Source: Candidatus Gastranaerophilales bacterium (GTDB lineage Bacteria; Cyanobacteriota; Vampirovibrionia; Gastranaerophilales; Gastranaerophilaceae). From it: a stretch of DNA of 64,000 nt. This document shows, one piece after another, positions 1 through 64,000 of the stretch. The notes beneath the pieces were generated by a model that ran no database searches, had not been told where the DNA came from, and worked only from the letters and a program-made list of their open reading frames with translations. Position 1 is the first letter of the stretch, and every line of letters begins with the position of its first letter. The stretch lies in NCBI GenBank assembly GCA_944324255.1, contig CALUVM010000002.1, forward strand, positions 1-64,000, read 5' to 3'. The position numbers and the translations under genes are program-made.

Positions 1-706
1 ATTCAAGGTTTTCTAAATTATTCACTCCCCAAGCCTGTGCAATATTTTTTACTTCTTCTATAATCTTTTTAGCAAACTCAATAAATTTTGGAGAATGTTT
101 CATCTCTCCGAATGTCATGTTTAAAATTGCTGAACTTTGATTAGAAAAAATATTCAAAGTAAATTTTAACCACATTGAATAAATAATGTCATCAGGAGTA
201 TCAAAATCTATTCCGGATTCGGTTAGAAATTCTTTCAATAATTCAACTTTAACCTTGTTTTCTCTATAAGGAGAGCCGAAAACAATTTTCCCGACTCCGT
301 CCTGTGTTACTGAATTTTCGACTCTTACAGCACTGTGTCCGATAAAATATGAGTGCAAAACTTTATCCATGCCGTAAATATTTGCAATCTTTTTTTCGCT
401 TGAAATTCCATTCAGGAGCGAAAGAATAATTGTTTTTTCTCCAACAAAGTTTTTAATATTTTTTATTGCAGAGTCTAATCCGTCAGCTTTAGTGGATATG
501 ATTATTAAATCACAATCAAAATTTTCATCCGGCAAGATATAGTCAAAATCCATTTCCTGACCGTTTAAGACAGGTTTATTTTTTTTGAACTTTTCTAGTC
601 TTTTTTTATCCACAAGGATTTTTAGATTAGAAACATCTTTAAACTTATCGGCATAAGTAAGTCCAACCGCACCAAGACCGCAGATTATAACATTCATTCT
701 CTTCAT
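1..706 (-). CDS. Ketopantoate reductase family protein (partial, 3' end outside window)
   Basis: Reading the minus strand from the ATG at 706 gives an open frame of about 235 codons that runs off the left edge; the family is usually about 300 residues. The N-terminus starts MKRMNVIICGLGAVGL, a Rossmann GxGxxG nucleotide-binding motif, and is followed by IIISTKADGLDSAI and SLLNGISSE, which fit PanE/ApbA proteins (NADPH-dependent reduction of 2-dehydropantoate to pantoate in CoA synthesis). A second in-frame ATG lies at 697. The upstream ATG is preferred because a -10 box sits exactly 6 nt before it, suggesting a leaderless mRNA. Many PanE-like paralogues act on other 2-keto acids, so the substrate is uncertain. 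Confidence 0.75.
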   Translation of the reverse strand, partial: MKRMNVIICGLGAVGLTYADKFKDVSNLKILVDKKRLEKFKKNKPVLNGQEMDFDYILPDENFDCDLIIISTKADGLDSAIKNIKNFVGEKTIILSLLNGISSEKKIANIYGMDKVLHSYFIGHSAVRVENSVTQDGVGKIVFGSPYRENKVKVELLKEFLTESGIDFDTPDDIIYSMWLKFTLNIFSNQSSAILNMTFGEMKHSPKFIEFAKKIIEEVKNIAQAWGVNNLENLE

Positions 707-712
707 AAGACG

Positions 713-741
713 ATTTTACAATTAAATTATAACGACCGCAA
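713..741 (-). promoter_or_regulatory. Promoter of the panE-like gene, leaderless type
   Basis: On the minus strand TTGCGG (741-736) and TAAAAT (718-713) are separated by 17 nt. The -10 box ends 6 nt before the ATG at 706, so transcription would begin at or next to the start codon. No Shine-Dalgarno is present. Confidence 0.55.
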
Positions 742-751
742 GAATATAAAT

Positions 752-3700
752 TTATATTAAATCCAGACTTTCAAATACCATATTCGGATCCTGTGTTATC
801 TCTCTGCCGAAAGATTTTGTTTTTAAAGAAGTTGTTATATAAAGTTTCTTTTTTGCTCTTGTTATTGCAACATAAAACAGCCTTAGAGATTCTTCCGCCG
901 AGAATTTTTTAAGTTCAATTTCATTTTTAACCTTATATTTTGGGTTAAATCCTCTGACTTCTTCCATAAATGAGGTTGAAGCTTTAATTGAGGCTCTATT
1001 TGTATCAATTGAGAGAGCTTTTTCGGTAAGTTCCGGAATAAATACGTATTCAAACTCATCTCCTTTTGATTTATGAAGAGTCATGATTTGCACTTTCCCT
1101 TTAACAGCAGAAGAGTCCTCTTCTTCCGAGAAGAATTTAAACCCGCTCAAGGACGGACGTTTGGATAAATCGTCAAGTCTTTCTAATGTGCGCTCAAAAC
1201 TGTTAGATGAGTTGAGTTTGCGAACAAGGGTTGCAATCAGATAAACATTTGATTTTTCTATATCGCTTGTGTAATAAAAAAGTCCTATTTTTATAACCAG
1301 CTCTTCAAGAGGAAGGGTAGAAGAATTAAGCCAGTATTGCATATCCCACAAAAACTGCGCCAGATCTTGAGATTCAATCTCATCTCCGTTTTTGGTTATA
1401 AAAGGTTCTGCGGAATTTCTAATCTCAAGCTGGAGCCGGGGTTTGTAGAATCCAAGCTCGCTTAGTTTTTCGTAGACTGATACAACTTCTTCATTATCAA
1501 AAGGATTTTTAATAAATTTTAGAATAGAAAATATTGTATTGAAAACTCCCTTCTGTCCGAGAGATTCACTTCTTGTAATACTCTTAAATCCTGCATCATT
1601 AATAAACGCTGTCCAGTTAGCGACCTGAAAATTGTTTCTTAAGAGAATACCGATTGTTGCATCTTTGTTGAATGTCAGGATATTTTTAATCTCTTTAAGT
1701 ATAAAATTCTTTTCTTCAAAAGATTTATCAAAAACTTTAGAAAAAACAGCATTTTCCTGTACGGGATTTTTACCTTCAACCCCTTCCATCATGCTTTTAT
1801 AAAAAGCTTTTGGAAGAATGCTGTCGCCCCAGAGGACGGTTTTATTGGCTAAGGTCATAACATCTTGTGTACATCTTTGAGAATGGTTCATCTCAACAAG
1901 TTTGTCTGAATTTTGGATAAAATTTCTAAACCCTTCAACATCTGCGTTAGAAAAAGTTGTGGTAATCGCCTGATTTATATCTCCGCATCGGATCAGGTTT
2001 TTGTGCTTCCCGCTCAAAAGTGCAATTAAGCGCTGCTGGATTCCGGAGGAATCCTGTGCCTCATCTTCTATAATGTATTCGCAAATTTCTTGATAGTACT
2101 TAAGTACATCTGGATTTTGTTCAAGGAGTTTTACAGATAAAAGCAAAATATCATCATAGTCTATCAGATTGGCTTCCGAAAGTTTGTATTGATATTCTTT
2201 ATAAAAAGATTTAAATTTTTCTATCTTTTTATCAGTTGAAGGAGTATTTATATTCCCTTCCTGAAGCTTCATAACAGAAATTGCTCTGTCAAACTCTTCA
2301 AGCTCGGATTTTGAGAATTTTCCCGTGATACTTTTTATTATTCTCATCCTCTGGGTGTCATCACAAATCTCAAAATCAGAATCCAGACCTAATCTTTCAT
2401 GGTTGGAATTATCTTTAATTATTCTTAGAGCAAGCCCGTGAATCGTACTTATATTAGGAAGCTGAATACTATCAGGCGACATATTTTTAATCCGTTCTCT
2501 AAAGTTTCTTGCGGCAGATTCCATATAGGTCAGAACAAAAATATTAGAAGGATTAATCCCCCGCCCGATTAATTTCATAATAAGCGCAAGAAGAATAGTT
2601 GTTTTCCCCGCTCCCGGAACGGCAGATATTGCCATAGAACCTTTTTCATAATCAAGAACGGGTTTTTGGTCATCTCTTGGATTAATCTTTGGAATATCTT
2701 TTATTCCTCCGCTGTTCATCTCATCCGGAACAAGATATTCTTCAATCCCCCCCAGATTCTCGGCACCTGCAGGGTCAAACAAACTTGAGCATGCAAAAAT
2801 ATGTTCTTTACTTAAAAGAATAAGTTTTCTTAAAATCCTTGCAGTTTTCTGGCGGGATAAGAAAATATCATCTTCAACCGTGTATTCCTCTTTGCTCCAA
2901 TCAGCCTGAAACACCCATGCATTATATAAAGGTCCTGTATCGGTTTTTACCCAGTCAGAATGTGAAACATCCAGCCAGAATTGGTATTTTGAAGAAATTT
3001 TGTTATCAATGATTTTCTGCGGGGTCGCAACCACAAGATTATCCTCAAAAATTTCCAGTGTAGAACTTGGATTTTCCGCAATAATAGAATTTTCTATCTG
3101 ATTAATTATCTCTTCCGCTCTTTGTTTTACAATATCATCTCCCAGAACTTTTTCAAAATCTCTTAGTTCTTTTATAAAAAAGTTAAACTTGTTAATCCGC
3201 TCTTCTTCTACAAAAGAAACTACCCTTACAAACATTTCATAAACTTTTTGTGAAAGTTTTATATTCTTATCTTTTATTTCTTCAAATGCATTATAAAATT
3301 TTTGATAATTTTCGTTATAATATTCAACCTCTATCATGGGAAGAAGTTTTGTTTTTTCATAAGCTTCCAGAATCTTTCCGCAGTATTTCAGCGGGATTCC
3401 GGCATAATCAGAAAGTATAACCCTCAAATCCATCGGCGAAATTTCAATACTGTGCATAAGTTTTAAAATATTTAAACTCGCTTTAACCAGAGGATTATCA
3501 ATAAGTTTTTCACTTCCTGAAAGAAAAAGCGGAGAGCAGGTTTTGAGGTTTTCTTTAAGAGTAAATTTCAACATGTCATCCTGAAGCGGAGTAATTATTG
3601 TAATATCTGATGCTTTTACATTATTTTTAAATAATTCTTTTATCTTTGAAATCGTAAAATCCAGTATTTCAGCACGTTTGGAGAGAGATGTTAATGTAAA

Positions 3701-4570
3701 ATTTTTCAATCTTTGTTTTTTATTTTCTATAACATTAGAAAAAATTATTTCTAAATTCGGATTTTCTTCACCCTCATCCAGTGTTTGAGTTTTCTCACCA
3801 AAAAGTTTTTCGAGCTTGTATTCAATAGAAGTATCAGCACTCAAATATCCGCAGCGGCTGGAGCCTAAAGAATCAAAACATATCATCCAATCATTCAATT
3901 GCGGACGAAGATATGAGATAAAATCAAAACATACCGGAGTCATTTCATCGGCATCATCTACTAAAAGATATTTTATGTTTTTAAAATAATCCGTATTTTT
4001 ATATACATAATTAAAAACGAGAGTCTGTCTTAAATAGTCAAGACTCCTGCTCTTTAGAGTTTTGGCTAAAAGTTTTTTTATAATTGTTTCCGCATCTTCA
4101 CCAAAAGATTCTCCCAAAATTTTTGAACGCTCTTTAACTTCGTCATTGGTTAAATCATTTTGAACAATTAAAGAATATCTTCTAAAAATCTGATGAAGGA
4201 GAGATTTTTTGGAATTATAACCCTTAACTTCGTTTTCTTTTAAAATATCTTTTAATAAAAACTGTGAAACCTCCAGCCCGACGAGGTTTGGCAGAATAAA
4301 AGATTTATTGGAAGTGATAGAGTTTTCGATAAAACACCAATTTTCGACAAGTGTATTATATACAATTGAAAAAAAAGAGTGAATATTTAATTTTTCAATC
4401 GCATCTAATTTTATTTCTTTTAAGATTTTTTCGCTAAACTTTTTTTTAAGGGTGGAGTTTTGGACAAGAACCAGTATTTGTGATGGTTTCACGCCGGAGC
4501 TTATTAGTTCAAAATATTTTTCAACTAATAATTTTTCTCTAAATTCGACTTTAATTAAATTTAATAACAT
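752..4570 (-). CDS. Large SF1 (UvrD/PcrA-like) DNA helicase with a second, degenerate helicase core
   Basis: The 1272-residue protein has a complete SF1A helicase in its C-terminal half. Walker A GAGKTT is near residue 652, the Walker B-like IEDEAQD near 837, MTLHKSKGDEFEYVFIPEL near 1165 and YVAITRAKKKLYI near 1237. The first 600 residues look like another helicase core: VLVQNSTLKKKF resembles the motif Ia region and LVDDADEM near 205 resembles Walker B, but no Walker A is visible. That is an AddB-like arrangement in one chain. No C-terminal nuclease motif is seen. The start codon lies only 1 nt after AAGGAG, which is unusually close. A role in DNA repair or recombination is inferred from the family. 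Confidence 0.8.
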   Translation of the reverse strand: MLLNLIKVEFREKLLVEKYFELISSGVKPSQILVLVQNSTLKKKFSEKILKEIKLDAIEKLNIHSFFSIVYNTLVENWCFIENSITSNKSFILPNLVGLEVSQFLLKDILKENEVKGYNSKKSLLHQIFRRYSLIVQNDLTNDEVKERSKILGESFGEDAETIIKKLLAKTLKSRSLDYLRQTLVFNYVYKNTDYFKNIKYLLVDDADEMTPVCFDFISYLRPQLNDWMICFDSLGSSRCGYLSADTSIEYKLEKLFGEKTQTLDEGEENPNLEIIFSNVIENKKQRLKNFTLTSLSKRAEILDFTISKIKELFKNNVKASDITIITPLQDDMLKFTLKENLKTCSPLFLSGSEKLIDNPLVKASLNILKLMHSIEISPMDLRVILSDYAGIPLKYCGKILEAYEKTKLLPMIEVEYYNENYQKFYNAFEEIKDKNIKLSQKVYEMFVRVVSFVEEERINKFNFFIKELRDFEKVLGDDIVKQRAEEIINQIENSIIAENPSSTLEIFEDNLVVATPQKIIDNKISSKYQFWLDVSHSDWVKTDTGPLYNAWVFQADWSKEEYTVEDDIFLSRQKTARILRKLILLSKEHIFACSSLFDPAGAENLGGIEEYLVPDEMNSGGIKDIPKINPRDDQKPVLDYEKGSMAISAVPGAGKTTILLALIMKLIGRGINPSNIFVLTYMESAARNFRERIKNMSPDSIQLPNISTIHGLALRIIKDNSNHERLGLDSDFEICDDTQRMRIIKSITGKFSKSELEEFDRAISVMKLQEGNINTPSTDKKIEKFKSFYKEYQYKLSEANLIDYDDILLLSVKLLEQNPDVLKYYQEICEYIIEDEAQDSSGIQQRLIALLSGKHKNLIRCGDINQAITTTFSNADVEGFRNFIQNSDKLVEMNHSQRCTQDVMTLANKTVLWGDSILPKAFYKSMMEGVEGKNPVQENAVFSKVFDKSFEEKNFILKEIKNILTFNKDATIGILLRNNFQVANWTAFINDAGFKSITRSESLGQKGVFNTIFSILKFIKNPFDNEEVVSVYEKLSELGFYKPRLQLEIRNSAEPFITKNGDEIESQDLAQFLWDMQYWLNSSTLPLEELVIKIGLFYYTSDIEKSNVYLIATLVRKLNSSNSFERTLERLDDLSKRPSLSGFKFFSEEEDSSAVKGKVQIMTLHKSKGDEFEYVFIPELTEKALSIDTNRASIKASTSFMEEVRGFNPKYKVKNEIELKKFSAEESLRLFYVAITRAKKKLYITTSLKTKSFGREITQDPNMVFESLDLI

Positions 4571-4691
4571 ACTCCTTATAGACTATTTTATCATAAAGAT
4601 GGCTTCATATACTTGCAAAAATTTGGATTTTTTTATAAAATTAACACGTAATCAATTACAGGATACATACATAACACAAGGAGATTTGAAA

Positions 4692-4919
4692 ATGGCAAAA
4701 ACTAAAGAAGCTAAAATGGGTATTCAAGAACAAATTATTGAATCAGCAGGTCAAATTTACAACTACCTTTCTAACAAAGGTGAAGTTTCTATCAACAAAA
4801 TGAAAAAAGACCTTAGCTTAAATGAAAATTTTGCTGAAATGGGTTTAGGCTGGTTGTCTAGAGAAGACAAATTAGAATACACTCAAAAAGCTAAATCAGT
4901 AACTGTTAAATTAAGATAG
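4692..4919 (+). CDS. Small winged helix-turn-helix protein (DUF2582-like)
   Basis: The frame is open from 4452, but the likely start is the ATG at 4692, which follows AAGGAG with good spacing; the upstream part overlaps the helicase gene and looks non-coding. The 75-residue product contains MGIQEQIIESAGQIYNYL, SINKMKKDL and GLGWLSREDKLEY, matching the layout of the small winged-helix DUF2582 family. It may bind DNA, but no target is known to me. It stands alone, divergent from the helicase, and ends before a strong terminator. Confidence 0.8.
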   Translation: MAKTKEAKMGIQEQIIESAGQIYNYLSNKGEVSINKMKKDLSLNENFAEMGLGWLSREDKLEYTQKAKSVTVKLR

Positions 4920-4938
4920 TTGATTTAAAGAACTTATT

Positions 4939-4976
4939 AAAAGACCTGTAATGGTAAATTCCATTACAGGTCTTTT
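4939..4976 (+). terminator. Rho-independent terminator after the winged-helix gene
   Basis: A 16-bp perfect stem (4939-4954 pairing with 4961-4976) has a 6-nt loop and a right arm ending in TCTTTT. Confidence 0.85.
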
Positions 4977-4980
4977 ACAT

Positions 4981-5156
4981 ATAATAAGAAAAAGAAAAAA
5001 CTTGCCTTGTGACAAGTTTTCCATTAACCCAATTAATCTCCTACCCCAAAAAATTCTTTTTTAAATCTCCTCTTAATTTTTTAAATTGATTTGTGTTTAT
5101 TTTTTTTGATTTGTGACTTCTCCCCAAGTCTTTTAGCCATCACTCCTTTCAACTAT
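4981..5156 (-). ncRNA. Candidate small RNA or micropeptide transcript with repeated GGAG motifs
   Basis: No long gene lies between 4920 and 5365. On the minus strand, TTGATA (5190-5185) and TATTAT (5168-5163) with a 16-nt spacer predict a start near 5156. A hairpin at 5020-4997 (AAAACTTG pairing with CAAGTTTT) followed by TTTTCTT-rich sequence predicts an end near 4985. The roughly 170-nt transcript holds GGAG four times, once in the loop of a small hairpin (GACTT pairing with AAGTC, 5130-5115). It also contains a 19-codon ORF at 5140-5081 encoding MAKRLGEKSQIKKNKHKSI, whose GGAG lies only 2 nt from the ATG. Whether it acts as RNA or peptide is unknown. Confidence 0.4.
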
Positions 5157-5330
5157 GTATTTATAATAATCTTTCCATTATTTTTATCAAGTAAACAATT
5201 TTAGAAAAATTTTTACAATTGACCATGCCCCCCGTAATTACTAAAGAAAATTCATTTTTACAATTCTTTACTTCAAAAACCTATATTTTTCTATTGACAA
5301 AAATTTTTCAAAGTAAACCTGCCGTAATTA

Positions 5331-5359
5331 TTGAGCAGTGATGTTTTCCATGGTAAAAT
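5331..5359 (+). promoter_or_regulatory. rimO promoter, leaderless type
   Basis: TTGAGC (5331-5336) and TAAAAT (5354-5359) are 17 nt apart, with a TGG extended -10 element. The -10 box ends 6 nt before the ATG at 5366 and there is no Shine-Dalgarno. Confidence 0.6.
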
Positions 5360-5365
5360 TTACTT

Positions 5366-6667
5366 ATGAAAAAGATAGCGTTAATAAGTCATGGTTGTGC
5401 AAAAAATCTGGTTGATTCAGAACTCATTTTGGGAATATTATCCGAAAATGGTTATGAAATTACTCTTAATGAAGATGAAACAGATATTGTTATAATAAAT
5501 ACCTGTTCTTTTATCTGTGATGCGGAAAGAGAATCAATTCATTCTATTTTGGAAATGATTGATAAAGGGAAAAAAGTTATAGTAACAGGATGTCTTTCTC
5601 AAAAACATCCGGATGAATTAAAAAAAGAAATTCCTCAAATATCTGCTGTAGTTGGGACTACAGATTTTACCAAAATTGTTGAAGTTTTAAAACAGGCAGA
5701 AAAAAATAATTATGTGAAAGAAGTTTCTGAAAAACCTGTTTATATTTATCCGGAAGATGTTGAGCGCCAGCAGATAACAATGGGGGCAAGTTCTTATATA
5801 AAAATTGCAGATGGCTGCAGTTACAGGTGCGGATATTGTGTAATTCCGTATTTAAGAGGAAACTATAGTTCACGTAAGATTGAAGATATAGTATCGGAAG
5901 CCAAAAAACTTGTTAAAAAAGGCGTAACCGAAATTATTCTTGTCGCTCAGGACAGCACAAGCTATGGAATTGATTTATATAAAAAACCTATGCTTTCCGA
6001 ACTTTTAAAAGAATTAAATAAAATAAAAGATTTAGGCTGGATTAGAGTAATGTACGCTTATCCTACGATGATGAGTGATGAACTTTTAAACACTATAAAA
6101 GAATGCGATAAAGTTGTAAAATATATAGATATTCCGCTCCAGCATTCACATCCTGAAATGCTTAAATTGATGAACCGTCCTGCGGGGGATTATAGAAAAC
6201 TTATAAATCATATAAGAGAACTGCTTCCTGAAGTTTCTATAAGAACAACTTTTGTAGTAGGGTATCCCGGGGAAACGGAAGAACATTTCGAACACTTAAA
6301 ATCCTTTATTAAAGATATGAAGTTTGACCGTGCGGGAGTTTTTTGTTATTCAAGAGAAAAAGGAACCCCTTCTTATTCTATGCGCCCGCAGGTTTTAAAA
6401 AGAATAGCAAAAGCAAGATATAAAGAATTAATGGAAATCCAGCAGGAAATTTCAAAAGAAAGAAACAAAACTTTTGTCGGGAAAACAATTCCTTGTATTA
6501 TAGAATGTTATTCAGATGAAGGCGAAGTTATTGCAAGAACTCAGTATGATGCGCCGGAAATTGACGGAGTGGTAAATATTAAAACCAATAAACATGTTGT
6601 TCCGGGCGATATTGAAATGGTAAAAATTACCGGTTCATCCGAATATGATTTGGAAGGAATTATTTAG
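5366..6667 (+). CDS. rimO: Ribosomal protein S12 (Asp) methylthiotransferase RimO
   Basis: The 433-residue protein has the three-part layout of methylthiotransferases. An N-terminal MTTase domain has cysteines in HGCAKN (C11), NTCSF and TGCLSQ. A radical SAM domain carries CSYRCGYC (C151, C155, C158), which holds the catalytic 4Fe-4S cluster, and a C-terminal TRAM domain starts around residue 370. [11 protein letters not shown] at the N-terminus and the length fit RimO rather than MiaB. It adds a methylthio group to an aspartate of S12 in the cytoplasm. It is a single-gene unit whose end overlaps the convergent yidD by 4 bp. Confidence 0.95.
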
Positions 6668-6873
6668 GGAACAGGGTCATATCCACCTTCATTCAGCGGG
6701 TGGCATTTTACAATTCTTTTTATTCCGAGCCGTCCTCCTTTTAGGATTCCGTACTTAATTATTGCCTGTTTTGTATACTCTGAGCATGTCGGATAAAACC
6801 TGCACCTTGGCGGTGTCAAAGACGATATCTTTTGATATACGGATATTAAAAATAAAAAAAGTTTTTTTATCAT
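6664..6873 (-). CDS. yidD: Membrane protein insertion efficiency factor YidD
   Basis: This 69-residue protein has the family signature: [26 protein letters not shown], followed by [24 protein letters not shown]. It is a small membrane-associated protein that helps YidC/Oxa1-type insertion of inner-membrane proteins. In many bacteria it sits with rpmH, rnpA and yidC; here it is alone, convergent with rimO. No clear Shine-Dalgarno precedes the ATG. Confidence 0.95.
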
Positions 6874-6903
6874 AATTAAATTCAGCCTGTCTATATATAC
6901 TAA

Positions 6904-6928
6904 AAAGGATGGCTAAAAACCATCCTTT
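6904..6928 (-). terminator. Terminator downstream of gatA
   Basis: AAAGGATGG (6904-6912) pairs with CCATCCTTT (6920-6928) around a 7-nt loop. On the minus strand the stem runs into a short T stretch just after the gatA stop. Confidence 0.7.
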
Positions 6929-6938
6929 CCGGTATAAA

Positions 6939-8402
6939 TTAAATATTAGCTAACTGTTTATAGTAATCATGTTCCTGCTCAAATTTATAAGCATAATTGA
7001 ATAATTTTGCTTCGGTCAATTGCGGGGTCATGATTTGCAGCCCGATTGGCATGCCTTCAGAGTCAAATCCTGCAGGGACAGAGATTGCAGGAATACCAGC
7101 AAGGTTAGCAGAAATTGTTGCAATATCTGTCAAATACATTGCAAGCGGATCTTCTGTTCTTGCACCCAAATCAAAAGCTGTATTAGGGCAGGTCGGTGAA
7201 ATTAATGCATCAACCTGCGAGAAGGCTTTGATAAAATCTTCCGTAACAACTCTTCTCATTTGTTGAGCTTTTTTATAATATGCATCATAATATCCGGAGG
7301 ACAGTGCATAAGTTCCTAACATTATACGACGTTTAACTTCCGGTCCAAAACCTTCTGCCCTTGTTTTGCAATACATTTCAAGAAGATTTTTAGCATCGGC
7401 TGTTCTGTAACCGTATCTTACACCGTCAAATCTTGCAAGGTTTGAACTGCATTCAGCTGTTGCAAGAATATAGTAAATTCCGATTGAATGTTTGAGGTTT
7501 GGAAGTGAGATTTCCACAACTTCCGCTCCGAGTTTTTTATAAGTTTCAATAGCTGCCTGCATTGCTTTTTCAACATCAGGAGTAAGCCCTTCTGATATAA
7601 GTTCTTTAACAACACCGATTTTTTTACCTTTAATATCGTCGTTTAAACTGTTTCTGTAGTTTTCGACAGGAAGGTTTAAAGATGTTGAATCATGCGGGTC
7701 ATGTCCGGAGATAACTTCCAGTAATGCGGCTGCATCCTCTACTGTCCTTGCAAAAGGTCCTATTTGGTCAAGAGAAGATGCAAAAGCAATAAGTCCGTAT
7801 CTTGAAACTTTACCATAAGTAGGTTTCATTCCGACAATACCGCAGAAACTTGCCGGAAGACGAATACTTCCGCCGGTGTCCGAACCGAGTGCAAGAGTCG
7901 CTTCGCAAGCGGCAACAGATGCTGCAGAACCTCCGGAAGAACCTCCTGGAACTTTATTTAAATTCCAGGGGTTGTGAACCTTTTTGAATGCGGAGTTTTC
8001 ATTTGATGAACCCATTGCAAACTCATCCAGATTAGCTTTTCCGACTATCGGAACAAGGTTTTCCAAAAGTTTTTGCGTAACGGTTGCATTATAAGGCGAT
8101 ACAAAGTTTTCAAGAATCTTACTGGATGCTGTAGTTTTTGAACCGATAAGATTCATATTATCTTTTAATGCTAAAGGAACTCCGGCAAGAAGCGGAAGCT
8201 CTTCTCCTTTTGAGATTTTTTCATCAACTTTTTTTGCGGTATTCAGTGCAGTTTCTTCTGTTAATGAATTGAATGCACCTAATTTCCCATCAATAGATTT
8301 AATTCTGTCTAAAGCTGCAGTTGTAAGCTCTACTGCCGATACTTCTTTATTTTTAAGAGCTTTACTTTGCTCCATCGCACTCTTTTTCAATAGTTCTTGC
8401 AT
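6939..8402 (-). CDS. gatA: Asp-tRNA(Asn)/Glu-tRNA(Gln) amidotransferase subunit A
   Basis: This 487-residue amidase-signature protein is full length for GatA. The Ser-cisSer-Lys triad is visible as K80 (GVPLALKDNM), S155 (GGSSGGSAAS) and S179 (GSDTGGSIRLP). GatA hydrolyses glutamine and passes ammonia to GatB, which amidates Glu-tRNA(Gln) and/or Asp-tRNA(Asn) in the cytoplasm. It is not next to gatB or gatC here, so the complex is encoded at scattered sites. A GGGAG ribosome binding site precedes the ATG. Confidence 0.95.
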   Translation of the reverse strand: MQELLKKSAMEQSKALKNKEVSAVELTTAALDRIKSIDGKLGAFNSLTEETALNTAKKVDEKISKGEELPLLAGVPLALKDNMNLIGSKTTASSKILENFVSPYNATVTQKLLENLVPIVGKANLDEFAMGSSNENSAFKKVHNPWNLNKVPGGSSGGSAASVAACEATLALGSDTGGSIRLPASFCGIVGMKPTYGKVSRYGLIAFASSLDQIGPFARTVEDAAALLEVISGHDPHDSTSLNLPVENYRNSLNDDIKGKKIGVVKELISEGLTPDVEKAMQAAIETYKKLGAEVVEISLPNLKHSIGIYYILATAECSSNLARFDGVRYGYRTADAKNLLEMYCKTRAEGFGPEVKRRIMLGTYALSSGYYDAYYKKAQQMRRVVTEDFIKAFSQVDALISPTCPNTAFDLGARTEDPLAMYLTDIATISANLAGIPAISVPAGFDSEGMPIGLQIMTPQLTEAKLFNYAYKFEQEHDYYKQLANI

Positions 8403-8500
8403 TTCTTTTCTCCCTTGTTTACTTTATTATATCAAAAACATAAAAATAGAATCCCGGTTAAAATTTATTCTGTCATCGGGTCTGGAATTTATTAGTAAAC

Positions 8501-8529
8501 TGGACTCTGCAGTACGATTTTGTTATAAT
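8501..8529 (+). promoter_or_regulatory. Promoter of the TPR-recN unit, leaderless type
   Basis: TGGACT (8501-8506) and a consensus TATAAT (8524-8529) are 17 nt apart. The -10 box ends 7 nt before the ATG at 8537 and no ribosome binding site fits between them. Confidence 0.6.
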
Positions 8530-8536
8530 TACTGGT

Positions 8537-9613
8537 ATGGGAAATGAGATAGAAAAATTACAGGCAGTCTTAAGGGAGGACCCATCAAACTTTCAGGCAA
8601 GACGGGAGCTTGCCGTGAAACTTGCTGATAACGGTTTTAATGAAGAAGCTCTTTCAAACCTATTATACCTTGTGAAGTATTTTCCGGAAGATAGTGAAAT
8701 ACATTATAATCTCGGAATATTATACGAAAAAACAAAAGAGTTTAATAAGGCAAGAGAGGAATATGAAAAAGCAGTAGAACTTTCTCCGCAGGAGGATTAT
8801 TACTATAATCTCGGGGAAGTGCTTGTTGAATTGAAAGACTGGGACAATGCTATAAATGCTTTCAATAATGTATTGAAAACCGACCCTAAAGACGGAAATT
8901 GCTATTTTAATCTTGGAATTTGCTATTTTAATAAAGATGAAATGAATCTTGCCACGGATAATTTTCAAAAAGCAATTTCAATTAACCCTAATGATATCTA
9001 TGCACATTTCTATCTTGGAAATATTTATCAAAACAGCGGGCTTACTAACTTTGCCGCAGAAAGTTATAAAAAGGTTCTGGCGATATCTCCGGATTATAGC
9101 TGGGCATATTTTAATCTGGCATCAATAGCTTACAAAAATGAGAATATTGAAGAGGCTAAAGAATATCTTAAAAAAACTGTAGAATATAATCCAAATGATA
9201 TTGAAGCTTATAAACTTCTTACAAAAATTTGTATAAAACAAAATGAAATAGAAGAAATCCTTTCAATTCTTCAAAATTATCTCAACAATGAGGAGAATGG
9301 GGATATTTACTATCTTCTGGCAATGGTGTATAAGTATCTCGGAGATACTGAAAAATATGCCGCAGCCCTCGGTGAAGCTCTCGATTGCTCTTACACTCTG
9401 ACTTATCCGCATGATGTTGTAAAAAGAGAATATGATATTATAAGTCAGGAGTTTGATGAAGAGGAAGAAGAGGACGATGAGGAAGAAAGTAATAATATAG
9501 AAGATTATGAAGATGAAGACGGTTCCGGCGAAGAGGACGAAGAGGATGAAGAAAACGGAATTTTTGATGAAGAGGAAGAAGATTTAGATTCGGAAGACGA
9601 AAATGCTGAGTAG
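8537..9613 (+). CDS. TPR-repeat protein with a polyacidic C-terminal tail
   Basis: The 358-residue protein is almost entirely tetratricopeptide repeats up to about residue 290, with repeated patterns such as YYNLGEVLVELKDWDNAINAF and CYFNLGICYFNKDEMNLATDNF. The last 50 or so residues are mostly Asp and Glu and probably disordered. No signal peptide or membrane segment is seen, so it is probably a cytoplasmic scaffold with unknown partners. Its last 11 nt overlap the start of recN, so the two genes are co-translated. The acidic tail could mimic nucleic acid or bind basic proteins, but that is speculation. Confidence 0.85.
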   Translation: MGNEIEKLQAVLREDPSNFQARRELAVKLADNGFNEEALSNLLYLVKYFPEDSEIHYNLGILYEKTKEFNKAREEYEKAVELSPQEDYYYNLGEVLVELKDWDNAINAFNNVLKTDPKDGNCYFNLGICYFNKDEMNLATDNFQKAISINPNDIYAHFYLGNIYQNSGLTNFAAESYKKVLAISPDYSWAYFNLASIAYKNENIEEAKEYLKKTVEYNPNDIEAYKLLTKICIKQNEIEEILSILQNYLNNEENGDIYYLLAMVYKYLGDTEKYAAALGEALDCSYTLTYPHDVVKREYDIISQEFDEEEEEDDEEESNNIEDYEDEDGSGEEDEEDEENGIFDEEEEDLDSEDENAE

Positions 9614-11246
9614 AATTTTTATTAGAAATTATATATTAATAGATGAGCTGGAACTTGAGCTTGATAAGGGTTTAAATATTATAACCGGTGAAACGGGTGC
9701 GGGGAAAAGTATTCTTATTAATGCCATAGATATCGCATTCGGTGCAAAAGCAGGAAAAGAGGTTATAAAAACAGGAGCTGATAAAGCGGTTATTGAGATT
9801 ACTATTTTAAACGAAAAACAGAACATTGCTCCGCTTTTTGAAGAATACGGAATTGATATTACAGGAGAAGAAATAGTTCTTTCAAAAGAAATTACACCGA
9901 CCGGTTCACGTTCGAGAGTAAACGGCTGTTTAGTTAATCAGGAATTTGTAAGAATCTTCAGAGAACTTTTCCTTGATATTCATTCTCAGCATCAGACATA
10001 TTCATTTTTGCAGCCTAAATACCATATAACTCTTCTGGATTCGTATATAAAAGATTCCAATCTGGATGAGTATAAAAAGGAATATGAAAAATACAGAGGA
10101 CTTCTTTCTGATTTAGAAAATCTTAGAAATGCTTCTCAGAGAACAGAAGAACAAATAGATTTTCTTAAATTTCAGGTGAATGAGATAGAAGAAGCGGCTC
10201 TAAATTCAATAACCGAAGATGAAGATTTAAATAACGAACTCAATGTTCTTGAAAATGTTGAGAAATTAAAAGAACTTACCGGCAGTTCTTACTGGTCTTT
10301 ATCCGGAGATGACGGTTCAATTATAGAGGGATTGTTTCAGATTAAGGCAAATCTTTCCAGAGCTTCCGGCATGGATAACAGTCTTGAAGAAACAGAATCT
10401 GAACTAATCAGTGCAATTGAAACACTTAAAGATGTTTCTTCTTCATTAAGGGATTATTCTTCTTCTCTTGAAAATGATACAGAAAGAATTAACACAATTC
10501 AGGAAAGATTATTTTTGCTGGATAAGCTCAAACGCAAATATGGCGGGACTATAGAAAAAGTTATAGAAACGGGGAATAGTTTAAGAAAAGAGCTTGACGG
10601 AATAGAGTTTTCTACACAGAATATTGAAGCTCTTGAGTGTGAAATTGCCGGAACTGAGGCGGGGTTATTAAAACTTGCGGAAGAAATTTCATCAAAAAGG
10701 CAGGATTATGCAAAAGTGCTTTCGGCATTAATTGTTGAAAAACTCGAGAAACTTGAGCTGCCGAAAGTGCGGTTTGAAATAAGTTTTGAAAAGACCGGTT
10801 TAACACCAAACGGAATTGATAAAGTGGAATTTTTGATTTCCACAAACGTTTCAGAGGGCTTAAAACCTCTGGCTAAAGTAGCATCAGGCGGTGAAATATC
10901 AAGAGTTATGCTGGCAATAAAAACAATTTTTGCTCAGGCTGATAATATTGACACCGTTGTATTTGATGAAATTGATACAGGAATTTCCGGCAAAACATCA
11001 CAGGCGGTTGCCGATGAGGTTAAAGAACTTTCAAAATATATGCAGATAATTATGATTACCCATCAAGCAATAATAGCTTCAAAGTCTGACAGACATCTTT
11101 ATGTTAAAAAGACTCAGGATGATAAAACCAGTGTGGAAATTAAAATACTCAACGGAGAAGAGAAGCTCAAAGCAATAGCGGAACTGGCATCCGGAGGGGT
11201 TTCGGAAGAATCACTGGAATTTGCTAAAATGCTTGTGAATATATAA
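9603..11246 (+). CDS. recN: DNA repair protein RecN (SMC-like ATPase)
   Basis: The 547-residue protein starts MLSRIFIRNYILIDELELEL and carries Walker A GETGAGKS at about residues 29-36. Coiled-coil arms span roughly residues 150-370. The ABC signature SGGEISRVMLAI and Walker B TVVFDEIDTGISG lie in the C-terminal part. RecN holds DNA ends or sister chromatids during double-strand break repair. The ATG lies inside the upstream TPR gene with no separate promoter, so expression is probably coupled to it. An A+T-rich palindrome containing the stop codon follows. Confidence 0.95.
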   Translation: MLSRIFIRNYILIDELELELDKGLNIITGETGAGKSILINAIDIAFGAKAGKEVIKTGADKAVIEITILNEKQNIAPLFEEYGIDITGEEIVLSKEITPTGSRSRVNGCLVNQEFVRIFRELFLDIHSQHQTYSFLQPKYHITLLDSYIKDSNLDEYKKEYEKYRGLLSDLENLRNASQRTEEQIDFLKFQVNEIEEAALNSITEDEDLNNELNVLENVEKLKELTGSSYWSLSGDDGSIIEGLFQIKANLSRASGMDNSLEETESELISAIETLKDVSSSLRDYSSSLENDTERINTIQERLFLLDKLKRKYGGTIEKVIETGNSLRKELDGIEFSTQNIEALECEIAGTEAGLLKLAEEISSKRQDYAKVLSALIVEKLEKLELPKVRFEISFEKTGLTPNGIDKVEFLISTNVSEGLKPLAKVASGGEISRVMLAIKTIFAQADNIDTVVFDEIDTGISGKTSQAVADEVKELSKYMQIIMITHQAIIASKSDRHLYVKKTQDDKTSVEIKILNGEEKLKAIAELASGGVSEESLEFAKMLVNI

Positions 11247-11268
11247 GATATTTATTATCTTATATATT
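11238..11268. terminator. A+T-only palindrome at the recN stop codon
   Basis: AATATATAAGATA (11238-11250) and TATCTTATATATT (11256-11268) form a perfect 13-bp stem with a 5-nt loop; the recN TAA lies in the left arm. There is no T-run, so it may protect the mRNA 3' end rather than terminate. Confidence 0.4.
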
Positions 11269-11369
11269 CACTAACCAATCCGATATACTTATCTTTCTTC
11301 TATAAATATTAATTTTTTGTTTATTTTTTAATAATCTCCTGAAAAAAGTGATTAAATGATAGTAGTAAC

Positions 11370-11404
11370 TAGTGAATAGATTTTTTAGCGGATTATTATT
11401 CACT
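11370..11404. promoter_or_regulatory. Inverted repeat upstream of dnaK
   Basis: AGTGAATA (11371-11378) and TATTCACT (11397-11404) form an 8-bp inverted repeat with an 18-nt spacer, about 40 nt before the dnaK start. It could be an operator or an mRNA hairpin. It is not a CIRCE element, since TTAGCACTC/GAGTGCTAA is absent. The 13-nt string TAGTGAATAGATT (11370-11382) recurs at 46925-46937. Confidence 0.35.
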
Positions 11405-11428
11405 GTTCACCAAACGACATACAAGTAA

Positions 11429-13282
<1,854 letters not shown>

Positions 13283-13300
13283 TTAAGTAAAATTACAAAT

Positions 13301-13339
13301 AACAGGCGGGCGCCGGATTCAATCCGGCGCCCGCCTGTT
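13301..13339. terminator. G+C-rich terminator between dnaK and plsY
   Basis: AACAGGCGGGCGCCGGATT (13301-13319) is matched by its exact reverse complement at 13321-13339, then TTTATAT. It lies between convergent genes and may serve both strands. Confidence 0.85.
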
Positions 13340-13357
13340 TATATCAGCTTTAGAAAT

Positions 13358-13966
13358 TTATCTTACCTTGTTTTCAGTTCCGGCTCGAAGGCGTTTAATA
13401 TTTTCTCTGTGGAGATATACAATATAAATAGCTCCCAGAAGGCAATATCCTACATAGGCAATAGGTGTTCTGCAAAAATACATTATAAACGGAGAAAGTA
13501 TTAAAGCGGTAATTGAGCCAACGGAAACATATCTTGAAAAATATGTAACCACACCCCAGACGGCAGCAATGATAAATCCTGCCGTGAAATTAAGGGCAAA
13601 AATTGTTCCAATACCTGATGCAACTGATTTTCCGCCTTTAAATTGAAGGAAACAAGGCTTGCTATGTCCGATAATAACTGCAACTGCTGCAGCAACAGGA
13701 GCTATGCCTATTGAAGTTCCGGCATTGACAAAAAACTTTGCAAAAATTACCGGAAGAGCCCCTTTAATGGCATCAAGAACCATAACTGTAAAAAACCATT
13801 TTTTGCCGAGAACTCTTTTTACATTTGTAGCGCCGGTTGAGCCGGAACCTATTGTTCTTATATCTTGACCGGTTTTTGCTTTGACTATTAAGTATCCTGT
13901 AGGGATAGAGCCTATAATATAGGCGAACATTACGGTTAAAGCTAAATCAAATATAGCGTGTATCAT
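13358..13966 (-). CDS. plsY: Acyl-phosphate:glycerol-3-phosphate acyltransferase PlsY
   Basis: The 202-residue integral membrane protein has about five transmembrane segments and the three PlsY motifs: GSIPTGYL with GSGSTGATNVKRVLGKKW, FKGGKSVASGIG, and the C-terminal HRENIKRLRAGTENKVR. It moves the acyl group from acyl-phosphate, made by PlsX (encoded at 50.6-51.7 kb), to glycerol-3-phosphate, the first step of phospholipid synthesis at the inner membrane. A strong AAAGGAGG precedes the ATG. A minus-strand extended -10 TGGTATAAT lies 31 nt upstream and backs onto the promoter of the divergent ATPase gene. Confidence 0.95.
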   Translation of the reverse strand: MIHAIFDLALTVMFAYIIGSIPTGYLIVKAKTGQDIRTIGSGSTGATNVKRVLGKKWFFTVMVLDAIKGALPVIFAKFFVNAGTSIGIAPVAAAVAVIIGHSKPCFLQFKGGKSVASGIGTIFALNFTAGFIIAAVWGVVTYFSRYVSVGSITALILSPFIMYFCRTPIAYVGYCLLGAIYIVYLHRENIKRLRAGTENKVR

Positions 13967-14001
13967 ACTTCCTCCTTTTTAATAATTATTATACCAAATA
14001 T

Positions 14002-14030
14002 TTGCAAAAACTATTAATATCATTTAAAAT
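14002..14030 (+). promoter_or_regulatory. Promoter of the ATPase/TPR-rsmG-adh-pdc-gmk unit, leaderless type
   Basis: TTGCAA (14002-14007) and TAAAAT (14025-14030) are 17 nt apart. The -10 box ends 6 nt before the ATG at 14037 and there is no Shine-Dalgarno. Confidence 0.6.
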
Positions 14031-14036
14031 CGTTGT

Positions 14037-16274
14037 ATGGATTATGAATTTTTAAACAGCTCAATTGACAGAGAGAAAATAATTTTACCGGATTCTGATA
14101 AAATTAATCCCTTTTTATTAAAGAATAACTATGCGGAAATTATTAAAGCGATTGATTTTTTGGGTGCGAATGAAAAATTTTTATACATCCATGGTTTTTT
14201 AGGAACCGGAAAACGGCAATTTATTAATTATATTACGGAATTTCTGGCAAAGGATGTTATAAAATTAGAATATTATTGCAAAGAAGCAACTGTATGCGAT
14301 GATATTTTACTTTCTTTTATTGATACAATTGATAATCTGGCAATTTCAAAAGCTGTTAGTTTGAATGCAAAAATTACGACTCTGGGGGTAAAATTTTTGC
14401 AGAATATCTCATCCATTAAAAAACCTTTTGTGATTATACTTCATTCTCTTGATGATGTAAGAGATGAAAATATGCAGTTAATTTCCGATATGATGACTCA
14501 GGTTTTCAAGGAACCTAATGTTAAGCTTATTGTTTCAACCAGAGCGATGAAACAAAATTTGCTGGAAGGAATTCAGGAAGACAGAAAAGTTTTTCTAAAA
14601 GCATTTACAAAAGAACTTTTTAAAGAATTTTTATCATCTAACTCAATACAGGCAACAGATACGACAATTGAGGATTTTTATAAATATACAAGAGGATATT
14701 ATTATTATACGGCGCTGTCAGTTAAAATTATTCAAGCAACAAAAACCACACTAAATGATTTTTTACAAAGTTTTACATCGTCAGGAATGACTTTTGATTC
14801 TTATCTTGGTGTTACATATATTAATTTAATTCCAACGGCAATAAGAAACTTTTTCTGGTTTCTGCGCACGGTAAGACACGGATTAACCTTAAATGCTCTC
14901 GCTATTTTGGATTTATATGACGAGTTTTCAATTGAATATTTGAAATCTAATTTGATGATTTTTCAGTCCGGCGAAACTATTTATGTGCAGGATTATTTCT
15001 TGCAAAAAATAGATATTTCAATTCCTGACAAAACAGAAATTAAACTTCATAAATATATTATAGGTATTTATGAGGAACAGTTGAAACAGCCTTTAAAACA
15101 GCGTGCAATAAACATTTCAAGACAGGCATTAAGGGCAGAGATTGAATATCACAATAAGTGTATATTTGAGATAGAAAATGGATTAAGGGAACCTGTTGAA
15201 ACAGAAACTCCGGAGCTTCCGGTATTATCAGCCGAAGAACAAAAGTCTACAGCCCAGACATTGACAGATAAAATAAAAGAAGCAGAGGGTTTTGCTTCAG
15301 ATAAAAAATATACGGAAGCAATAGAAGAATATAGAAAAATTTTAGATACGGAAGGAATTGACCTTCGTACTGTAGTTGAAGTAAGACTGCGTCTGGCAAG
15401 ATTATATAAAGAAATTGAAGATTATCAGATGGCATGTCATTTTTATGAGTTAACGGAAACATACTATAAACAGCATAATGAACTTATAAATCTGAATTAT
15501 CTTTATTATGAAATGACGGATTTATATTTTAAAATGTATAAAAATGAAAGAGCCATAGAAACTATTAAAAAGGTTATTTATTCCGTTGACACGCCTCAAT
15601 CATTAATGGTAAATTCCTGCACTTTGCTCGGAAATATTTATTCTGAAATAAATAACTCTGATGAAGCATATTCATATTATAAAAAAGCTCTCGAATCTTT
15701 AGATGACAATACAGACAATAATCTGCTGGCAGAATTATATTTTAAATATGCTCTTGCCTGCGATGACAGAGAGGAAATGGAGGAGGCTTATAAATATTAT
15801 AACAAGTGTATCGGAATTCCGGTTGAGAATCCGTATAAATCACTTGCTTATTCAAACCTTGCCTCCTGCTATTATGAAAACGGCACTTATGACGAAGCCA
15901 GAGATTGTTTCTTAAAAGCATATAATCTTGATAAATCAAGTAATAATTATGACGGAATATATTATAATGCTTCACATCTTGCTAAAATTGACGAAAAAAA
16001 CAGACTGGAATATTTGCTTGAAGCAAAAAGAAGTGCAGAATTTATTAATGAAGATTTTTATATTTTAAAATCAACACTTGCTTTAGGTGATTATTATTAT
16101 AATGAACCGAATAAACATAAAGAAGCACTTATTGAGTACTTAAAAGCTAAAAAAACAGCAATAAATCTTGCCGAAACCGTAGACGCTGAAAAAATTGATG
16201 CCAGAATTGAAGATATGCGTTTGAGAATGAATAATGATGAATTTAATGAGATAGTGCACAAATATGGAAATTAG
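14037..16274 (+). CDS. STAND-like P-loop ATPase with C-terminal TPR repeats
   Basis: The 745-residue protein starts with a nucleotide-binding domain: Walker A GFLGTGKR at residues 53-60, a Walker B-like VIILHSLDD near 137 and KLIVSTRA as a sensor strand near 165. A helical region follows to about 400. From about 410 to 740 there are repeated TPRs, for example SLAYSNLASCYYENGTYDEARDCF. This matches STAND NTPases, which use repeats to sense a ligand and the ATPase as a switch, but no effector domain (TIR, protease, nuclease, HTH) is seen. It overlaps rsmG by 11 nt in an otherwise metabolic unit. Function unknown. Confidence 0.75.
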   Translation: MDYEFLNSSIDREKIILPDSDKINPFLLKNNYAEIIKAIDFLGANEKFLYIHGFLGTGKRQFINYITEFLAKDVIKLEYYCKEATVCDDILLSFIDTIDNLAISKAVSLNAKITTLGVKFLQNISSIKKPFVIILHSLDDVRDENMQLISDMMTQVFKEPNVKLIVSTRAMKQNLLEGIQEDRKVFLKAFTKELFKEFLSSNSIQATDTTIEDFYKYTRGYYYYTALSVKIIQATKTTLNDFLQSFTSSGMTFDSYLGVTYINLIPTAIRNFFWFLRTVRHGLTLNALAILDLYDEFSIEYLKSNLMIFQSGETIYVQDYFLQKIDISIPDKTEIKLHKYIIGIYEEQLKQPLKQRAINISRQALRAEIEYHNKCIFEIENGLREPVETETPELPVLSAEEQKSTAQTLTDKIKEAEGFASDKKYTEAIEEYRKILDTEGIDLRTVVEVRLRLARLYKEIEDYQMACHFYELTETYYKQHNELINLNYLYYEMTDLYFKMYKNERAIETIKKVIYSVDTPQSLMVNSCTLLGNIYSEINNSDEAYSYYKKALESLDDNTDNNLLAELYFKYALACDDREEMEEAYKYYNKCIGIPVENPYKSLAYSNLASCYYENGTYDEARDCFLKAYNLDKSSNNYDGIYYNASHLAKIDEKNRLEYLLEAKRSAEFINEDFYILKSTLALGDYYYNEPNKHKEALIEYLKAKKTAINLAETVDAEKIDARIEDMRLRMNNDEFNEIVHKYGN

Positions 16275-16869
16275 TATTAAGTCTGATTTTGAAAAATTTA
16301 AAGAAGTATTTCTGGAAGAAAATTCCAAACACAATCTTATATCAAAAAATGATGAGAAATTTTTGTTTGAAAAACATTTTTATGACTCTTTAGGGATAAA
16401 ATTATTTTTTGAAAAATATAAAATAAAAAAAGGAAAAATCCTTGATATCGGATGCGGGGGAGGTTTTCCTTGTGTTCCGGCAGCTATGGAATATCCTGAA
16501 TTTAATATAACAGGGATTGATAGTATCAGAAAAAAAATCAGCTCTGTTAATACAATAAAAGAAAAGCTCTCTCTTAGTAATTTGAATCTAATCTGTGACA
16601 GGGTTGAGAATCTAAAAGGGCAAAAATTTGATGTAATTATGAGCAGGGCAGTCGGAGATTTAGAGAAAATCTCATCCTATGCGCTGCCTTTGTTAAATAA
16701 AAACGGATATTTTATTGCATATAAATCAAAAAAAGCACTTGAAGAAATTGAGGGTGCAAAGAATGTTTTAAAACGCTATAATGCAAGAGTAGAAGATATT
16801 ATTGAGTATACTTTGCCGACAGACGAGGTTTATGAAAGATATCTTATAGTAATAAAGGAGGCGGAATGA
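16264..16869 (+). CDS. rsmG: 16S rRNA m7G527 methyltransferase RsmG
   Basis: The 201-residue protein has the SAM-binding motif ILDIGCGGGFPCVP at about residues 59-72, then GIDSIRKKIS and VIMSRAVGDLEKI, as in RsmG/GidB. It methylates G527 of 16S rRNA in the small subunit. The start overlaps the upstream ATPase gene and the stop overlaps the alcohol dehydrogenase gene by 4 nt, so translation is coupled on both sides. Its relative mnmG (gidA) is far away at 56.9 kb. Confidence 0.93.
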   Translation: MEISIKSDFEKFKEVFLEENSKHNLISKNDEKFLFEKHFYDSLGIKLFFEKYKIKKGKILDIGCGGGFPCVPAAMEYPEFNITGIDSIRKKISSVNTIKEKLSLSNLNLICDRVENLKGQKFDVIMSRAVGDLEKISSYALPLLNKNGYFIAYKSKKALEEIEGAKNVLKRYNARVEDIIEYTLPTDEVYERYLIVIKEAE

Positions 16870-18023
16870 AAAGTTTTAATTACAAAAACCCGACAGAAAT
16901 TATTTTCGGGAACGGAAGGATTAAAGAAATAGGAAGCCTGCTTGAAGGAAAAGCTAAAAAAGTTCTTTTAACGACAGGTAAAGGCAGTGTTAAACAAAAT
17001 GGAATTTTTGATACTGTTGTGAAATCTTTAAAAGAACATGGAATTGAATATGTAGAGTATTCGGGAATAAAACCGAATCCGACATTAAAACATGCGCAAG
17101 CGGGAGCTGCGCTTGCAAGAGAAGAAAAAGTGGACGGTATTCTTGCCCTCGGAGGCGGAAGCGTGGTTGATGAGAGTAAGGCGATAGCAATAGGTGCTTG
17201 TTATAAAGGTGATTTATGGGATTTTTATTCACATAAAGCCGTACCTAAAAAGTCTATTCCGTTGTATGTAATCCTAACTGTTCCGGCAACAGGTTCGGAG
17301 ATGAATCCTAACGGGGTTATAACCAATGAAGAAACCAAAGATAAATGGGGATTTAGAACTCCGTTGAATTATCCGGTATTTTCTATTCTTGACCCTGAAA
17401 CAACATTATCTCTTCCGATAGAGTATACAATTGCTGCTGCAATTGATATAATGACCCATTCAATGGAAGCTTATTTTTCTAAAACGGATGATGACTCATT
17501 TATTCTTGACAGATATGTTGAAGCTCTTGTTAAAGCAGATTTAGAAGCTTTAGAAAGACTTGTTAAAAATCCTAAGGATTTGGAAGCCAGAGCAAATATA
17601 ATGTGGACGGCAACTCTGGCCTGGAATGGTCTTGTTAACTGCGGGGCGGGGGAACATGTTATAGTAAACCATGTTATAGAACACCCGTTAAGTGCAGTTT
17701 ATGATATTACACATGCAAACGGGCTTGCAATCCTGATTCCTGCATCAATGACTTATTATAAAGAAAAATATCAAAAACGTCTTGCCGCATTCGGTAAAAA
17801 TGTTTTCGGGTTGAAAGAAGATAATGATATGAGTCTTGCAGAAAAGACTATTGTTCAATTCAGAGTTTTATTCAGCAGGCTGGGAGTTCCTGTTACCTTA
17901 TCCGAAGCCGGTATTAAAAATCCCGATATAGAATTTTTGGCTAATCAGACAATGAAACTTGTCGGAGATACAAAACTCTTAACAAAACATGATGTTGAAG
18001 AAATTTTAAAATTAGCTTTGTAA
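16866..18023 (+). CDS. Iron-containing alcohol dehydrogenase (YqhD/BdhA type)
   Basis: The 385-residue protein has the family's dinucleotide motif ILALGGGSVVDESKAIA and metal ligands in AAAIDIMTHSMEAY, HVIEHPLSA and DITHANGLA. YqhD/BdhA enzymes are usually NADPH-dependent and reduce aldehydes to alcohols. The gene starts 4 nt inside rsmG with GGAGG just upstream, and the decarboxylase gene follows after about 50 nt. That pairing suggests it reduces the aldehyde made by the decarboxylase, most simply acetaldehyde to ethanol. The substrate is inferred from context only. Confidence 0.88.
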   Translation: MKSFNYKNPTEIIFGNGRIKEIGSLLEGKAKKVLLTTGKGSVKQNGIFDTVVKSLKEHGIEYVEYSGIKPNPTLKHAQAGAALAREEKVDGILALGGGSVVDESKAIAIGACYKGDLWDFYSHKAVPKKSIPLYVILTVPATGSEMNPNGVITNEETKDKWGFRTPLNYPVFSILDPETTLSLPIEYTIAAAIDIMTHSMEAYFSKTDDDSFILDRYVEALVKADLEALERLVKNPKDLEARANIMWTATLAWNGLVNCGAGEHVIVNHVIEHPLSAVYDITHANGLAILIPASMTYYKEKYQKRLAAFGKNVFGLKEDNDMSLAEKTIVQFRVLFSRLGVPVTLSEAGIKNPDIEFLANQTMKLVGDTKLLTKHDVEEILKLAL

Positions 18024-18076
18024 AATAGGTGTATTTTTGATATTATTTACTCAACAGATTTGCAGAGGGTTTTATC

Positions 18077-19822
18077 ATGAATACAGCCGAATATTTAATA
18101 AAGAAATTAGAAGAGCTTGGAATTAATGATTTTTTCGGACTCCCCGGTGATTATAATTTCAATATTTTATATGCGGTAGAAAATAACCCTAATACAAACT
18201 GGATAGGATGTACTAATGAGCTTAATGCCGGATATGCCGCAGATGGTTATGCAAGGCAGAGAGGGTTCGGCGCTGTAATCACAACCTACGGAGTCGGGGA
18301 ATTAAGTGCTATAAATGCAATAGCCGGAAGTTATGCGGAAAATGTTCCTGTTATAACAATAGTCGGTGCTCCTGCAACAAAATGTATTGAGAATAAAACA
18401 CCTGTTCATCACAACTTTTATGAGCCAAAACCGTTTGCTTTTGAAGAGGCGCATAAACCTGTTGTTGCAGCTACGGCATTCTTAAACAGGGATAATGCAA
18501 AACTGGAGATTGACAGAGTCCTGAAGGTTTTTGTAAAAGAGCGCAAACCGGTTTATATAGCGATTCCTCTTGATATAGCCGTAACGGAAATTTCTGACAG
18601 AAGTGTCGATTACAGCTGGACAAGTGATAAGGATACTCTTGATACTGTAATAAATAAAATACTGGAAAAAATAGAAAAGTCTGAAAAGCCGGTTATTCTA
18701 GGGGATTCTCTTATTAAAAGGTTTGACTGCAGATTGGAATTTAGAGAGTTTGTGGAAAAATCCGGAATCCCTGTTACAAACTTTTTGATGGGAAACAACC
18801 TTATTGATTCGGATTATGAAAAGTATCTCGGAATGTATTATTCAAAATTCCGCAACCCTGCGGCGCAGGAAGCTCTGGAAGGTACAGATTGTTTGATTGC
18901 GGTCGGGGCAATATATGGAGATTTAAATTCATTCGGATTTAATCTTCCTTATAAGATAAATTCACAAATAGCAATCTACGGAACTTATACCTGTATAAAC
19001 AATATTAAATATGAGAATGTGAAAATGCAGGATGTTTTGGAAGGGTTGAGTTCCAAAATAGAACATAGAGATTATGAAATTAAAAAACCTGATACAGGTT
19101 ATAAAAAAACAGCAGAACCACAGGGGAAACTAACATCGGAATATATATACCCCCGCCTTCAGGAATTTGTTAAAGATAATGATATTCTTGTTGTTGAAAC
19201 GGGAATAGTTCCGCACGGTATGTGTCAGATAAAATTTCCTAAAAATGTTGAGATGCATACCCAGACACTATGGGGTTCTATCGGCTGGGCAACTCCTGCA
19301 ACACTGGGGATATGCCTTGCTAATCCTAAATCAAGAGTTATTTTAGTAACCGGAGAAGGTTCTCATCAGCTTACGGCTATGGAAATCGGGAATATGCTCA
19401 GACGTGGAATAAAACCGGTTATAATTGTACTGAATAACGGCGGATATACAATAGAGCGTGTGCTTTCCAATGATCCTGATGATAAATTCAATGATATTAT
19501 GCAGATGAACTATTCAAAATTTGCCAGAGTATTTGAGGGTGAAGTCTGGGCAACCAGAGTAACAACAGAAGATGATTTTGATAAAGCTCTAAAAGTTACG
19601 CAGATTATGAATAAACTCTGTTATATAGAGATTTGCACCGATAAGATGGATATGCCGAAGCTTACGGAAGATGTTTTTTCTTCCGTAAAAACTGATGCGG
19701 ATAAAAACTCTAAAACTGTTCAGGAAAACTATTGCGAAACTAAAAAAGAAACACCAAAATTGGATGATAATTTGAATTTTGAAACACATGTTCATAAAAG
19801 TTTAAAGGAATTGGGCGAATAG
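18077..19822 (+). CDS. Thiamine-diphosphate 2-keto-acid decarboxylase (pyruvate/indolepyruvate decarboxylase family)
   Basis: The 581-residue protein has the PDC family layout. The catalytic glutamate is E48 in CTNELNAGYAADGYAR, the HH pair is H111-H112, and the ThDP/Mg motif spans residues 426-454 with E460 in YTIE. Spacing equals that of Zymomonas PDC, including the HH pair, which favours a non-oxidative decarboxylase over acetolactate synthase. The usual GDGS is GEGS here (E427), a conservative change at a Mg ligand. About 45 charged residues follow the usual C-terminal region. Next to the alcohol dehydrogenase, ethanol formation from pyruvate is likely; indolepyruvate or branched 2-keto acids are alternatives. 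Its stop TAG directly abuts the gmk ATG. Confidence 0.85.
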   Translation: MNTAEYLIKKLEELGINDFFGLPGDYNFNILYAVENNPNTNWIGCTNELNAGYAADGYARQRGFGAVITTYGVGELSAINAIAGSYAENVPVITIVGAPATKCIENKTPVHHNFYEPKPFAFEEAHKPVVAATAFLNRDNAKLEIDRVLKVFVKERKPVYIAIPLDIAVTEISDRSVDYSWTSDKDTLDTVINKILEKIEKSEKPVILGDSLIKRFDCRLEFREFVEKSGIPVTNFLMGNNLIDSDYEKYLGMYYSKFRNPAAQEALEGTDCLIAVGAIYGDLNSFGFNLPYKINSQIAIYGTYTCINNIKYENVKMQDVLEGLSSKIEHRDYEIKKPDTGYKKTAEPQGKLTSEYIYPRLQEFVKDNDILVVETGIVPHGMCQIKFPKNVEMHTQTLWGSIGWATPATLGICLANPKSRVILVTGEGSHQLTAMEIGNMLRRGIKPVIIVLNNGGYTIERVLSNDPDDKFNDIMQMNYSKFARVFEGEVWATRVTTEDDFDKALKVTQIMNKLCYIEICTDKMDMPKLTEDVFSSVKTDADKNSKTVQENYCETKKETPKLDDNLNFETHVHKSLKELGE

Positions 19823-20374
19823 ATGGGAAATTTGTTTGTAATCTCCGGTTCATCCGGAGTAGGAAAAGGTACTGTTATAAAAGAATTTTTAAACAGACAT
19901 CCTGAATTCAAGCTCTCTGTATCATGTACAACAAGGGCGCCGAGAGAAGGTGAAGTTGACGGAGTTAATTACTTTTTTCTTACAAAAGATGAATTTAAAC
20001 AGAGAATAGAAAACGGCGATTTTCTTGAGTGGGCAGAATTTTCAGGAAATATGTACGGAACCGGAAAAAATTATGTCCAAAAAACTTTAAACTATGGACA
20101 TAATCTTATACTTGAGATTGATACAAAAGGTGCATTGAATGTAAAATCAATTATGCCTGAATCCAAGCTTATTTTTATTCTTCCGCCTTCAATGGAAGAA
20201 TTGGAATCCAGACTCAGGGGAAGGAAAACAGAGTCAGAGGAGGCTATTCAAAAAAGGCTTGAATCAACTAAACTCGAGATAGAAAATTCTAAAAAGTTTG
20301 ATTATAAAGTTATTAATGACAATCTTGAACAGGCGGTTAATGATTTGGAGAAGATTCTGCTGGGTGTACATTAA
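19823..20374 (+). CDS. gmk: Guanylate kinase
   Basis: The 183-residue protein starts with the P-loop SGSSGVGKGTVI and contains SCTTRAPREGEVDGVNYFF and EFSGNMYGT, the GMP-binding residues of the family. It phosphorylates GMP to GDP. The ATG immediately follows the decarboxylase stop codon, so it is the last gene of the unit starting at 14037. Confidence 0.95.
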   Translation: MGNLFVISGSSGVGKGTVIKEFLNRHPEFKLSVSCTTRAPREGEVDGVNYFFLTKDEFKQRIENGDFLEWAEFSGNMYGTGKNYVQKTLNYGHNLILEIDTKGALNVKSIMPESKLIFILPPSMEELESRLRGRKTESEEAIQKRLESTKLEIENSKKFDYKVINDNLEQAVNDLEKILLGVH

Positions 20375-20469
20375 CTTTCTTTGTTACAAATATGTAACTC
20401 ACTTTACCTTAAATTTTTGTTTATAGTATTATAAAGATTGAAGAATGGATTTTGGAGGTATTTTCAAGA

Positions 20470-21285
20470 ATGTCAATTGCTCTGGAGCAAAAACAAGGTT
20501 TAATTGCCGGTGACGGGCTTTTACCTGTTAAAATGGCACAATACGCTAAAGAAAACGGGTTTGATGTAGTTGCTATATCTTTATCAAATGATAACTATGC
20601 GCAGCTTAAAAAATATTGTTCCAAAGTTTATTCCTTCTGTCCGGGAGAAGTTCAGAAGATTGAAGATACTCTTAAGGCCGAAGGTATAAAGCAGATTACT
20701 TTTCTCGGCAAAGTCAGCAAGACTATTCTTATTAAACGACCGAAATTTGATTCCCGTGCAATTGAGTTTTTAAAACAAGCTATCAGACTCAATGATGACA
20801 AAGTTATGCTTATGATTATAGAAGAGATGGAAAAAGTCGGTATTACTATTCTTGACCAGACTTTGTTTATCAAAAATCTTATGATTCCGTCAGGTGTTCT
20901 CGGAAAAGTTCAGCCGACACCGGAGCAGATAGAGGATGTCAACTACGGCTACTGGCTGGCAAAAGAAACCGGCAAGCTTGATGTAGGACAATCGGTTGTT
21001 ATAAAAGATAAGATGATTATGGCAGTTGAAGCTATTGAAGGTACTGACAACTGTATTAAAAGAGGATGTAAAATTGCCAAAAATCATTCACGTGTAATTA
21101 AGGTCGCAAAACCTTCTCAAGATAAGAGATTTGATATACCGGCAATAGGGCTTAGAACTCTAAAGACAATGAAAAAATATAAAGCGGATTTAATTGCGGT
21201 AGAAGCCGGAGAAACAATAATTGTTGATAAAGAAGAAGTTGTTAAATTCGCAAACAAACACAATATCGTTGTAATGGCTGTTTAG
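20470..21285 (+). CDS. lpxI: UDP-2,3-diacylglucosamine pyrophosphatase LpxI
   Basis: The product (271 residues from the ATG at 20470; a TTG at 20452 is also in frame but falls on the ribosome binding site) matches LpxI: GLIAGDGLLPVKMAQYAK at the N-terminus and EGTDNCIKRG, KRFDIPAIGLRTL and AVEAGETIIVDKEEV in the C-terminal half. LpxI makes lipid X from UDP-diacylglucosamine. GGAGG lies at 20454-20458. A 6-4-6 inverted repeat, GTTACA/TGTAAC, lies upstream at 20383-20398. The lpxB start follows its stop by 1 nt, matching the reaction order. Confidence 0.92.
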   Translation: MSIALEQKQGLIAGDGLLPVKMAQYAKENGFDVVAISLSNDNYAQLKKYCSKVYSFCPGEVQKIEDTLKAEGIKQITFLGKVSKTILIKRPKFDSRAIEFLKQAIRLNDDKVMLMIIEEMEKVGITILDQTLFIKNLMIPSGVLGKVQPTPEQIEDVNYGYWLAKETGKLDVGQSVVIKDKMIMAVEAIEGTDNCIKRGCKIAKNHSRVIKVAKPSQDKRFDIPAIGLRTLKTMKKYKADLIAVEAGETIIVDKEEVVKFANKHNIVVMAV

Positions 21286-21286
21286 T

Positions 21287-22411
21287 ATGAAAAAAGTTTT
21301 CGTTATTACAGGAGAATATTCAGGCGATATCCATGCCGGAAAAGTAGTTCAAAACTTAAAAGAATTAAATCCGGATATTGAGGTTCAAGGTATTGGCGGA
21401 GAAAATCTCAAAAATGCAGGGGCTTTGCTTTTCTGTGATCATTCAAAAATGTCTGCATTCGGCTTTAGTCTTAAAATGGCAATAGACCATTTAAAACTTG
21501 AAAATGACGTAGTTGAATATATTCTTGATGAATTTAAGCCGGATTTAGTCTTGCTTATTGATTACGGAACATTTAACCTGAGAGTTGCAAAAAGATTAAA
21601 AGGTCATGGAATAAAGGTGGTACATTATATTCCTCCTCAGGTTTGGGCAAGCAGAAAATGGCGTATTAAAGGTATAAAAAAATATGTTGATAAAGTGCTT
21701 TGCATATTTCCGTTTGAAGAAGAAATGTACAGGGAATATGGAATAGATGTTACATATTGCGGACATCCGCTGGTGAAACAATTGCCTGAAAAAGCAGATA
21801 GAAATGAATTTTTCTCTGCGCATGGTCTAGATTCTGCTAAAAAACTTGTTTCTGTTTTTCCGGGTTCACGTCCTCTGGAGCTGAAATTTTTTGGCAAAAC
21901 CTTTATTAAAGCTGCTAAAAAGCTTCAGAAAAAGCATCCCGAACTGCAGATATGTATTTCTCATGCACCTAATCTTAAAGACGATGTTTTTGATAAATAT
22001 ATAAAAAATACTGGTTTTAAAGTTATTAAAGGTGAAAATCAGGCATTATTGAGTGTTTCTGACTCGCTAGTTCTTGCTTCCGGTACTGTCGCTTTAGAAG
22101 CTGCTCTTTATCAAACACCTATGATAATAGGCTATAGAGGTCCATGGATTCTTTATTTTATTTATTTGCTGGTCAGATGTATAAAAAGAGTTTCACTTCC
22201 AAATATTATTATGGATGAAGATATTGTTCCGGAACTTATTCAATCAAGGTTTAATGTTGATAATATTTGTTACGAAACAGAAAAACTTCTTTATGATAAA
22301 ACCTGTCGTGACAAAATGATTAGTGAACTCGGGAAGGTTAAAGAAAGACTTTCTGATAAGTATTCTGCAAGAGTCGCAGCAGAGTCCATTTCAGATATGC
22401 TCAATTCTTAA
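21287..22411 (+). CDS. lpxB: Lipid-A-disaccharide synthase LpxB
   Basis: The 374-residue GT-B glycosyltransferase has the family signatures GEYSGDIHAG at the N-terminus, HYIPPQVWASRKWRIKGI, CGHPLV, VFPGSRPLELK and ASGTVALEAAL. It joins lipid X and UDP-diacylglucosamine into the lipid A disaccharide at the inner membrane. With lpxI it supports an outer membrane with lipid A. The 3' end overlaps the convergent ogt gene by 21 bp. Confidence 0.95.
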   Translation: MKKVFVITGEYSGDIHAGKVVQNLKELNPDIEVQGIGGENLKNAGALLFCDHSKMSAFGFSLKMAIDHLKLENDVVEYILDEFKPDLVLLIDYGTFNLRVAKRLKGHGIKVVHYIPPQVWASRKWRIKGIKKYVDKVLCIFPFEEEMYREYGIDVTYCGHPLVKQLPEKADRNEFFSAHGLDSAKKLVSVFPGSRPLELKFFGKTFIKAAKKLQKKHPELQICISHAPNLKDDVFDKYIKNTGFKVIKGENQALLSVSDSLVLASGTVALEAALYQTPMIIGYRGPWILYFIYLLVRCIKRVSLPNIIMDEDIVPELIQSRFNVDNICYETEKLLYDKTCRDKMISELGKVKERLSDKYSARVAAESISDMLNS

Positions 22412-22843
22412 AAGAGCAGCTTTGATTTTTAATCCTCCGGCATAACCTGTAAGTTTACCGTTTGAGCCTATTACTCTGTGGCAGGGAACGATTATAGGAA
22501 TAGGGTTTTTGTTGTTTGCCATTCCCACTGCTCTTGATGCATTCGGGCTGCCGCAGGATATTGCTATATCTTTATAACTTCTTGTTTCGCCGTATGGAAT
22601 TTTTTCGAGTTCCATCCATACCCGTTTTTGGAATTCTGTTCCTTTCGGGTTTAGCTTTATATCAAAAGTTTTTCTCTTGCCTTCAAAATATTCTTCAAGT
22701 TCGAGAAAAGCCCTTTGAATTACTGGAGATAAAATAAAATTCCCTTTGAGGTCTGATTTCCCGAATCTGATGCTTGTAAGTGCGCCGTCTTCCTCTGTCA
22801 GGGTTAAGTATCCGATTTTAGTTTCTTTATAATAATAGTTCAT
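22391..22843 (-). CDS. ogt: Methylated-DNA-protein-cysteine methyltransferase (Ogt/AGT)
   Basis: The 150-residue protein carries the active-site motif VPCHRVIGSNGKLTGYAGG near its C-terminus and FQKRVWMELEKIPYGETRSY before it. It transfers alkyl groups from O6-alkylguanine to its own cysteine. It lacks an Ada regulatory domain. The -10 box TATAAT (22855-22850) lies 6 nt before the ATG with no Shine-Dalgarno, so the mRNA is probably leaderless. Confidence 0.95.
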   Translation of the reverse strand: MNYYYKETKIGYLTLTEEDGALTSIRFGKSDLKGNFILSPVIQRAFLELEEYFEGKRKTFDIKLNPKGTEFQKRVWMELEKIPYGETRSYKDIAISCGSPNASRAVGMANNKNPIPIIVPCHRVIGSNGKLTGYAGGLKIKAALLRIEHI

Positions 22844-22849
22844 ATTGTA

Positions 22850-22855
22850 ATTATA
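22850..22855 (-). promoter_or_regulatory. ogt -10 box, leaderless type
   Basis: TATAAT on the minus strand ends 6 nt before the ogt ATG at 22843. The -35 region is poor. The intergenic space is shared with the divergent GH13-like gene. Confidence 0.45.
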
Positions 22856-22891
22856 ATACTGATTTGTTAGAATTAATATATAGGAGGCAAA

Positions 22892-24421
22892 ATGAGGTTA
22901 AGAGGTCTTTTAATCCTTCTTTTATCTTTGGTGTTTATAAATTCGTCGTATGCTGCCGGATATCCTGGGGTAAGAACACAGTTTTTGAATAATAAAGCTG
23001 TTATATGCGCAGTTAATCTCAGAACGTTTAACGCAAAAGATACTAACGGAAACGGTATAATAGATAATGATGAAGAGAGCGGGAATTTTATAAATGCGGT
23101 TGAAAGATTGGACGAAATTAAAGCTCTTAATATAAATACACTGCATCTTCTGCCTATAACCCCGACAGGGAAACTAAAATCCCTCGGCACAGCCGGATGT
23201 CTATATTCAATGTCGGATTTCTGGAGTATAAATCATCAGCTTGTCGATATGACATCTTCTCTTACCCCTGTGGAGCAGGCTAAATATTTTGTGGATGAAT
23301 GCCACAAAAGGGGTATAAAAGTTATTGTCGATTTGCCAAGCTGCGGAGCTTATGATTTATTTCTTTCCCATCCGGAACTATTTTTAAAAGACAGAAAGCA
23401 ACTTTCTGTTATACCTTCTGACTGGACGGATGTCAGACTCTTTAATGCCGGAAAAGAAAATGAACTTAATCAGGATTTGATAGATGCGCATAAAAGGTTT
23501 ATTGATATGGTTCTGGATATCGGGGCAGACGGGCTTCGAGCAGATGTCGCCACAATAAAACCGTTTAATTTCTGGAAAGAAATTATTAAATATACACGGG
23601 ATAAAAATCAGGACTTTATGTTTATTGCGGAAGCTTCTGATTCCTGGAGAGAACCGCCTTCCAAGTATGCGCCGTTTACACCTTATAACAAGCTTTTAGA
23701 AGCAGGTTTTGACGGGTATTACGGAAGTTTCTTTAATCTTAAGGATTGGAAAACTGCTAAAGAATTAATAAATCATATTCAGTTTAATAATAAATTACTT
23801 ACTTCTTATCCTGAAAATAAAAGTGTAATTTTATCTTTTATAACACATGATGAAATTAGTCCGATTGTTCTTTACGGAGAAAATTATTCTGTTATGATTT
23901 GCTGGCTGGAGGCAACTCTGCCTTATAATCCATATATTATAGACGGATTCCAGTCCGGCGATGATTATATTTACCCGTGGGCAAATACAAAAGCTCCTAT
24001 GAGCGAAACAGACGATGACTATTATTTTGTCCATAGGGGGAAAATGGATATATTTAATTTTTCCAGAAAACCGGGCGGTAAAAGTAAACTGGTTACCGAA
24101 AATTTTAAACAGGCTTTCAAATTCAGAGCCGATAATCAAGATTTGATAGCTAAAGGGACATTTTCTCCTTTAAAATGTAATAACGATAGAGTTTTTGCGT
24201 ATTCAAGAAGTTATCAGGGAGAAACTCTGGTTGTTATAGGAAATCTTGACCAGAAGCGTAATCAAAGAAGGATTGCGGTGAAAGTCCCGGGGGTAAAGAA
24301 AAAAGAAAGCCTCGGACTTATACACGGAATGCCGAATTACAGAACTGGAAAAAATAAAATATATACTGATATGGAAGCCGGAGAAATAAAAGTTTTGAGA
24401 ATAGCTGATTTTTCTATATAA
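22892..24421 (+). CDS. Exported GH13-like (alpha-amylase family) protein
   Basis: The 509-residue protein begins with a signal peptide (about residues 1-21, ending SSYA). GH13 signatures follow: ADGLRADVA gives the nucleophile D218, FIAEASD gives the acid E247, and THDE gives D320 as the transition-state stabiliser. Region I reads VIVDLPSCGA, lacking the usual NH pair of DxxxNH, so substrate binding may differ. DTNGNGIIDNDEESG near residue 50 resembles a calcium-binding loop. It probably acts on alpha-glucans in the periplasm or outside the cell. A good AGGAGG precedes the ATG. trpS follows 24 nt downstream. Confidence 0.8.
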   Translation: MRLRGLLILLLSLVFINSSYAAGYPGVRTQFLNNKAVICAVNLRTFNAKDTNGNGIIDNDEESGNFINAVERLDEIKALNINTLHLLPITPTGKLKSLGTAGCLYSMSDFWSINHQLVDMTSSLTPVEQAKYFVDECHKRGIKVIVDLPSCGAYDLFLSHPELFLKDRKQLSVIPSDWTDVRLFNAGKENELNQDLIDAHKRFIDMVLDIGADGLRADVATIKPFNFWKEIIKYTRDKNQDFMFIAEASDSWREPPSKYAPFTPYNKLLEAGFDGYYGSFFNLKDWKTAKELINHIQFNNKLLTSYPENKSVILSFITHDEISPIVLYGENYSVMICWLEATLPYNPYIIDGFQSGDDYIYPWANTKAPMSETDDDYYFVHRGKMDIFNFSRKPGGKSKLVTENFKQAFKFRADNQDLIAKGTFSPLKCNNDRVFAYSRSYQGETLVVIGNLDQKRNQRRIAVKVPGVKKKESLGLIHGMPNYRTGKNKIYTDMEAGEIKVLRIADFSI

Positions 24422-24445
24422 TAGAATTATTGAGAGGTAAATTAT

Positions 24446-25447
24446 ATGAAGAAAAGAATCATGTCAGGCATGCGCCCAACCGGAAAACTCCATCTGGGGC
24501 ATTATTTGGGGGTTATTGATAACTGGGTAAAATTACAGGATGAATATGAATGTTTTTATCAGGTTGCAGACTGGCATGCTCTCACTACAAAATATGATAA
24601 TACCGATGATTTAAAACAAAATGTTATAGATATTGTGTCAGATTGGCTTGCTTGCGGAATCGATCCTGAAAGGTCAACGGTTTATCTTCAATCCCTTGTT
24701 CCGGAAACAGCAGAGCTTCATATATATCTGAGCATGATAACTCCGCAAAACTGGGTTGAAAGAGATCCGACCTTGAAAGATATGGCAAAGATTCTCAAAT
24801 CTAAAGAAGGTTTTGCTTCCCAGATTAACTACGGGTTAATGGGATATCCTGTTTTAATGACGGCTGATATTCTTCTTTTCAATGCGGATTTTGTTCCGGT
24901 TGGAATTGATCAGGTTGCTCACGTTGAATTAACCCGTGATATTGCAAGAAGGTTTAACAATGTTTATCATACAGATTTCTTCAAAGAACCTCAGCCGCTT
25001 TTAAATAATTGTTCGCTGATTTGCGGACTTGACGGGAATAAAATGGGGAAATCATTTAATAATGATATTAAGATTTCCGATACAGCAGAAGTTACTGCTA
25101 AAAAAGTTATGTCTGCTATTACTGACAGAAGCAGGATGAGAAAAGATGATTTAGGTCATCCTGATGAGTGTGAAGTAGCGTTCAAATACTGGAAGATTTT
25201 CGGAACCGAAGCTGAAATTAATACGGTAAGATGTGAGTGTGAAAAGGGGCAGAGAGGCTGTGCTGATTGCAAACGCCAGCTTGGGGCAAAGATTAATGAA
25301 CGTATGGCTGAAATTCGTGAAAAACGCAGCTATTATGAACAGCATCCGGATGTAGTTGAAGAAATTATAAGAGAAGGGTCAAAGAAGGCTCAAACAGAGG
25401 CTCAAAAGATTTTGGGCGAAGTCAGACATCTTGTAAAGATGTTTTAA
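24446..25447 (+). CDS. trpS: Tryptophanyl-tRNA synthetase
   Basis: The 333-residue class I synthetase starts MSGMRPTGKLHLGHYLGV (HIGH-type motif) and has GNKMGKS as its KMSKS motif near residue 196. It charges tRNA(Trp). A cysteine cluster (CECEKGQRGCADCKRQ, around residue 260) suggests a metal site, as in some bacterial TrpRS. A GAGAGG ribosome binding site precedes the ATG. An 18-bp palindrome follows about 40 nt after the stop. Confidence 0.95.
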   Translation: MKKRIMSGMRPTGKLHLGHYLGVIDNWVKLQDEYECFYQVADWHALTTKYDNTDDLKQNVIDIVSDWLACGIDPERSTVYLQSLVPETAELHIYLSMITPQNWVERDPTLKDMAKILKSKEGFASQINYGLMGYPVLMTADILLFNADFVPVGIDQVAHVELTRDIARRFNNVYHTDFFKEPQPLLNNCSLICGLDGNKMGKSFNNDIKISDTAEVTAKKVMSAITDRSRMRKDDLGHPDECEVAFKYWKIFGTEAEINTVRCECEKGQRGCADCKRQLGAKINERMAEIREKRSYYEQHPDVVEEIIREGSKKAQTEAQKILGEVRHLVKMF

Positions 25448-25485
25448 TTTTCTAGGCTCAAAATTAATAATGACCTTAAAAAATC

Positions 25486-25938
25486 AAATTGTGCAACATA
25501 ATACCTATTATGTTGCACAATTTGTACAATTTCTTATATGGCATATTTTTAGAAAACTTTATACTTTAAATAAAATTTGTTACAAAAATTAACAAATCTA
25601 ATTAGAATTTAATTCGTTTATTCACTATCCTCCTTAAGAAAAGAGGTTTTGCAGGAATTTTTCGTCAGAAAAATTCAGTAATGCGAGTTTTTCTTTCTTT
25701 GGGAGCGTTTCTTTCTTTTTTCATCGCAAAAAAAAGAAAGAAATGCTCAAGAATAAAATTACAAATAAGTTAACGTATAAATATCAGGCTGCGGCATCAG
25801 GTCTGATGCTGCCCCACCCGAAGCTGTAACTTTCGCTGTTGCTCAACTACAGCTTCTACCCTCCCCAAAAGGAGAGGGGTGTTTCCAGTTTAAAAATTTC
25901 CATTTACCCCTGCAACATAATAGGTATTATGTTGCAGG
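25486..25938. repeat. Hairpin-rich repeat element A, bounded by inverted palindromes
   Basis: This 546-bp gap (25448-25993) has no credible gene. Its left end is a perfect palindrome with 18-bp arms (AAATTGTGCAACATAATA, 25486-25503; partner 25506-25523) and centre CC. Its right end (25909-25938) has 14-bp arms, the same core TGCAACATAATA and centre GG, so the two are inverted copies; core to core is 25492-25936, 445 bp. Inside are hairpins such as TTCTTTCTTTTTT with AAAAAAGAAAGAA, and GCATCAG/CTGATGC. Layout, size and some sequence match the element at 53016-53457. The left palindrome may also terminate trpS. A non-autonomous mobile or REPIN-like element is inferred. Confidence 0.6.
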
Positions 25939-25993
25939 AAATAGTAAAGACTAATAAATATAAGAGTTTACAGTTGAATGAAAGGAGTATTTT

Positions 25994-27025
25994 ATGGCAA
26001 TGCACGGAGTATCTCAATGGGTTAAGGAGGCTGTTAGTCAAATTATACAAAGGGAAGGTAACCCGAAGGAAGCAGATACGTTGAAAGAATCAACAGCACT
26101 AGGTTTTTTATTGGCAAGTGCAGATAAACAGGAGGACAAAGATTTTATACAAGGATTTATGATTGAACATGTTGAGTCTAAGAAGTCAAAATCCCCTCAA
26201 GACGAGCCGCAACCGAGATCAGAACGTTTTTATAGGGATGACGGAAGTTACTATGATGAAGTATATCCAACAAATCCCCCAGGGAAAGGATGGATTTATA
26301 TAGCTTATAATTCTGATGGAACTAAAACAGTTACTGAAACTAAAATTGTTGATGGCGTTGAAGTTCCTGATACAAAAATCTTCTATGATAATGAAGGACA
26401 GGAGTATCAAAGATATGAATATTACGGAGAAAATGATAAATATCAAGTACCCGTTTCCGATGATAATATTCCGAAAGAGGTTCCTTCTAAATCAGCAGAA
26501 ACTGAGATGCAGGATAAGCAGACTAATATAACACCTGATGATGGTAAAATGAGCGCTGAAGAAATTAAAGAGGCTCGAGATATCGGCGGTGAAGTCGCTA
26601 AAAGATTGATAGGATTAACTGGGAAAAACAGTGAAGAAATTGTAAAATTAAATCTGGAAAAAATTACCCCGGAAAATGTTCTGGAATTTCTGCGTGGTTA
26701 TGAGGAAGCACGCGGGGTTCAGATGAATAATACAGATCTCCTCTCATATGGGATATTTAGCATGTTTATGGCAATGCCATCTTCTTTACAAGAAAGAGGA
26801 GATGCATTCTTCAAACAGATGCGTACAGAGTGGAATCCGGAAAAACAAGATTTGATGAGAAATATTGCAACTGCACTTAAAGATTTTGTTGCTGACAGAT
26901 ACGGTCAAGATTCTCCGCTTGTAAAAGAGTTTGAAGTAATCTTACTCGAGGATAAATTTACCAGAAAAGAAACAGCAAAACTCGATTCATTTGTAACAAA
27001 GTTATTAACTGAAAATTTAAATTAA
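25994..27025 (+). CDS. Protein of unknown function, charged, two-part
   Basis: I do not recognise this 343-residue protein. Residues 1-65 are helical (MAMHGVSQWVKEAVSQIIQ onward). A Tyr/Gly-rich middle (about 75-155) has short beta-like repeats such as DDGSYYDEVYP and DNEGQEYQRYEYYG, and a Pro/Ser/Glu linker leads to a helical C-terminal domain from about 185 (GGEVAKRLIGLTGKNSEEIV, ENVLEFLRGYEEARG). No signal peptide or transmembrane segment is seen. AAAGGAG precedes the ATG. It lies just after repeat element A and before a strong terminator, as a single-gene unit. The C-terminal domain may recur in this lineage, but I cannot verify that. Confidence 0.8.
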   Translation: MAMHGVSQWVKEAVSQIIQREGNPKEADTLKESTALGFLLASADKQEDKDFIQGFMIEHVESKKSKSPQDEPQPRSERFYRDDGSYYDEVYPTNPPGKGWIYIAYNSDGTKTVTETKIVDGVEVPDTKIFYDNEGQEYQRYEYYGENDKYQVPVSDDNIPKEVPSKSAETEMQDKQTNITPDDGKMSAEEIKEARDIGGEVAKRLIGLTGKNSEEIVKLNLEKITPENVLEFLRGYEEARGVQMNNTDLLSYGIFSMFMAMPSSLQERGDAFFKQMRTEWNPEKQDLMRNIATALKDFVADRYGQDSPLVKEFEVILLEDKFTRKETAKLDSFVTKLLTENLN

Positions 27026-27034
27026 TTAATAATT

Positions 27035-27058
27035 CGGGGCGGTTTTTAAACCGCCCCG
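27035..27058. terminator. Terminator between the unknown gene and der
   Basis: CGGGGCGGTTT (27035-27045) pairs with AAACCGCCCCG (27048-27058) around a 2-nt centre, followed by CTTTTCT on the plus strand. It lies between convergent genes. Confidence 0.85.
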
Positions 27059-27069
27059 CTTTTCTAATC

Positions 27070-28410
27070 TTATTTCTTCTTTTCAGCCCTTGTTCTAACA
27101 GAAATCCTTATCGGTGTTCCGAAAAATCCGAAAGCCTCTCTTATTTTGTTTTCTATATACCTTTTATAATGGTCTTTTAAAAGGTTTTCATCATTTACAA
27201 AAAGCAGAATTGTCGGAGGCTGTATTGCAGCCTGAGTTGTATACATAATCTTTAACCTTTTGTTTCTGATAGTTTGAGGCGGATTGAGTGCATAAGCTTC
27301 ATTAATAACTTTGTTTAACAATCCTGTAGAAACTCTTTTTGTAGATTCATTATAAACTTCGATAACCTTTGTAAAAATCTGGTTAAGTCTTTGCCCTGTT
27401 TCAGCACTTATATAGATTTTAGGAACATAATCCAGAAACGGGATTTCATTTGCAAGTTTTGCGTCAAATTTGTTTATAGTATTTGATTTTTTGTCCTCAA
27501 TTAAATCCCATTTGTTAATAGCGATAACCATTCCTTTGCCGGCTTCAGTTATAATTGATGCAATTTTTTTATCTTGATCCGAAATTCCGTTGACAGCTTC
27601 CGCCGCATCAATTACCATAAGAGCTACATCACATTCTCTAATTGAGCGGATGGCTCTGTCTACTGCAAATTTTTCCACACCATAGGTTACTTTAGATTTT
27701 TTTCTTATGCCTGCAGTGTCAATAATTACAAACTCTTTATCTTCATACTTTAGTCTTGAATCAATGCTGTCACGGGTTGTGCCGGAAATGTCCGAAACAA
27801 TAACCCTTTTTTCGCCCAGCAGCGAGTTTACTATAGAAGACTTTCCCGCATTCGGGCGTCCTACAATCGCTATTTTAATTGTGCCGTCTTCTTCGTTATT
27901 TTCATCTTCTTCAAAGTCTGAAGTAATTTCTTCTAGCAAATCTCCGACTCCGCCTGAACCATGCAGGGCAGAAATAGCAATAGGCTCGCCTATTGCCAGG
28001 GAATAAAAATCACTCAACATTGTAATCTGTTTCCCTGAATCTACTTTGTTAACCGCAAGGAAAACAGGTTTTCCGGATTGTCTTAAAATATTAGCAATAT
28101 CTTCATCAACAGGAGTTACTCCTTCAATCCCGTCTACAAGAAAAATTATTTTATCGGCTTCTTCACAGGCAATTTTTGCCTGGTCATAGATGGAAACCAT
28201 AATTTCATCTTCATCACCCGGTACAATTCCGCCTGTATCAATAACAGTAAACAACTTGTTCTGCCATTCGACATCAAAATAAATCCTGTCCCTTGTCACC
28301 CCCGGTAAATCATCCACTATAGATTGCCGCCTTCCTACAAGGCGGTTAACAAAAGTTGATTTGCCGACATTTGGACGTCCTACTACTGCTATTACAGGTT
28401 TTCTTTTCAT
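27070..28410 (-). CDS. der: Ribosome biogenesis GTPase Der (EngA)
   Basis: The 446-residue protein has two tandem GTPase domains, with P-loops GRPNVGKST near residue 11 and GRPNAGKSS near 185, DTGG/DTAG G3 motifs and NKVD/NKWD G4 motifs, then a C-terminal KH-like domain. Der is essential for 50S subunit maturation. TAGAAT (28423-28418), with an extended TG, lies 7 nt before the ATG and there is no Shine-Dalgarno, again suggesting a leaderless mRNA. Confidence 0.96.
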   Translation of the reverse strand: MKRKPVIAVVGRPNVGKSTFVNRLVGRRQSIVDDLPGVTRDRIYFDVEWQNKLFTVIDTGGIVPGDEDEIMVSIYDQAKIACEEADKIIFLVDGIEGVTPVDEDIANILRQSGKPVFLAVNKVDSGKQITMLSDFYSLAIGEPIAISALHGSGGVGDLLEEITSDFEEDENNEEDGTIKIAIVGRPNAGKSSIVNSLLGEKRVIVSDISGTTRDSIDSRLKYEDKEFVIIDTAGIRKKSKVTYGVEKFAVDRAIRSIRECDVALMVIDAAEAVNGISDQDKKIASIITEAGKGMVIAINKWDLIEDKKSNTINKFDAKLANEIPFLDYVPKIYISAETGQRLNQIFTKVIEVYNESTKRVSTGLLNKVINEAYALNPPQTIRNKRLKIMYTTQAAIQPPTILLFVNDENLLKDHYKRYIENKIREAFGFFGTPIRISVRTRAEKKK

Positions 28411-28417
28411 AAATGTA

Positions 28418-28423
28418 ATTCTA
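28418..28423 (-). promoter_or_regulatory. der -10 box, leaderless type
   Basis: On the minus strand TGATAGAAT forms an extended -10 ending 7 nt before the ATG at 28410. A TTTACT -35 candidate lies 18 nt upstream. Confidence 0.45.
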
Positions 28424-28454
28424 TCATAATCCTAAATTAAAAGTAAACTGCAGC

Positions 28455-28558
28455 GAGAAGGGGTAAATAAGGGGGGGAATGAATGAAAAGGGGGGATAAA
28501 TAGGGAGAAAATAGGAAAGAATGAAAATAATAGGGTGGAACGGGAGGAGAGAATGTAA
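28455..28558 (+). other. Purine-rich tract with G-runs
   Basis: About 100 nt of almost uninterrupted A/G on the plus strand, with G-runs of 4, 7, 6 and 3, between the divergent der and symporter genes. It has no ORF, is not tandemly repeated, and could form a G-quadruplex or an unusual duplex. A TATAAT at 28653-28658 probably belongs to the symporter promoter. Confidence 0.5.
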
Positions 28559-28678
28559 TTAGGTTAGCCGGTAAAATTGCAGGGTATAATTATAAGAGAA
28601 AGCAGTTGGAGTATTGAAAAACCTATATCTGTTGTCTTAAGTTTTTTTAGTGTATAATTGACTCTTGTAAGGGGCTGA

Positions 28679-30019
28679 TTGTTCCGTTTTGTACAAAAAG
28701 GAAAAATATTGAAACACTCACGATTAACAATAGCAATATTCATATCGCTTGCGCTGGGAATTCTTGTCGGTTGGCTGTTCCCATCTTTTGCCGTAAGAAC
28801 TCATGTCCTTGCGGAAGTATTTTTGCGAATGGTTAAAATGATTATTGCTCCCCTTTTATTTGCGACACTGGTTGTCGGAATGGCTGGGCATGGCGATGTT
28901 AAAAATCTCGGCAGGCTAGGTATAAAAACAGTTGCGTATTTTGAAGTTGTAACAACTTTTGCTCTTATAATCGGTCTTGGTTTTGCAAACCTCTTTAAGC
29001 CGGGAGAAGGAATGGTGAGTATTGCTTCTCAGCATATAGGGCTTGGCGAAATTACAAGAATGGCATCTTCTACCCATCACAATTCTTTTGGAGAAATGTT
29101 TCTGGGTCTGTTTCCGACAAGTATTTTTCAGGCAATGTCTGACGGGAACCTGCTTCAGATAGTTGTATTTTGTATATTTTTCGCTCTTGCAATCTGTGCT
29201 GTCGGGAAAAAAGCTCAGCCTGTTGTTGATATTTTAAATTCTGTTTCAACAATAATGTTTAAGTTTACCGAATATGTAATGGTTTTTGCACCGGTGGGTA
29301 TTTTCGGGGCAATTGCTTATACTGTCGGGTCTAACGGAATTGAGATTTTATTTAATTACGGAAAGATAATAGTTTCTTTATATGTGGCGCTTGCAGTATT
29401 TGTACTTATTGTTTTGTTTATTGTGTGCAAAATTGTGCATATATCATTCAGCAGTTTGATAAAGGCTATTCAAGAACCTGCACTTTTAACATTTACGACT
29501 GCAAGCTCGGAAGCTGCTCTTCCGAAAGCTATGTCTATTATGGAAAAATTCGGCGTACCGAAATCTATTGTAAGTTTTGTAATGCCTACAGGTTATACTT
29601 TTAACCTCGACGGTTCAACTTTGTACCTCGCAATGGCTGTTCTTTTCTCGACTCAGCTGGTCGGAATTCATTTATCTTTAGAACAGCAGCTTGTTATAAT
29701 GTTTGCTCTTATGCTTACATCAAAAGGTGTCGCAGGTGTTCCGAGAGCCTCATTAATCGTTCTTGCAGGAACTCTGACCAGTTTTAATATTCCGATTTTA
29801 GGGGTGGCAATTCTTCTCGGTGTCGACCAGATTCTTGATATGGGAAGAACCACTGTCAATCTTATCGGGAACTGCGTTGCGACAGTTGTTATTGCAAGAT
29901 GGGAAAATGTTTTTGACTATAATAAAATGCACGAATTTATTAAAAACAGAAGTGCTAAAACCAATACTCTGGGCAAAACCGAAAGTAATGTAAGTTTCCA
30001 GAAAGATTTTACTGCATAA
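28679..30019 (+). CDS. Dicarboxylate/amino acid:cation symporter (DAACS family)
   Basis: The 446-residue protein has about eight membrane segments plus the two re-entrant hairpins of glutamate/dicarboxylate transporters. Signatures are FTTASSEAALPKAM (serine-rich HP1), PTGYTFNLDGSTLYLAMAVLF (the NLDGT-type motif) and ASLIVLAGTL with LDMGRTTVNLIGNCVATVVIARWE. It imports C4-dicarboxylates or acidic amino acids with Na+ or H+. The start is uncertain: TTG at 28679 follows AAGGGG, while TTG at 28709 follows AAGGAA and gives a more typical N-terminus (KHSRLTIAIFISLALGI). The substrate cannot be fixed from sequence. Confidence 0.88.
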   Translation: MFRFVQKGKILKHSRLTIAIFISLALGILVGWLFPSFAVRTHVLAEVFLRMVKMIIAPLLFATLVVGMAGHGDVKNLGRLGIKTVAYFEVVTTFALIIGLGFANLFKPGEGMVSIASQHIGLGEITRMASSTHHNSFGEMFLGLFPTSIFQAMSDGNLLQIVVFCIFFALAICAVGKKAQPVVDILNSVSTIMFKFTEYVMVFAPVGIFGAIAYTVGSNGIEILFNYGKIIVSLYVALAVFVLIVLFIVCKIVHISFSSLIKAIQEPALLTFTTASSEAALPKAMSIMEKFGVPKSIVSFVMPTGYTFNLDGSTLYLAMAVLFSTQLVGIHLSLEQQLVIMFALMLTSKGVAGVPRASLIVLAGTLTSFNIPILGVAILLGVDQILDMGRTTVNLIGNCVATVVIARWENVFDYNKMHEFIKNRSAKTNTLGKTESNVSFQKDFTA

Positions 30020-30054
30020 TTTTTTGATTGAGGATTTAAGAAAGGGTGATAAAG

Positions 30055-32859
30055 ATGGAATATAAAGAAACCTTAAACTTACCGCAAACGACTCTTGAGA
30101 TGAGAGCTAATGCTACTAAAAAAGAGCCGGAAACCCAAAAATTCTGGGATGAGGTAAATGTATACGAGAAAAATTTAGCTCAAAGAGATAAGGTTAATAA
30201 ATTTGTACTCCATGACGGCCCGCCGTACTTGAGTTCAGAGAAAATCCACGTTGGGACAGCTTTAAACAAAATTCTTAAAGATATTTTAATCAGGTATAAA
30301 TCTATGAGAGGCTTTTATGCTCCTTATGTTCCGGGCTATGACGGACACGGACTCCCGATTGAAAATGCGGTGGTAAAAAATATAAAAGGCGGAAGGGCAG
30401 CCCTTACTCCGGCTGAACTTAGAGCAAAATGCAGAGAGTTTGCTCATAAAAATCTTAAAGGTCAGGAAGCGGAATTTAAGCGACTCGGTGTCTGGGGAGA
30501 TTGGGAACATCCTTATTTAACCATTAATCCTGAATTTGAAGCAGAACAAGTCAGAGTTTTCGGAGAAATGTACAAAAAAGGGTATGTAGAAAAAGGTTTA
30601 AAACCTGTTTACTGGTGTGCTTCCTGCGAAACAGCTTTAGCAGAAGCAGAGGTTGAATATGCTGACCATACTTCAACTTCTATTTATGTAAGATTCAAAT
30701 TCACACCGGAATCGGTTGAAAAGATTAACAAGCTGGTTGATACAAAAGGAAAAGATGTTTATGCGGTCATCTGGACGACTACTCCTTGGACAATTCCTTC
30801 AAATATGGCAATCAGTATGCACCCTAAATTTGAATATACATTCTTCACATACGGGGATGATGTTTATGTAGCAGCTCAAGGACTTTTAGGAAGCTTCCTT
30901 GAAGGTGTCGGCTGGGAAGAAAAAGATATTAATGTCATAGGTTCTTGTACCGGTAATGATTTAGAACTTTTGGAAACAAAACATCCTTTATATGACAGAA
31001 AATCCCCTATTATTTTGGGCGAACACGTTACTCTTGATGCAGGTACCGGTTCTGTCCATACAGCTCCGGGACATGGTCTTGAGGACTATGAAGTCGGGTG
31101 CAGATATAATATTGAAGTATTTTCACCTCTGGACAGCAAAGGCGTTTGGACAGAAATTGTCAATGATAAAGATTTAGAAGGCGTTCCATATTATAAAGGA
31201 AATAAAATTGTTATAGATAAGCTTGAAGCTTGCGGAGCTTTGCTTGCGGCTTCTGAAATTAACCACTCTTACCCGCACTGCTGGAGATGTAAAAATCCTG
31301 TAATCTACAGAGCTACTCCGCAATGGTTTGTTAAAGTAGACAGATTCCGTGATGAAACACTTGAGGCAATTAAAGGGGTAAAATGGATACCTGCAAGCGG
31401 CGAAGCCAGAATCTCTAACATGGTTGCAGGACGTACAGACTGGTGTATTTCCCGTCAAAGAGCATGGGGGGTTCCGATACCGGTATTCTATTGCGAAGAC
31501 TGCGGAGAAACTATAGTTACGGATGAAACGATAGAAAATGTTGCAAAAATATTTGAAAAAGAAAGTTCTGATGCCTGGGTAAAACACACACCGGAAGAGC
31601 TTTTACCGGCTGGCTTTGTATGCCCTAAATGCGGCGGAAAACATATTAGAAAAGAACAGGACATTATGGATGTCTGGTTTGATTCAGGAATTACCTGGAG
31701 AGCTGTTGTAGAAAAACGCTCGGAAGAGCTTGGACATACTCCGGTTGATATGTATCTGGAAGGCTCTGACCAGCATAGAGGCTGGTTCCAGTCATCTCTT
31801 CTAACTTCAATCGCTACTCAGGGTAAAGCACCTTATAAAACAGTTTTAACCCACGGTTTTGTATTTGGAGAAGACGGCAGAAAAATGTCAAAATCTCTGG
31901 GCAACTATATAAGACCGGATGACATTATTAAAAATTACGGTGCCGATATTTTAAGACTCTGGGCAGCTTCCGTGGATTACAGAAACGATACCAAAATTGG
32001 TGACAATATTATTAAACAGCTTGCGGAAATCTTTAAGAAAACAAGAAATACAGCAAGATTCCTGCTTGGTAATATATTTGATTTTGACCCTGCTGTTGAT
32101 TATGTAAAATATGATGATTTAAAACCGATTGATAAGTTTGCGCTTCACAAATTGAATAAACTTGTGGAAGAAGTAACAGTTGCATTTGAAAACTATGAGT
32201 TTTATAAATACTTCCAGTGTTTGCAAAACTTTGCGGCGGTTGACTTAAGCTCGTTCTATCTTGATATTGTAAAAGACAGACTCTATACGGCAGGAAAAAA
32301 ATCTTTATCAAGAAGAGCATGCCAGACCGTTCTTTATGAAACCCTGCAAGCTCTTGTAAGAGTTCTCACTCCTGTAATGCCGCATCAGGCAGAAGATATC
32401 TGGCAGAATACTCCTGAATGTCAGAGAGACGGGTTGGAAAGCATTCTGCTGGCAAATTGGGCAGAAGCAAATAAAGAATGGGAAAATCCTGAACTTGAAA
32501 AAGATTTTGAAAAAATCTTAAAGACAAGAGAAGTAGTAACAAGAGCTATTGAACCTTTAAGAGCAGATAAAAAGGTAGGAAGTTCGCTTGAAGTTGCAGT
32601 ATTTGTTAAATCAGATGATGCTGAAATATTGAAACAGAACGAAAAAGACCTTGCGGATATCTTTATTACATCTCAAGCTTACGTAACTGACAAAGCTCCT
32701 GACGGTGTTCTGAATGAATACACTGAAGATGGAATCACTGTCTGGGTAGCAAAAGCGGAAGGCGAAAAATGCGAACGCTGCTGGAAATATCGTAAACTCG
32801 GGGAACATACAGGATACGAAACAATTTGTTCGGATTGTTATGAAGCAGTTGTTCAATAG
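30055..32859 (+). CDS. ileS: Isoleucyl-tRNA synthetase
   Basis: The product is 934 residues from the ATG at 30055, preferred to the in-frame GTG at 30046 that lies on the AAAGGG site. It has the HIGH region PYLSSEKIHVGTALNKILKD, the editing domain with TTTPWTIPSN, GRKMSKSLGN as KMSKS, and a C-terminal zinc finger CERCWKYRKLGEHTGYETICSDC. This is the bacterial IleRS form. No T-box leader is present; only about 35 nt separate it from the symporter gene, so the two may be co-transcribed. Confidence 0.97.
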   Translation: MEYKETLNLPQTTLEMRANATKKEPETQKFWDEVNVYEKNLAQRDKVNKFVLHDGPPYLSSEKIHVGTALNKILKDILIRYKSMRGFYAPYVPGYDGHGLPIENAVVKNIKGGRAALTPAELRAKCREFAHKNLKGQEAEFKRLGVWGDWEHPYLTINPEFEAEQVRVFGEMYKKGYVEKGLKPVYWCASCETALAEAEVEYADHTSTSIYVRFKFTPESVEKINKLVDTKGKDVYAVIWTTTPWTIPSNMAISMHPKFEYTFFTYGDDVYVAAQGLLGSFLEGVGWEEKDINVIGSCTGNDLELLETKHPLYDRKSPIILGEHVTLDAGTGSVHTAPGHGLEDYEVGCRYNIEVFSPLDSKGVWTEIVNDKDLEGVPYYKGNKIVIDKLEACGALLAASEINHSYPHCWRCKNPVIYRATPQWFVKVDRFRDETLEAIKGVKWIPASGEARISNMVAGRTDWCISRQRAWGVPIPVFYCEDCGETIVTDETIENVAKIFEKESSDAWVKHTPEELLPAGFVCPKCGGKHIRKEQDIMDVWFDSGITWRAVVEKRSEELGHTPVDMYLEGSDQHRGWFQSSLLTSIATQGKAPYKTVLTHGFVFGEDGRKMSKSLGNYIRPDDIIKNYGADILRLWAASVDYRNDTKIGDNIIKQLAEIFKKTRNTARFLLGNIFDFDPAVDYVKYDDLKPIDKFALHKLNKLVEEVTVAFENYEFYKYFQCLQNFAAVDLSSFYLDIVKDRLYTAGKKSLSRRACQTVLYETLQALVRVLTPVMPHQAEDIWQNTPECQRDGLESILLANWAEANKEWENPELEKDFEKILKTREVVTRAIEPLRADKKVGSSLEVAVFVKSDDAEILKQNEKDLADIFITSQAYVTDKAPDGVLNEYTEDGITVWVAKAEGEKCERCWKYRKLGEHTGYETICSDCYEAVVQ

Positions 32860-32880
32860 CAGAAGTTGTTAAATTATAGT

Positions 32881-32905
32881 ACGGGGAAAGCTTTAGCATT
32901 CCCCG
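32881..32905 (+). terminator. Terminator after ileS
   Basis: CGGGGAA (32882-32888) pairs with TTCCCCG (32899-32905), extended by an inner AGC/GC pairing, and is followed by a T-rich stretch. Confidence 0.65.
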
Positions 32906-33035
32906 CACTTAGTTTTATTTAAGAATGGAAATTAATCCTGCTATCTATATACCGGAAGCGGCAGATAAATATAATTTATCTGTTATGAGTCGGTGAAGGA
33001 TATAATCTATTTGTTTATCCCTTCACTTTACCCCT

Positions 33036-33683
33036 TTAACCTCTGATTCTGGTATTTGAGTTAAAAACCTGATTTTCGGCATCTTTGCCTTTGAAAAATG
33101 TAATTGTTTGTTCGAGTTCAGGGTTCGGATTGAGTTTGTATGCGGCTTCAAAATATACAAGAGCGGCTCTTGTATCACCAAATTTTGCGTTAATATCGCC
33201 CATCCTGCACAGGGTTTCATAATGCACCATATACCCTCTTTCATAGGCTTTTTTATAGTATTTCAGGGCTTTTCTAAACTCGCAGCGTTTATAGTAGTAT
33301 TCTCCGAAATAAAAATACGGTTCAGGGTTGGTTGAATTTATACTTATTGCTCTGGATAAATTTTCTTTTGCGTATTTATCCTGATTAATTCTGTCATACA
33401 ATGCTCCGAGTTTTACGCAGTATGATTCATTTTTAGGGTCGATATTCTGCAAGGTGCGGTACATATTAAGGGCTTTTGTCATCTCGTCCGTGATTTTATC
33501 TGAATTGCTTTGCATTGCAAGAAAATAATATGACCTTGCATTAAGCTCCAGCTCGGCTTCCGATATTTGAGAATAATCAATCGGCGGTACGTAATCGACT
33601 TTTCCCTTAACCGCACTCCAGGCAGGAAGGTTTATAAAAATTGCTAAAATTGTAATTATTAAAATTATAGAAGGTTGTCGCAT
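33036..33683 (-). CDS. Exported TPR-repeat protein
   Basis: The 215-residue protein has an N-terminal signal peptide or anchor (MRQPSIILIITILAIFINL, then PAWSA). Several tetratricopeptide repeats follow from about residue 45, for example YFYFGEYYYKRCEFRKALKYY and GDTRAALVYFEAAYKLNP. It is probably periplasmic or inner-membrane anchored and binds unknown partners. TATGAT (33695-33690) lies 6 nt before the ATG with no ribosome binding site. It is divergent from the complex I operon but there is no evidence of a functional link. Confidence 0.8.
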   Translation of the reverse strand: MRQPSIILIITILAIFINLPAWSAVKGKVDYVPPIDYSQISEAELELNARSYYFLAMQSNSDKITDEMTKALNMYRTLQNIDPKNESYCVKLGALYDRINQDKYAKENLSRAISINSTNPEPYFYFGEYYYKRCEFRKALKYYKKAYERGYMVHYETLCRMGDINAKFGDTRAALVYFEAAYKLNPNPELEQTITFFKGKDAENQVFNSNTRIRG

Positions 33684-33689
33684 AAATTC

Positions 33690-33695
33690 ATCATA
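33690..33695 (-). promoter_or_regulatory. -10 box of the exported TPR gene, leaderless type
   Basis: TATGAT on the minus strand ends 6 nt before the ATG at 33683; the -35 region is weak. Confidence 0.4.
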
Positions 33696-33701
33696 ATGTT
33701 G

Positions 33702-33707
33702 TATAAT
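33702..33707 (+). promoter_or_regulatory. Candidate -10 box of the nuo operon
   Basis: A consensus TATAAT lies about 55 nt before the nuoA start. It would give a conventional leader ending in AGGAGA before the TTG start. The -35 region is weak. Confidence 0.4.
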
Positions 33708-33762
33708 AATTCTATTGTAACAGAAAATTTTTTAGTAGAGAATATATCTTAGGAGAAACTTT

Positions 33763-34116
33763 TTGAAAGAACTGATTTGTATTTCTGTATTTATAGTTAT
33801 TTCAACGCTTTTAGCCATAGCGATGATTGCTGCCGGTTTCATATGTGAATACCGGAAAAAATCCGATACAAAGACAACTACTTATGAGTGCGGTTTAGAG
33901 CCGTTTAACGATGCAAGAATAAAGTTTGATGTTAAATATTTTAACTATGCAATTTTATTTTTAATTTTTGATATTGAAACTATTTTTCTTTATCCGTTTG
34001 CGGTTTGTATGGATTCATTAGGCTTATTTGCGGTAATTGAGGCATTTATATTTGCAGGTCTGCTTCTTATAGGTTTATTTTTTGTAATAAAAAAGAAAAT
34101 GTTGAGGTGGATTTAG
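33763..34116 (+). CDS. nuoA: NADH-quinone oxidoreductase subunit A
   Basis: The 117-residue membrane protein has three transmembrane segments and the NuoA signature [22 protein letters not shown], then [21 protein letters not shown]. It sits at the junction of the membrane arm and quinone site of complex I. Translation starts at TTG, supported by AGGAGA 9 nt upstream. It is the first gene of nuoABCDHIJKLMN. Confidence 0.95.
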
Positions 34117-34117
34117 G

Positions 34118-34666
34118 ATGAATATAATTGTTACTTCAATTGATTATATTCTAAACTGGAGTCGTGCAAATTCCTTGTGGCCTTTGACTTTTGCGACATC
34201 ATGCTGCGGAATAGAGATGATGCAGACGGTTGCTTCTAATAACGATATTGCAAGGTTTGGTTCGGAAGTCTTTCGAGGTTCTCCAAGGCAGGCGGATTTA
34301 TTAATTTGTGCCGGAACTATTACCCACAAGATGGCGCCGGCGCTTTTGAGGTTGTACGAGCAGATGCCCGAGCCTAAATACGTTATCGCAATGGGAGCAT
34401 GCACCTGCGGCGGAGGAATGTTTGCACAAACCTCGTATTCAGTGATAAAAGGGATTGATAAAATTATTCCGGTTGATATTTATCTTCCTATGTGTCCGCC
34501 GAAACCGGAGTCTTTATTGGATGCGATAAGAAAATTACAAAGCAATATAAAAAAAGAATCTATTCTTGAAAGAAAAAGTTTTACAAACAAACACTCATCT
34601 CCTCTTAGCGAATCCTGCGGTTTGTTAACGGATGAATTTAATGTAACAAAATTAGGAGTTTTGTAA
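34118..34666 (+). CDS. nuoB: NADH-quinone oxidoreductase subunit B
   Basis: The 182-residue protein carries the N2 4Fe-4S ligands: the tandem cysteines of TSCCGIEMM, the cysteine of the GACTCGGG region and [11 protein letters not shown]2 hands electrons to quinone. The protein is close to the usual length, with a short variable C-terminal tail. It starts 1 nt after nuoA. The CC pair and the matching NuoD argue for a respiratory complex rather than a group 4 hydrogenase small subunit. Confidence 0.95.
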
Positions 34667-34704
34667 AACTAAAAGTATTATTAATATATGAAAGCAGGTA
34701 GAAA

Positions 34705-35127
34705 ATGAACTGGGCAGAGTTCCAAAATATATTCAGTGATTGCAGATTATACGGGGATAAAATTGTTATTAATTCTAATCTCTTAAAAACGGTAGACTTT
34801 ATTAAAACAAACTACCACTTTGATATGCTGAAAGAAATTATAGCTACTGATAACGGGGATGGCTCTTTTGAATTGATTTACAGGCTTTTTTCTCCCGATG
34901 ATGAAGAGGACTTGCTTCTGTCCATAAATGTAAAAGACGAAACGGAGAGTGTTTCATCTGTTTTTGAATCTGCAGTTGCGGACGAAAAAGAAATTTATGA
35001 TTTGTTTGGCATAAAATTTATAGGAAATACGGAATTAAAAAGACTTTATATGCCCGAAGGCTGGGTCGGACATCCTCTAAGAAAGGATTATCAGGAGAAT
35101 GATGAGAGGTTAAAGTGGAATGAATAA
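34705..35127 (+). CDS. nuoC: NADH-quinone oxidoreductase subunit C
   Basis: The 140-residue protein has the 30-kDa subunit signature EIYDLFGIKFIGNTELKRLYMPEGWVGHPLRKDY at its C-terminus. It is part of the peripheral arm. Its last 8 nt overlap nuoD. NuoC and NuoD are separate here, unlike the NuoCD fusion of enterobacteria. A weakly conserved N-terminal half is normal for the family. Confidence 0.92.
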   Translation: MNWAEFQNIFSDCRLYGDKIVINSNLLKTVDFIKTNYHFDMLKEIIATDNGDGSFELIYRLFSPDDEEDLLLSINVKDETESVSSVFESAVADEKEIYDLFGIKFIGNTELKRLYMPEGWVGHPLRKDYQENDERLKWNE

Positions 35128-36205
35128 ACTCAAACTTAATTTAGGTCCTCAGCATCCTTCGACACACGGGGTTTTGAGGCTTATACTTGAGCTTGAGGGG
35201 GAGAAGATTCTCTCCTGTGAACCTGATATCGGCTATCTTCATCGGGGAATGGAAAAGATGGCGGAAAAACTTTCTTATATTCAGTATTTACCTCTTGTTG
35301 ACAGAATAGATTATCTTGCCGGATTCTTTTATTCGGAGCTTTTATGCAGAACTGTAGAGAAGGCTCTTAATATTGAACTTTCAAAAAGGGTAAAAGCAAT
35401 AAGACTTATCCTGCTTGAGCTTAACCGTATGGCATCTCACCTTCTCTGGATTGGAGCCTTTCTTATGGATTTGGGTGCTGTTTCTCCTTTCTTCTATGCT
35501 TTTAGAGAAAGAGAGCTTATTTTGCAGTATTTTGAAAAGGTTTCCGGACAGAGAATGATGAATAATTACTTTGTATTCGGCGGGGTTAGAAGAGATATCG
35601 AGTTTTTAGAGGATATTGAAGAGATTTTAAAAATCCTGCCTGAAAAAGTTAATGATTACGAAAAACTTATAACTGAAAACCCGATATTTATACAAAGAAC
35701 AAAGAATAAAGGAATTTTAGATAAAAATACGGCATTCAATTTCGGAATAACGGGGGTAAATTTGAGGGCAAGCGGAGTTGAGCTTGATTTCAGATCGGGG
35801 GATTATTTGTATGAAGGTATTGAATTTAAGCCGGTTGTTCTTGACGGGTGTGATTCTTATACAAGATACAGGGCAAGGGTTCAGGAAATAAGAGAGAGTA
35901 TAAAAATCATATCTCAGGCGCTTGAAATACTAAAATCAGAGAAGGATTTGAACCAGAATCTTCTTAATCCTTTTACACTCTCTCTTCCGGAGGGTGAATA
36001 TATACAGGAAATAGAAGCTCCGAGAGGGTTAGCTTCAGTTTATATAAAATCAACAGGAGAAAAAACTCCATACAGGTTCAAATGGAGAACGGGTTCTTAT
36101 TATTCGGTCAATCTTTTAAGGAAGCTGTTAAAAGGAGCTTATTTAAACGATGCAATTGCGATAAGCGGGTCTTTGGATATAATTTTACCGGAGGTAGATA
36201 AGTAA
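35120..36205 (+). CDS. nuoD: NADH-quinone oxidoreductase subunit D
   Basis: The 361-residue 49-kDa subunit has GPQHPSTHGVLRL (quinone-site histidine), GYLHRGMEKMAE, and DRIDYLAGFFYSE with the quinone-site tyrosine. The cysteine pairs that bind nickel in hydrogenases are absent, which supports a quinone-reducing enzyme. It ends SGSLDIILPEVDK, short of the usual DxxMGEVDR-type end but comparable. It overlaps nuoC by 8 nt and is followed closely by nuoH. Confidence 0.93.
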   Translation: MNKLKLNLGPQHPSTHGVLRLILELEGEKILSCEPDIGYLHRGMEKMAEKLSYIQYLPLVDRIDYLAGFFYSELLCRTVEKALNIELSKRVKAIRLILLELNRMASHLLWIGAFLMDLGAVSPFFYAFRERELILQYFEKVSGQRMMNNYFVFGGVRRDIEFLEDIEEILKILPEKVNDYEKLITENPIFIQRTKNKGILDKNTAFNFGITGVNLRASGVELDFRSGDYLYEGIEFKPVVLDGCDSYTRYRARVQEIRESIKIISQALEILKSEKDLNQNLLNPFTLSLPEGEYIQEIEAPRGLASVYIKSTGEKTPYRFKWRTGSYYSVNLLRKLLKGAYLNDAIAISGSLDIILPEVDK

Positions 36206-36206
36206 A

Positions 36207-37304
36207 GTGAATTATCTGTATTTTTTATACATAGAATTTCTTGCAAAACACAATATCCCGCAGCTATTCGGGGATTTAACTTTTTATATTATTCCTTGCT
36301 GTATAATTTTTGCGGCTCTGCTTGTGGTTGTGCTGGCACTGGTTCTCTTTGAGAGAAAGCTTCTCGGATGGTTTACTCAGAGAAAAGGACCGAACAGAGT
36401 CGGTTTCTGGGGAATTTTACAGACTCTTGCGGATGCTTTTAAACTTTTATGTAAAGAAAATATTACTCCGAAAGGCGCAGACAGATTTTTGTTTAACCTT
36501 GCTCCTGTTATTATATTTGTTCCTGTTATGATTGCTCTCGGGTTAATTCCGTACAGTTCGGAATTTACTTTTATGAATTTCCAAACAAATCTTTTAATCT
36601 TTATTGTAATCGGTGCTATGCCTGTTTTGAGTATACTTTTTGCAGGCTGGGCAAGTAATAATAAGTATTCGCTTTTCGGGGCAATGAGGAGCGTTGCCCA
36701 GATTTTAGCTTATGAACTTCCTATAGCGTTTTGTATACTGTCGGTTGCTGTGCTAGGCTCTTCATTAAATCTTACTCAAATAGTTTATGCACAAAGTTCA
36801 AGGCTCGGAGTTTTAGGCTGGTTTGCCCTGCCGTGTTTTATAGGCTTTGTTATTACGTTTATTTGTATGATAGCTGAACTTAACCGCTGTCCGTTTGATT
36901 TGCCGGAAGCTGAAAGTGAGCTTATTTGCGGGTATAATACGGAGTATTCCGGCATGAGGTTTGCTATTTTCTATTTGAGTGAATATGCAATGCTTTTTGC
37001 TAATTCTCTGCTTCTTGCGGTTTTATTTTTGGGAGGTTTTTTATCTCCGCTGGGTAAATTTTTAAGTCCTATTATTTTCCCTCCGGAAATAAGCGGAGTA
37101 ATGGTTTATTTTGAACAGGCATTCTGGCTCTTTGCCAAAACTTTTCTTATAATTTTTGTAATAATCTGGATTAGAGCAACATTCCCGAGGATGGCTCAAT
37201 TTGATTTATTAAAATTTTCCTGGGCGGTATTGCTTCCGGTATCAATATTGAACTTCTTTTTAATGGTAATTTTTAAGTACTTAACAGGAGGGGGATATGT
37301 TTAA
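36207..37304 (+). CDS. nuoH: NADH-quinone oxidoreductase subunit H
   Basis: The 365-residue protein has about eight membrane segments and the family motifs ERKLLGWFTQRKGPNRVGFWG, ADAFKLLCKE and AELNRCPFDLPEAESELICGYNTEYSG. It lines the quinone cavity and begins the proton path. Translation starts at GTG 36207 after GGAGG. The 3' end overlaps nuoI by 8 nt. Confidence 0.95.
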   Translation: MNYLYFLYIEFLAKHNIPQLFGDLTFYIIPCCIIFAALLVVVLALVLFERKLLGWFTQRKGPNRVGFWGILQTLADAFKLLCKENITPKGADRFLFNLAPVIIFVPVMIALGLIPYSSEFTFMNFQTNLLIFIVIGAMPVLSILFAGWASNNKYSLFGAMRSVAQILAYELPIAFCILSVAVLGSSLNLTQIVYAQSSRLGVLGWFALPCFIGFVITFICMIAELNRCPFDLPEAESELICGYNTEYSGMRFAIFYLSEYAMLFANSLLLAVLFLGGFLSPLGKFLSPIIFPPEISGVMVYFEQAFWLFAKTFLIIFVIIWIRATFPRMAQFDLLKFSWAVLLPVSILNFFLMVIFKYLTGGGYV

Positions 37305-37668
37305 AAAAATAGGATACCTCTTATTAAGTATGTTTATAGTATTCAAGCATCTGTTTAAGCGGCCGGTAACATTAGAGTATCCGGAAAAGAAAAATATTCC
37401 GCCGGAGAATTTTCGGGGAAAACCTGTTGTTGAAAACTGCCTCGGATGCGGAATTTGTCTGAGAGTTTGCCCTTCCGGAGCTATAACCATAGACAGGGAA
37501 AACAAACTTTATAAAATAGATTTAAAAAAATGCATATTTTGCGGTAATTGTGCGTATTATTGCCCGCATAGTGCAGTTAAAATGTCTAAAGAGTATGAAC
37601 TCGGGGTTGATAACAGAGAAAATCTGGTGTTAAGCTACCCGATGGGAGGTGCCGATGAACGGAATTGA
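37297..37668 (+). CDS. nuoI: NADH-quinone oxidoreductase subunit I (2x 4Fe-4S)
   Basis: The 123-residue protein has two CxxCxxCxxxCP cluster motifs, CLGCGICLRVCP and CIFCGNCAYYCP, which hold N6a and N6b. It is shorter than most NuoI (about 150-180), missing C-terminal residues. In a complex without NuoE/F/G these clusters are the likely electron entry point, as in cyanobacterial NDH-1. It overlaps nuoH by 8 nt and nuoJ by 14 nt. Confidence 0.93.
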   Translation: MFKKIGYLLLSMFIVFKHLFKRPVTLEYPEKKNIPPENFRGKPVVENCLGCGICLRVCPSGAITIDRENKLYKIDLKKCIFCGNCAYYCPHSAVKMSKEYELGVDNRENLVLSYPMGGADERN

Positions 37669-38191
37669 GAATCCGGTAGTTTTTTATCCGGCAGCTGTAG
37701 TTATGATTCTGTGCGGAATTTTGACAATTTATCTTAAAAATATAATGCATGCAATACTTTCTGCTGTCGTAGTATTTTTCCTTGCCGGAATGTTCTTTTA
37801 TGTTCTCGGTTCTGAATACAATGCAATAATACAAATTGCGATTTACGGTGTCGCAGTACCGGTCATTCTTGGCGTTGCGGTTATGTTTACCAATCTTAAA
37901 AAAATATCTACCGATGAAAAAAGGACAAAAAGTTCGTTTTTAAAATACTTAATATTTTTGACCGGAGGTATTTTTATTCTCGCAATTATTTATCTTTTAA
38001 TGACTTCGTTTGTTATTCTGCCTGACAGTTTTACCTATGCAGTTCCTGCGGAAACAAATTCGTATGAAGTTATGAATTCTTTTGCATCGGGGATTTTTAC
38101 AAGATATGTATGGGCATTTGAACTTGTATCATTAATTCTTACGATAATTGCAGTTGCTCTTACTATGTTTAAAAGAAAGGAGAGAAGCTAA
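37655..38191 (+). CDS. nuoJ: NADH-quinone oxidoreductase subunit J
   Basis: The 178-residue protein has five membrane segments, with the conserved YNAIIQIAIYGVAVPVILGVAVMFTNL in TM3. The ATG at 37655 is preferred because GGGAGG lies 5 nt upstream; a GTG two codons earlier falls on that site. It forms part of the membrane arm near the quinone site. Its start lies inside nuoI. Confidence 0.92.
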   Translation: MNGIENPVVFYPAAVVMILCGILTIYLKNIMHAILSAVVVFFLAGMFFYVLGSEYNAIIQIAIYGVAVPVILGVAVMFTNLKKISTDEKRTKSSFLKYLIFLTGGIFILAIIYLLMTSFVILPDSFTYAVPAETNSYEVMNSFASGIFTRYVWAFELVSLILTIIAVALTMFKRKERS

Positions 38192-38192
38192 G

Positions 38193-38501
38193 ATGGGTGA
38201 AATTACGGTTTATCATTACCTGTTTTTAGGACTGGCTCTTTTTGTAATCGGAATAGCCGGATCGGTAATTTCAAAGCATGTTATAAAAGTTCTTATTTCA
38301 ATAGAGTTTATTTTAACGGGTGTAAATATTAATTTTATTACTTTTGCAACTTATTGTGATATACCAAAACTCGACGGATACATAATGGCCTTGTTTTATG
38401 TAGCAATAGGTGCGGTTGAACTTGCTGTAGCGCTTTATATTTTCTATCTGATGTACAGCAAAAAACAGTCTGAAAACATTGAAAAATATGGAGATTTATA
38501 G
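38193..38501 (+). CDS. nuoK: NADH-quinone oxidoreductase subunit K
   Basis: The 102-residue protein has three membrane segments and the NuoK pattern VLISIEFILTGVNINFI, with a glutamate in TM2, then IGAVELAVALYIFYL, with a second glutamate in TM3. These carry protons. The true start is ATG 38193 after AAGGAGAG; the open frame extends upstream into nuoJ but is not needed. Confidence 0.93.
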   Translation: MGEITVYHYLFLGLALFVIGIAGSVISKHVIKVLISIEFILTGVNINFITFATYCDIPKLDGYIMALFYVAIGAVELAVALYIFYLMYSKKQSENIEKYGDL

Positions 38502-38503
38502 CT

Positions 38504-40363
38504 TTGGCAGATTTAATTTTAGATAACATATATTTAGTCTTACTTCTTCCTCTGTGGTTATTTTTAATAATAATGCTCGGAAGATTCTTCTCTGTTTATG
38601 TAAATAAAGGAGTCATATATGTTTTGACTTTGTTCTCATCTCTTGCGGGAGCATTGCTATGCGGAAGTGCTTTGTGGAAGCTTGATTCGGGAAGAATTCT
38701 GGAAAACGAGATACCGTTTTTAAGAATAGAAGATTTTGTTATCAATATCGGAATCCATGCCGACAGAGCAGCACTTATATTTGCACTGGTTTTGTTTCTG
38801 GTGAGTTTTGCTGTACAGATGTTTTCTATATCGTATATGAAAGATGAAAAGAAAAGTTACAGGTTTTATGCTCTTTTAAATTTGTTTAACTTCTCTATGG
38901 CAGGTTTACTATTTAGCCCTAATCTGTTTCAGACATATTTTTTCTGGGAACTTGTGAGTGTTATTTCTTATCTTTTAATCGGATTTGAGTATAATAAAAA
39001 AGAGAAATCAGACTCTTCAAGAAAAGTTTTTATAATAAACAGAATCGGAGATACAGCACTTATTTCAGGAATTATTTTAAGCTCGTATTTTCTGTATTCA
39101 TATTCAGGAAACGTAAATTTCACATCCCTTTCTTTTGTGGATATGAATGCAATTTCAACTATACTTTATGCGTATGCACCTACCGGATTATATCTAGTTA
39201 TCTGCGGACTGTTTATTGTTGCAGCTGCCGTTAAATCTGCTCAATTTCCTTTCTATACATGGCTTCAGGACGCTATGGAGGCAAAACTTCCGGTCAGTGC
39301 ATTATTACATTCTGCAACGATGGTTGCTGCAGGAGTCTTTATACTATTAAGGCTTTTACCGTTCTTTACTCTTGCGGGTGTAACTTTAAAAATTATTGTC
39401 TTAATAGGATTAATTACAGCAATTATTTGTTCAATTTGTGCATCAAGCCAGAATCATCCTAAAAAGGTTCTTGCTTATTCAACTTCTGCCCAGTTGGGAT
39501 TAATGTTCTTAGCTGCAGGCATGTTAAATATTAAAGCAGCTGTTGCTTTCTTTGCGGCACACGCTTTTATTAAGACTCTTTTATTTATAACCCTTCCGGA
39601 TAAGGAAGAATGCTGGAATTATTTCAGCTTTATTCTGTTTTTGCTTGGCGGTTTATCGCTTTCCGGAATGTTTATAGCAGGCATGGCAGCTAAAGAGATG
39701 ATTTATCTGAATTTAAACCCTGTTGTTTCGGTAATTTTTTGTATTATAGCTTTCTTAACCGCTTTTTATATTACAAGAATTGCACTCGTAACATCGCACG
39801 AATACGGCTTAATTAAAACCATGCCGGACAAGATAAAAACCACTGCATATATTCTTTTAATAATAATGAATATCGGGCTATACTGGTATTTGAGAACCCA
39901 TGTTGAATATAAAGTTGCAGAACCTTTCTGGGCGGCGTTAACTGCATGGATTGTTGTCTATATTCTTTATACAAAAAAAGCTTTCTGGAAAGTTCCTGTA
40001 CTTTATCCGCTTTCATATAACGGATTTTATCTGGACAAGTTTTATTCAAATACTGTTGTAAAACTCTATGACGGATTTTGCAGTATTTTAAACAGTCTGG
40101 AAGTGAAAGTTTTTTCAAACTACAAACCGGTTATATTCTGCTCAAAATCCCTTGTAAAAATAACTGGCTGGATTGAAAAAAATATAATCGAAGCTTCTGT
40201 CAGAATGATTACGATTACTTTTAAAAAGATTTCCCGTCTGGATATGAAAGCCCAGAGCGGAAATGTTCAGAGTTATAATGCGTATGCATTTATTATTGTT
40301 ACATTAATTTTAAGCTGCTTAATAATAGCCTATATTATTATGCTGAGTTATATAGGAGGATAG
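38504..40363 (+). CDS. nuoL: NADH-quinone oxidoreductase subunit L
   Basis: The 619-residue antiporter-like subunit has FWELVSVISYLLIGFEYNKKE, KSAQFPFYTWLQDAMEAKLPVSALLHSATMVAAG and a long C-terminal amphipathic helix region ending in a final membrane segment. It is the distal proton pump. Translation probably starts at TTG 38504 with GGAG about 12 nt upstream. The usual GIPPLSGFxSKDE stretch reads GGLSLSGMFIAGMAAKEMI here, a modest departure. Confidence 0.93.
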   Translation: MADLILDNIYLVLLLPLWLFLIIMLGRFFSVYVNKGVIYVLTLFSSLAGALLCGSALWKLDSGRILENEIPFLRIEDFVINIGIHADRAALIFALVLFLVSFAVQMFSISYMKDEKKSYRFYALLNLFNFSMAGLLFSPNLFQTYFFWELVSVISYLLIGFEYNKKEKSDSSRKVFIINRIGDTALISGIILSSYFLYSYSGNVNFTSLSFVDMNAISTILYAYAPTGLYLVICGLFIVAAAVKSAQFPFYTWLQDAMEAKLPVSALLHSATMVAAGVFILLRLLPFFTLAGVTLKIIVLIGLITAIICSICASSQNHPKKVLAYSTSAQLGLMFLAAGMLNIKAAVAFFAAHAFIKTLLFITLPDKEECWNYFSFILFLLGGLSLSGMFIAGMAAKEMIYLNLNPVVSVIFCIIAFLTAFYITRIALVTSHEYGLIKTMPDKIKTTAYILLIIMNIGLYWYLRTHVEYKVAEPFWAALTAWIVVYILYTKKAFWKVPVLYPLSYNGFYLDKFYSNTVVKLYDGFCSILNSLEVKVFSNYKPVIFCSKSLVKITGWIEKNIIEASVRMITITFKKISRLDMKAQSGNVQSYNAYAFIIVTLILSCLIIAYIIMLSYIGG

Positions 40364-40373
40364 GGAGAATAAT

Positions 40374-41858
40374 ATGGAAATATTCTTATCAATACCGTTT
40401 TTAGTATTCTTACCGCTTGCGGCATCTTTTCTTATAATGTCGCCTCTGTTTACGAGTAATGAAATATCTATAAGACGATTTGCCAAAGGAGTTATTGGAT
40501 TTCACTTTGCGTATATGATTCTAATGCTCATATTCTATAACGGTGCTAATCCTTATGAGAGCCAGATTCATTTTTTCGGACTTGACTGGATTCAGTCGCT
40601 CGGGATAAAATTCCAGTTCCGTCTTGATGGAATCGGTTTGATACTTACAACTTTAACTTCTTTTGTTTTCCTGCTTTCTTCAATATCAAGCAAGATTAAT
40701 ATAAGGAAGAACCACAAGTTCTATTATTCTATGCTCCTTCTGTTAATGTCGGCGATTTTAGGTATATTTACATCTGCTGACATGTTTATGTTCTTTATGT
40801 TCTGGGAACTTGAACTTATTCCTGCTTATTTTTTAATAGGCGGGGATTGGGGAATTGATTATAGCGAAACCCATAAAAAATCAGCGGTTAAATTTGTGTT
40901 ATTTACTTTTTTAGGCAGTATGTTTATGCTTTTAGGGATACTGCTTCTGCATTATTATAACTATGTTACAAACGGAATCCTTTCGGCAGACTTTTTAAAT
41001 ATTATGGATAATTCGATTCCTGACGGAATCCAGTATTTAATAGCGGTATGTTTCTTAATCGGTTTTGGTGTGAAACTTCCTATAATACCGCTGCACAGCT
41101 GGCTTCCGGATGCGCATACAAATGCTCCGACGCCTGTTAGTATGGTGCTTGCCGGAATTTTGCTAAAGACCGGTGCTTACGGTATTTACAGGTTTAATTA
41201 TCAAATGCTGTCGGAATCATTTATGAGTATTGCGCCGATTTTAGCAGTGTTTGCGCTCGTGAACATAATTTATACTGCATTTGTTGCTTATACTCAGACA
41301 GATATTAAAAGAATTGTCGCATACTCAAGTATTTCAAATATGGGGCTTATTCTTCTGGGGTTATGTGCCTATAATCAGCTCGGACTTTCGGCTTCAGTAT
41401 TCCATATGGTAGCGCATGCGCTTGTGACTTCCGGATTATTTATGATATGCGGAATAGTTTATTTAAGATGCAAAACCCGTGATATAAATTCACTGGGCGG
41501 AATTGCGCAAAAGATGCCGCGTCTTTTCGGGTTTGCAACACTTGTTGTGCTAGCTTCAATAGGTGTACCGGCATTCGCTCCGTTTGTAGGTGAAATTTTA
41601 ACAATGATATCCGCTCTCTTCTCGGAAATAGGAGATTTATTGAAATTCGTTTCAATATTCTCGTTGCCGTTATTAATAATAAGTTCCTGTTATATGCTCA
41701 AATTCCTTCACAGAGGATTCTTTGGAAGTATGAGTGAGAGTTTTGAAAAGATTAATGATATTTCGGTGCATGAATTTATAGTTCTTGCCTCAATAATGGC
41801 AGGTCTTATTATATTCGGGCTGTTCCCGATGGCAGTTTTGAACCTTGTAGGAGCGTAA
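40374..41858 (+). CDS. nuoM: NADH-quinone oxidoreductase subunit M
   Basis: The 494-residue antiporter-like subunit contains FMFFMFWELELIPAYFLIGGDWG, GVKLPIIPLHSWLPDAHTNAPTPVSMVLAGILLKTGAYGIYRF and AYSSISNMGLILLGL, with the pump lysines and glutamate intact. It forms one of the three proton channels. GGGAG precedes the ATG, and nuoN starts 6 nt after its stop. Confidence 0.95.
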   Translation: MEIFLSIPFLVFLPLAASFLIMSPLFTSNEISIRRFAKGVIGFHFAYMILMLIFYNGANPYESQIHFFGLDWIQSLGIKFQFRLDGIGLILTTLTSFVFLLSSISSKINIRKNHKFYYSMLLLLMSAILGIFTSADMFMFFMFWELELIPAYFLIGGDWGIDYSETHKKSAVKFVLFTFLGSMFMLLGILLLHYYNYVTNGILSADFLNIMDNSIPDGIQYLIAVCFLIGFGVKLPIIPLHSWLPDAHTNAPTPVSMVLAGILLKTGAYGIYRFNYQMLSESFMSIAPILAVFALVNIIYTAFVAYTQTDIKRIVAYSSISNMGLILLGLCAYNQLGLSASVFHMVAHALVTSGLFMICGIVYLRCKTRDINSLGGIAQKMPRLFGFATLVVLASIGVPAFAPFVGEILTMISALFSEIGDLLKFVSIFSLPLLIISSCYMLKFLHRGFFGSMSESFEKINDISVHEFIVLASIMAGLIIFGLFPMAVLNLVGA

Positions 41859-41864
41859 TAAAGT

Positions 41865-43301
41865 ATGATAAACGATATTTTTAATATATTATTACCGCAA
41901 TTTTGTTTGGGAATATTTATACTTATTCAGATTCTATGCTCTATGTTTTTGTCGCCCAGAAGCTATAAATATTCAAGGCTTATTTCTGCAATCGGAATTT
42001 CTTTGAGTATAGTTCTTCTTACAACAGTTCAGACAGAGCCCCAGTATTTCGGGTTTAAAGGGTCTGTTATGGCCGATAGCTATACGCTTTTGTTCCAGTT
42101 TGTGATTCTTTTGTGCGGCTTTTTTACCGTACTTTTGACAAGGAATCTGATAAGGGAAAAGAAGCAGAATGCGTATACTTTTCAGGCAGTTCTTCTTACA
42201 GCGGTATTTGGAGCCGTAAATATTGTTTCTGCTAATGATTTTTTAACTTTATTTATTTCGCTTGAACTCTTGAGTTTCCCTTTATATTTTCTTATTTGTG
42301 CAAAAAAAGGGTATTATTCAAAAGAAGCCGCTTTTAAATATCTTATAACAAGCGCCGTATCAAGCGGAGTATTTCTTTTCGGGGTATCTTATCTTTACGG
42401 AATAACTTCTTCTTTGAATTTTTCGGATATCTATGAAATTGTTATAGAAAGAGAAACCTCTTTAATCTATGTGTTTGCATCTGTTTTAACAGTTCTGGGA
42501 TTGATTTCCAAGCTCGCTGTATTTCCGTTTGCAAACTGGATTATTGATGTATACAAGGGATGTGAAACATCGGTTCTTGCGTTTATGTCCACGATTCCTA
42601 AACTTGCTCTTTTCGGAATCATATGCAGACTGCTGGTTTTTCCTTTAAGCAGCAGTTTTGAACTTACTTTTGTAATAGTTCTTCTTTCTCTTGTGACGGC
42701 ACTCTGGGCAAATACTTATGCAATCAGAGAAAAGAATGTAAAAGTTATTCTGGCATGCTCGGCATCCGCTAATGCTTCTTATGTTCTGCTTGCTGCAAGC
42801 CTTGTTTCTGTCTACAATCTTTCTACGGTTATATTCTATTTAATATGTTATTCTTTAATGAATATAGCGGTTTTTGCGTTTTTAAATACAGCGGAATCAA
42901 ATTCTCTCGGCGATAATGTTGAAGATTTTATAGGGGTTTTCCATAAAAACAAACTCCTTGCGGGAAGCTATGCTTTGTCTGTAATTGCGCTTGCAGGATT
43001 CCCTATTACGTCGGGTTTTGTTGCAAAAATCTATTTATTCTCTGCAATAGCAAATTCGGGCTTAATCTTTGTTCCGTTCTTAATAGCGTTATTGATTTTA
43101 ACAGTAGTTGCGCTGTATTATTATTTAAAACTTATTACTCCGATGTTTAGAAAATGTGACGGAAATGTTTTGGTAAAAATGCTGGAAGCAACGTATTCTC
43201 AAAAGTTTGTACTTGTTTTTTGTGCGATTCTGACAGTCTTAATCGGGGTTTATCCTGAAAAACTAATTGAACTTTGCAGGTTTATAGCTTACAGTATTTA
43301 G
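41865..43301 (+). CDS. nuoN: NADH-quinone oxidoreductase subunit N
   Basis: The 478-residue antiporter-like subunit contains TLFISLELLSFPLYFLI and AVFPFANWIIDVYKGCETSVLAFMSTIPKLALFGI, followed by AYSSxSN-like ACSASANASYVLLA. It is the last gene of the cluster. No NuoE, NuoF or NuoG gene lies on either side in this window. A formyltransferase gene with its own promoter follows. Confidence 0.93.
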   Translation: MINDIFNILLPQFCLGIFILIQILCSMFLSPRSYKYSRLISAIGISLSIVLLTTVQTEPQYFGFKGSVMADSYTLLFQFVILLCGFFTVLLTRNLIREKKQNAYTFQAVLLTAVFGAVNIVSANDFLTLFISLELLSFPLYFLICAKKGYYSKEAAFKYLITSAVSSGVFLFGVSYLYGITSSLNFSDIYEIVIERETSLIYVFASVLTVLGLISKLAVFPFANWIIDVYKGCETSVLAFMSTIPKLALFGIICRLLVFPLSSSFELTFVIVLLSLVTALWANTYAIREKNVKVILACSASANASYVLLAASLVSVYNLSTVIFYLICYSLMNIAVFAFLNTAESNSLGDNVEDFIGVFHKNKLLAGSYALSVIALAGFPITSGFVAKIYLFSAIANSGLIFVPFLIALLILTVVALYYYLKLITPMFRKCDGNVLVKMLEATYSQKFVLVFCAILTVLIGVYPEKLIELCRFIAYSI

Positions 43302-43319
43302 TTCTTTCAATAATCTGCA

Positions 43320-43348
43320 TTGTTAAATTGTCAAATTTCAGGTATACT
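43320..43348 (+). promoter_or_regulatory. Promoter of the formyltransferase gene
   Basis: TTGTTA (43320-43325) and TATACT (43343-43348) are 17 nt apart. The predicted start point is about 10 nt before the ATG at 43366, with no Shine-Dalgarno. Confidence 0.5.
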
Positions 43349-43365
43349 TGAGATGGCAAAAGATT

Positions 43366-44307
43366 ATGTTTAACAGAACCGCATTCAAAAAAAGAATACT
43401 TTTTGTTGGAATACCTGATATGGCATATATCGGGCTGGATGGACTTTTAATGGCAGGAGTAAATATTGTGGGGGTTCTTGGACCTAAAAAAGACCACAAT
43501 ATGTATGAGGCATTTAGAGATTATACTCTTTCCCGCAGGCTTAATTTTATTGAGTATGATGAACTGGATGAGCCGCAGCTAATTCAAAAAATTAAAGACT
43601 TAAATGTTGATGTGGCAGTTGTTTGTTCTTTTAACTATAAAGTTCCTAAATCATTAATGGAAGCAACAAAAGACGGGTTTATTAATGTTCATCCTTCCAT
43701 GCTTCCTAAATACAGAGGCGGAAACCCTTATTCCAGAGTGATAATGAATGGCGAAACCGAAACCGGAGTAACGATTCATTTTATGGATGAAAGGTTTGAT
43801 ACAGGCGATATTATTGCTCAAAAACCTTATCATATTCATTCTAAAGCTACAATGGGAACTCTTTTTAATGAGCTGAACGTTATCGGGATAGAGCTTCTTC
43901 TTCAAGTGCTGCAAGCATATGAAGTTCAGGAGCTGCCGAGAATAAAGCAGCCGCAGGGAGATTTTATTTCAGGCAGAGGTTTATCGGAGCGGGATATTTT
44001 TATTAACTACAATAGAACTGCAGAGGAAATTGAAAGATTTATTCGTGCCTTAAACCCGTTTATTCTCGCCAGTACAATATTCAGAGGGAATCTGATGAAG
44101 ATAATGAAGGCAGAAGTAGCGTCTGATGCTTTTTGTATCCCTCATCCTGCCGGTACGGTTGCAAAAATAGAAGATGACAAGTTCTTTATCGCAACATCAA
44201 AGGGACTTATAGCTCCTACAGTACTTCAATTTGGCAGTTTCTTTATCGGCGATAGTAAAGATTTTATCAGAATAGTTAATCCTAAAATCGGAGAAGAGTT
44301 TAAATAG
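43366..44307 (+). CDS. Formyltransferase family protein (methionyl-tRNA formyltransferase-like)
   Basis: The 313-residue product has the N10-formyl-THF transferase fold, with the Asn-His-Asp triad in FINVHPSMLPKYRGG and FDTGDIIAQKP. The C-terminal domain (about 210-313) resembles that of Fmt and of ArnA-type sugar formyltransferases. Fmt is possible, but the usual def neighbour is missing and the SRVIMNGETETGVTIHFMDE stretch suits sugar-nucleotide formyltransferases as well, so no symbol is given. ATG 43366 is chosen; a TTG at 43348 overlaps the -10 box. Confidence 0.8.
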   Translation: MFNRTAFKKRILFVGIPDMAYIGLDGLLMAGVNIVGVLGPKKDHNMYEAFRDYTLSRRLNFIEYDELDEPQLIQKIKDLNVDVAVVCSFNYKVPKSLMEATKDGFINVHPSMLPKYRGGNPYSRVIMNGETETGVTIHFMDERFDTGDIIAQKPYHIHSKATMGTLFNELNVIGIELLLQVLQAYEVQELPRIKQPQGDFISGRGLSERDIFINYNRTAEEIERFIRALNPFILASTIFRGNLMKIMKAEVASDAFCIPHPAGTVAKIEDDKFFIATSKGLIAPTVLQFGSFFIGDSKDFIRIVNPKIGEEFK

Positions 44308-44360
44308 TTACGGGAGTAAATATTGGTTGAGAGTTTTACCTCAACAAATAAGGGGATAAA

Positions 44361-45179
44361 ATGGACAAATTATATTTTTTAACGGCAGGTGTACCGCTAA
44401 GTGCAGGAAATAAGGGATATGAAAGAGGGTTTGAAATCCTTGATGAAATGGGGCTTGACGGTTTGGAGCTTGAATTTGTCCACGGAGTCAGAATATCTGA
44501 TAAAAGCCGTGATGCTGTCAGTTCTTCAAAAAAAGTTATAACAGCGCATGCGCCGTTTTATGTGAATTTAAATTCCAGAGAAGAAGAAAAGATTGAAGCA
44601 AGTGTACAAAGGATTATAGAAACGGCTGAAACGACAAAATCATTAGGCGGTTACAGTACGACGTTCCATGCCGGATTTTATCTTGGACAGGATAAAGAAA
44701 CAGTATTTAACAAGATTAAAGAGCAAATGGGAATTATAACAGATTCGCTCCAGAAATCCGGCAATAATATCTGGGTAAGACCTGAAACAACCGGCAAAGG
44801 TACACAATGGGGTGATTTAGAAGAAATCATAAGACTCTCAAAAGAGTTTGAACAGGTCCTCCCTTGTGTAGATTTTTCACATCTCCATGCCAGATATAAC
44901 GGTATTGTTAATACTTATGATGAATTTTCTGCAATTTTTGAAAAAATTGGAAAAGAATTAGGGCAAATAGCTCTGGATAACTTTCATGCTCATATTGCAG
45001 GAATTGACTATGGTGATAAGGGTGAAAAGAAACACCTTAATCTGGTTGAATCCGATTTTAACTACAAAGATTTATTGAAAGCGTTCAAAGCTTTTGATAT
45101 TAAAGGTGCTGTCGTGTGTGAAAGTCCTAATATTGAAGAAGATGCCAGACTGCTTAAAGATTATTATTTGAGTTTATAA
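44361..45179 (+). CDS. Endonuclease IV/sugar isomerase-like TIM-barrel protein
   Basis: The 272-residue protein has metal-ligand motifs in the order seen in endonuclease IV: TAHAPFYVNL, FHAGFY, RPETTGKGTQWGDLEEI, CVDFSHLHAR, NFHAHIAGIDYGDKGEKKH and VCESPNIEEDA. Those enzymes cut DNA at abasic sites using three metals. Similarity is closer to the short archaeal-type proteins than to E. coli Nfo. A sugar isomerase/epimerase role cannot be excluded. AAGGGG precedes the ATG and a strong terminator follows. Confidence 0.78.
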   Translation: MDKLYFLTAGVPLSAGNKGYERGFEILDEMGLDGLELEFVHGVRISDKSRDAVSSSKKVITAHAPFYVNLNSREEEKIEASVQRIIETAETTKSLGGYSTTFHAGFYLGQDKETVFNKIKEQMGIITDSLQKSGNNIWVRPETTGKGTQWGDLEEIIRLSKEFEQVLPCVDFSHLHARYNGIVNTYDEFSAIFEKIGKELGQIALDNFHAHIAGIDYGDKGEKKHLNLVESDFNYKDLLKAFKAFDIKGAVVCESPNIEEDARLLKDYYLSL

Positions 45180-45188
45180 ATCAATAAT

Positions 45189-45228
45189 AAAAAAAAACGG
45201 GTTGGCATTTTGCCAACCCGTTTTTTTT
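45189..45228. terminator. Bidirectional terminator between the TIM-barrel gene and fabF
   Basis: ACGGGTTGGCA with its complement TGCCAACCCGT forms a stem around a TTT loop, flanked by A-runs on the left and T-runs on the right. It therefore works as an intrinsic terminator on either strand. Confidence 0.9.
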
Positions 45229-45238
45229 ATCTATCCTT

Positions 45239-46495
45239 CTACACTTCTTTAAATACTAAAGTTGCATTATGACCGCCAAATCCAAAAGAGTTTGATAAAG
45301 CTGCATGAACTTTCTTATCTCTTGCTTTGTGCGGAACATAATCAAGGTTTGCTACATGTTCATCCTGATTATCAAGATTTATTGTAGGAGGTACCTTGCC
45401 TTCCATAATTGCTTTAACACAAACAATTCCTTCTACAGCACCTGTAGCACCTAACATATGTCCGTGCATACTCTTGGTTGAGCTTACAACAAGGTTTTTA
45501 TTCTGTTCTTTGTCACCGAAGATTTTAGCAATAGCTTGAGATTCAGCAATATCACCTAAACCTGTACTTGTACCGTGCGGATTGATATAATCAATATCAG
45601 CCGGCTTCAGACCTGCATCTTCAAGTGCAAGTTCCATAGACTTGATAGCACCTCTGCCTTCCGGATCCGGTGCAACCATATCATAAGCATCAGCTGTCTG
45701 ACCGTATCCTGCTATTTCTGCATAAATTTTAGCACCACGTTTTTTAGCATGCTCATATTCTTCAAGAACAAGAACGCCGGCACCTTCACCCATGACAAAA
45801 CCATCTCTGTCCTTGTCATAAGGCCTTGATGCTTTTTGAGGTTCATCATTTCTCTTAGAAAGAGTTCTTGCTGCCGTGAATGCTCCAATCCCCAGAGTTG
45901 TAATTGTAGCTTCGCAGCCTCCGGCTACAACAACATCAGCATCACCGTACTGGATTGATCTTAGAGCGTCACCGATTGAGTGTGACCCTGTAGCACAAGC
46001 TGATACGACAGCTTTATTTATACCTTTATAGCCATGCTTCATAGAAATTCTTCCTGATGCCATATCTACAATCAGCATCGGAACAGTAAACGGAGAACCT
46101 TTAGTCGGTCCTTTTTCTATCATAGCAATATGGTTCTTTTCAAATGTCTTAAATCCGCCGGCAGCAGAACTTACGATAACACCAATTCTATACGGGTCAA
46201 TACCTGCTTCATCAATACCTGAATCTGCAATAGCTTCGTCTGCTGCTACCATAGCAAACTGGGTAAATCTATCCATTCTCTTTGCATCCTTTGGATCAAG
46301 ATAATCTTCAGGATTAAAATCTTTATCTTTAATTTCACCGGCAATTTTTACGGTATGTCTTTCCGTATCAATTGATTCAATAAGTGAAATTCCGCTTTTT
46401 CCGGCTAAAAGAGCATTCCAAAAATTTTCAACTCCGATACCTATTGGAGTTACAGCTCCCATCCCTGTAATTACAACTCTACGTTTTGTCATCAT
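45239..46495 (-). CDS. fabF: 3-oxoacyl-ACP synthase II (FabF)
   Basis: The 418-residue condensing enzyme has the active-site cysteine in VVSACATGSHSIGDA, histidines in NPHGTSTGLGD and KSMHGHMLGATGAVE, and a glycine-rich C-terminus FGFGGHNATLVF. It extends acyl chains with malonyl-ACP. It is the last gene of the fab operon. GGGGA precedes the ATGATG start, and a terminator follows immediately. Confidence 0.96.
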   Translation of the reverse strand: MMTKRRVVITGMGAVTPIGIGVENFWNALLAGKSGISLIESIDTERHTVKIAGEIKDKDFNPEDYLDPKDAKRMDRFTQFAMVAADEAIADSGIDEAGIDPYRIGVIVSSAAGGFKTFEKNHIAMIEKGPTKGSPFTVPMLIVDMASGRISMKHGYKGINKAVVSACATGSHSIGDALRSIQYGDADVVVAGGCEATITTLGIGAFTAARTLSKRNDEPQKASRPYDKDRDGFVMGEGAGVLVLEEYEHAKKRGAKIYAEIAGYGQTADAYDMVAPDPEGRGAIKSMELALEDAGLKPADIDYINPHGTSTGLGDIAESQAIAKIFGDKEQNKNLVVSSTKSMHGHMLGATGAVEGIVCVKAIMEGKVPPTINLDNQDEHVANLDYVPHKARDKKVHAALSNSFGFGGHNATLVFKEV

Positions 46496-46514
46496 CTACT
46501 TTTCCCCTAATAAA

Positions 46515-46551
46515 TAAGAGGGCGAAAAAAGTTAGAATTCTCACCCTCTTA
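46515..46551 (-). other. Hairpin between acpP and fabF
   Basis: TAAGAGGG (46515-46522) pairs with CCCTCTTA (46544-46551) around a 21-nt loop. It may be a partial terminator or processing site that lets acpP be expressed above fabF; there is no strong T-run after the stem. Confidence 0.4.
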
Positions 46552-46571
46552 TATAAATCTAATCAAATTTA

Positions 46572-46802
46572 TTATGAGTGTGCTTCGATGTAGTTAACTG
46601 CATCTTGAACTGTTTGAATTTTTTCAGCTTCTTCATCAGGAATTTCGCAACCGAATTCTTCTTCAAAAGCCATAACTAATTCAACTGTATCTAATGAGTC
46701 AGCACCCAAATCAGCAGTGAAGCTAGCTTCCGGAGTTACTAAAGCTTCATCGCAGCTTAATTGATCTACAACAACTTTTTTAACTTTTTCAAATGTACTC
46801 AT
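46572..46802 (-). CDS. acpP: Acyl carrier protein
   Basis: The 76-residue acidic protein has the phosphopantetheine attachment motif [24 protein letters not shown], with the serine in DSL, and ends in the usual helix [15 protein letters not shown]. Start ATG 46802 is chosen because AGAGG lies 9 nt upstream; the in-frame ATG three codons earlier falls directly on that site. It carries acyl chains for FabD, FabH, FabF, FabG and PlsX. Confidence 0.96.
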
Positions 46803-46924
46803 TTCTTTCATCCTCTTATTTATGTGTTATACACTATTCTACTAAATTATACTATTTCAAGATAATTTTGCAAATAAACTTAAAAAAACGTTACAGTTTT
46901 TATTAGCGGGCAGTAAATAATGAT

Positions 46925-47011
46925 TAGTGAATAGATTCCGGGTATTTGTAGGACAGGTAGTAGCGGTAGGGTAGACTTTAGTCTACCTTACTAAAATCTA
47001 CCCTACTACTA
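46925..47011. repeat. Intergenic hairpin and repeat fragment between fabG and acpP
   Basis: TAGTAG followed by GTAGGGTAGA (46958-46975, 2-nt bulge) pairs with TCTACCCTACTACTA (46997-47011), with an alternative inner hairpin GTAGAC/GTCTAC (46971-46986). To its left, TAGTGAATAGATT (46925-46937) is identical to a 13-nt string before dnaK. The 230-nt gap has no gene. Confidence 0.45.
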
Positions 47012-47032
47012 TTTATGGTATTTTTACCCTGA

Positions 47033-47764
47033 TTATATCATCAAACCGCCGGCTACTTCTATTGCCTGACCTGTTACATAATCAGTATCAAGTGCTAAGA
47101 ATTTAACAACTTTTGCAATATCTTCCGGAGTACCGAGTCTTTTCATCGGAATAGCTTTCAAATACTCATCAATATTTGCTAAGTCATGAGTCATTGCAGT
47201 TTGAATAAATCCAGGGCAAACCGCATTAACTCTAATACCACGTGAACCGAATTCTTTAGCAAGAGTTTGAGTCAAGCCAATCAAACCTGCTTTAGAAGCT
47301 GAATAGTTTGCCTGACCGGCATTACCGTGACGTCCTACAATGCTTGACATATTGATGATTGAACCCTGACGGGCTTTCATCATATATTTAATAACAGCAT
47401 GTGTTACACAGTATGCACTTGTAAGGTTAATCTTGATAACTCTTTCCCATTGTTCCATATCCATTCTTACAAAAAGACCGTCTTTTGTAATACCGGCGTT
47501 GTTTAACAGGATATCAATTTTACCGTGTTCGGCAACCATTTTGTCAACATTTTCTTGTACAGCTTTATCATCAGATACATCAAAGCTGTAAAAATAAGCG
47601 TTAACTCCGCAAGCTTTGATTTCATCTAAAGCCGGTTGTGCTTTTTCAGCATCGCAAATATCATTAATAATAATGTCGCATCCTGCTTTAGCAAGTTCTA
47701 AAGCGCATGCAAGACCAATCCCTCTTGAGCCGCCTGTAATTAAGGCAATTTTTCTTTCTGTCAT
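47033..47764 (-). CDS. fabG: 3-oxoacyl-ACP reductase FabG
   Basis: The 243-residue short-chain dehydrogenase has GGSRGIG (NADPH-binding), LLNNAG, the catalytic serine in NMSSIVG and YSASKAG (YxxxK). It reduces 3-oxoacyl-ACP. AAGGAG precedes the ATG. FabG paralogues exist for other substrates, but the position in the fab operon settles the assignment. Confidence 0.95.
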   Translation of the reverse strand: MTERKIALITGGSRGIGLACALELAKAGCDIIINDICDAEKAQPALDEIKACGVNAYFYSFDVSDDKAVQENVDKMVAEHGKIDILLNNAGITKDGLFVRMDMEQWERVIKINLTSAYCVTHAVIKYMMKARQGSIINMSSIVGRHGNAGQANYSASKAGLIGLTQTLAKEFGSRGIRVNAVCPGFIQTAMTHDLANIDEYLKAIPMKRLGTPEDIAKVVKFLALDTDYVTGQAIEVAGGLMI

Positions 47765-47830
47765 TAATCTATCTCCTTATTTTATACCTTAAAACCTATA
47801 CTATCAGGTTTTTGTTTTGTACATTAATTT

Positions 47831-48541
47831 TTATTTATTATCTTCGTTATTAAAATCTTTCAATTCATTTTCAATTTGGCTTATTTTTCCTCCTGTAAGA
47901 GAATCAAAAGATTTTAACTTATTTGTTATACCGACTGCTTTATCATATACAGCTTTTTTCTGTTCAGGGGGTAAGCCATTGTACTTTTCAGCTTCCTCCG
48001 GAGTCATTGCTCTGCCGAAAAACAGTACATAAAAGCCCAATAATAACAGGACCCCTGCTCCTATGTAGAATAAGAAGCTCATATGGCTTCCTAATGTCTG
48101 GTAAACAAAATCTTCAGTTTCGTCAGAATTAAGATATGATTCCAGTGCCTGTTTATCAATTTCGCAAGCCGCCAGTGATGAATAGTGATTCAAAGCTTTT
48201 GGTCTTGAGAATTTCAAACCATGTCTTTGAGAAAATGGTACAAGATAATATCTTACTTTACTTGATGTTTTGGAATTTTCATGAATAGTTGTTCTGCGGG
48301 CTTTGCAGGCAAAATGTCCCAAATCAGTTTCATTTCCGAAATCATTGGTAGTATTTTCATGTTTATGACTTACGTCAAATACAAAGCCTTTCTTTTTGCT
48401 TTGCAGCAGGCTATTTTCTGTAACACTGTAACAAGTTTTATTTCGGTTGCTGCATACAATACTTTTTGTTTCAGAACCAAAAATAACCATGCCTCCAGCT
48501 AACACAAGTACTATAATAAAAAATATTAACTTGTCCTTCAT
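47831..48541 (-). CDS. Unknown two-segment membrane protein inside the fab operon
   Basis: I do not recognise this 236-residue protein. Residues 5-22 form a membrane anchor. A Cys-rich extracytoplasmic region of about 130 residues follows (CSNRNKTCYSV, FACKARRT, AACEID). A second membrane segment, SFLFYIGAGVLLLLGFYVLFFG, lies near 155-176, and the charged cytoplasmic tail has a helical AMTPEEAEKYNGLPPEQKKAVYDKAV stretch. It lies between fabD and fabG, with its ATG 3 nt from the fabD stop, so it is co-transcribed with the fatty-acid genes. Its layout resembles E3-ligase GIDE/BAM-type membrane proteins in outline only; no function is claimed. Confidence 0.8.
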   Translation of the reverse strand: MKDKLIFFIIVLVLAGGMVIFGSETKSIVCSNRNKTCYSVTENSLLQSKKKGFVFDVSHKHENTTNDFGNETDLGHFACKARRTTIHENSKTSSKVRYYLVPFSQRHGLKFSRPKALNHYSSLAACEIDKQALESYLNSDETEDFVYQTLGSHMSFLFYIGAGVLLLLGFYVLFFGRAMTPEEAEKYNGLPPEQKKAVYDKAVGITNKLKSFDSLTGGKISQIENELKDFNNEDNK

Positions 48542-48543
48542 TG

Positions 48544-49491
48544 CTATACACCTGCAAGTTCATTTTTTAAGGCGTCAATTGTTGCCTCCAGGGAAGCTTT
48601 GTCAAAGACATTATAAACAGAAGCTTCCGGAGCTATTTTTTTATTTAATCCTGCTAAAACTTTACCCGGTCCGATTTCTATAAATGTATCAACCCCTTCA
48701 GATATCATCTTTTCAATTGTTTGTGTCCAGTGAACGGATGAATAAATTTGTTTTGGCATTTTTGCTCTAAAATCTTCGGAACTTGTTGTCATTTGAGCAT
48801 CAACATTGGTAATAACAGGAATTGATGCATTATTCAATTCAAAGTTTGAAATAAATGAAGCGAATTCTTTTCCCGCTCCTTCCATAAATTTAGAATGGAA
48901 TGCTCCTGAAACAGCGAGCGGAACAACTCTTCTGACACCGTTTGCCAGCATATAATCAGATGCTGCCTTAACAGCCTCGCTATCTCCTGTAATAACAACC
49001 TGAGCAGGAGAGTTGTAGTTGGCTACATCAACATAACCAACCTTAGAACCTTCAGCCAGACCAGCTTTAAGTTGTTCTTCGCTTGCATTCAATACAGCAG
49101 CCATTGAACCGCCAGTAGTAGCTCCCATAAGGTCTGCACGTTTTTGAATGGCTTTAAGAGTATTTTCAAGCGACATAACTCCTGCTGCATACATTGCGCA
49201 ATATTCTCCTAAAGAGTGACCTGCAACAAAATCCGGATTTATATTCAATTCGGACTTTAAAGCTTCCATTGCTGCGATAGACATTGTAACAATGCAAGGC
49301 TGAGTATTAACGGTTTGCTTAAGGCTTTCTTCCGGTCCTTCAAAACAAAGTGTTGTGATACTCTTATTCAAAATCATATCAGCTCTGTCAAAGATATCTT
49401 TAGCTGATTCATAATTATCATACAATTCTTTTCCCATGCCAACAGCTTGTGATCCCTGTCCCGGGAACAAAAATGCGATTTTTTTAACCAT
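48544..49491 (-). CDS. fabD: Malonyl-CoA:ACP transacylase FabD
   Basis: The 315-residue protein has FLFPGQGSQAVGMG, the catalytic serine in GHSLGEYCAMYAAG and the histidine in SGAFHSKFMEGA. It loads malonate onto ACP. AAAGGAG precedes the ATG. It sits between fabH and the unknown membrane protein. Confidence 0.96.
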   Translation of the reverse strand: MVKKIAFLFPGQGSQAVGMGKELYDNYESAKDIFDRADMILNKSITTLCFEGPEESLKQTVNTQPCIVTMSIAAMEALKSELNINPDFVAGHSLGEYCAMYAAGVMSLENTLKAIQKRADLMGATTGGSMAAVLNASEEQLKAGLAEGSKVGYVDVANYNSPAQVVITGDSEAVKAASDYMLANGVRRVVPLAVSGAFHSKFMEGAGKEFASFISNFELNNASIPVITNVDAQMTTSSEDFRAKMPKQIYSSVHWTQTIEKMISEGVDTFIEIGPGKVLAGLNKKIAPEASVYNVFDKASLEATIDALKNELAGV

Positions 49492-49578
49492 ATTATACTC
49501 CTTTTGTTTTTTATCGATAATAATTATTAATCTTATTTTGGATTGCTTTGCTTATATGATATCAGGGAAAATTTACCC

Positions 49579-50589
49579 CTAGCAAATACCTTCCCGCAAT
49601 CTTACAATAGCTCCGCCCCAGGTCATGCCTGCACCGAAACCGCAGAGCACGGCGGTTGTTCCAAGTTTGACATTTCCTTTTTCAACACTTTCTGCCAGAG
49701 CCAATGGAATGGAAGCTGCGGAAGTATTACCGTAATATTTTATATTTGTTACGACTTTATCATCAGAGAACCCGAGTCTTTCCTGAACAGCTTGAATAAT
49801 TCTAATATTTGCCTGATGAGGAATAAGATAATCAATATCTTCAGCCTTCATGCCGGCATTTTTTATAAGTTCATCCACATAGTGAGGAAGTACTTTAGCA
49901 ACAAATGTATAAACCCCTCTTCCGTTCATTCTGATTCCCTGAGGTTTAGGCTCATATTGTTCAACAAGCGGACAATTTTTACCGTCAAAAGAAAGCTCGA
50001 TTAAATCGCCAAGACTTCCGTCAGACTTGATATCAATCGCTATAACATCATCAACACCGTCTTCGGCTTCAGTTACAACCATAGCCCCTGCACCGTCGCC
50101 AAAAAGAATAGAAGTTCCTCTATCTTCCCAGTTTACAAGACGGGAATTATTGTCAGTTGCAACAAGAAGAATTTTCTTGTACATGCCGGAAGCTATATAC
50201 CCTCTTGCGATACTTAAGGCATATATCAAACCGGTACAGGCTGCGGTGATATCAAACGCAGGCACTTGAGTTGAAATTCCAAGTCTTGCTTGAATATGGC
50301 ATGCAATTGCCGGATATAAATCCGGAGGTGCTGAAGACGCTGCTATAATTAAATCTATTTCATCAGGATTCAATTTCGCTTTGTCCAAAGCACGTTTTGC
50401 AGCTTCAAAACCTAAATCTATAGCGTTTTGGTTTCCTGAAACAACTCTTCTTTCTTTAATTCCGGTTCTTGTGTAAATCCATTCATCTGAGGTTTCGTAT
50501 AATTTTGTTAAATCATCATTAGTTATAACCGTTTCTGGAACACTATACCCTACACCAGCAATTTTCAGAGGTATTGCGTTTTTTATCAT
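49579..50589 (-). CDS. fabH: 3-oxoacyl-ACP synthase III (FabH)
   Basis: The 336-residue protein has the catalytic cysteine in DITAACTGLIYAL, the histidine in PHQANIRI and the asparagine in GNTSAASIPLAL, with TRTGIKERR near the N-terminus. It starts fatty-acid synthesis by condensing acetyl-CoA (or another short acyl-CoA) with malonyl-ACP. It follows plsX by about 25 nt. Confidence 0.96.
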   Translation of the reverse strand: MIKNAIPLKIAGVGYSVPETVITNDDLTKLYETSDEWIYTRTGIKERRVVSGNQNAIDLGFEAAKRALDKAKLNPDEIDLIIAASSAPPDLYPAIACHIQARLGISTQVPAFDITAACTGLIYALSIARGYIASGMYKKILLVATDNNSRLVNWEDRGTSILFGDGAGAMVVTEAEDGVDDVIAIDIKSDGSLGDLIELSFDGKNCPLVEQYEPKPQGIRMNGRGVYTFVAKVLPHYVDELIKNAGMKAEDIDYLIPHQANIRIIQAVQERLGFSDDKVVTNIKYYGNTSAASIPLALAESVEKGNVKLGTTAVLCGFGAGMTWGGAIVRLREGIC

Positions 50590-50614
50590 TGTTTTTTTTG
50601 CTCCTATATCCCAA

Positions 50615-51670
50615 TTATTCGCTTATGCTTTGCAGAATCTTATCATTTACACAAGTTTCAACTGCGTGTTTTGCTACTCTTACAGCATTTTTAATAGCAT
50701 AAGCATTGCTTCTTCCATGTGAGATAACGGTAATACCTTTTACACCAAGTAATAAAGCTCCGCCAAACTCTTCGTAATTAATCTTTTCGTAAATTCTTTT
50801 CATAAACGGTTTTGCTAAAAGACCGATAACCATTCCTAAGAAATCGGATTTAAATTCACTCTTAATCATTTTGAATAAAAGTGAAGATGTTCCTTCTGTA
50901 ACTTTTAATACAACGTTTCCGACAAAACCGTCGCATATAACAACATCACACAAATTCAGGAATAATTCTCTTCCCTCAATATTTCCCATAAAATTGAATT
51001 TTTCTTTTTCTTCTTCAAGCAGGTTATAAGTGCTTTGTGCAAGCTCGTTACCTTTTCCTGCTTCTTCTCCGATATTAAGAACTCCGACACGAGGTCTTTC
51101 TATTCCTAAGACATTTTTAGAAAAAGTCATACCCATAATAGCAAATTGTTTAAGCATTTGAGGTGTGCAATTGCTGTTAGCTCCTGCATCAATAATAACA
51201 ATAGGCTTTTTCATCGTAGGAAGAGTAACTGCAATAGCCGGTCTGTCAATTCCCGGGATTCTTCCTAACCCAAATAAGCTTGATGCCATAGCAGCACCGG
51301 TAGAACCTGCTGCAACAAGAGCATCAGAGCTTCCTGTTGCAACCGAATTTACCGTTAATACTATTGAGGAATTTTTCTTTTTACGAATAGCCTGACCCGG
51401 AGCTTCACCCATTTCTATAATTTCAGATGCGTGAGTAATTTTGATATCAAGTGATTTTACATCTATTCTTACTCTTCTTTTTCTGCCGGCCTTGCCGCAG
51501 TCAGAAAGGAAACCTTCCTGCTGGATAACTTCAAGACAATGTTCAATTCTGTCTTGTTTTCCGACTAATTCAAGAGCTACACCATATTCTGCCGCAGCCC
51601 ACACAGCACCTGCAACTATTTCAAAAGGCGCATGATCTCCGCCCATTGCATCAATAGCTATTCTTGTCAT
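50615..51670 (-). CDS. plsX: Phosphate acyltransferase PlsX
   Basis: The 351-residue protein starts MTRIAIDAMGGDHAPFEIVAGAV and contains STGAAMAS, IDAGANSNC and CDGFVGNVVLKVTEGTS, all PlsX signatures. It makes acyl-phosphate from acyl-ACP for PlsY (encoded at 13.4-14.0 kb). It lies 8 nt after the rpmF stop. Confidence 0.96.
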   Translation of the reverse strand: MTRIAIDAMGGDHAPFEIVAGAVWAAAEYGVALELVGKQDRIEHCLEVIQQEGFLSDCGKAGRKRRVRIDVKSLDIKITHASEIIEMGEAPGQAIRKKKNSSIVLTVNSVATGSSDALVAAGSTGAAMASSLFGLGRIPGIDRPAIAVTLPTMKKPIVIIDAGANSNCTPQMLKQFAIMGMTFSKNVLGIERPRVGVLNIGEEAGKGNELAQSTYNLLEEEKEKFNFMGNIEGRELFLNLCDVVICDGFVGNVVLKVTEGTSSLLFKMIKSEFKSDFLGMVIGLLAKPFMKRIYEKINYEEFGGALLLGVKGITVISHGRSNAYAIKNAVRVAKHAVETCVNDKILQSISE

Positions 51671-51678
51671 CTTCCCCT

Positions 51679-52062
51679 CTATTCTTCAGTCTTTTCTTCA
51701 ACTGTTTCTTCTGTTTTTTCTTCTTCTTTTACTTCAGCCGGAGTTTCTTCTTTAACTTCTTCTACAACTTCAGCTTCTTTTACTTCTTCAACTTTTTCTT
51801 CAACAGCTTTTTCTGCTTTAGTTGATTTCTTAGTTGATTTTTTTGCTGCCTTTTTAGGTTCAGCTTTAACTTCTTCTACAAAGCCTTCAGCTTTTCTTGA
51901 AACAACTTTGCCTTTGTATTGACCGCAAGCTGTGCAAACAGTATGAGTTAACATAACTGAACCGCAGTTCGGACATTTAGTTGTAGTCGGCTTAGTTGCC
52001 TTCCAGTTTGATCTTCTTTTTCCTTGAGCGCTATGCCCTGTTCTTTTCTTTGGTACTGCCAT
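51679..52062 (-). CDS. rpmF: 50S ribosomal protein L32 with a long charged C-terminal extension
   Basis: Residues 1-57 are a normal L32: MAVPKKRTGHSAQGKRRSNW, then a zinc ribbon CPNC and CTAC. About 70 further residues follow, nearly all Lys, Glu, Ala and Val, first Lys-rich (AKKSTKKSTK) and then strongly acidic (repeated EEVKEE). L32 is normally about 55-65 residues. The rpmF-plsX-fab gene order is common. The extension is in frame with no sign of sequence error and is probably disordered on the ribosome surface or processed. Confidence 0.92.
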   Translation of the reverse strand: MAVPKKRTGHSAQGKRRSNWKATKPTTTKCPNCGSVMLTHTVCTACGQYKGKVVSRKAEGFVEEVKAEPKKAAKKSTKKSTKAEKAVEEKVEEVKEAEVVEEVKEETPAEVKEEEKTEETVEEKTEE

Positions 52063-52131
52063 TTTCCTATACCTTTCTAATTTGTTGTACTACTTATATT
52101 TTCGGTTTGTTTTTTCCCGATAAAAAGGTGT

Positions 52132-52620
52132 TTACTCCTTGCGTTCAATCTTGATAGTTTTAAAAATGTCCATCCTGTTATCATGAACCTGATTGTTTTC
52201 GTCGGACGCAAACATTCCTTCATTACAATTTATACCACAAACTTTTTTATTTGGTAAAGATAATATTACAGATTGATACAATAAGTCATAAATATCAATT
52301 TCTTTTTCACCGTTCAGGTCGGTTATAAACTGACCGTTTTTCAGCTCAAACTCTTGTGAATACTCATCTTGCAGAGCTCGTTTTGCGAATGTTTCATCAA
52401 TATCAATGTCTAAATCATAATCAAATTCATTAAGGCATCTGTCGCAGGTTAATTTCAGTTTTCCTGATACGTTTCCGGACACTTCAATAAATTCTCCTAA
52501 TGATTTAAACTCTAAATTTGCATGAATATTTGTATTAAATTCCTGCATAAAATCATCAAACTCGTATTCTAGAGTTTTATCAGGTTCTCGCTCAATGTCT
52601 TCAATTTCTATTTTGTGCAT
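52132..52620 (-). CDS. YceD/DUF177 family protein
   Basis: The product is 162 residues from the ATG at 52620 (MHKIEIEDIERE). The frame is open further upstream but that stretch overlaps the preceding gene. It has the DUF177 core KLTCDRCLNEFDYDLDIDIDE and a second Cys pair in KVCGINCNEGMF, a likely zinc site. The family lies next to rpmF in most bacteria and has been linked to 23S rRNA accumulation in plants and bacteria; its molecular action is not settled. Confidence 0.88.
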   Translation of the reverse strand: MHKIEIEDIEREPDKTLEYEFDDFMQEFNTNIHANLEFKSLGEFIEVSGNVSGKLKLTCDRCLNEFDYDLDIDIDETFAKRALQDEYSQEFELKNGQFITDLNGEKEIDIYDLLYQSVILSLPNKKVCGINCNEGMFASDENNQVHDNRMDIFKTIKIERKE

Positions 52621-52640
52621 ATCATTTACCCATTTCAAGT

Positions 52641-52886
52641 TTATGCGTACGGTTCTTCTTGAAGAACAAGGCCTGCCATCTGAGTAGAAACAAAGCAAAG
52701 TTTTTTAATAGGTCCGATAGGTTCCTTTTCAACAAGTACAGGAGTAGGGCTTTTCATAAGCTGTTTGAGTTCTGCATAAACTGCCTGTGGATTGTCAAAA
52801 TACATTACAATCGGAGTTGCTGAACCTTTTAAAAATAATATTACAGCCTGTCTTGTTTTTTGCGGTGTATTAAATTGCTGAACCAT
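52641..52886 (-). CDS. Small conserved-looking protein at the head of the fab operon, unknown function
   Basis: I do not recognise this 81-residue protein. It reads as a compact alpha/beta domain: a strand AVILFLKGSATPIVMYF, a helix NPQAVYAELKQLMKS, then PTPVLVEKEPIGPIKKLCFVSTQMAGLVLQEE. No membrane segment or signal is seen. A strong AAGGAGGG precedes the ATG, and yceD starts 20 nt after its stop, so it leads the operon. Confidence 0.75.
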   Translation of the reverse strand: MVQQFNTPQKTRQAVILFLKGSATPIVMYFDNPQAVYAELKQLMKSPTPVLVEKEPIGPIKKLCFVSTQMAGLVLQEEPYA

Positions 52887-52925
52887 AAATCCCTCCTTTT
52901 TATCTTCTTATTCCCTAATAGAATA

Positions 52926-52954
52926 ATTATAATATAAAATTCTTTTTATGAACA
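52926..52954 (-). promoter_or_regulatory. Promoter of the yceD-rpmF-plsX-fab operon
   Basis: On the minus strand TGTTCA (52954-52949) and TATAAT (52931-52926) are 17 nt apart, about 40 nt before the first ATG. This gives a conventional leader with a Shine-Dalgarno. Confidence 0.5.
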
Positions 52955-52967
52955 GAGAGAAAAGAGA

Positions 52968-53003
52968 AATCGGGGTTAGAGGTATTTACCTCTAACCCCG
53001 ATT
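52968..53003. terminator. Strong hairpin between the fab operon promoter and element B
   Basis: AATCGGGGTTAGAGGTA (52968-52984) is followed by TT and its exact reverse complement (52987-53003). There is no T-run, so it may insulate the operon promoter from transcription entering from element B. The gap from 52887 to 53498 has no credible gene. Confidence 0.5.
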
Positions 53004-53015
53004 GGTTACACAACA

Positions 53016-53457
53016 TTTTACATAAAATGATGTAAAAACCTGAATTTTGTATCGGGGCTAATGCCGCCCCGTACCCTGCACCAAAGTTCTTTCTTTTTTG
53101 AGAATGAAAAAAGAAAGAACTTTGGATAAGAAAGAAAAACACTTATTGCTGCATTTTTCTGTCGAAAAATGCCTGATTTTTCGCTCTCCTAGAAGGAGAG
53201 CGAATTTTCGCCAGGGCGAAACGAAGCAGAACCCGTCGGGGTGGGTTAACTGCGAGCGTGTGTCCGGAGGACACTATAGCGAGCATAAGAGTGCAGGCTC
53301 TGCCTGCAACAGCCATTCAGTTTAATGCCCGAAGGGCATTGAAAGCAATGCGGTTTTCTCTTTCTTTGTGTGTATTTCTTTCTCTTTGCTTTGCTACAAA
53401 GAGAAAGAAATACACAATATTAAAAATACATACGTAAACACATCATTTTATGTAAAA
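53016..53457. repeat. Hairpin-rich repeat element B with 18-bp terminal inverted repeats
   Basis: TTTTACATAAAATGATGT (53016-53033) and its exact reverse complement (53440-53457) bound 442 bp. Each end is itself palindromic about a 2-nt centre, CA on the left and TG on the right. Inside lie at least eight hairpins. The largest are CCAAAGTTCTTTCTTTTTT (53081-53099, partner 53107-53125) and TGTGTATTTCTTTCTCTTTG (53369-53388, partner 53397-53416). Smaller ones use GCATTTTTC/GAAAAATGC, CGCTCTCCT/AGGAGAGCG, TGTCC/GGACA, GCAGG/CCTGC and ATGCCC/GGGCAT. The short ORFs inside are by-products of the hairpins. Size and layout match element A. Confidence 0.6.
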
Positions 53458-53486
53458 AGATGCATTCAAGTTCTTTTTGCTTGTGG

Positions 53487-53492
53487 TATAAA
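53487..53492 (+). promoter_or_regulatory. tsaC -10 box, leaderless type
   Basis: TATAAA with an extended TGG ends 6 nt before the ATG at 53499; the -35 region is weak and no Shine-Dalgarno fits. Confidence 0.45.
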
Positions 53493-53498
53493 AGAAGT

Positions 53499-54086
53499 AT
53501 GAAAAGAATAGAAAATATTGAAAAGATTAATGAAATTTTGTTAAATGACGGAGTTATAGCATATGTAACAGATACCGTCTGGGGGCTTGGATGCCTGCCT
53601 TCAAGCGAAAAAGCCGTTAAAAAGATTTACGAAATCAAGCATAGAGAAGCGGTCAAACCGCTTATACTAATGTCAGATGAAGTCTATAATCTTTTTGATT
53701 ATCTAAAACAACCTATCCCTAAAGAAGGACAAAAACTTATAAAGAAATACTTTCCGGGTGCCCTAACCGTAGTATTGGATAAAAGTTCTAAAACGCCGGA
53801 TTATATGACTTCAAATATGCCGACTGTCGGAATAAGAATTCCGGATAATGAAATATTTGCAGAACTTTGCCGAGGGATAGAAGGAAGAGTTCTTGCAACA
53901 ACCAGTGCAAATATTTCCGGCGAGCCTCCTGCTTTAACCTATGAAGAGGCTGTGAACTATATAGGCGATAAGGCAGATTTTGTAATCCCTGATTACGGAT
54001 TTAGCGCAAAAGGCAGAGCCTCAACCGTTGTCGGTTTTAACGGAGAAACTCCTGTTGTTTACCGGCAGGGCGAAATTGAAATTTAG
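53499..54086 (+). CDS. tsaC: L-threonylcarbamoyladenylate synthase (TsaC/Sua5/YrdC)
   Basis: The 195-residue product, from ATG 53499, has the YrdC signatures VIAYVTDTVWGLGCLPSS, KHREAVKPLILM, FPGALTVVLD, VGIRIPDN and ATTSANISGEPP. It makes threonylcarbamoyl-AMP for t6A37 in tRNA. It has no Sua5 C-terminal domain. An upstream ATG at 53460 lies near the end of element B and is not needed. Confidence 0.94.
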   Translation: MKRIENIEKINEILLNDGVIAYVTDTVWGLGCLPSSEKAVKKIYEIKHREAVKPLILMSDEVYNLFDYLKQPIPKEGQKLIKKYFPGALTVVLDKSSKTPDYMTSNMPTVGIRIPDNEIFAELCRGIEGRVLATTSANISGEPPALTYEEAVNYIGDKADFVIPDYGFSAKGRASTVVGFNGETPVVYRQGEIEI

Positions 54087-54192
54087 CTTTGATTGATTTT
54101 GCAAATATTTAGCGGCTATCAATGTGTATAAAAAATATTAAACCTTGTTTGATATATAATAAAATCAAACACAATATTTAAAGGGAATTATT

Positions 54193-56886
54193 ATGCTTAA
54201 AGGAAATGAAATCAGAAAATTATACTTAAATTATTTTAAAGACAAACATCAACATACAATTGTAGAAAGTTCAAGCTTAGTGCCGGATAATCCGACCGTG
54301 CTTTTGACTACAGCAGGTATGCTGCAGTTTTTACCGATATTTTTAGGGATTGTAAAATCGCCTTATGATCCTCCTCGTGCTGTATCTTGCCAGAAATGTG
54401 CAAGAGCCGGCGGAAAGGATTCTGATATAGAAAATGTAGGAAGAACCCCAAGACATCATACCTTCTTTGAGATGCTCGGGAACTTTTCTTTCGGTGATTA
54501 TTACAAAAAAGAAGTTATTCCATGGGCGTGGGAATTTGTAACAGAAGTTCTTAAGCTTGATAAAGACAGACTCTGGATAACTATTTTTGAAACCGATGAC
54601 GAGGCTTTTGAAATCTGGAGAAGTATCGGAGTTCCGGCAGAAAGAATTAAAAGAAAAGGCAAAAAAGATAACTTCTGGGGTCCTCCGGGGGCATCCGGTT
54701 CTTGCGGACCTTGCTCTGAAATCCATTATGATTTAGGCGAGCAATACAAGTGTTCTGATAATTGCGGGATTGATACCTGCGAATGCGACCGCTGGGTTGA
54801 GATTTGGAACCTTGTATTTACAGAACTTTATCAGGATGAAGAAGGAAACCAATCTCCTTTAGAAAAGAAAAATGTTGATACTGGAATGGGTTTGGAACGT
54901 ATAACAATGGTTTGCCAGGGGGTTGCTTCAACCTTTGAAACAGACTTGTTAAAACCGATTCTGGATAAAGTTTCCGAAATGTCCGGAGTTCCTTATAAAA
55001 AGTCCGAAAAAACAGATATTTCTTTAAGAATTATCACAGACCACGCAAGATGCGTAACTTTCCTTATTTCTGACGGAGTAATTCCGGGTAATGAAGGAAG
55101 AAGCTATGTTCTTAGAATGATTCTAAGACGTGCTTTAAGACACGGAAAAATCTTAGGCATGGAACTTCCTTTCCTTTATAAATTAGTTGATGTTGTTGTT
55201 GATAACTACGGAGAAGCTTACCCTGAGCTGGTTAAGAATAAGGCTAAAGTTATTGATACAATTAAAAAAGAAGAGGAAAGATTCAAACAGACTCTTGATA
55301 GAGGATATAAAATGCTGGATGAATTTATTTCCGCAAAGAAAAATATTGACGGCGAAAGTGCATTCAAACTCTATGATACTTATGGATTCCCGTTTGAACT
55401 TACAAAAGAAATTGCTCAGGAAAACGGCTTAGAAGCGGATGAAGCAGGGTTTAAAGCTGCTATGCAGGAACAAAAAGACCGTGCAAAAGCTGCAACAGAA
55501 AAAATTTCCGTAACCGGTGATATTAAGTATGCAAAAGTTGAAGAACAGGTCGGTTCAACTGAATTTATCGGATATGAAGAAAACGTATGCGAAGCAAAAG
55601 TTCTTGCGCTAATTGAAGGAGAAGGTTATACAGATGTTGTTCTGGATAAAACTCCTTTCTATGCAGAATGCGGCGGACAGGTCGGAGACAGCGGGTATTT
55701 GACTAACGACAATCTGAAAGCCGAAGTTCTTACAACATTCAAGGTAAATCATCTTTTTGTACACAGATGTCAGATAGTGAACGGTGAAATTAATGTCGGC
55801 GATACCGTTCTTGCTCAAATAGATATCAAAAGACGTGAAGAAATCAGAGTTCACCATACATCAGCTCACCTTTTGCAGGCAGCATTAATAAAAGTCTTAG
55901 GGGATGAAGTTAAGCAAGCAGGTTCTCAGGTTGAGGAAAACAGAATGAGATTTGACTTTACTTTCTCCCGTGCGATGACTCCTGATGAGGTTGAAAAGAC
56001 AGAAAACCTTATGAATGAATGGATATGTGAAAAACTTCCGGTAAATACAGAAGTTATGGGTATTGAGGAAGCTAAACTTACCGGTGCTACAGCTCTCTTT
56101 GGTGAAAAATACGAAGACGAAGTAAGAGTAGTTTCAATCGGAGGCAAAAAACACCACCACCATCATCACGGTGAAGGTGAACATCAATGCTGCGGAAGAG
56201 GCGGCTGCGGATGTAAGCATAAAGATGAAGCAAAAGAAGTAATTTCTATGGAATTCTGTGCCGGAACTCATGCCAGAAACACCGAAGATTTGAGATTGGT
56301 TAAAATCCTTTCCGAAGGTGCAATTTCAGCCGGTACAAGAAGAATTGAACTCGTTGTATCAAAGGCGGCTCTTGATTATATAAATAACAAAATCAAGGTT
56401 ACAAACGCTCTTGAATCAAGGTTCAAAGCTCATACAGATGAAGTTCTTGAAAGAGTTGAGAAATTAGCTGAGGAAAATAAAGAACTCCAGAAAGAAGTTT
56501 CAAAACTAAAAGAAGAACAGGCAAGATTGAAGTTTGCAAGTTTTATTTCCAAGGCTCAAGATATTAAAGGCGGTAAGCTGTTTATCTCAAAAGTTGAAGA
56601 TTTTGATGCCGAGGCAATTAAGACCGGTGCCGAACTTCTTGCAAATAAGTTAGGGAACAGTATTATTATCTTAGCGAATGATAAAACAGTTCTTGTAAAA
56701 GTTTCTGATAACTATGTAAAAGAAGGTATAAATGCCGGAAAACTTGTCGGTGAAATTTCAAGAGCAACAGGCGCTAACGGGGGCGGCAGACCAAACTTTG
56801 CACAGGGCGGTGTAAAAGATTCTGCCAAGCTTGATGAAATTCTTGCCAAAACCGAAATGGATTTAATCAGAGCTAATTTATCATGA
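54193..56886 (+). CDS. alaS: Alanyl-tRNA synthetase with a natural His6/Cys-rich insert
   Basis: The 897-residue AlaRS has the class II catalytic core, with TTAGMLQFLPIFLG near residue 35 and RMILRRALRHG near 305. The editing domain follows with HHTSAHLLQAAL and FCAGTHARNTEDL, then a coiled coil and the C-Ala domain (GGGRPNFAQGGVKD). Between the two editing-site motifs, residues 654-659 are six histidines followed by GEGEHQCCGRGGCGCKH. This small insert is absent from typical AlaRS and could bind metal near the editing-site zinc. Its TGA overlaps the mnmG ATG (ATGA). Confidence 0.96.
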   Translation: MLKGNEIRKLYLNYFKDKHQHTIVESSSLVPDNPTVLLTTAGMLQFLPIFLGIVKSPYDPPRAVSCQKCARAGGKDSDIENVGRTPRHHTFFEMLGNFSFGDYYKKEVIPWAWEFVTEVLKLDKDRLWITIFETDDEAFEIWRSIGVPAERIKRKGKKDNFWGPPGASGSCGPCSEIHYDLGEQYKCSDNCGIDTCECDRWVEIWNLVFTELYQDEEGNQSPLEKKNVDTGMGLERITMVCQGVASTFETDLLKPILDKVSEMSGVPYKKSEKTDISLRIITDHARCVTFLISDGVIPGNEGRSYVLRMILRRALRHGKILGMELPFLYKLVDVVVDNYGEAYPELVKNKAKVIDTIKKEEERFKQTLDRGYKMLDEFISAKKNIDGESAFKLYDTYGFPFELTKEIAQENGLEADEAGFKAAMQEQKDRAKAATEKISVTGDIKYAKVEEQVGSTEFIGYEENVCEAKVLALIEGEGYTDVVLDKTPFYAECGGQVGDSGYLTNDNLKAEVLTTFKVNHLFVHRCQIVNGEINVGDTVLAQIDIKRREEIRVHHTSAHLLQAALIKVLGDEVKQAGSQVEENRMRFDFTFSRAMTPDEVEKTENLMNEWICEKLPVNTEVMGIEEAKLTGATALFGEKYEDEVRVVSIGGKKHHHHHHGEGEHQCCGRGGCGCKHKDEAKEVISMEFCAGTHARNTEDLRLVKILSEGAISAGTRRIELVVSKAALDYINNKIKVTNALESRFKAHTDEVLERVEKLAEENKELQKEVSKLKEEQARLKFASFISKAQDIKGGKLFISKVEDFDAEAIKTGAELLANKLGNSIIILANDKTVLVKVSDNYVKEGINAGKLVGEISRATGANGGGRPNFAQGGVKDSAKLDEILAKTEMDLIRANLS

Positions 56887-58754
56887 GTGCAGGTTACTTA
56901 AATAACAAATTTGATGTTATAGTAGTAGGCGCAGGACATGCAGGATGTGAAGCCGCTCTTAGTGCTGCACGGCTTGGATGTAATGTCTTGTTGTGCTCTC
57001 TTAATCTGGATAATATCGCTCTTCAGCCTTGCAACCCTGCTATAGGCGGGCCGGCAAAATCAACTCTTGTGAGAGAAATTGATGCGCTGGGCGGGGTTAT
57101 GGGAGAAGTTGCCGATGCAACTTATATCCAGATGAAAACACTTAACTCTTCAAAAGGTCCTGCCGTTAGAGCCTTAAGAGCGCAGTCAGATAAAAAAGAA
57201 TACACTCAATATATGCGCCATATTCTTGAAAGCACTCCGAATATTTGGCTTAAACAATGCTGTATAACAGGTTTAAGAGAAAAAGACGGGGTAATTACCG
57301 GCGCAGTAGATGAATACGGGATAGAATATTCCTGCCGTGCGGTAATTCTGACAACAGGAACTTCGCTTGAGGGAAAATTGTTTATAGGTTTACAGTCCTA
57401 TCCTGGCGGCAGGCTCGGTGAAATGCCTGCAATCGGACTTTCAGGATGGCTCAGAGAACACGGAATTCAGACAAAGAAACTAAAAACAGGAACACCTGCA
57501 AGAGTCGATAAAAGAACAATTGATTATTCCAAAATGACCGTACAGCCTGGGGATGACAAGCTTAGTTTTTATTCCTACAAACCTAATCGTCCTGTAAGAA
57601 AACAAGTTCCGTGTTACTTAACCAGAACAAATGAAGATACGCATAATATTATCAGGGCAAATCTTGATAAATCTCCTATGTATCAAGGGCTTATTCAAGG
57701 GGTCGGACCCCGCTATTGCCCGTCTATAGAAGATAAAATTGTTCGTTTTGCATCAAATCCTTCCCATCATATATTTATTGAGCCGGAAGGGCTGAATACT
57801 TATGAAGTTTATATTCAAGGGTTTTCAACAAGCCTGCCGGCATGCGTTCAGGTGGAGATGATAAGGTCTTTGCCGGGGCTTGAAAATGCGCACATTATTA
57901 AACCGGCTTATGCTGTTGAATATGACTATGTTCCGGCTATTCAGACACAGCATTCTCTTATGTCAAAAGATATAAAAGGATTGTTCTTTGCAGGTCAGAT
58001 AAACGGTACAAGCGGATACGAAGAAGCTGCTGCACAGGGACTTATAGCCGGAATCAATGCGGTAAATTATATTAATTCATCTGATATGCTTGAACTTCCG
58101 AGAAGTTCATCCTATATCGGAACTCTTATTGATGATTTGGTCACAAAAGATATTCAAGAGCCTTACAGAATGCTTACTTCCCGCTCCGAATACAGGTTAT
58201 TGTTAAGACAGGATAATGCGGATGAAAGGTTAACCGAACTCGGTCACAAAATCGGATTAATTGATGATGAGCAGTTTAATCGTTTTAAAACTAAACAGGA
58301 AAATATCCAAAAAGAAATGACTAGGCTTAAGGAAACAAAAGTTCCTGCGACAGATGAAGTTAATTCAATTCTTGCAAAATACGAAGAGCATATTGACCGT
58401 GGCATGCGTCTTTCAGAACTTCTCAAGCGTCCTAACATTAATTACGAAATTTTTAAAGAACTTGATGAAAAAACACGTAATCTTGACCTGAGTGAAGATA
58501 TAACAGGCGAAGTAGAGGTTTTAATAAAATATGACGGATATCTAAAAAGGCAGGAACAGCAGGTAGAAACAGCCGAAAAGCTTGAAAAATACAAGATTCC
58601 AGATAATATTGATTATTCCAAAATCAAGCATATATCAACCGAAACCCGTGAAAAACTTGAAAAAGTCCGTCCGCAAAACTTAGCTCAGGCTTCCCGTATC
58701 GGAGGAGTTAAGCCTGCTGATATTTCTGTGCTCATGGTTATGCTTAAAGGATAA
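56883..58754 (+). CDS. mnmG: tRNA uridine 5-carboxymethylaminomethyl modification enzyme MnmG (GidA)
   Basis: The 623-residue FAD protein has VIVVGAGHAGCEAALSAARLG at the N-terminus, CNPAIGGPAKSTLVREIDALGG, and the C-terminal helical domain with YDGYLKRQEQQV and ASRIGGVKPADISVLMV. With MnmE it modifies U34 in several tRNAs. It is translationally coupled to alaS by the ATGA overlap, so two tRNA-related genes form one unit. Confidence 0.96.
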   Translation: MSAGYLNNKFDVIVVGAGHAGCEAALSAARLGCNVLLCSLNLDNIALQPCNPAIGGPAKSTLVREIDALGGVMGEVADATYIQMKTLNSSKGPAVRALRAQSDKKEYTQYMRHILESTPNIWLKQCCITGLREKDGVITGAVDEYGIEYSCRAVILTTGTSLEGKLFIGLQSYPGGRLGEMPAIGLSGWLREHGIQTKKLKTGTPARVDKRTIDYSKMTVQPGDDKLSFYSYKPNRPVRKQVPCYLTRTNEDTHNIIRANLDKSPMYQGLIQGVGPRYCPSIEDKIVRFASNPSHHIFIEPEGLNTYEVYIQGFSTSLPACVQVEMIRSLPGLENAHIIKPAYAVEYDYVPAIQTQHSLMSKDIKGLFFAGQINGTSGYEEAAAQGLIAGINAVNYINSSDMLELPRSSSYIGTLIDDLVTKDIQEPYRMLTSRSEYRLLLRQDNADERLTELGHKIGLIDDEQFNRFKTKQENIQKEMTRLKETKVPATDEVNSILAKYEEHIDRGMRLSELLKRPNINYEIFKELDEKTRNLDLSEDITGEVEVLIKYDGYLKRQEQQVETAEKLEKYKIPDNIDYSKIKHISTETREKLEKVRPQNLAQASRIGGVKPADISVLMVMLKG

Positions 58755-58765
58755 AAAAGTTTTTA

Positions 58766-59089
58766 TTATCCTTTTGTTGCATGTTTGTAGAATTCAAATA
58801 CCATATTAAACTGGTCCCCGACATATTTTTGCATTCTCTCTAACATACCTGCAACAGTTTCAGTATCAAGACCTTTTTTGTTGGTTAGAACATAGGAATC
58901 TATTAAACGTTTATTTCCTTTATTCGTTTCAATAACATGGTATCCGAGTGCGGTTAATTTTTCTAATGGCTGTCCCTGATAGCAGCATACCAATTTTTGT
59001 CCCCGTTTTTCTCCCATGATAACCAGTTTCTTTATACCGGAAGGATTTTTACTCTGAAAGTTTACCGGAGAAATTTGTAAATTATTCAT
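58766..59089 (-). CDS. Small protein of unknown function
   Basis: I do not recognise this product, 107 residues from the ATG at 59089. AAAGGTGG is at the right distance for that ATG; an in-frame GTG three codons earlier falls on it. It starts MNNLQISPVNFQSKNP and has a beta-rich stretch (KLVIMGEKRGQKLVCCYQ) and a C-terminal helix (GMLERMQKYVGDQFNMVFEFYKH). No signal or membrane segment is seen. It is convergent with mnmG, with only an 11-nt gap, and divergent from the SpoIID-like gene. Confidence 0.7.
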   Translation of the reverse strand: MNNLQISPVNFQSKNPSGIKKLVIMGEKRGQKLVCCYQGQPLEKLTALGYHVIETNKGNKRLIDSYVLTNKKGLDTETVAGMLERMQKYVGDQFNMVFEFYKHATKG

Positions 59090-59172
59090 TATTACCACCT
59101 TTCAAATTATTTAAAACTCAAGAAAATATAATTTGCTATCTGAGTCTTTCTGGTTCCATTCTTTTTCTGATG

Positions 59173-59178
59173 TATAAT
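59173..59178 (+). promoter_or_regulatory. -10 box of the SpoIID-like gene, leaderless type
   Basis: TATAAT ends 6 nt before the ATG at 59185. An in-frame ATG at 59170 overlaps this box and would lie upstream of the predicted transcript start. Confidence 0.5.
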
Positions 59179-59184
59179 ATTCTT

Positions 59185-60060
59185 ATGGGGATGAAAAGAT
59201 TTTTTCTTTTATTTTTAGCTCTAATAATTTTTATACAGCCGTGTTTTGCAATAAAAATAGGGCTGCAGACCAACACCGGCAGAACTTATATCGGCTCTTC
59301 CACTGATGCGGAAATTATTGACTGTAATACTAATAAACTTGTTTTTATTATGGAAAAAATGAAAGGGTATGAGTTCAAACCATATAGAAAGGTTATTGCA
59401 ATAAAAGTCGACGGTCAGTTTAAAAAGATTAATTCTAATAAAATTGTCATAAAACCCCGTGAGAATGGTTTTATAAGTGTAAAAAGGAAATGGTATCGAG
59501 GTAACTTTATGCTTGAAAATACCGGACTGGGGTTAACTGTAATTAATGATATAAAAATAGAAGAATATCTTCAGGGAGTAGTTCCTTCAGAAATGCCGTC
59601 AAGCTGGGAGCATGATGCTCATAAAGCTCAAGCAATAGCCGCAAGAAGCTATGCTATAGCAAATCTCGGCAAAAGAGCCAAAGACGGGTATGATTTAAAA
59701 GATACTCCCGAAGATCAGGCATATGGCGGGGCTACGGCAGAAACATCTCAAACCAACGATGCCGTCAAGGAAACCGAGGGCATTGTCTTAATATATGACG
59801 GGAAAATTATTCCGGCATATTATTCTGCTGCTGCCGGAGGTCAGACAAAATCAGCAGGGCAGGTTTGGACAAAAGACTTGGCTTTTTTGAAATCTGTACC
59901 GTCTTTTGATGACGGGATTAGAAAAAACGGGCATGGTGTCGGAATGAGCCAGTACGGTGCAAATAACCTTGCTAAAAAAGGATATAATGCATATCAGATT
60001 TTAAGGTATTTTTACGCTAATACCAAGTTCGCCAAAATAAACCCTGAATACTACAAATAG
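59185..60060 (+). CDS. Exported SpoIID/LytB-domain protein
   Basis: The 291-residue product has a signal peptide (MGMKRFFLLFLALIIFIQ then PCFA). The SpoIID domain includes YLQGVVPSEMPSSW with the proposed catalytic glutamate, KAQAIAARSYAI, YYSAAAGGQT and HGVGMSQYGANNLAKKGY. SpoIID cuts denuded peptidoglycan glycan strands in sporulators. No other sporulation gene is seen, so here it is probably a periplasmic cell-wall lytic enzyme for division or remodelling. Confidence 0.9.
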   Translation: MGMKRFFLLFLALIIFIQPCFAIKIGLQTNTGRTYIGSSTDAEIIDCNTNKLVFIMEKMKGYEFKPYRKVIAIKVDGQFKKINSNKIVIKPRENGFISVKRKWYRGNFMLENTGLGLTVINDIKIEEYLQGVVPSEMPSSWEHDAHKAQAIAARSYAIANLGKRAKDGYDLKDTPEDQAYGGATAETSQTNDAVKETEGIVLIYDGKIIPAYYSAAAGGQTKSAGQVWTKDLAFLKSVPSFDDGIRKNGHGVGMSQYGANNLAKKGYNAYQILRYFYANTKFAKINPEYYK

Positions 60061-60112
60061 GGGTAAAGGGGTAAAGGATAAAATTGAAATCAGAAAAACA
60101 GAGGAATAAAAA

Positions 60113-61120
60113 ATGAAAACTGCACAGGTTAACGGGGATAAAATTGTTTTAAAAGAAATTGATGAACTTACATTAGGAGATAAGAAAGGTGCTATTGTAA
60201 GAGTTCTCGGATGCGGGCTCTGCGGGTCTGATATTGTAAAATTCAAACACAAAATTGTAAAAGACGGTGCCGTATTAGGTCATGAAATTGTTGCCCTAAT
60301 TGAAGAAGTAAATACGGATACGGATTTTAAAATTGGGGATAAAATTGTTACTTCTCATCATATTCCTTGTTTTAACTGCACTTACTGTAAGCACGGAAAC
60401 TATTCAATGTGTTCTCATTTTAAAGAAACAAATATTATTCCGGGCGGGTTTAGTGAAAAAGTTTTTGTATCGGAAGAACACTTGAAAAATACTGCTTATA
60501 AAGTTCCTTCAACAATGACGGATGAAGAAATATCTTTTTATGAACCGTTAGGCTGCTGTATAAGAGCAATTAAGCGCTGTAACCTTCAGGATGGAGATAA
60601 AGTTCTTGTTGTGGGATTAGGTTCAATCGGGCTATTGATGGGAGAAGCCTTAAGAGCGCACGGATTAAAGGTTTACGGATGCGACTTGTTAGAACACAGA
60701 ATTGAACTCGGAAATAAATTAGGAATTGAAGCGTACAATTCAAGAGATTTAGAAGATTTTGATAAAATATTAAGAGAGAAAACTTCATCTCTTGGAGTAG
60801 ATGCGGTATTTATGACATCAGGAGCTGATAAAGCAATAGACGTGGCTCTTAAAACTATCCGGCTCGGCGGAAAAATTCTTGTTTTTTCAAGTACACCTAA
60901 CAATGCGGGTTATCCTAATAATGATATTTATTATAAAGAACTCACGGTTATGGGAAGCTACTCTCCTTCTCCGGCTGATTTGAAGGATTCTTTTGACCTT
61001 CTTGTTTCAGGGAAAGTAAATGTCAAAGGGATGACGACGGTTTACAAGTTTGACGATATCCAGCAGGCGTTTGAGGATACGATTTCCAATAAGATTTTGA
61101 AAGCTTATATTAAGATGTAA
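60113..61120 (+). CDS. Zinc-dependent alcohol/polyol dehydrogenase (MDR family)
   Basis: The 335-residue protein has the catalytic zinc motif GCGLCGSDIV with GHEIV, the structural zinc cysteines CFNCTYCKHGNYSMC, and the cofactor-binding GLGSIGLLMGEALRAHG. It resembles threonine/sorbitol dehydrogenases. The substrate is not identifiable from sequence. A GAGGAA site precedes the ATG. Its 3' end overlaps nagA by 11 bp in convergent orientation. Confidence 0.85.
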   Translation: MKTAQVNGDKIVLKEIDELTLGDKKGAIVRVLGCGLCGSDIVKFKHKIVKDGAVLGHEIVALIEEVNTDTDFKIGDKIVTSHHIPCFNCTYCKHGNYSMCSHFKETNIIPGGFSEKVFVSEEHLKNTAYKVPSTMTDEEISFYEPLGCCIRAIKRCNLQDGDKVLVVGLGSIGLLMGEALRAHGLKVYGCDLLEHRIELGNKLGIEAYNSRDLEDFDKILREKTSSLGVDAVFMTSGADKAIDVALKTIRLGGKILVFSSTPNNAGYPNNDIYYKELTVMGSYSPSPADLKDSFDLLVSGKVNVKGMTTVYKFDDIQQAFEDTISNKILKAYIKM

Positions 61121-62003
61121 CTTTTAGTATATTCCCTTCATCATTCCATAGAATTCTGCCTTTTGGTTCTATATTATGGTAGGTGTATGTGTTGGTTATA
61201 AATACAGGGTTAAATAAATTTTTCTGTACTAAAATTTTGACTATTCTGTCTAAAAGGGTGGTGCTTCCGGCTATTGTTCCATCGGCAGAAGTAGCCTTTA
61301 TTCCGTCATAGAAGATTTTAGAATCTGCAAAAGTTGTTTCTTTAATATCACTATATGTTATTGGAAGGGCATCACTTATAAGCAGAATTCTATCAGCAGG
61401 TTTCGACTTAAAAAAGAGTTTTAGCGCATCATCACAAACATGAACGCCGTCAGCGATGATTTCTGTGTAGAGATTATCATTAATAAGTGCTGAAAGAGCC
61501 GTACTTTTACCTCTATGAACAACTCCGGACATAGCATTAAAAGTGTGTGTTACACCGTCTGCTTTTGATAAATCCCCTCCTGTACAATGTCCTGCCTGTA
61601 CTTTTATATTTTTTTCTTTTAAATAGTTAATTAAGCCGTTATCAAGTTCCGGTGCAAGAGTAACAATTTTTATAAAATCATCTTCAAGCTTGCGGTAATT
61701 TTCAATAGTAAGCTCCATAAAGTGTTCAGAATTGTGAATACCTTTTTTTTCAGGGTTAATAAAAATTCCTTCAAGATGGATGCCGAGAATTGAATCACAG
61801 CTTTCAGCCGCTTTTTTAATAATTTGAATCTGTTTTTTTATATTCTGAACAGAATCCGTAACAAGAGTCGGGAAGAAACCTCCGATACCGATTTTTTTCA
61901 AATTTTCCGCTACAAATAGGATTTCATCACTTCCGGAGGCTTTATTGAAATCAATCCCGAAAGCCCCGTGTAAGTGCTGATCAATCATTAAAGGAGTTTC
62001 CAT
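61110..62003 (-). CDS. nagA: N-acetylglucosamine-6-phosphate deacetylase-like amidohydrolase, short form
   Basis: The 297-residue protein has the amidohydrolase metal and catalytic residues in NagA order: DQHLHGAFG, GIHLEGIFINPEKKGIH, AGHCTGG, VTHTFNAMSG, IIADGVHV and ISDALP. NagA is usually about 380 residues; here the N-terminal beta-sandwich part is missing and the chain starts at the first HxH strand. GGGAG precedes the ATG, so it is not a broken gene. It lies 3 nt after murE in the same direction, which hints at amino-sugar or cell-wall recycling. Confidence 0.82.
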   Translation of the reverse strand: METPLMIDQHLHGAFGIDFNKASGSDEILFVAENLKKIGIGGFFPTLVTDSVQNIKKQIQIIKKAAESCDSILGIHLEGIFINPEKKGIHNSEHFMELTIENYRKLEDDFIKIVTLAPELDNGLINYLKEKNIKVQAGHCTGGDLSKADGVTHTFNAMSGVVHRGKSTALSALINDNLYTEIIADGVHVCDDALKLFFKSKPADRILLISDALPITYSDIKETTFADSKIFYDGIKATSADGTIAGSTTLLDRIVKILVQKNLFNPVFITNTYTYHNIEPKGRILWNDEGNILKVTS

Positions 62004-62006
62004 TAA

Positions 62007-63470
62007 TTAATCTCCCAAAAATATTTCTCTTACCTTTTCTCTGTCGTCAAAATGAATTGTTTCTGCAGCAAGTATTTGATAGTCTTCATGTCCTTTTCCT
62101 GCAACCAGAACAACATCATTTGCGTTAGCAAGTTTATAAGCTTCTTTTATTGCAAGTTCTCTGTCCGGTTCAACAATAACATCGTTAACTTTTTTAATAC
62201 CGGCTAAAATATCAGTAATAATTTGCTGAGGATTCTCTGACCGTGGATTATCGCTTGTTACAATAACTTTATCAGCTAATCTTTCAGCAATTTCTCCCAT
62301 TTGCGGACGTTTTGTAGCATCTCTGTCACCTCCGCAGCCGAAAATACAGATTAATTGTCCGTTTTTAGGTGTGATTTCTCTGGCAGCTTTAAGAACATTT
62401 TCCAATCCGTCAGGAGTGTGGGCATAATCAACAATTACTGTAGGTTTATTAACAACGATTTCAAACCTTCCTGCAACGCCCGGGATTTTCTCAAGAACAC
62501 GGATAGATTTTTCTATATCAAAATCAAGGGCAAGTGCTGTAGTTATAGCTGCCAGAATGTTGTAAACAGAGAACATTCCGTTCATAGTCAGTTTTGTTTT
62601 ATATTCTTTTCCTTTGACAACACAGGTGAATGATGCTCCGTCATGTTCAAAAATTACATCTTTTGCCCTTACGTCGGCATCTTTGTTAACAGCATAGGTA
62701 TAAGTACTTACAGTAGGCGAAATGACGCCCATAAATGCATCTGCATACTTGTCGTCAGAATTTATTATGGCGAAATCTCCTGCTACAAGCTGGGCAAATA
62801 ATAGGGCTTTTGCTTTAAAATAATTTCCCATTGTTATATGAAAATCCAGATGATCCTGTGTAAGGTTTGTCAATACTGCTCCGTTAAAGTCTACATAGTC
62901 CACCCGATGCTGTACCAGAGAATGAGAGCTTACTTCCATAACTACATTATCTATACATTTTTCATTTATATTAAACAGGATATCCTGTAGTTCCGGAGCT
63001 TGCGGGGTTGTGTGTTTAGCATCGTGATAAGAGTCATCGCTTGAAAACTTATGTCCAAGAGTTCCTATCAGTGCACATTTTTGTCCGTTTGCTTCATAAA
63101 GTTTTTGTATAAGATGTGTAACGGTTGTTTTACCGTTTGTGCCGGTAACACCGATTATATTTAATTTGCGGGAAGGGTTACCATAGAAAATGCTTGAAAT
63201 TCGGGCAATCATTTCTTCTGTTGATGAAACAACAATTTGCGGAACATCAATATTTAAACGTCTTTCTACTACAAATACTACAGCACCGTTAGCGGCAGCT
63301 TCTTCTGCGTATTCGTGACCGTCAACATGTTCTCCTGTCAGGCATATAAATATGTCATTAGGTCTTGCCTTTTTGGAATTGTATGAAATGCCCTCTATTT
63401 CGTATGACATATCTTCCAGATTAACAAGTTCTATGTAGTCAATTTCATCAATTAAATTTCTGATTTTCAT
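62007..63470 (-). CDS. murE: UDP-N-acetylmuramoyl-tripeptide synthetase MurE (meso-DAP type)
   Basis: The 487-residue Mur ligase has GVTGTNGKTTVTHLI (ATP binding), TNLTQDHLDFH, the SSHSLVQHRV stretch, and TSDNPRSENP. The DNPR motif marks enzymes that add meso-diaminopimelate rather than lysine. It follows an ftsI-type gene by about 15 nt, the normal order in division/cell-wall clusters. Confidence 0.95.
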   Translation of the reverse strand: MKIRNLIDEIDYIELVNLEDMSYEIEGISYNSKKARPNDIFICLTGEHVDGHEYAEEAAANGAVVFVVERRLNIDVPQIVVSSTEEMIARISSIFYGNPSRKLNIIGVTGTNGKTTVTHLIQKLYEANGQKCALIGTLGHKFSSDDSYHDAKHTTPQAPELQDILFNINEKCIDNVVMEVSSHSLVQHRVDYVDFNGAVLTNLTQDHLDFHITMGNYFKAKALLFAQLVAGDFAIINSDDKYADAFMGVISPTVSTYTYAVNKDADVRAKDVIFEHDGASFTCVVKGKEYKTKLTMNGMFSVYNILAAITTALALDFDIEKSIRVLEKIPGVAGRFEIVVNKPTVIVDYAHTPDGLENVLKAAREITPKNGQLICIFGCGGDRDATKRPQMGEIAERLADKVIVTSDNPRSENPQQIITDILAGIKKVNDVIVEPDRELAIKEAYKLANANDVVLVAGKGHEDYQILAAETIHFDDREKVREIFLGD

Positions 63471-63485
63471 AATAACCTCACTAAA

Positions 63486-64000
63486 TTAAAATTCCTGGTT
63501 AACTGTTACGGTTCTTCCGCTTATTTTGTCAGGCTGAAGATTCAGGATATGTGTAATCTGAGTTGCTATTTCTTTAAAAATAGGTGTAGCTACAGTATTA
63601 CCCCAAATTTCTCCCCCTTGAGCCGAATCAACAATTACATATATTAAAACTTGCGGATCTGTTGACGGCAGGTACCCTACAATAGAGGTATAAAGCTTAT
63701 TTGTGTATCCGGCTCCGTTTTCTTTTGGTTTTATTGAAGTACCGGTTTTTGCGGCAACATTGAAGTTATCCATTTTAACGGCAGTTTTACCTCTGTTGAT
63801 AGCTTCTGTAAGCAGTTCTGTAACAGCTCTTGCGTGTTCAGGAGTCATAACCTGAACTTTTTTTATTTTTATAGCTTCTTCTTCAGGAGAATATTTTATA
63901 ACATGCGGAGTAATCCAGGTTCCGCCGTTAGCAATTGCGGATACTGCCGCAACCATTTGTATAGCTGTTACGGAAGAGCCATAGCCGTAACCCATAGATG
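63486..64000 (-). CDS. ftsI: Penicillin-binding protein (FtsI/PBP3-like), C-terminal part
   Basis: The open frame runs off the right edge; about 171 codons are visible. It begins with SMGYGYGSSVTAIQM and contains AAKTGTS (the KTG box of transpeptidases) and the conserved IVGYLPSTDPQVLIYVIVDSAQ. The order before murE indicates an FtsI-type septal transpeptidase. No PASTA domain follows; the chain ends soon after the transpeptidase fold. Confidence 0.9.
   Translation of the reverse strand, partial: SMGYGYGSSVTAIQMVAAVSAIANGGTWITPHVIKYSPEEEAIKIKKVQVMTPEHARAVTELLTEAINRGKTAVKMDNFNVAAKTGTSIKPKENGAGYTNKLYTSIVGYLPSTDPQVLIYVIVDSAQGGEIWGNTVATPIFKEIATQITHILNLQPDKISGRTVTVNQEF

Follow-up and report, generated by a model that had tools for sequence, protein, structure and literature searches.

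Between the yceD side and sua5, a 442-bp non-coding segment, here called element B, consists almost wholly of hairpins bounded by inverted repeats. It lies in the window, i.e. the whole 64-kb stretch of DNA analysed, and the question is what kind of object it is: a structured RNA, a transposon derivative, or a DNA segment turned over by recombination.

Architecture of element B

TTTTACATAAAATGATGT at 53016-53033 recurs as its exact reverse complement at 53440-53457. B therefore has the 18-bp perfect inverted ends described in the initial annotation, which extend to 23 nt at a 91% match when the outer bases are included. Each end site is itself a near-palindrome, and the centres, CA and TG, are complementary, as had also been noted. 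About nine stem-loops were recognised in the predicted hairpin chain, two long ones with perfect arms of 19 and 20 bp and about seven shorter ones between them. Reading from the yceD side, the terminator comes first, followed by B and then by sua5:

52968..53003, no strand: neighbouring feature outside B, strong intrinsic-terminator-like hairpin after the leftward gene
53016..53457, no strand: whole element B, 442 bp, non-coding
53010..53033, + strand: left palindromic end site, ACAACATTTTA-CA-TAAAATGATGT, core CA at 53021-53022
53023-53033: inner arm of the left site, moving with the interior; the outer arm stays with the flank
53053..53071, no strand: hairpin 1, CGGGGC/GCCCCG, left module, compensatory change in the outer pair
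53081..53125, no strand: hairpin 2, 19-bp perfect arms, CCAAAGTTCTTTCTTTTTT
53151..53172, no strand: hairpin 3, GCATTTTTC/GAAAAATGC, almost invariant, with a weak terminator-like tail on the + strand
53180..53204, no strand: hairpin 4, TTCGCTCTCCT/AGGAGAGCGAA, in the variable middle of B
53206..53221, no strand: hairpin 5, TTTCGC/GCGAAA
53260..53274, no strand: hairpin 6, GTGTCC/GGACAC, right module, strong covariation
53292..53308, no strand: hairpin 7, TGCAGGC/GCCTGCA, in some copies swapped for an ATTGTGC/GCACAAC-type hairpin
53324..53340, no strand: hairpin 8, AATGCCC/GGGCATT, covariation
53369..53416, no strand: hairpin 9, 20-bp perfect arms, TGTGTATTTCTTTCTCTTTG, double changes in 9 of 19 scored pairs
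53440..53463, - strand: right palindromic end site in inverted orientation, ACATCATTTTA-TG-TAAAAAGATGC, core TG at 53451-53452

Within the window, just two loci, elements A and B, have perfect inverted 18-mers separated by 100-1000 bp; no such pair was obtained in 100 windows simulated with a first-order Markov model. Folding against shuffled controls, one of the checks proposed in the initial annotation, gave z values of -13.5 on the + strand and -17.9 on the - strand, with no shuffle as good. B is not a decayed protein-coding gene, an origin that had been named as a refuting outcome: the ORFs across it are short (71 and 75 aa) and the copies conserve hairpins. Searching 52900-53600 for sigma70-like promoters yielded none where 1.8 were expected; having no promoter inside, B is not an invertible promoter. 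Elsewhere in the window, an alanyl-tRNA synthetase (54193-56886) carries a His/Cys-rich insertion (KKHHHHHHGEGEHQCCGRGGCGCKH).

A mosaic family with covarying stems

All genomes compared are draft MAGs; the window's own genome (1.89 Mb in 43 contigs) is referred to as G000, its congeners by other G numbers and individual loci by L numbers. Sequence searches of G000 returned B-related matches at 49 places spread over many contigs, among which L002 is a nearly full-length relative (73%), the others sharing modules only. The comparison of Gastranaerophilales genomes suggested earlier detected the family in 25 of the 58 genomes of the genus and, among one-per-species GTDB genomes, a 24-base B module pattern was confined to Candidatus Gastranaerophilales MAGs. 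The elements are intergenic, often directly after a terminator hairpin, and modules are swapped between copies. B is one copy of an interspersed, non-coding, mosaic Gastranaerophilales element family. Separately, the hairpin module was found in tandem arrays with a spacing of about 371 bp at two loci of G053 (L109, L110).

Compensatory changes, also on the list of proposed checks, are present in the stems. Both arms of hairpin 2 change together between copies (AAG/CTT, ACA/TGT, AAA/TTT). Double compensatory changes affect 18 of 31 stem pairs in a 22-copy alignment and 4 of 34 in a 26-copy alignment; the former value, for the right module, was reached by none of 500 shuffles. Slid structures of the same module were 52-63% paired, against 93.5% for the actual stems. 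Counted by covariation cells, double changes numbered 71 and one-sided changes 14, an excess that fits upkeep of the palindromes at the DNA level at least as well as selection on an RNA. The characterisation of B as modular and structure-selected thus stands for the modular, structure-conserving part, since modules are swapped and stems covary, while selection on structure is unproven because template switching during replication can also keep palindromes perfect at the DNA level. More generally, perfect hairpins with compensatory changes need not imply selection on RNA.

Inversion in place between species

At 4 of 6 comparable orthologous loci, including B's own yceD-sua5 locus, the element is inverted between species while the flanks are unchanged; these orientation calls depend on the assemblies, but the repeats at the ends span no more than about 30 bp, less than a typical sequencing read. 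The B orthologue of G038 (L074:559-1070) has the same orientation as in G000, and that of G010 (L081:527-1023; genome 86% complete, 4% contamination) is inverted relative to it. The yceD-sua5 flanks align in parallel with scores of 413-554, and the inverted versus parallel scores of the element are 390 versus 73 for G000/G010 and 501 versus 71 for G038/G010. When B flips, the terminator hairpin at 52968-53003 keeps its place. The three other inversions were found at the clpP locus (379 versus 67, G000 and G004 compared with G038) and, between G038 and G010, at L073/L088 (383 versus 75) and L079/L086 (392 versus 60). Orientation is kept at L009/L089 and L077/L083, and in a seventh pair, L023/L090, the element has decayed in G000. 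In more distant congeners, yceD and sua5 are mostly separated by about 85-125 bp that contain no element; no empty site for B was found in the close relatives, which carry B or have contig breaks there.

The crossovers at the four flipped loci lie in the end sites, never at the longer and more perfect interior hairpins. From arm-specific extensions at L079/L086 it can be read that each flank keeps its outer arm and the interior takes its inner arms along; the exchange therefore took place within the core. At L079, the two cores are direct, not inverted, relative to each other, which counts against the recombinase model proposed below. A comparison of L085, L084 and L076 (G010, G038) has one element of G010 (L085) connecting flanks that belong to different elements, which may reflect a rearrangement or misassembly by way of B-family repeats.

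Similar sites around promoters and beside recombinase genes

Element A (25492-25936) follows, as previously proposed, the same plan as B with a different end sequence. Its class-A ends, CAACATAAT-NNNN-ATTATGTTG, have arms (AACATAA...TTATGTT) that by appearance resemble those of dif, the 11-6-11 site of XerC/XerD; class-B arms do not look dif-like. Class-A ends also flank segments of 210-235 bp in G000. Three of these (L104, L105 and L106, on contigs C15, C17 and C3) contain a promoter, TGTACA-17-TAT(T/C)AT, directed over the end site at the start of a gene. Two of the genes have pilin-like N-termini (MKKQGYTLAEILICLGIIGIL, MKKQGFSLMEMMIVLL) and one starts with MNKNRLGL. Judging by sequence architecture, these segments are classical invertible promoters, and the genes behind them are probably surface genes subject to phase variation in this gut relative of the cyanobacteria.

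A copy of element A that is 97% identical occupies a different locus on contig C29 (L011). Element A, together with a 343-aa gene (25994-27025, no Pfam match), forms an insertion between trpS and der that is absent from relatives. The idea that A marks a rearrangement breakpoint was rejected, as der follows 1.1 kb further downstream. From the left end of A a possible promoter, TTGTAA-16-TATAAA, is directed outwards, away from the 343-aa gene; at L011 the end matching A's left end faces an ORF, and the two arrangements could be OFF and ON states. At the locus of A in G025 (L183), a solo palindrome, AAATTGCGCAGCATAGTAACTATTGTGCTGTAGG, is made of A's left outer arm, a core and A's right outer arm. 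This single case may be an empty or excised site and agrees with loss or gain by a site-specific process.

Of 63 congeners, 50 encode short tyrosine recombinases, some 180 aa in length and made up of the catalytic domain alone. Their best match is XerA/XerD and, below the cut-off, the tyrosine-type DNA invertase NF007371. Strict site motifs number 9 in 169 kb around these genes versus 1 in 166 kb of other genus loci, the latter being element A itself. At L169, a 214-bp class-A-like inverted pair and then a glycosyltransferase gene come after the recombinase gene; at L172 the recombinase gene lies inside an inverted site pair, at L296 beside one, and at L174 beside the pair ACATTTT-AATC-AAAATGT, which is close to class B. 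B-family hairpin elements with class-B-like ends directly adjoin recombinase genes at L280 and L281. The L281 homologue has MDFIGI in place of the tyrosine context LRYIGI of its relatives and may be inactive. G000 has three short recombinases (L165, L170, L177), not one of which adjoins a B-type element; likeness of motif and adjacency in other species suggest that class-B sites may be served by such an enzyme. The 2-nt centres had raised the candidacy of a Hin/Gin-type serine invertase. G000 has only two serine recombinases, both large (479-537 aa) and on contig C33, and the short tyrosine recombinases are therefore better candidates.

A third palindrome class, GGTAAATC-NNN-GATTTACC, bounds the related element L112. 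Because many of its matches, in G018, G053 and further genomes, seem to stand alone and differ in their loops, it was not counted as a recombination site. These hairpins are frequent in G018, G047, G053, G011 and G026, with at most 24 per genome, and are another uncharacterised palindromic repeat.

Proposed mechanism

The initial annotation knew of no named class that fits B exactly. This can be revised, since the ends have the build of recombination sites, the element is found inverted in place between species, and end types of this kind bound invertible promoters and adjoin tyrosine recombinase genes. B is probably an invertible, interspersed, non-coding element whose ends would be inverted sites for a short XerD/FimB-like tyrosine recombinase, and one of those encoded in the genus is the most likely enzyme to have B as its substrate. 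The ends would be inverted copies of a recombination site with an asymmetric core and a consensus of about CATTTT-ACAT-AAAATG, the candidate target at B being the CATTTTACATAAAATG site. Recombination between the two sites would flip B in place, leaving the outer arms beside the neighbouring genes and carrying the inner arms along with the interior, which is pieced together from self-complementary modules and has no recognisable promoter. We infer both the identity of the enzyme and flipping within one population.

Such an element would be related to, or parasitic on, the invertible promoters that use the same kind of site and enzyme at surface-gene loci, while having no promoter of its own. 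Because B lacks a promoter and its orientation varies beside housekeeping genes, we prefer a passenger or parasite to a sua5 switch, and B is probably a passenger of the phase-variation machinery. As a tentative extension, less likely than not, B and its relatives may be selfish "hitchhiker invertons": promoterless hairpin arrays that colonised the sites of a genus-wide family of phase-variation recombinases, reached dozens of loci between genes and now flip there freely. If so, the invertase would sustain both the switches and a family of mobile elements, and elements would turn into promoter switches and back.

Most work on DNA inversion treats it as a means of turning surface genes on and off. 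Here, recombination-like sites enclose a non-coding repeat that exists in many copies, lies at housekeeping loci and has visibly flipped between species. The proposed reading, if true, would connect phase variation with how interspersed repeats arise in bacteria, and the loci of the family offer a natural set for measuring the flip rate of a genus-wide invertase where orientation seems neutral.

Alternative explanations

Short inverted repeats can also invert without a dedicated enzyme. B could then be a BIME-like hairpin repeat flipped by template switching or illegitimate recombination at its inverted ends, the same process keeping its hairpins perfect. The near-perfect palindromes of the stems in every copy agree with this, as do the 71 double against 14 one-sided changes, expected if one arm is copied from the other, and palindromic ends 0.4-0.5 kb apart are good substrates. 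This explanation is nevertheless unlikely given that the crossovers of the 4 flips among 6 loci always fell in the end sites, avoiding the longer interior hairpins, and that the ends of B resemble sites found beside recombinase genes and around promoters.

A second possibility, which we consider distinctly improbable, is that B is a MITE, a non-autonomous derivative of a TA-inserting IS of the IS630/Tc1-mariner type. The element would end in CATAAAATG...CATTTTATG, the flanking TA being the target duplication and flips being re-insertions at the same target. Small size, terminal inverted repeats, dispersed copies and the 97% identity of A and L011 at two loci speak for it. TA is present on both sides of A, B and L105, but it is also part of the palindrome and equally well explained as its core; moreover, a plain TA target leaves unexplained why the outer arms mirror the inner arms across 8-12 bp, and invertible promoters are bounded by ends of the same kind. 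No transposase, nor any longer copy bearing one, was seen between class-B ends in five genomes, where same-contig pairs enclose about 0.1-0.65 kb and some sites at contig ends are unpaired.

Finally, it is very improbable that B acts on sua5 and the genes around it as a structured RNA or a bidirectional terminator array, for although both strands fold very strongly, the stems covary and the + strand holds two weak terminator-like stems, folding is about equal on the two strands, orientation differs between species, module content varies freely among copies, and no Rfam family matched B above its gathering score, the best hits being far below.

Comparison with known systems

Invertible intergenic segments with end repeats of 10-20 nt have been described (PMC5903667), and tyrosine-type DNA invertase genes are enriched near invertons (PMC11892184). 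With these B shares a short intergenic segment between inverted repeats, opposite orientations in related genomes and crossover in the repeats; short tyrosine recombinase genes likewise lie beside similar site pairs in the genus, as in the fimS system with FimB/FimE. B has these structural features and would work like an inverton, with a recombinase presumably acting on its ends. Against an inverton reading, B is unlike known switches in being promoterless and beside housekeeping genes; its hairpin-array interior, its many dispersed copies and its ends, themselves palindromes with an asymmetric 2-nt centre, also differ. Passage searches of the two surveys found nothing on cyanobacteria (PMC11892184, PMC5903667) or Melainabacteria (PMC5903667), and the open-access literature yielded no description of the B family.

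The dif modules of Acinetobacter plasmids are reported to be mobile, bounded by pdif sites on which XerC/D act, and shuffled as modules (PMC6449649, PMC13141974). Modules between XerCD-type sites for tyrosine recombinases would be the trait shared with B. The dif modules carry genes and reside on plasmids, whereas B is chromosomal, non-coding and filled with hairpins.

Like BIMEs built from REP sequences, B is an intergenic mosaic of imperfect-palindrome modules, present in many copies and with modules recombined. It differs from REP systems with RAYT by the lack of a Y1 transposase, by discrete inverted recombination-like ends and by inversion of the whole element. A RAYT origin was ruled out, G000 having no Y1 transposase; PF01797 is absent from G000 and three of four close relatives (G038, G025, G004).

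MITEs, for example those derived from IS630, are small, non-autonomous, dispersed elements with terminal inverted repeats. The B family departs from them in that no parental transposase with matching ends was found (class-B ends of five genomes), in inverting in place and in possessing ends like those of invertible promoters.
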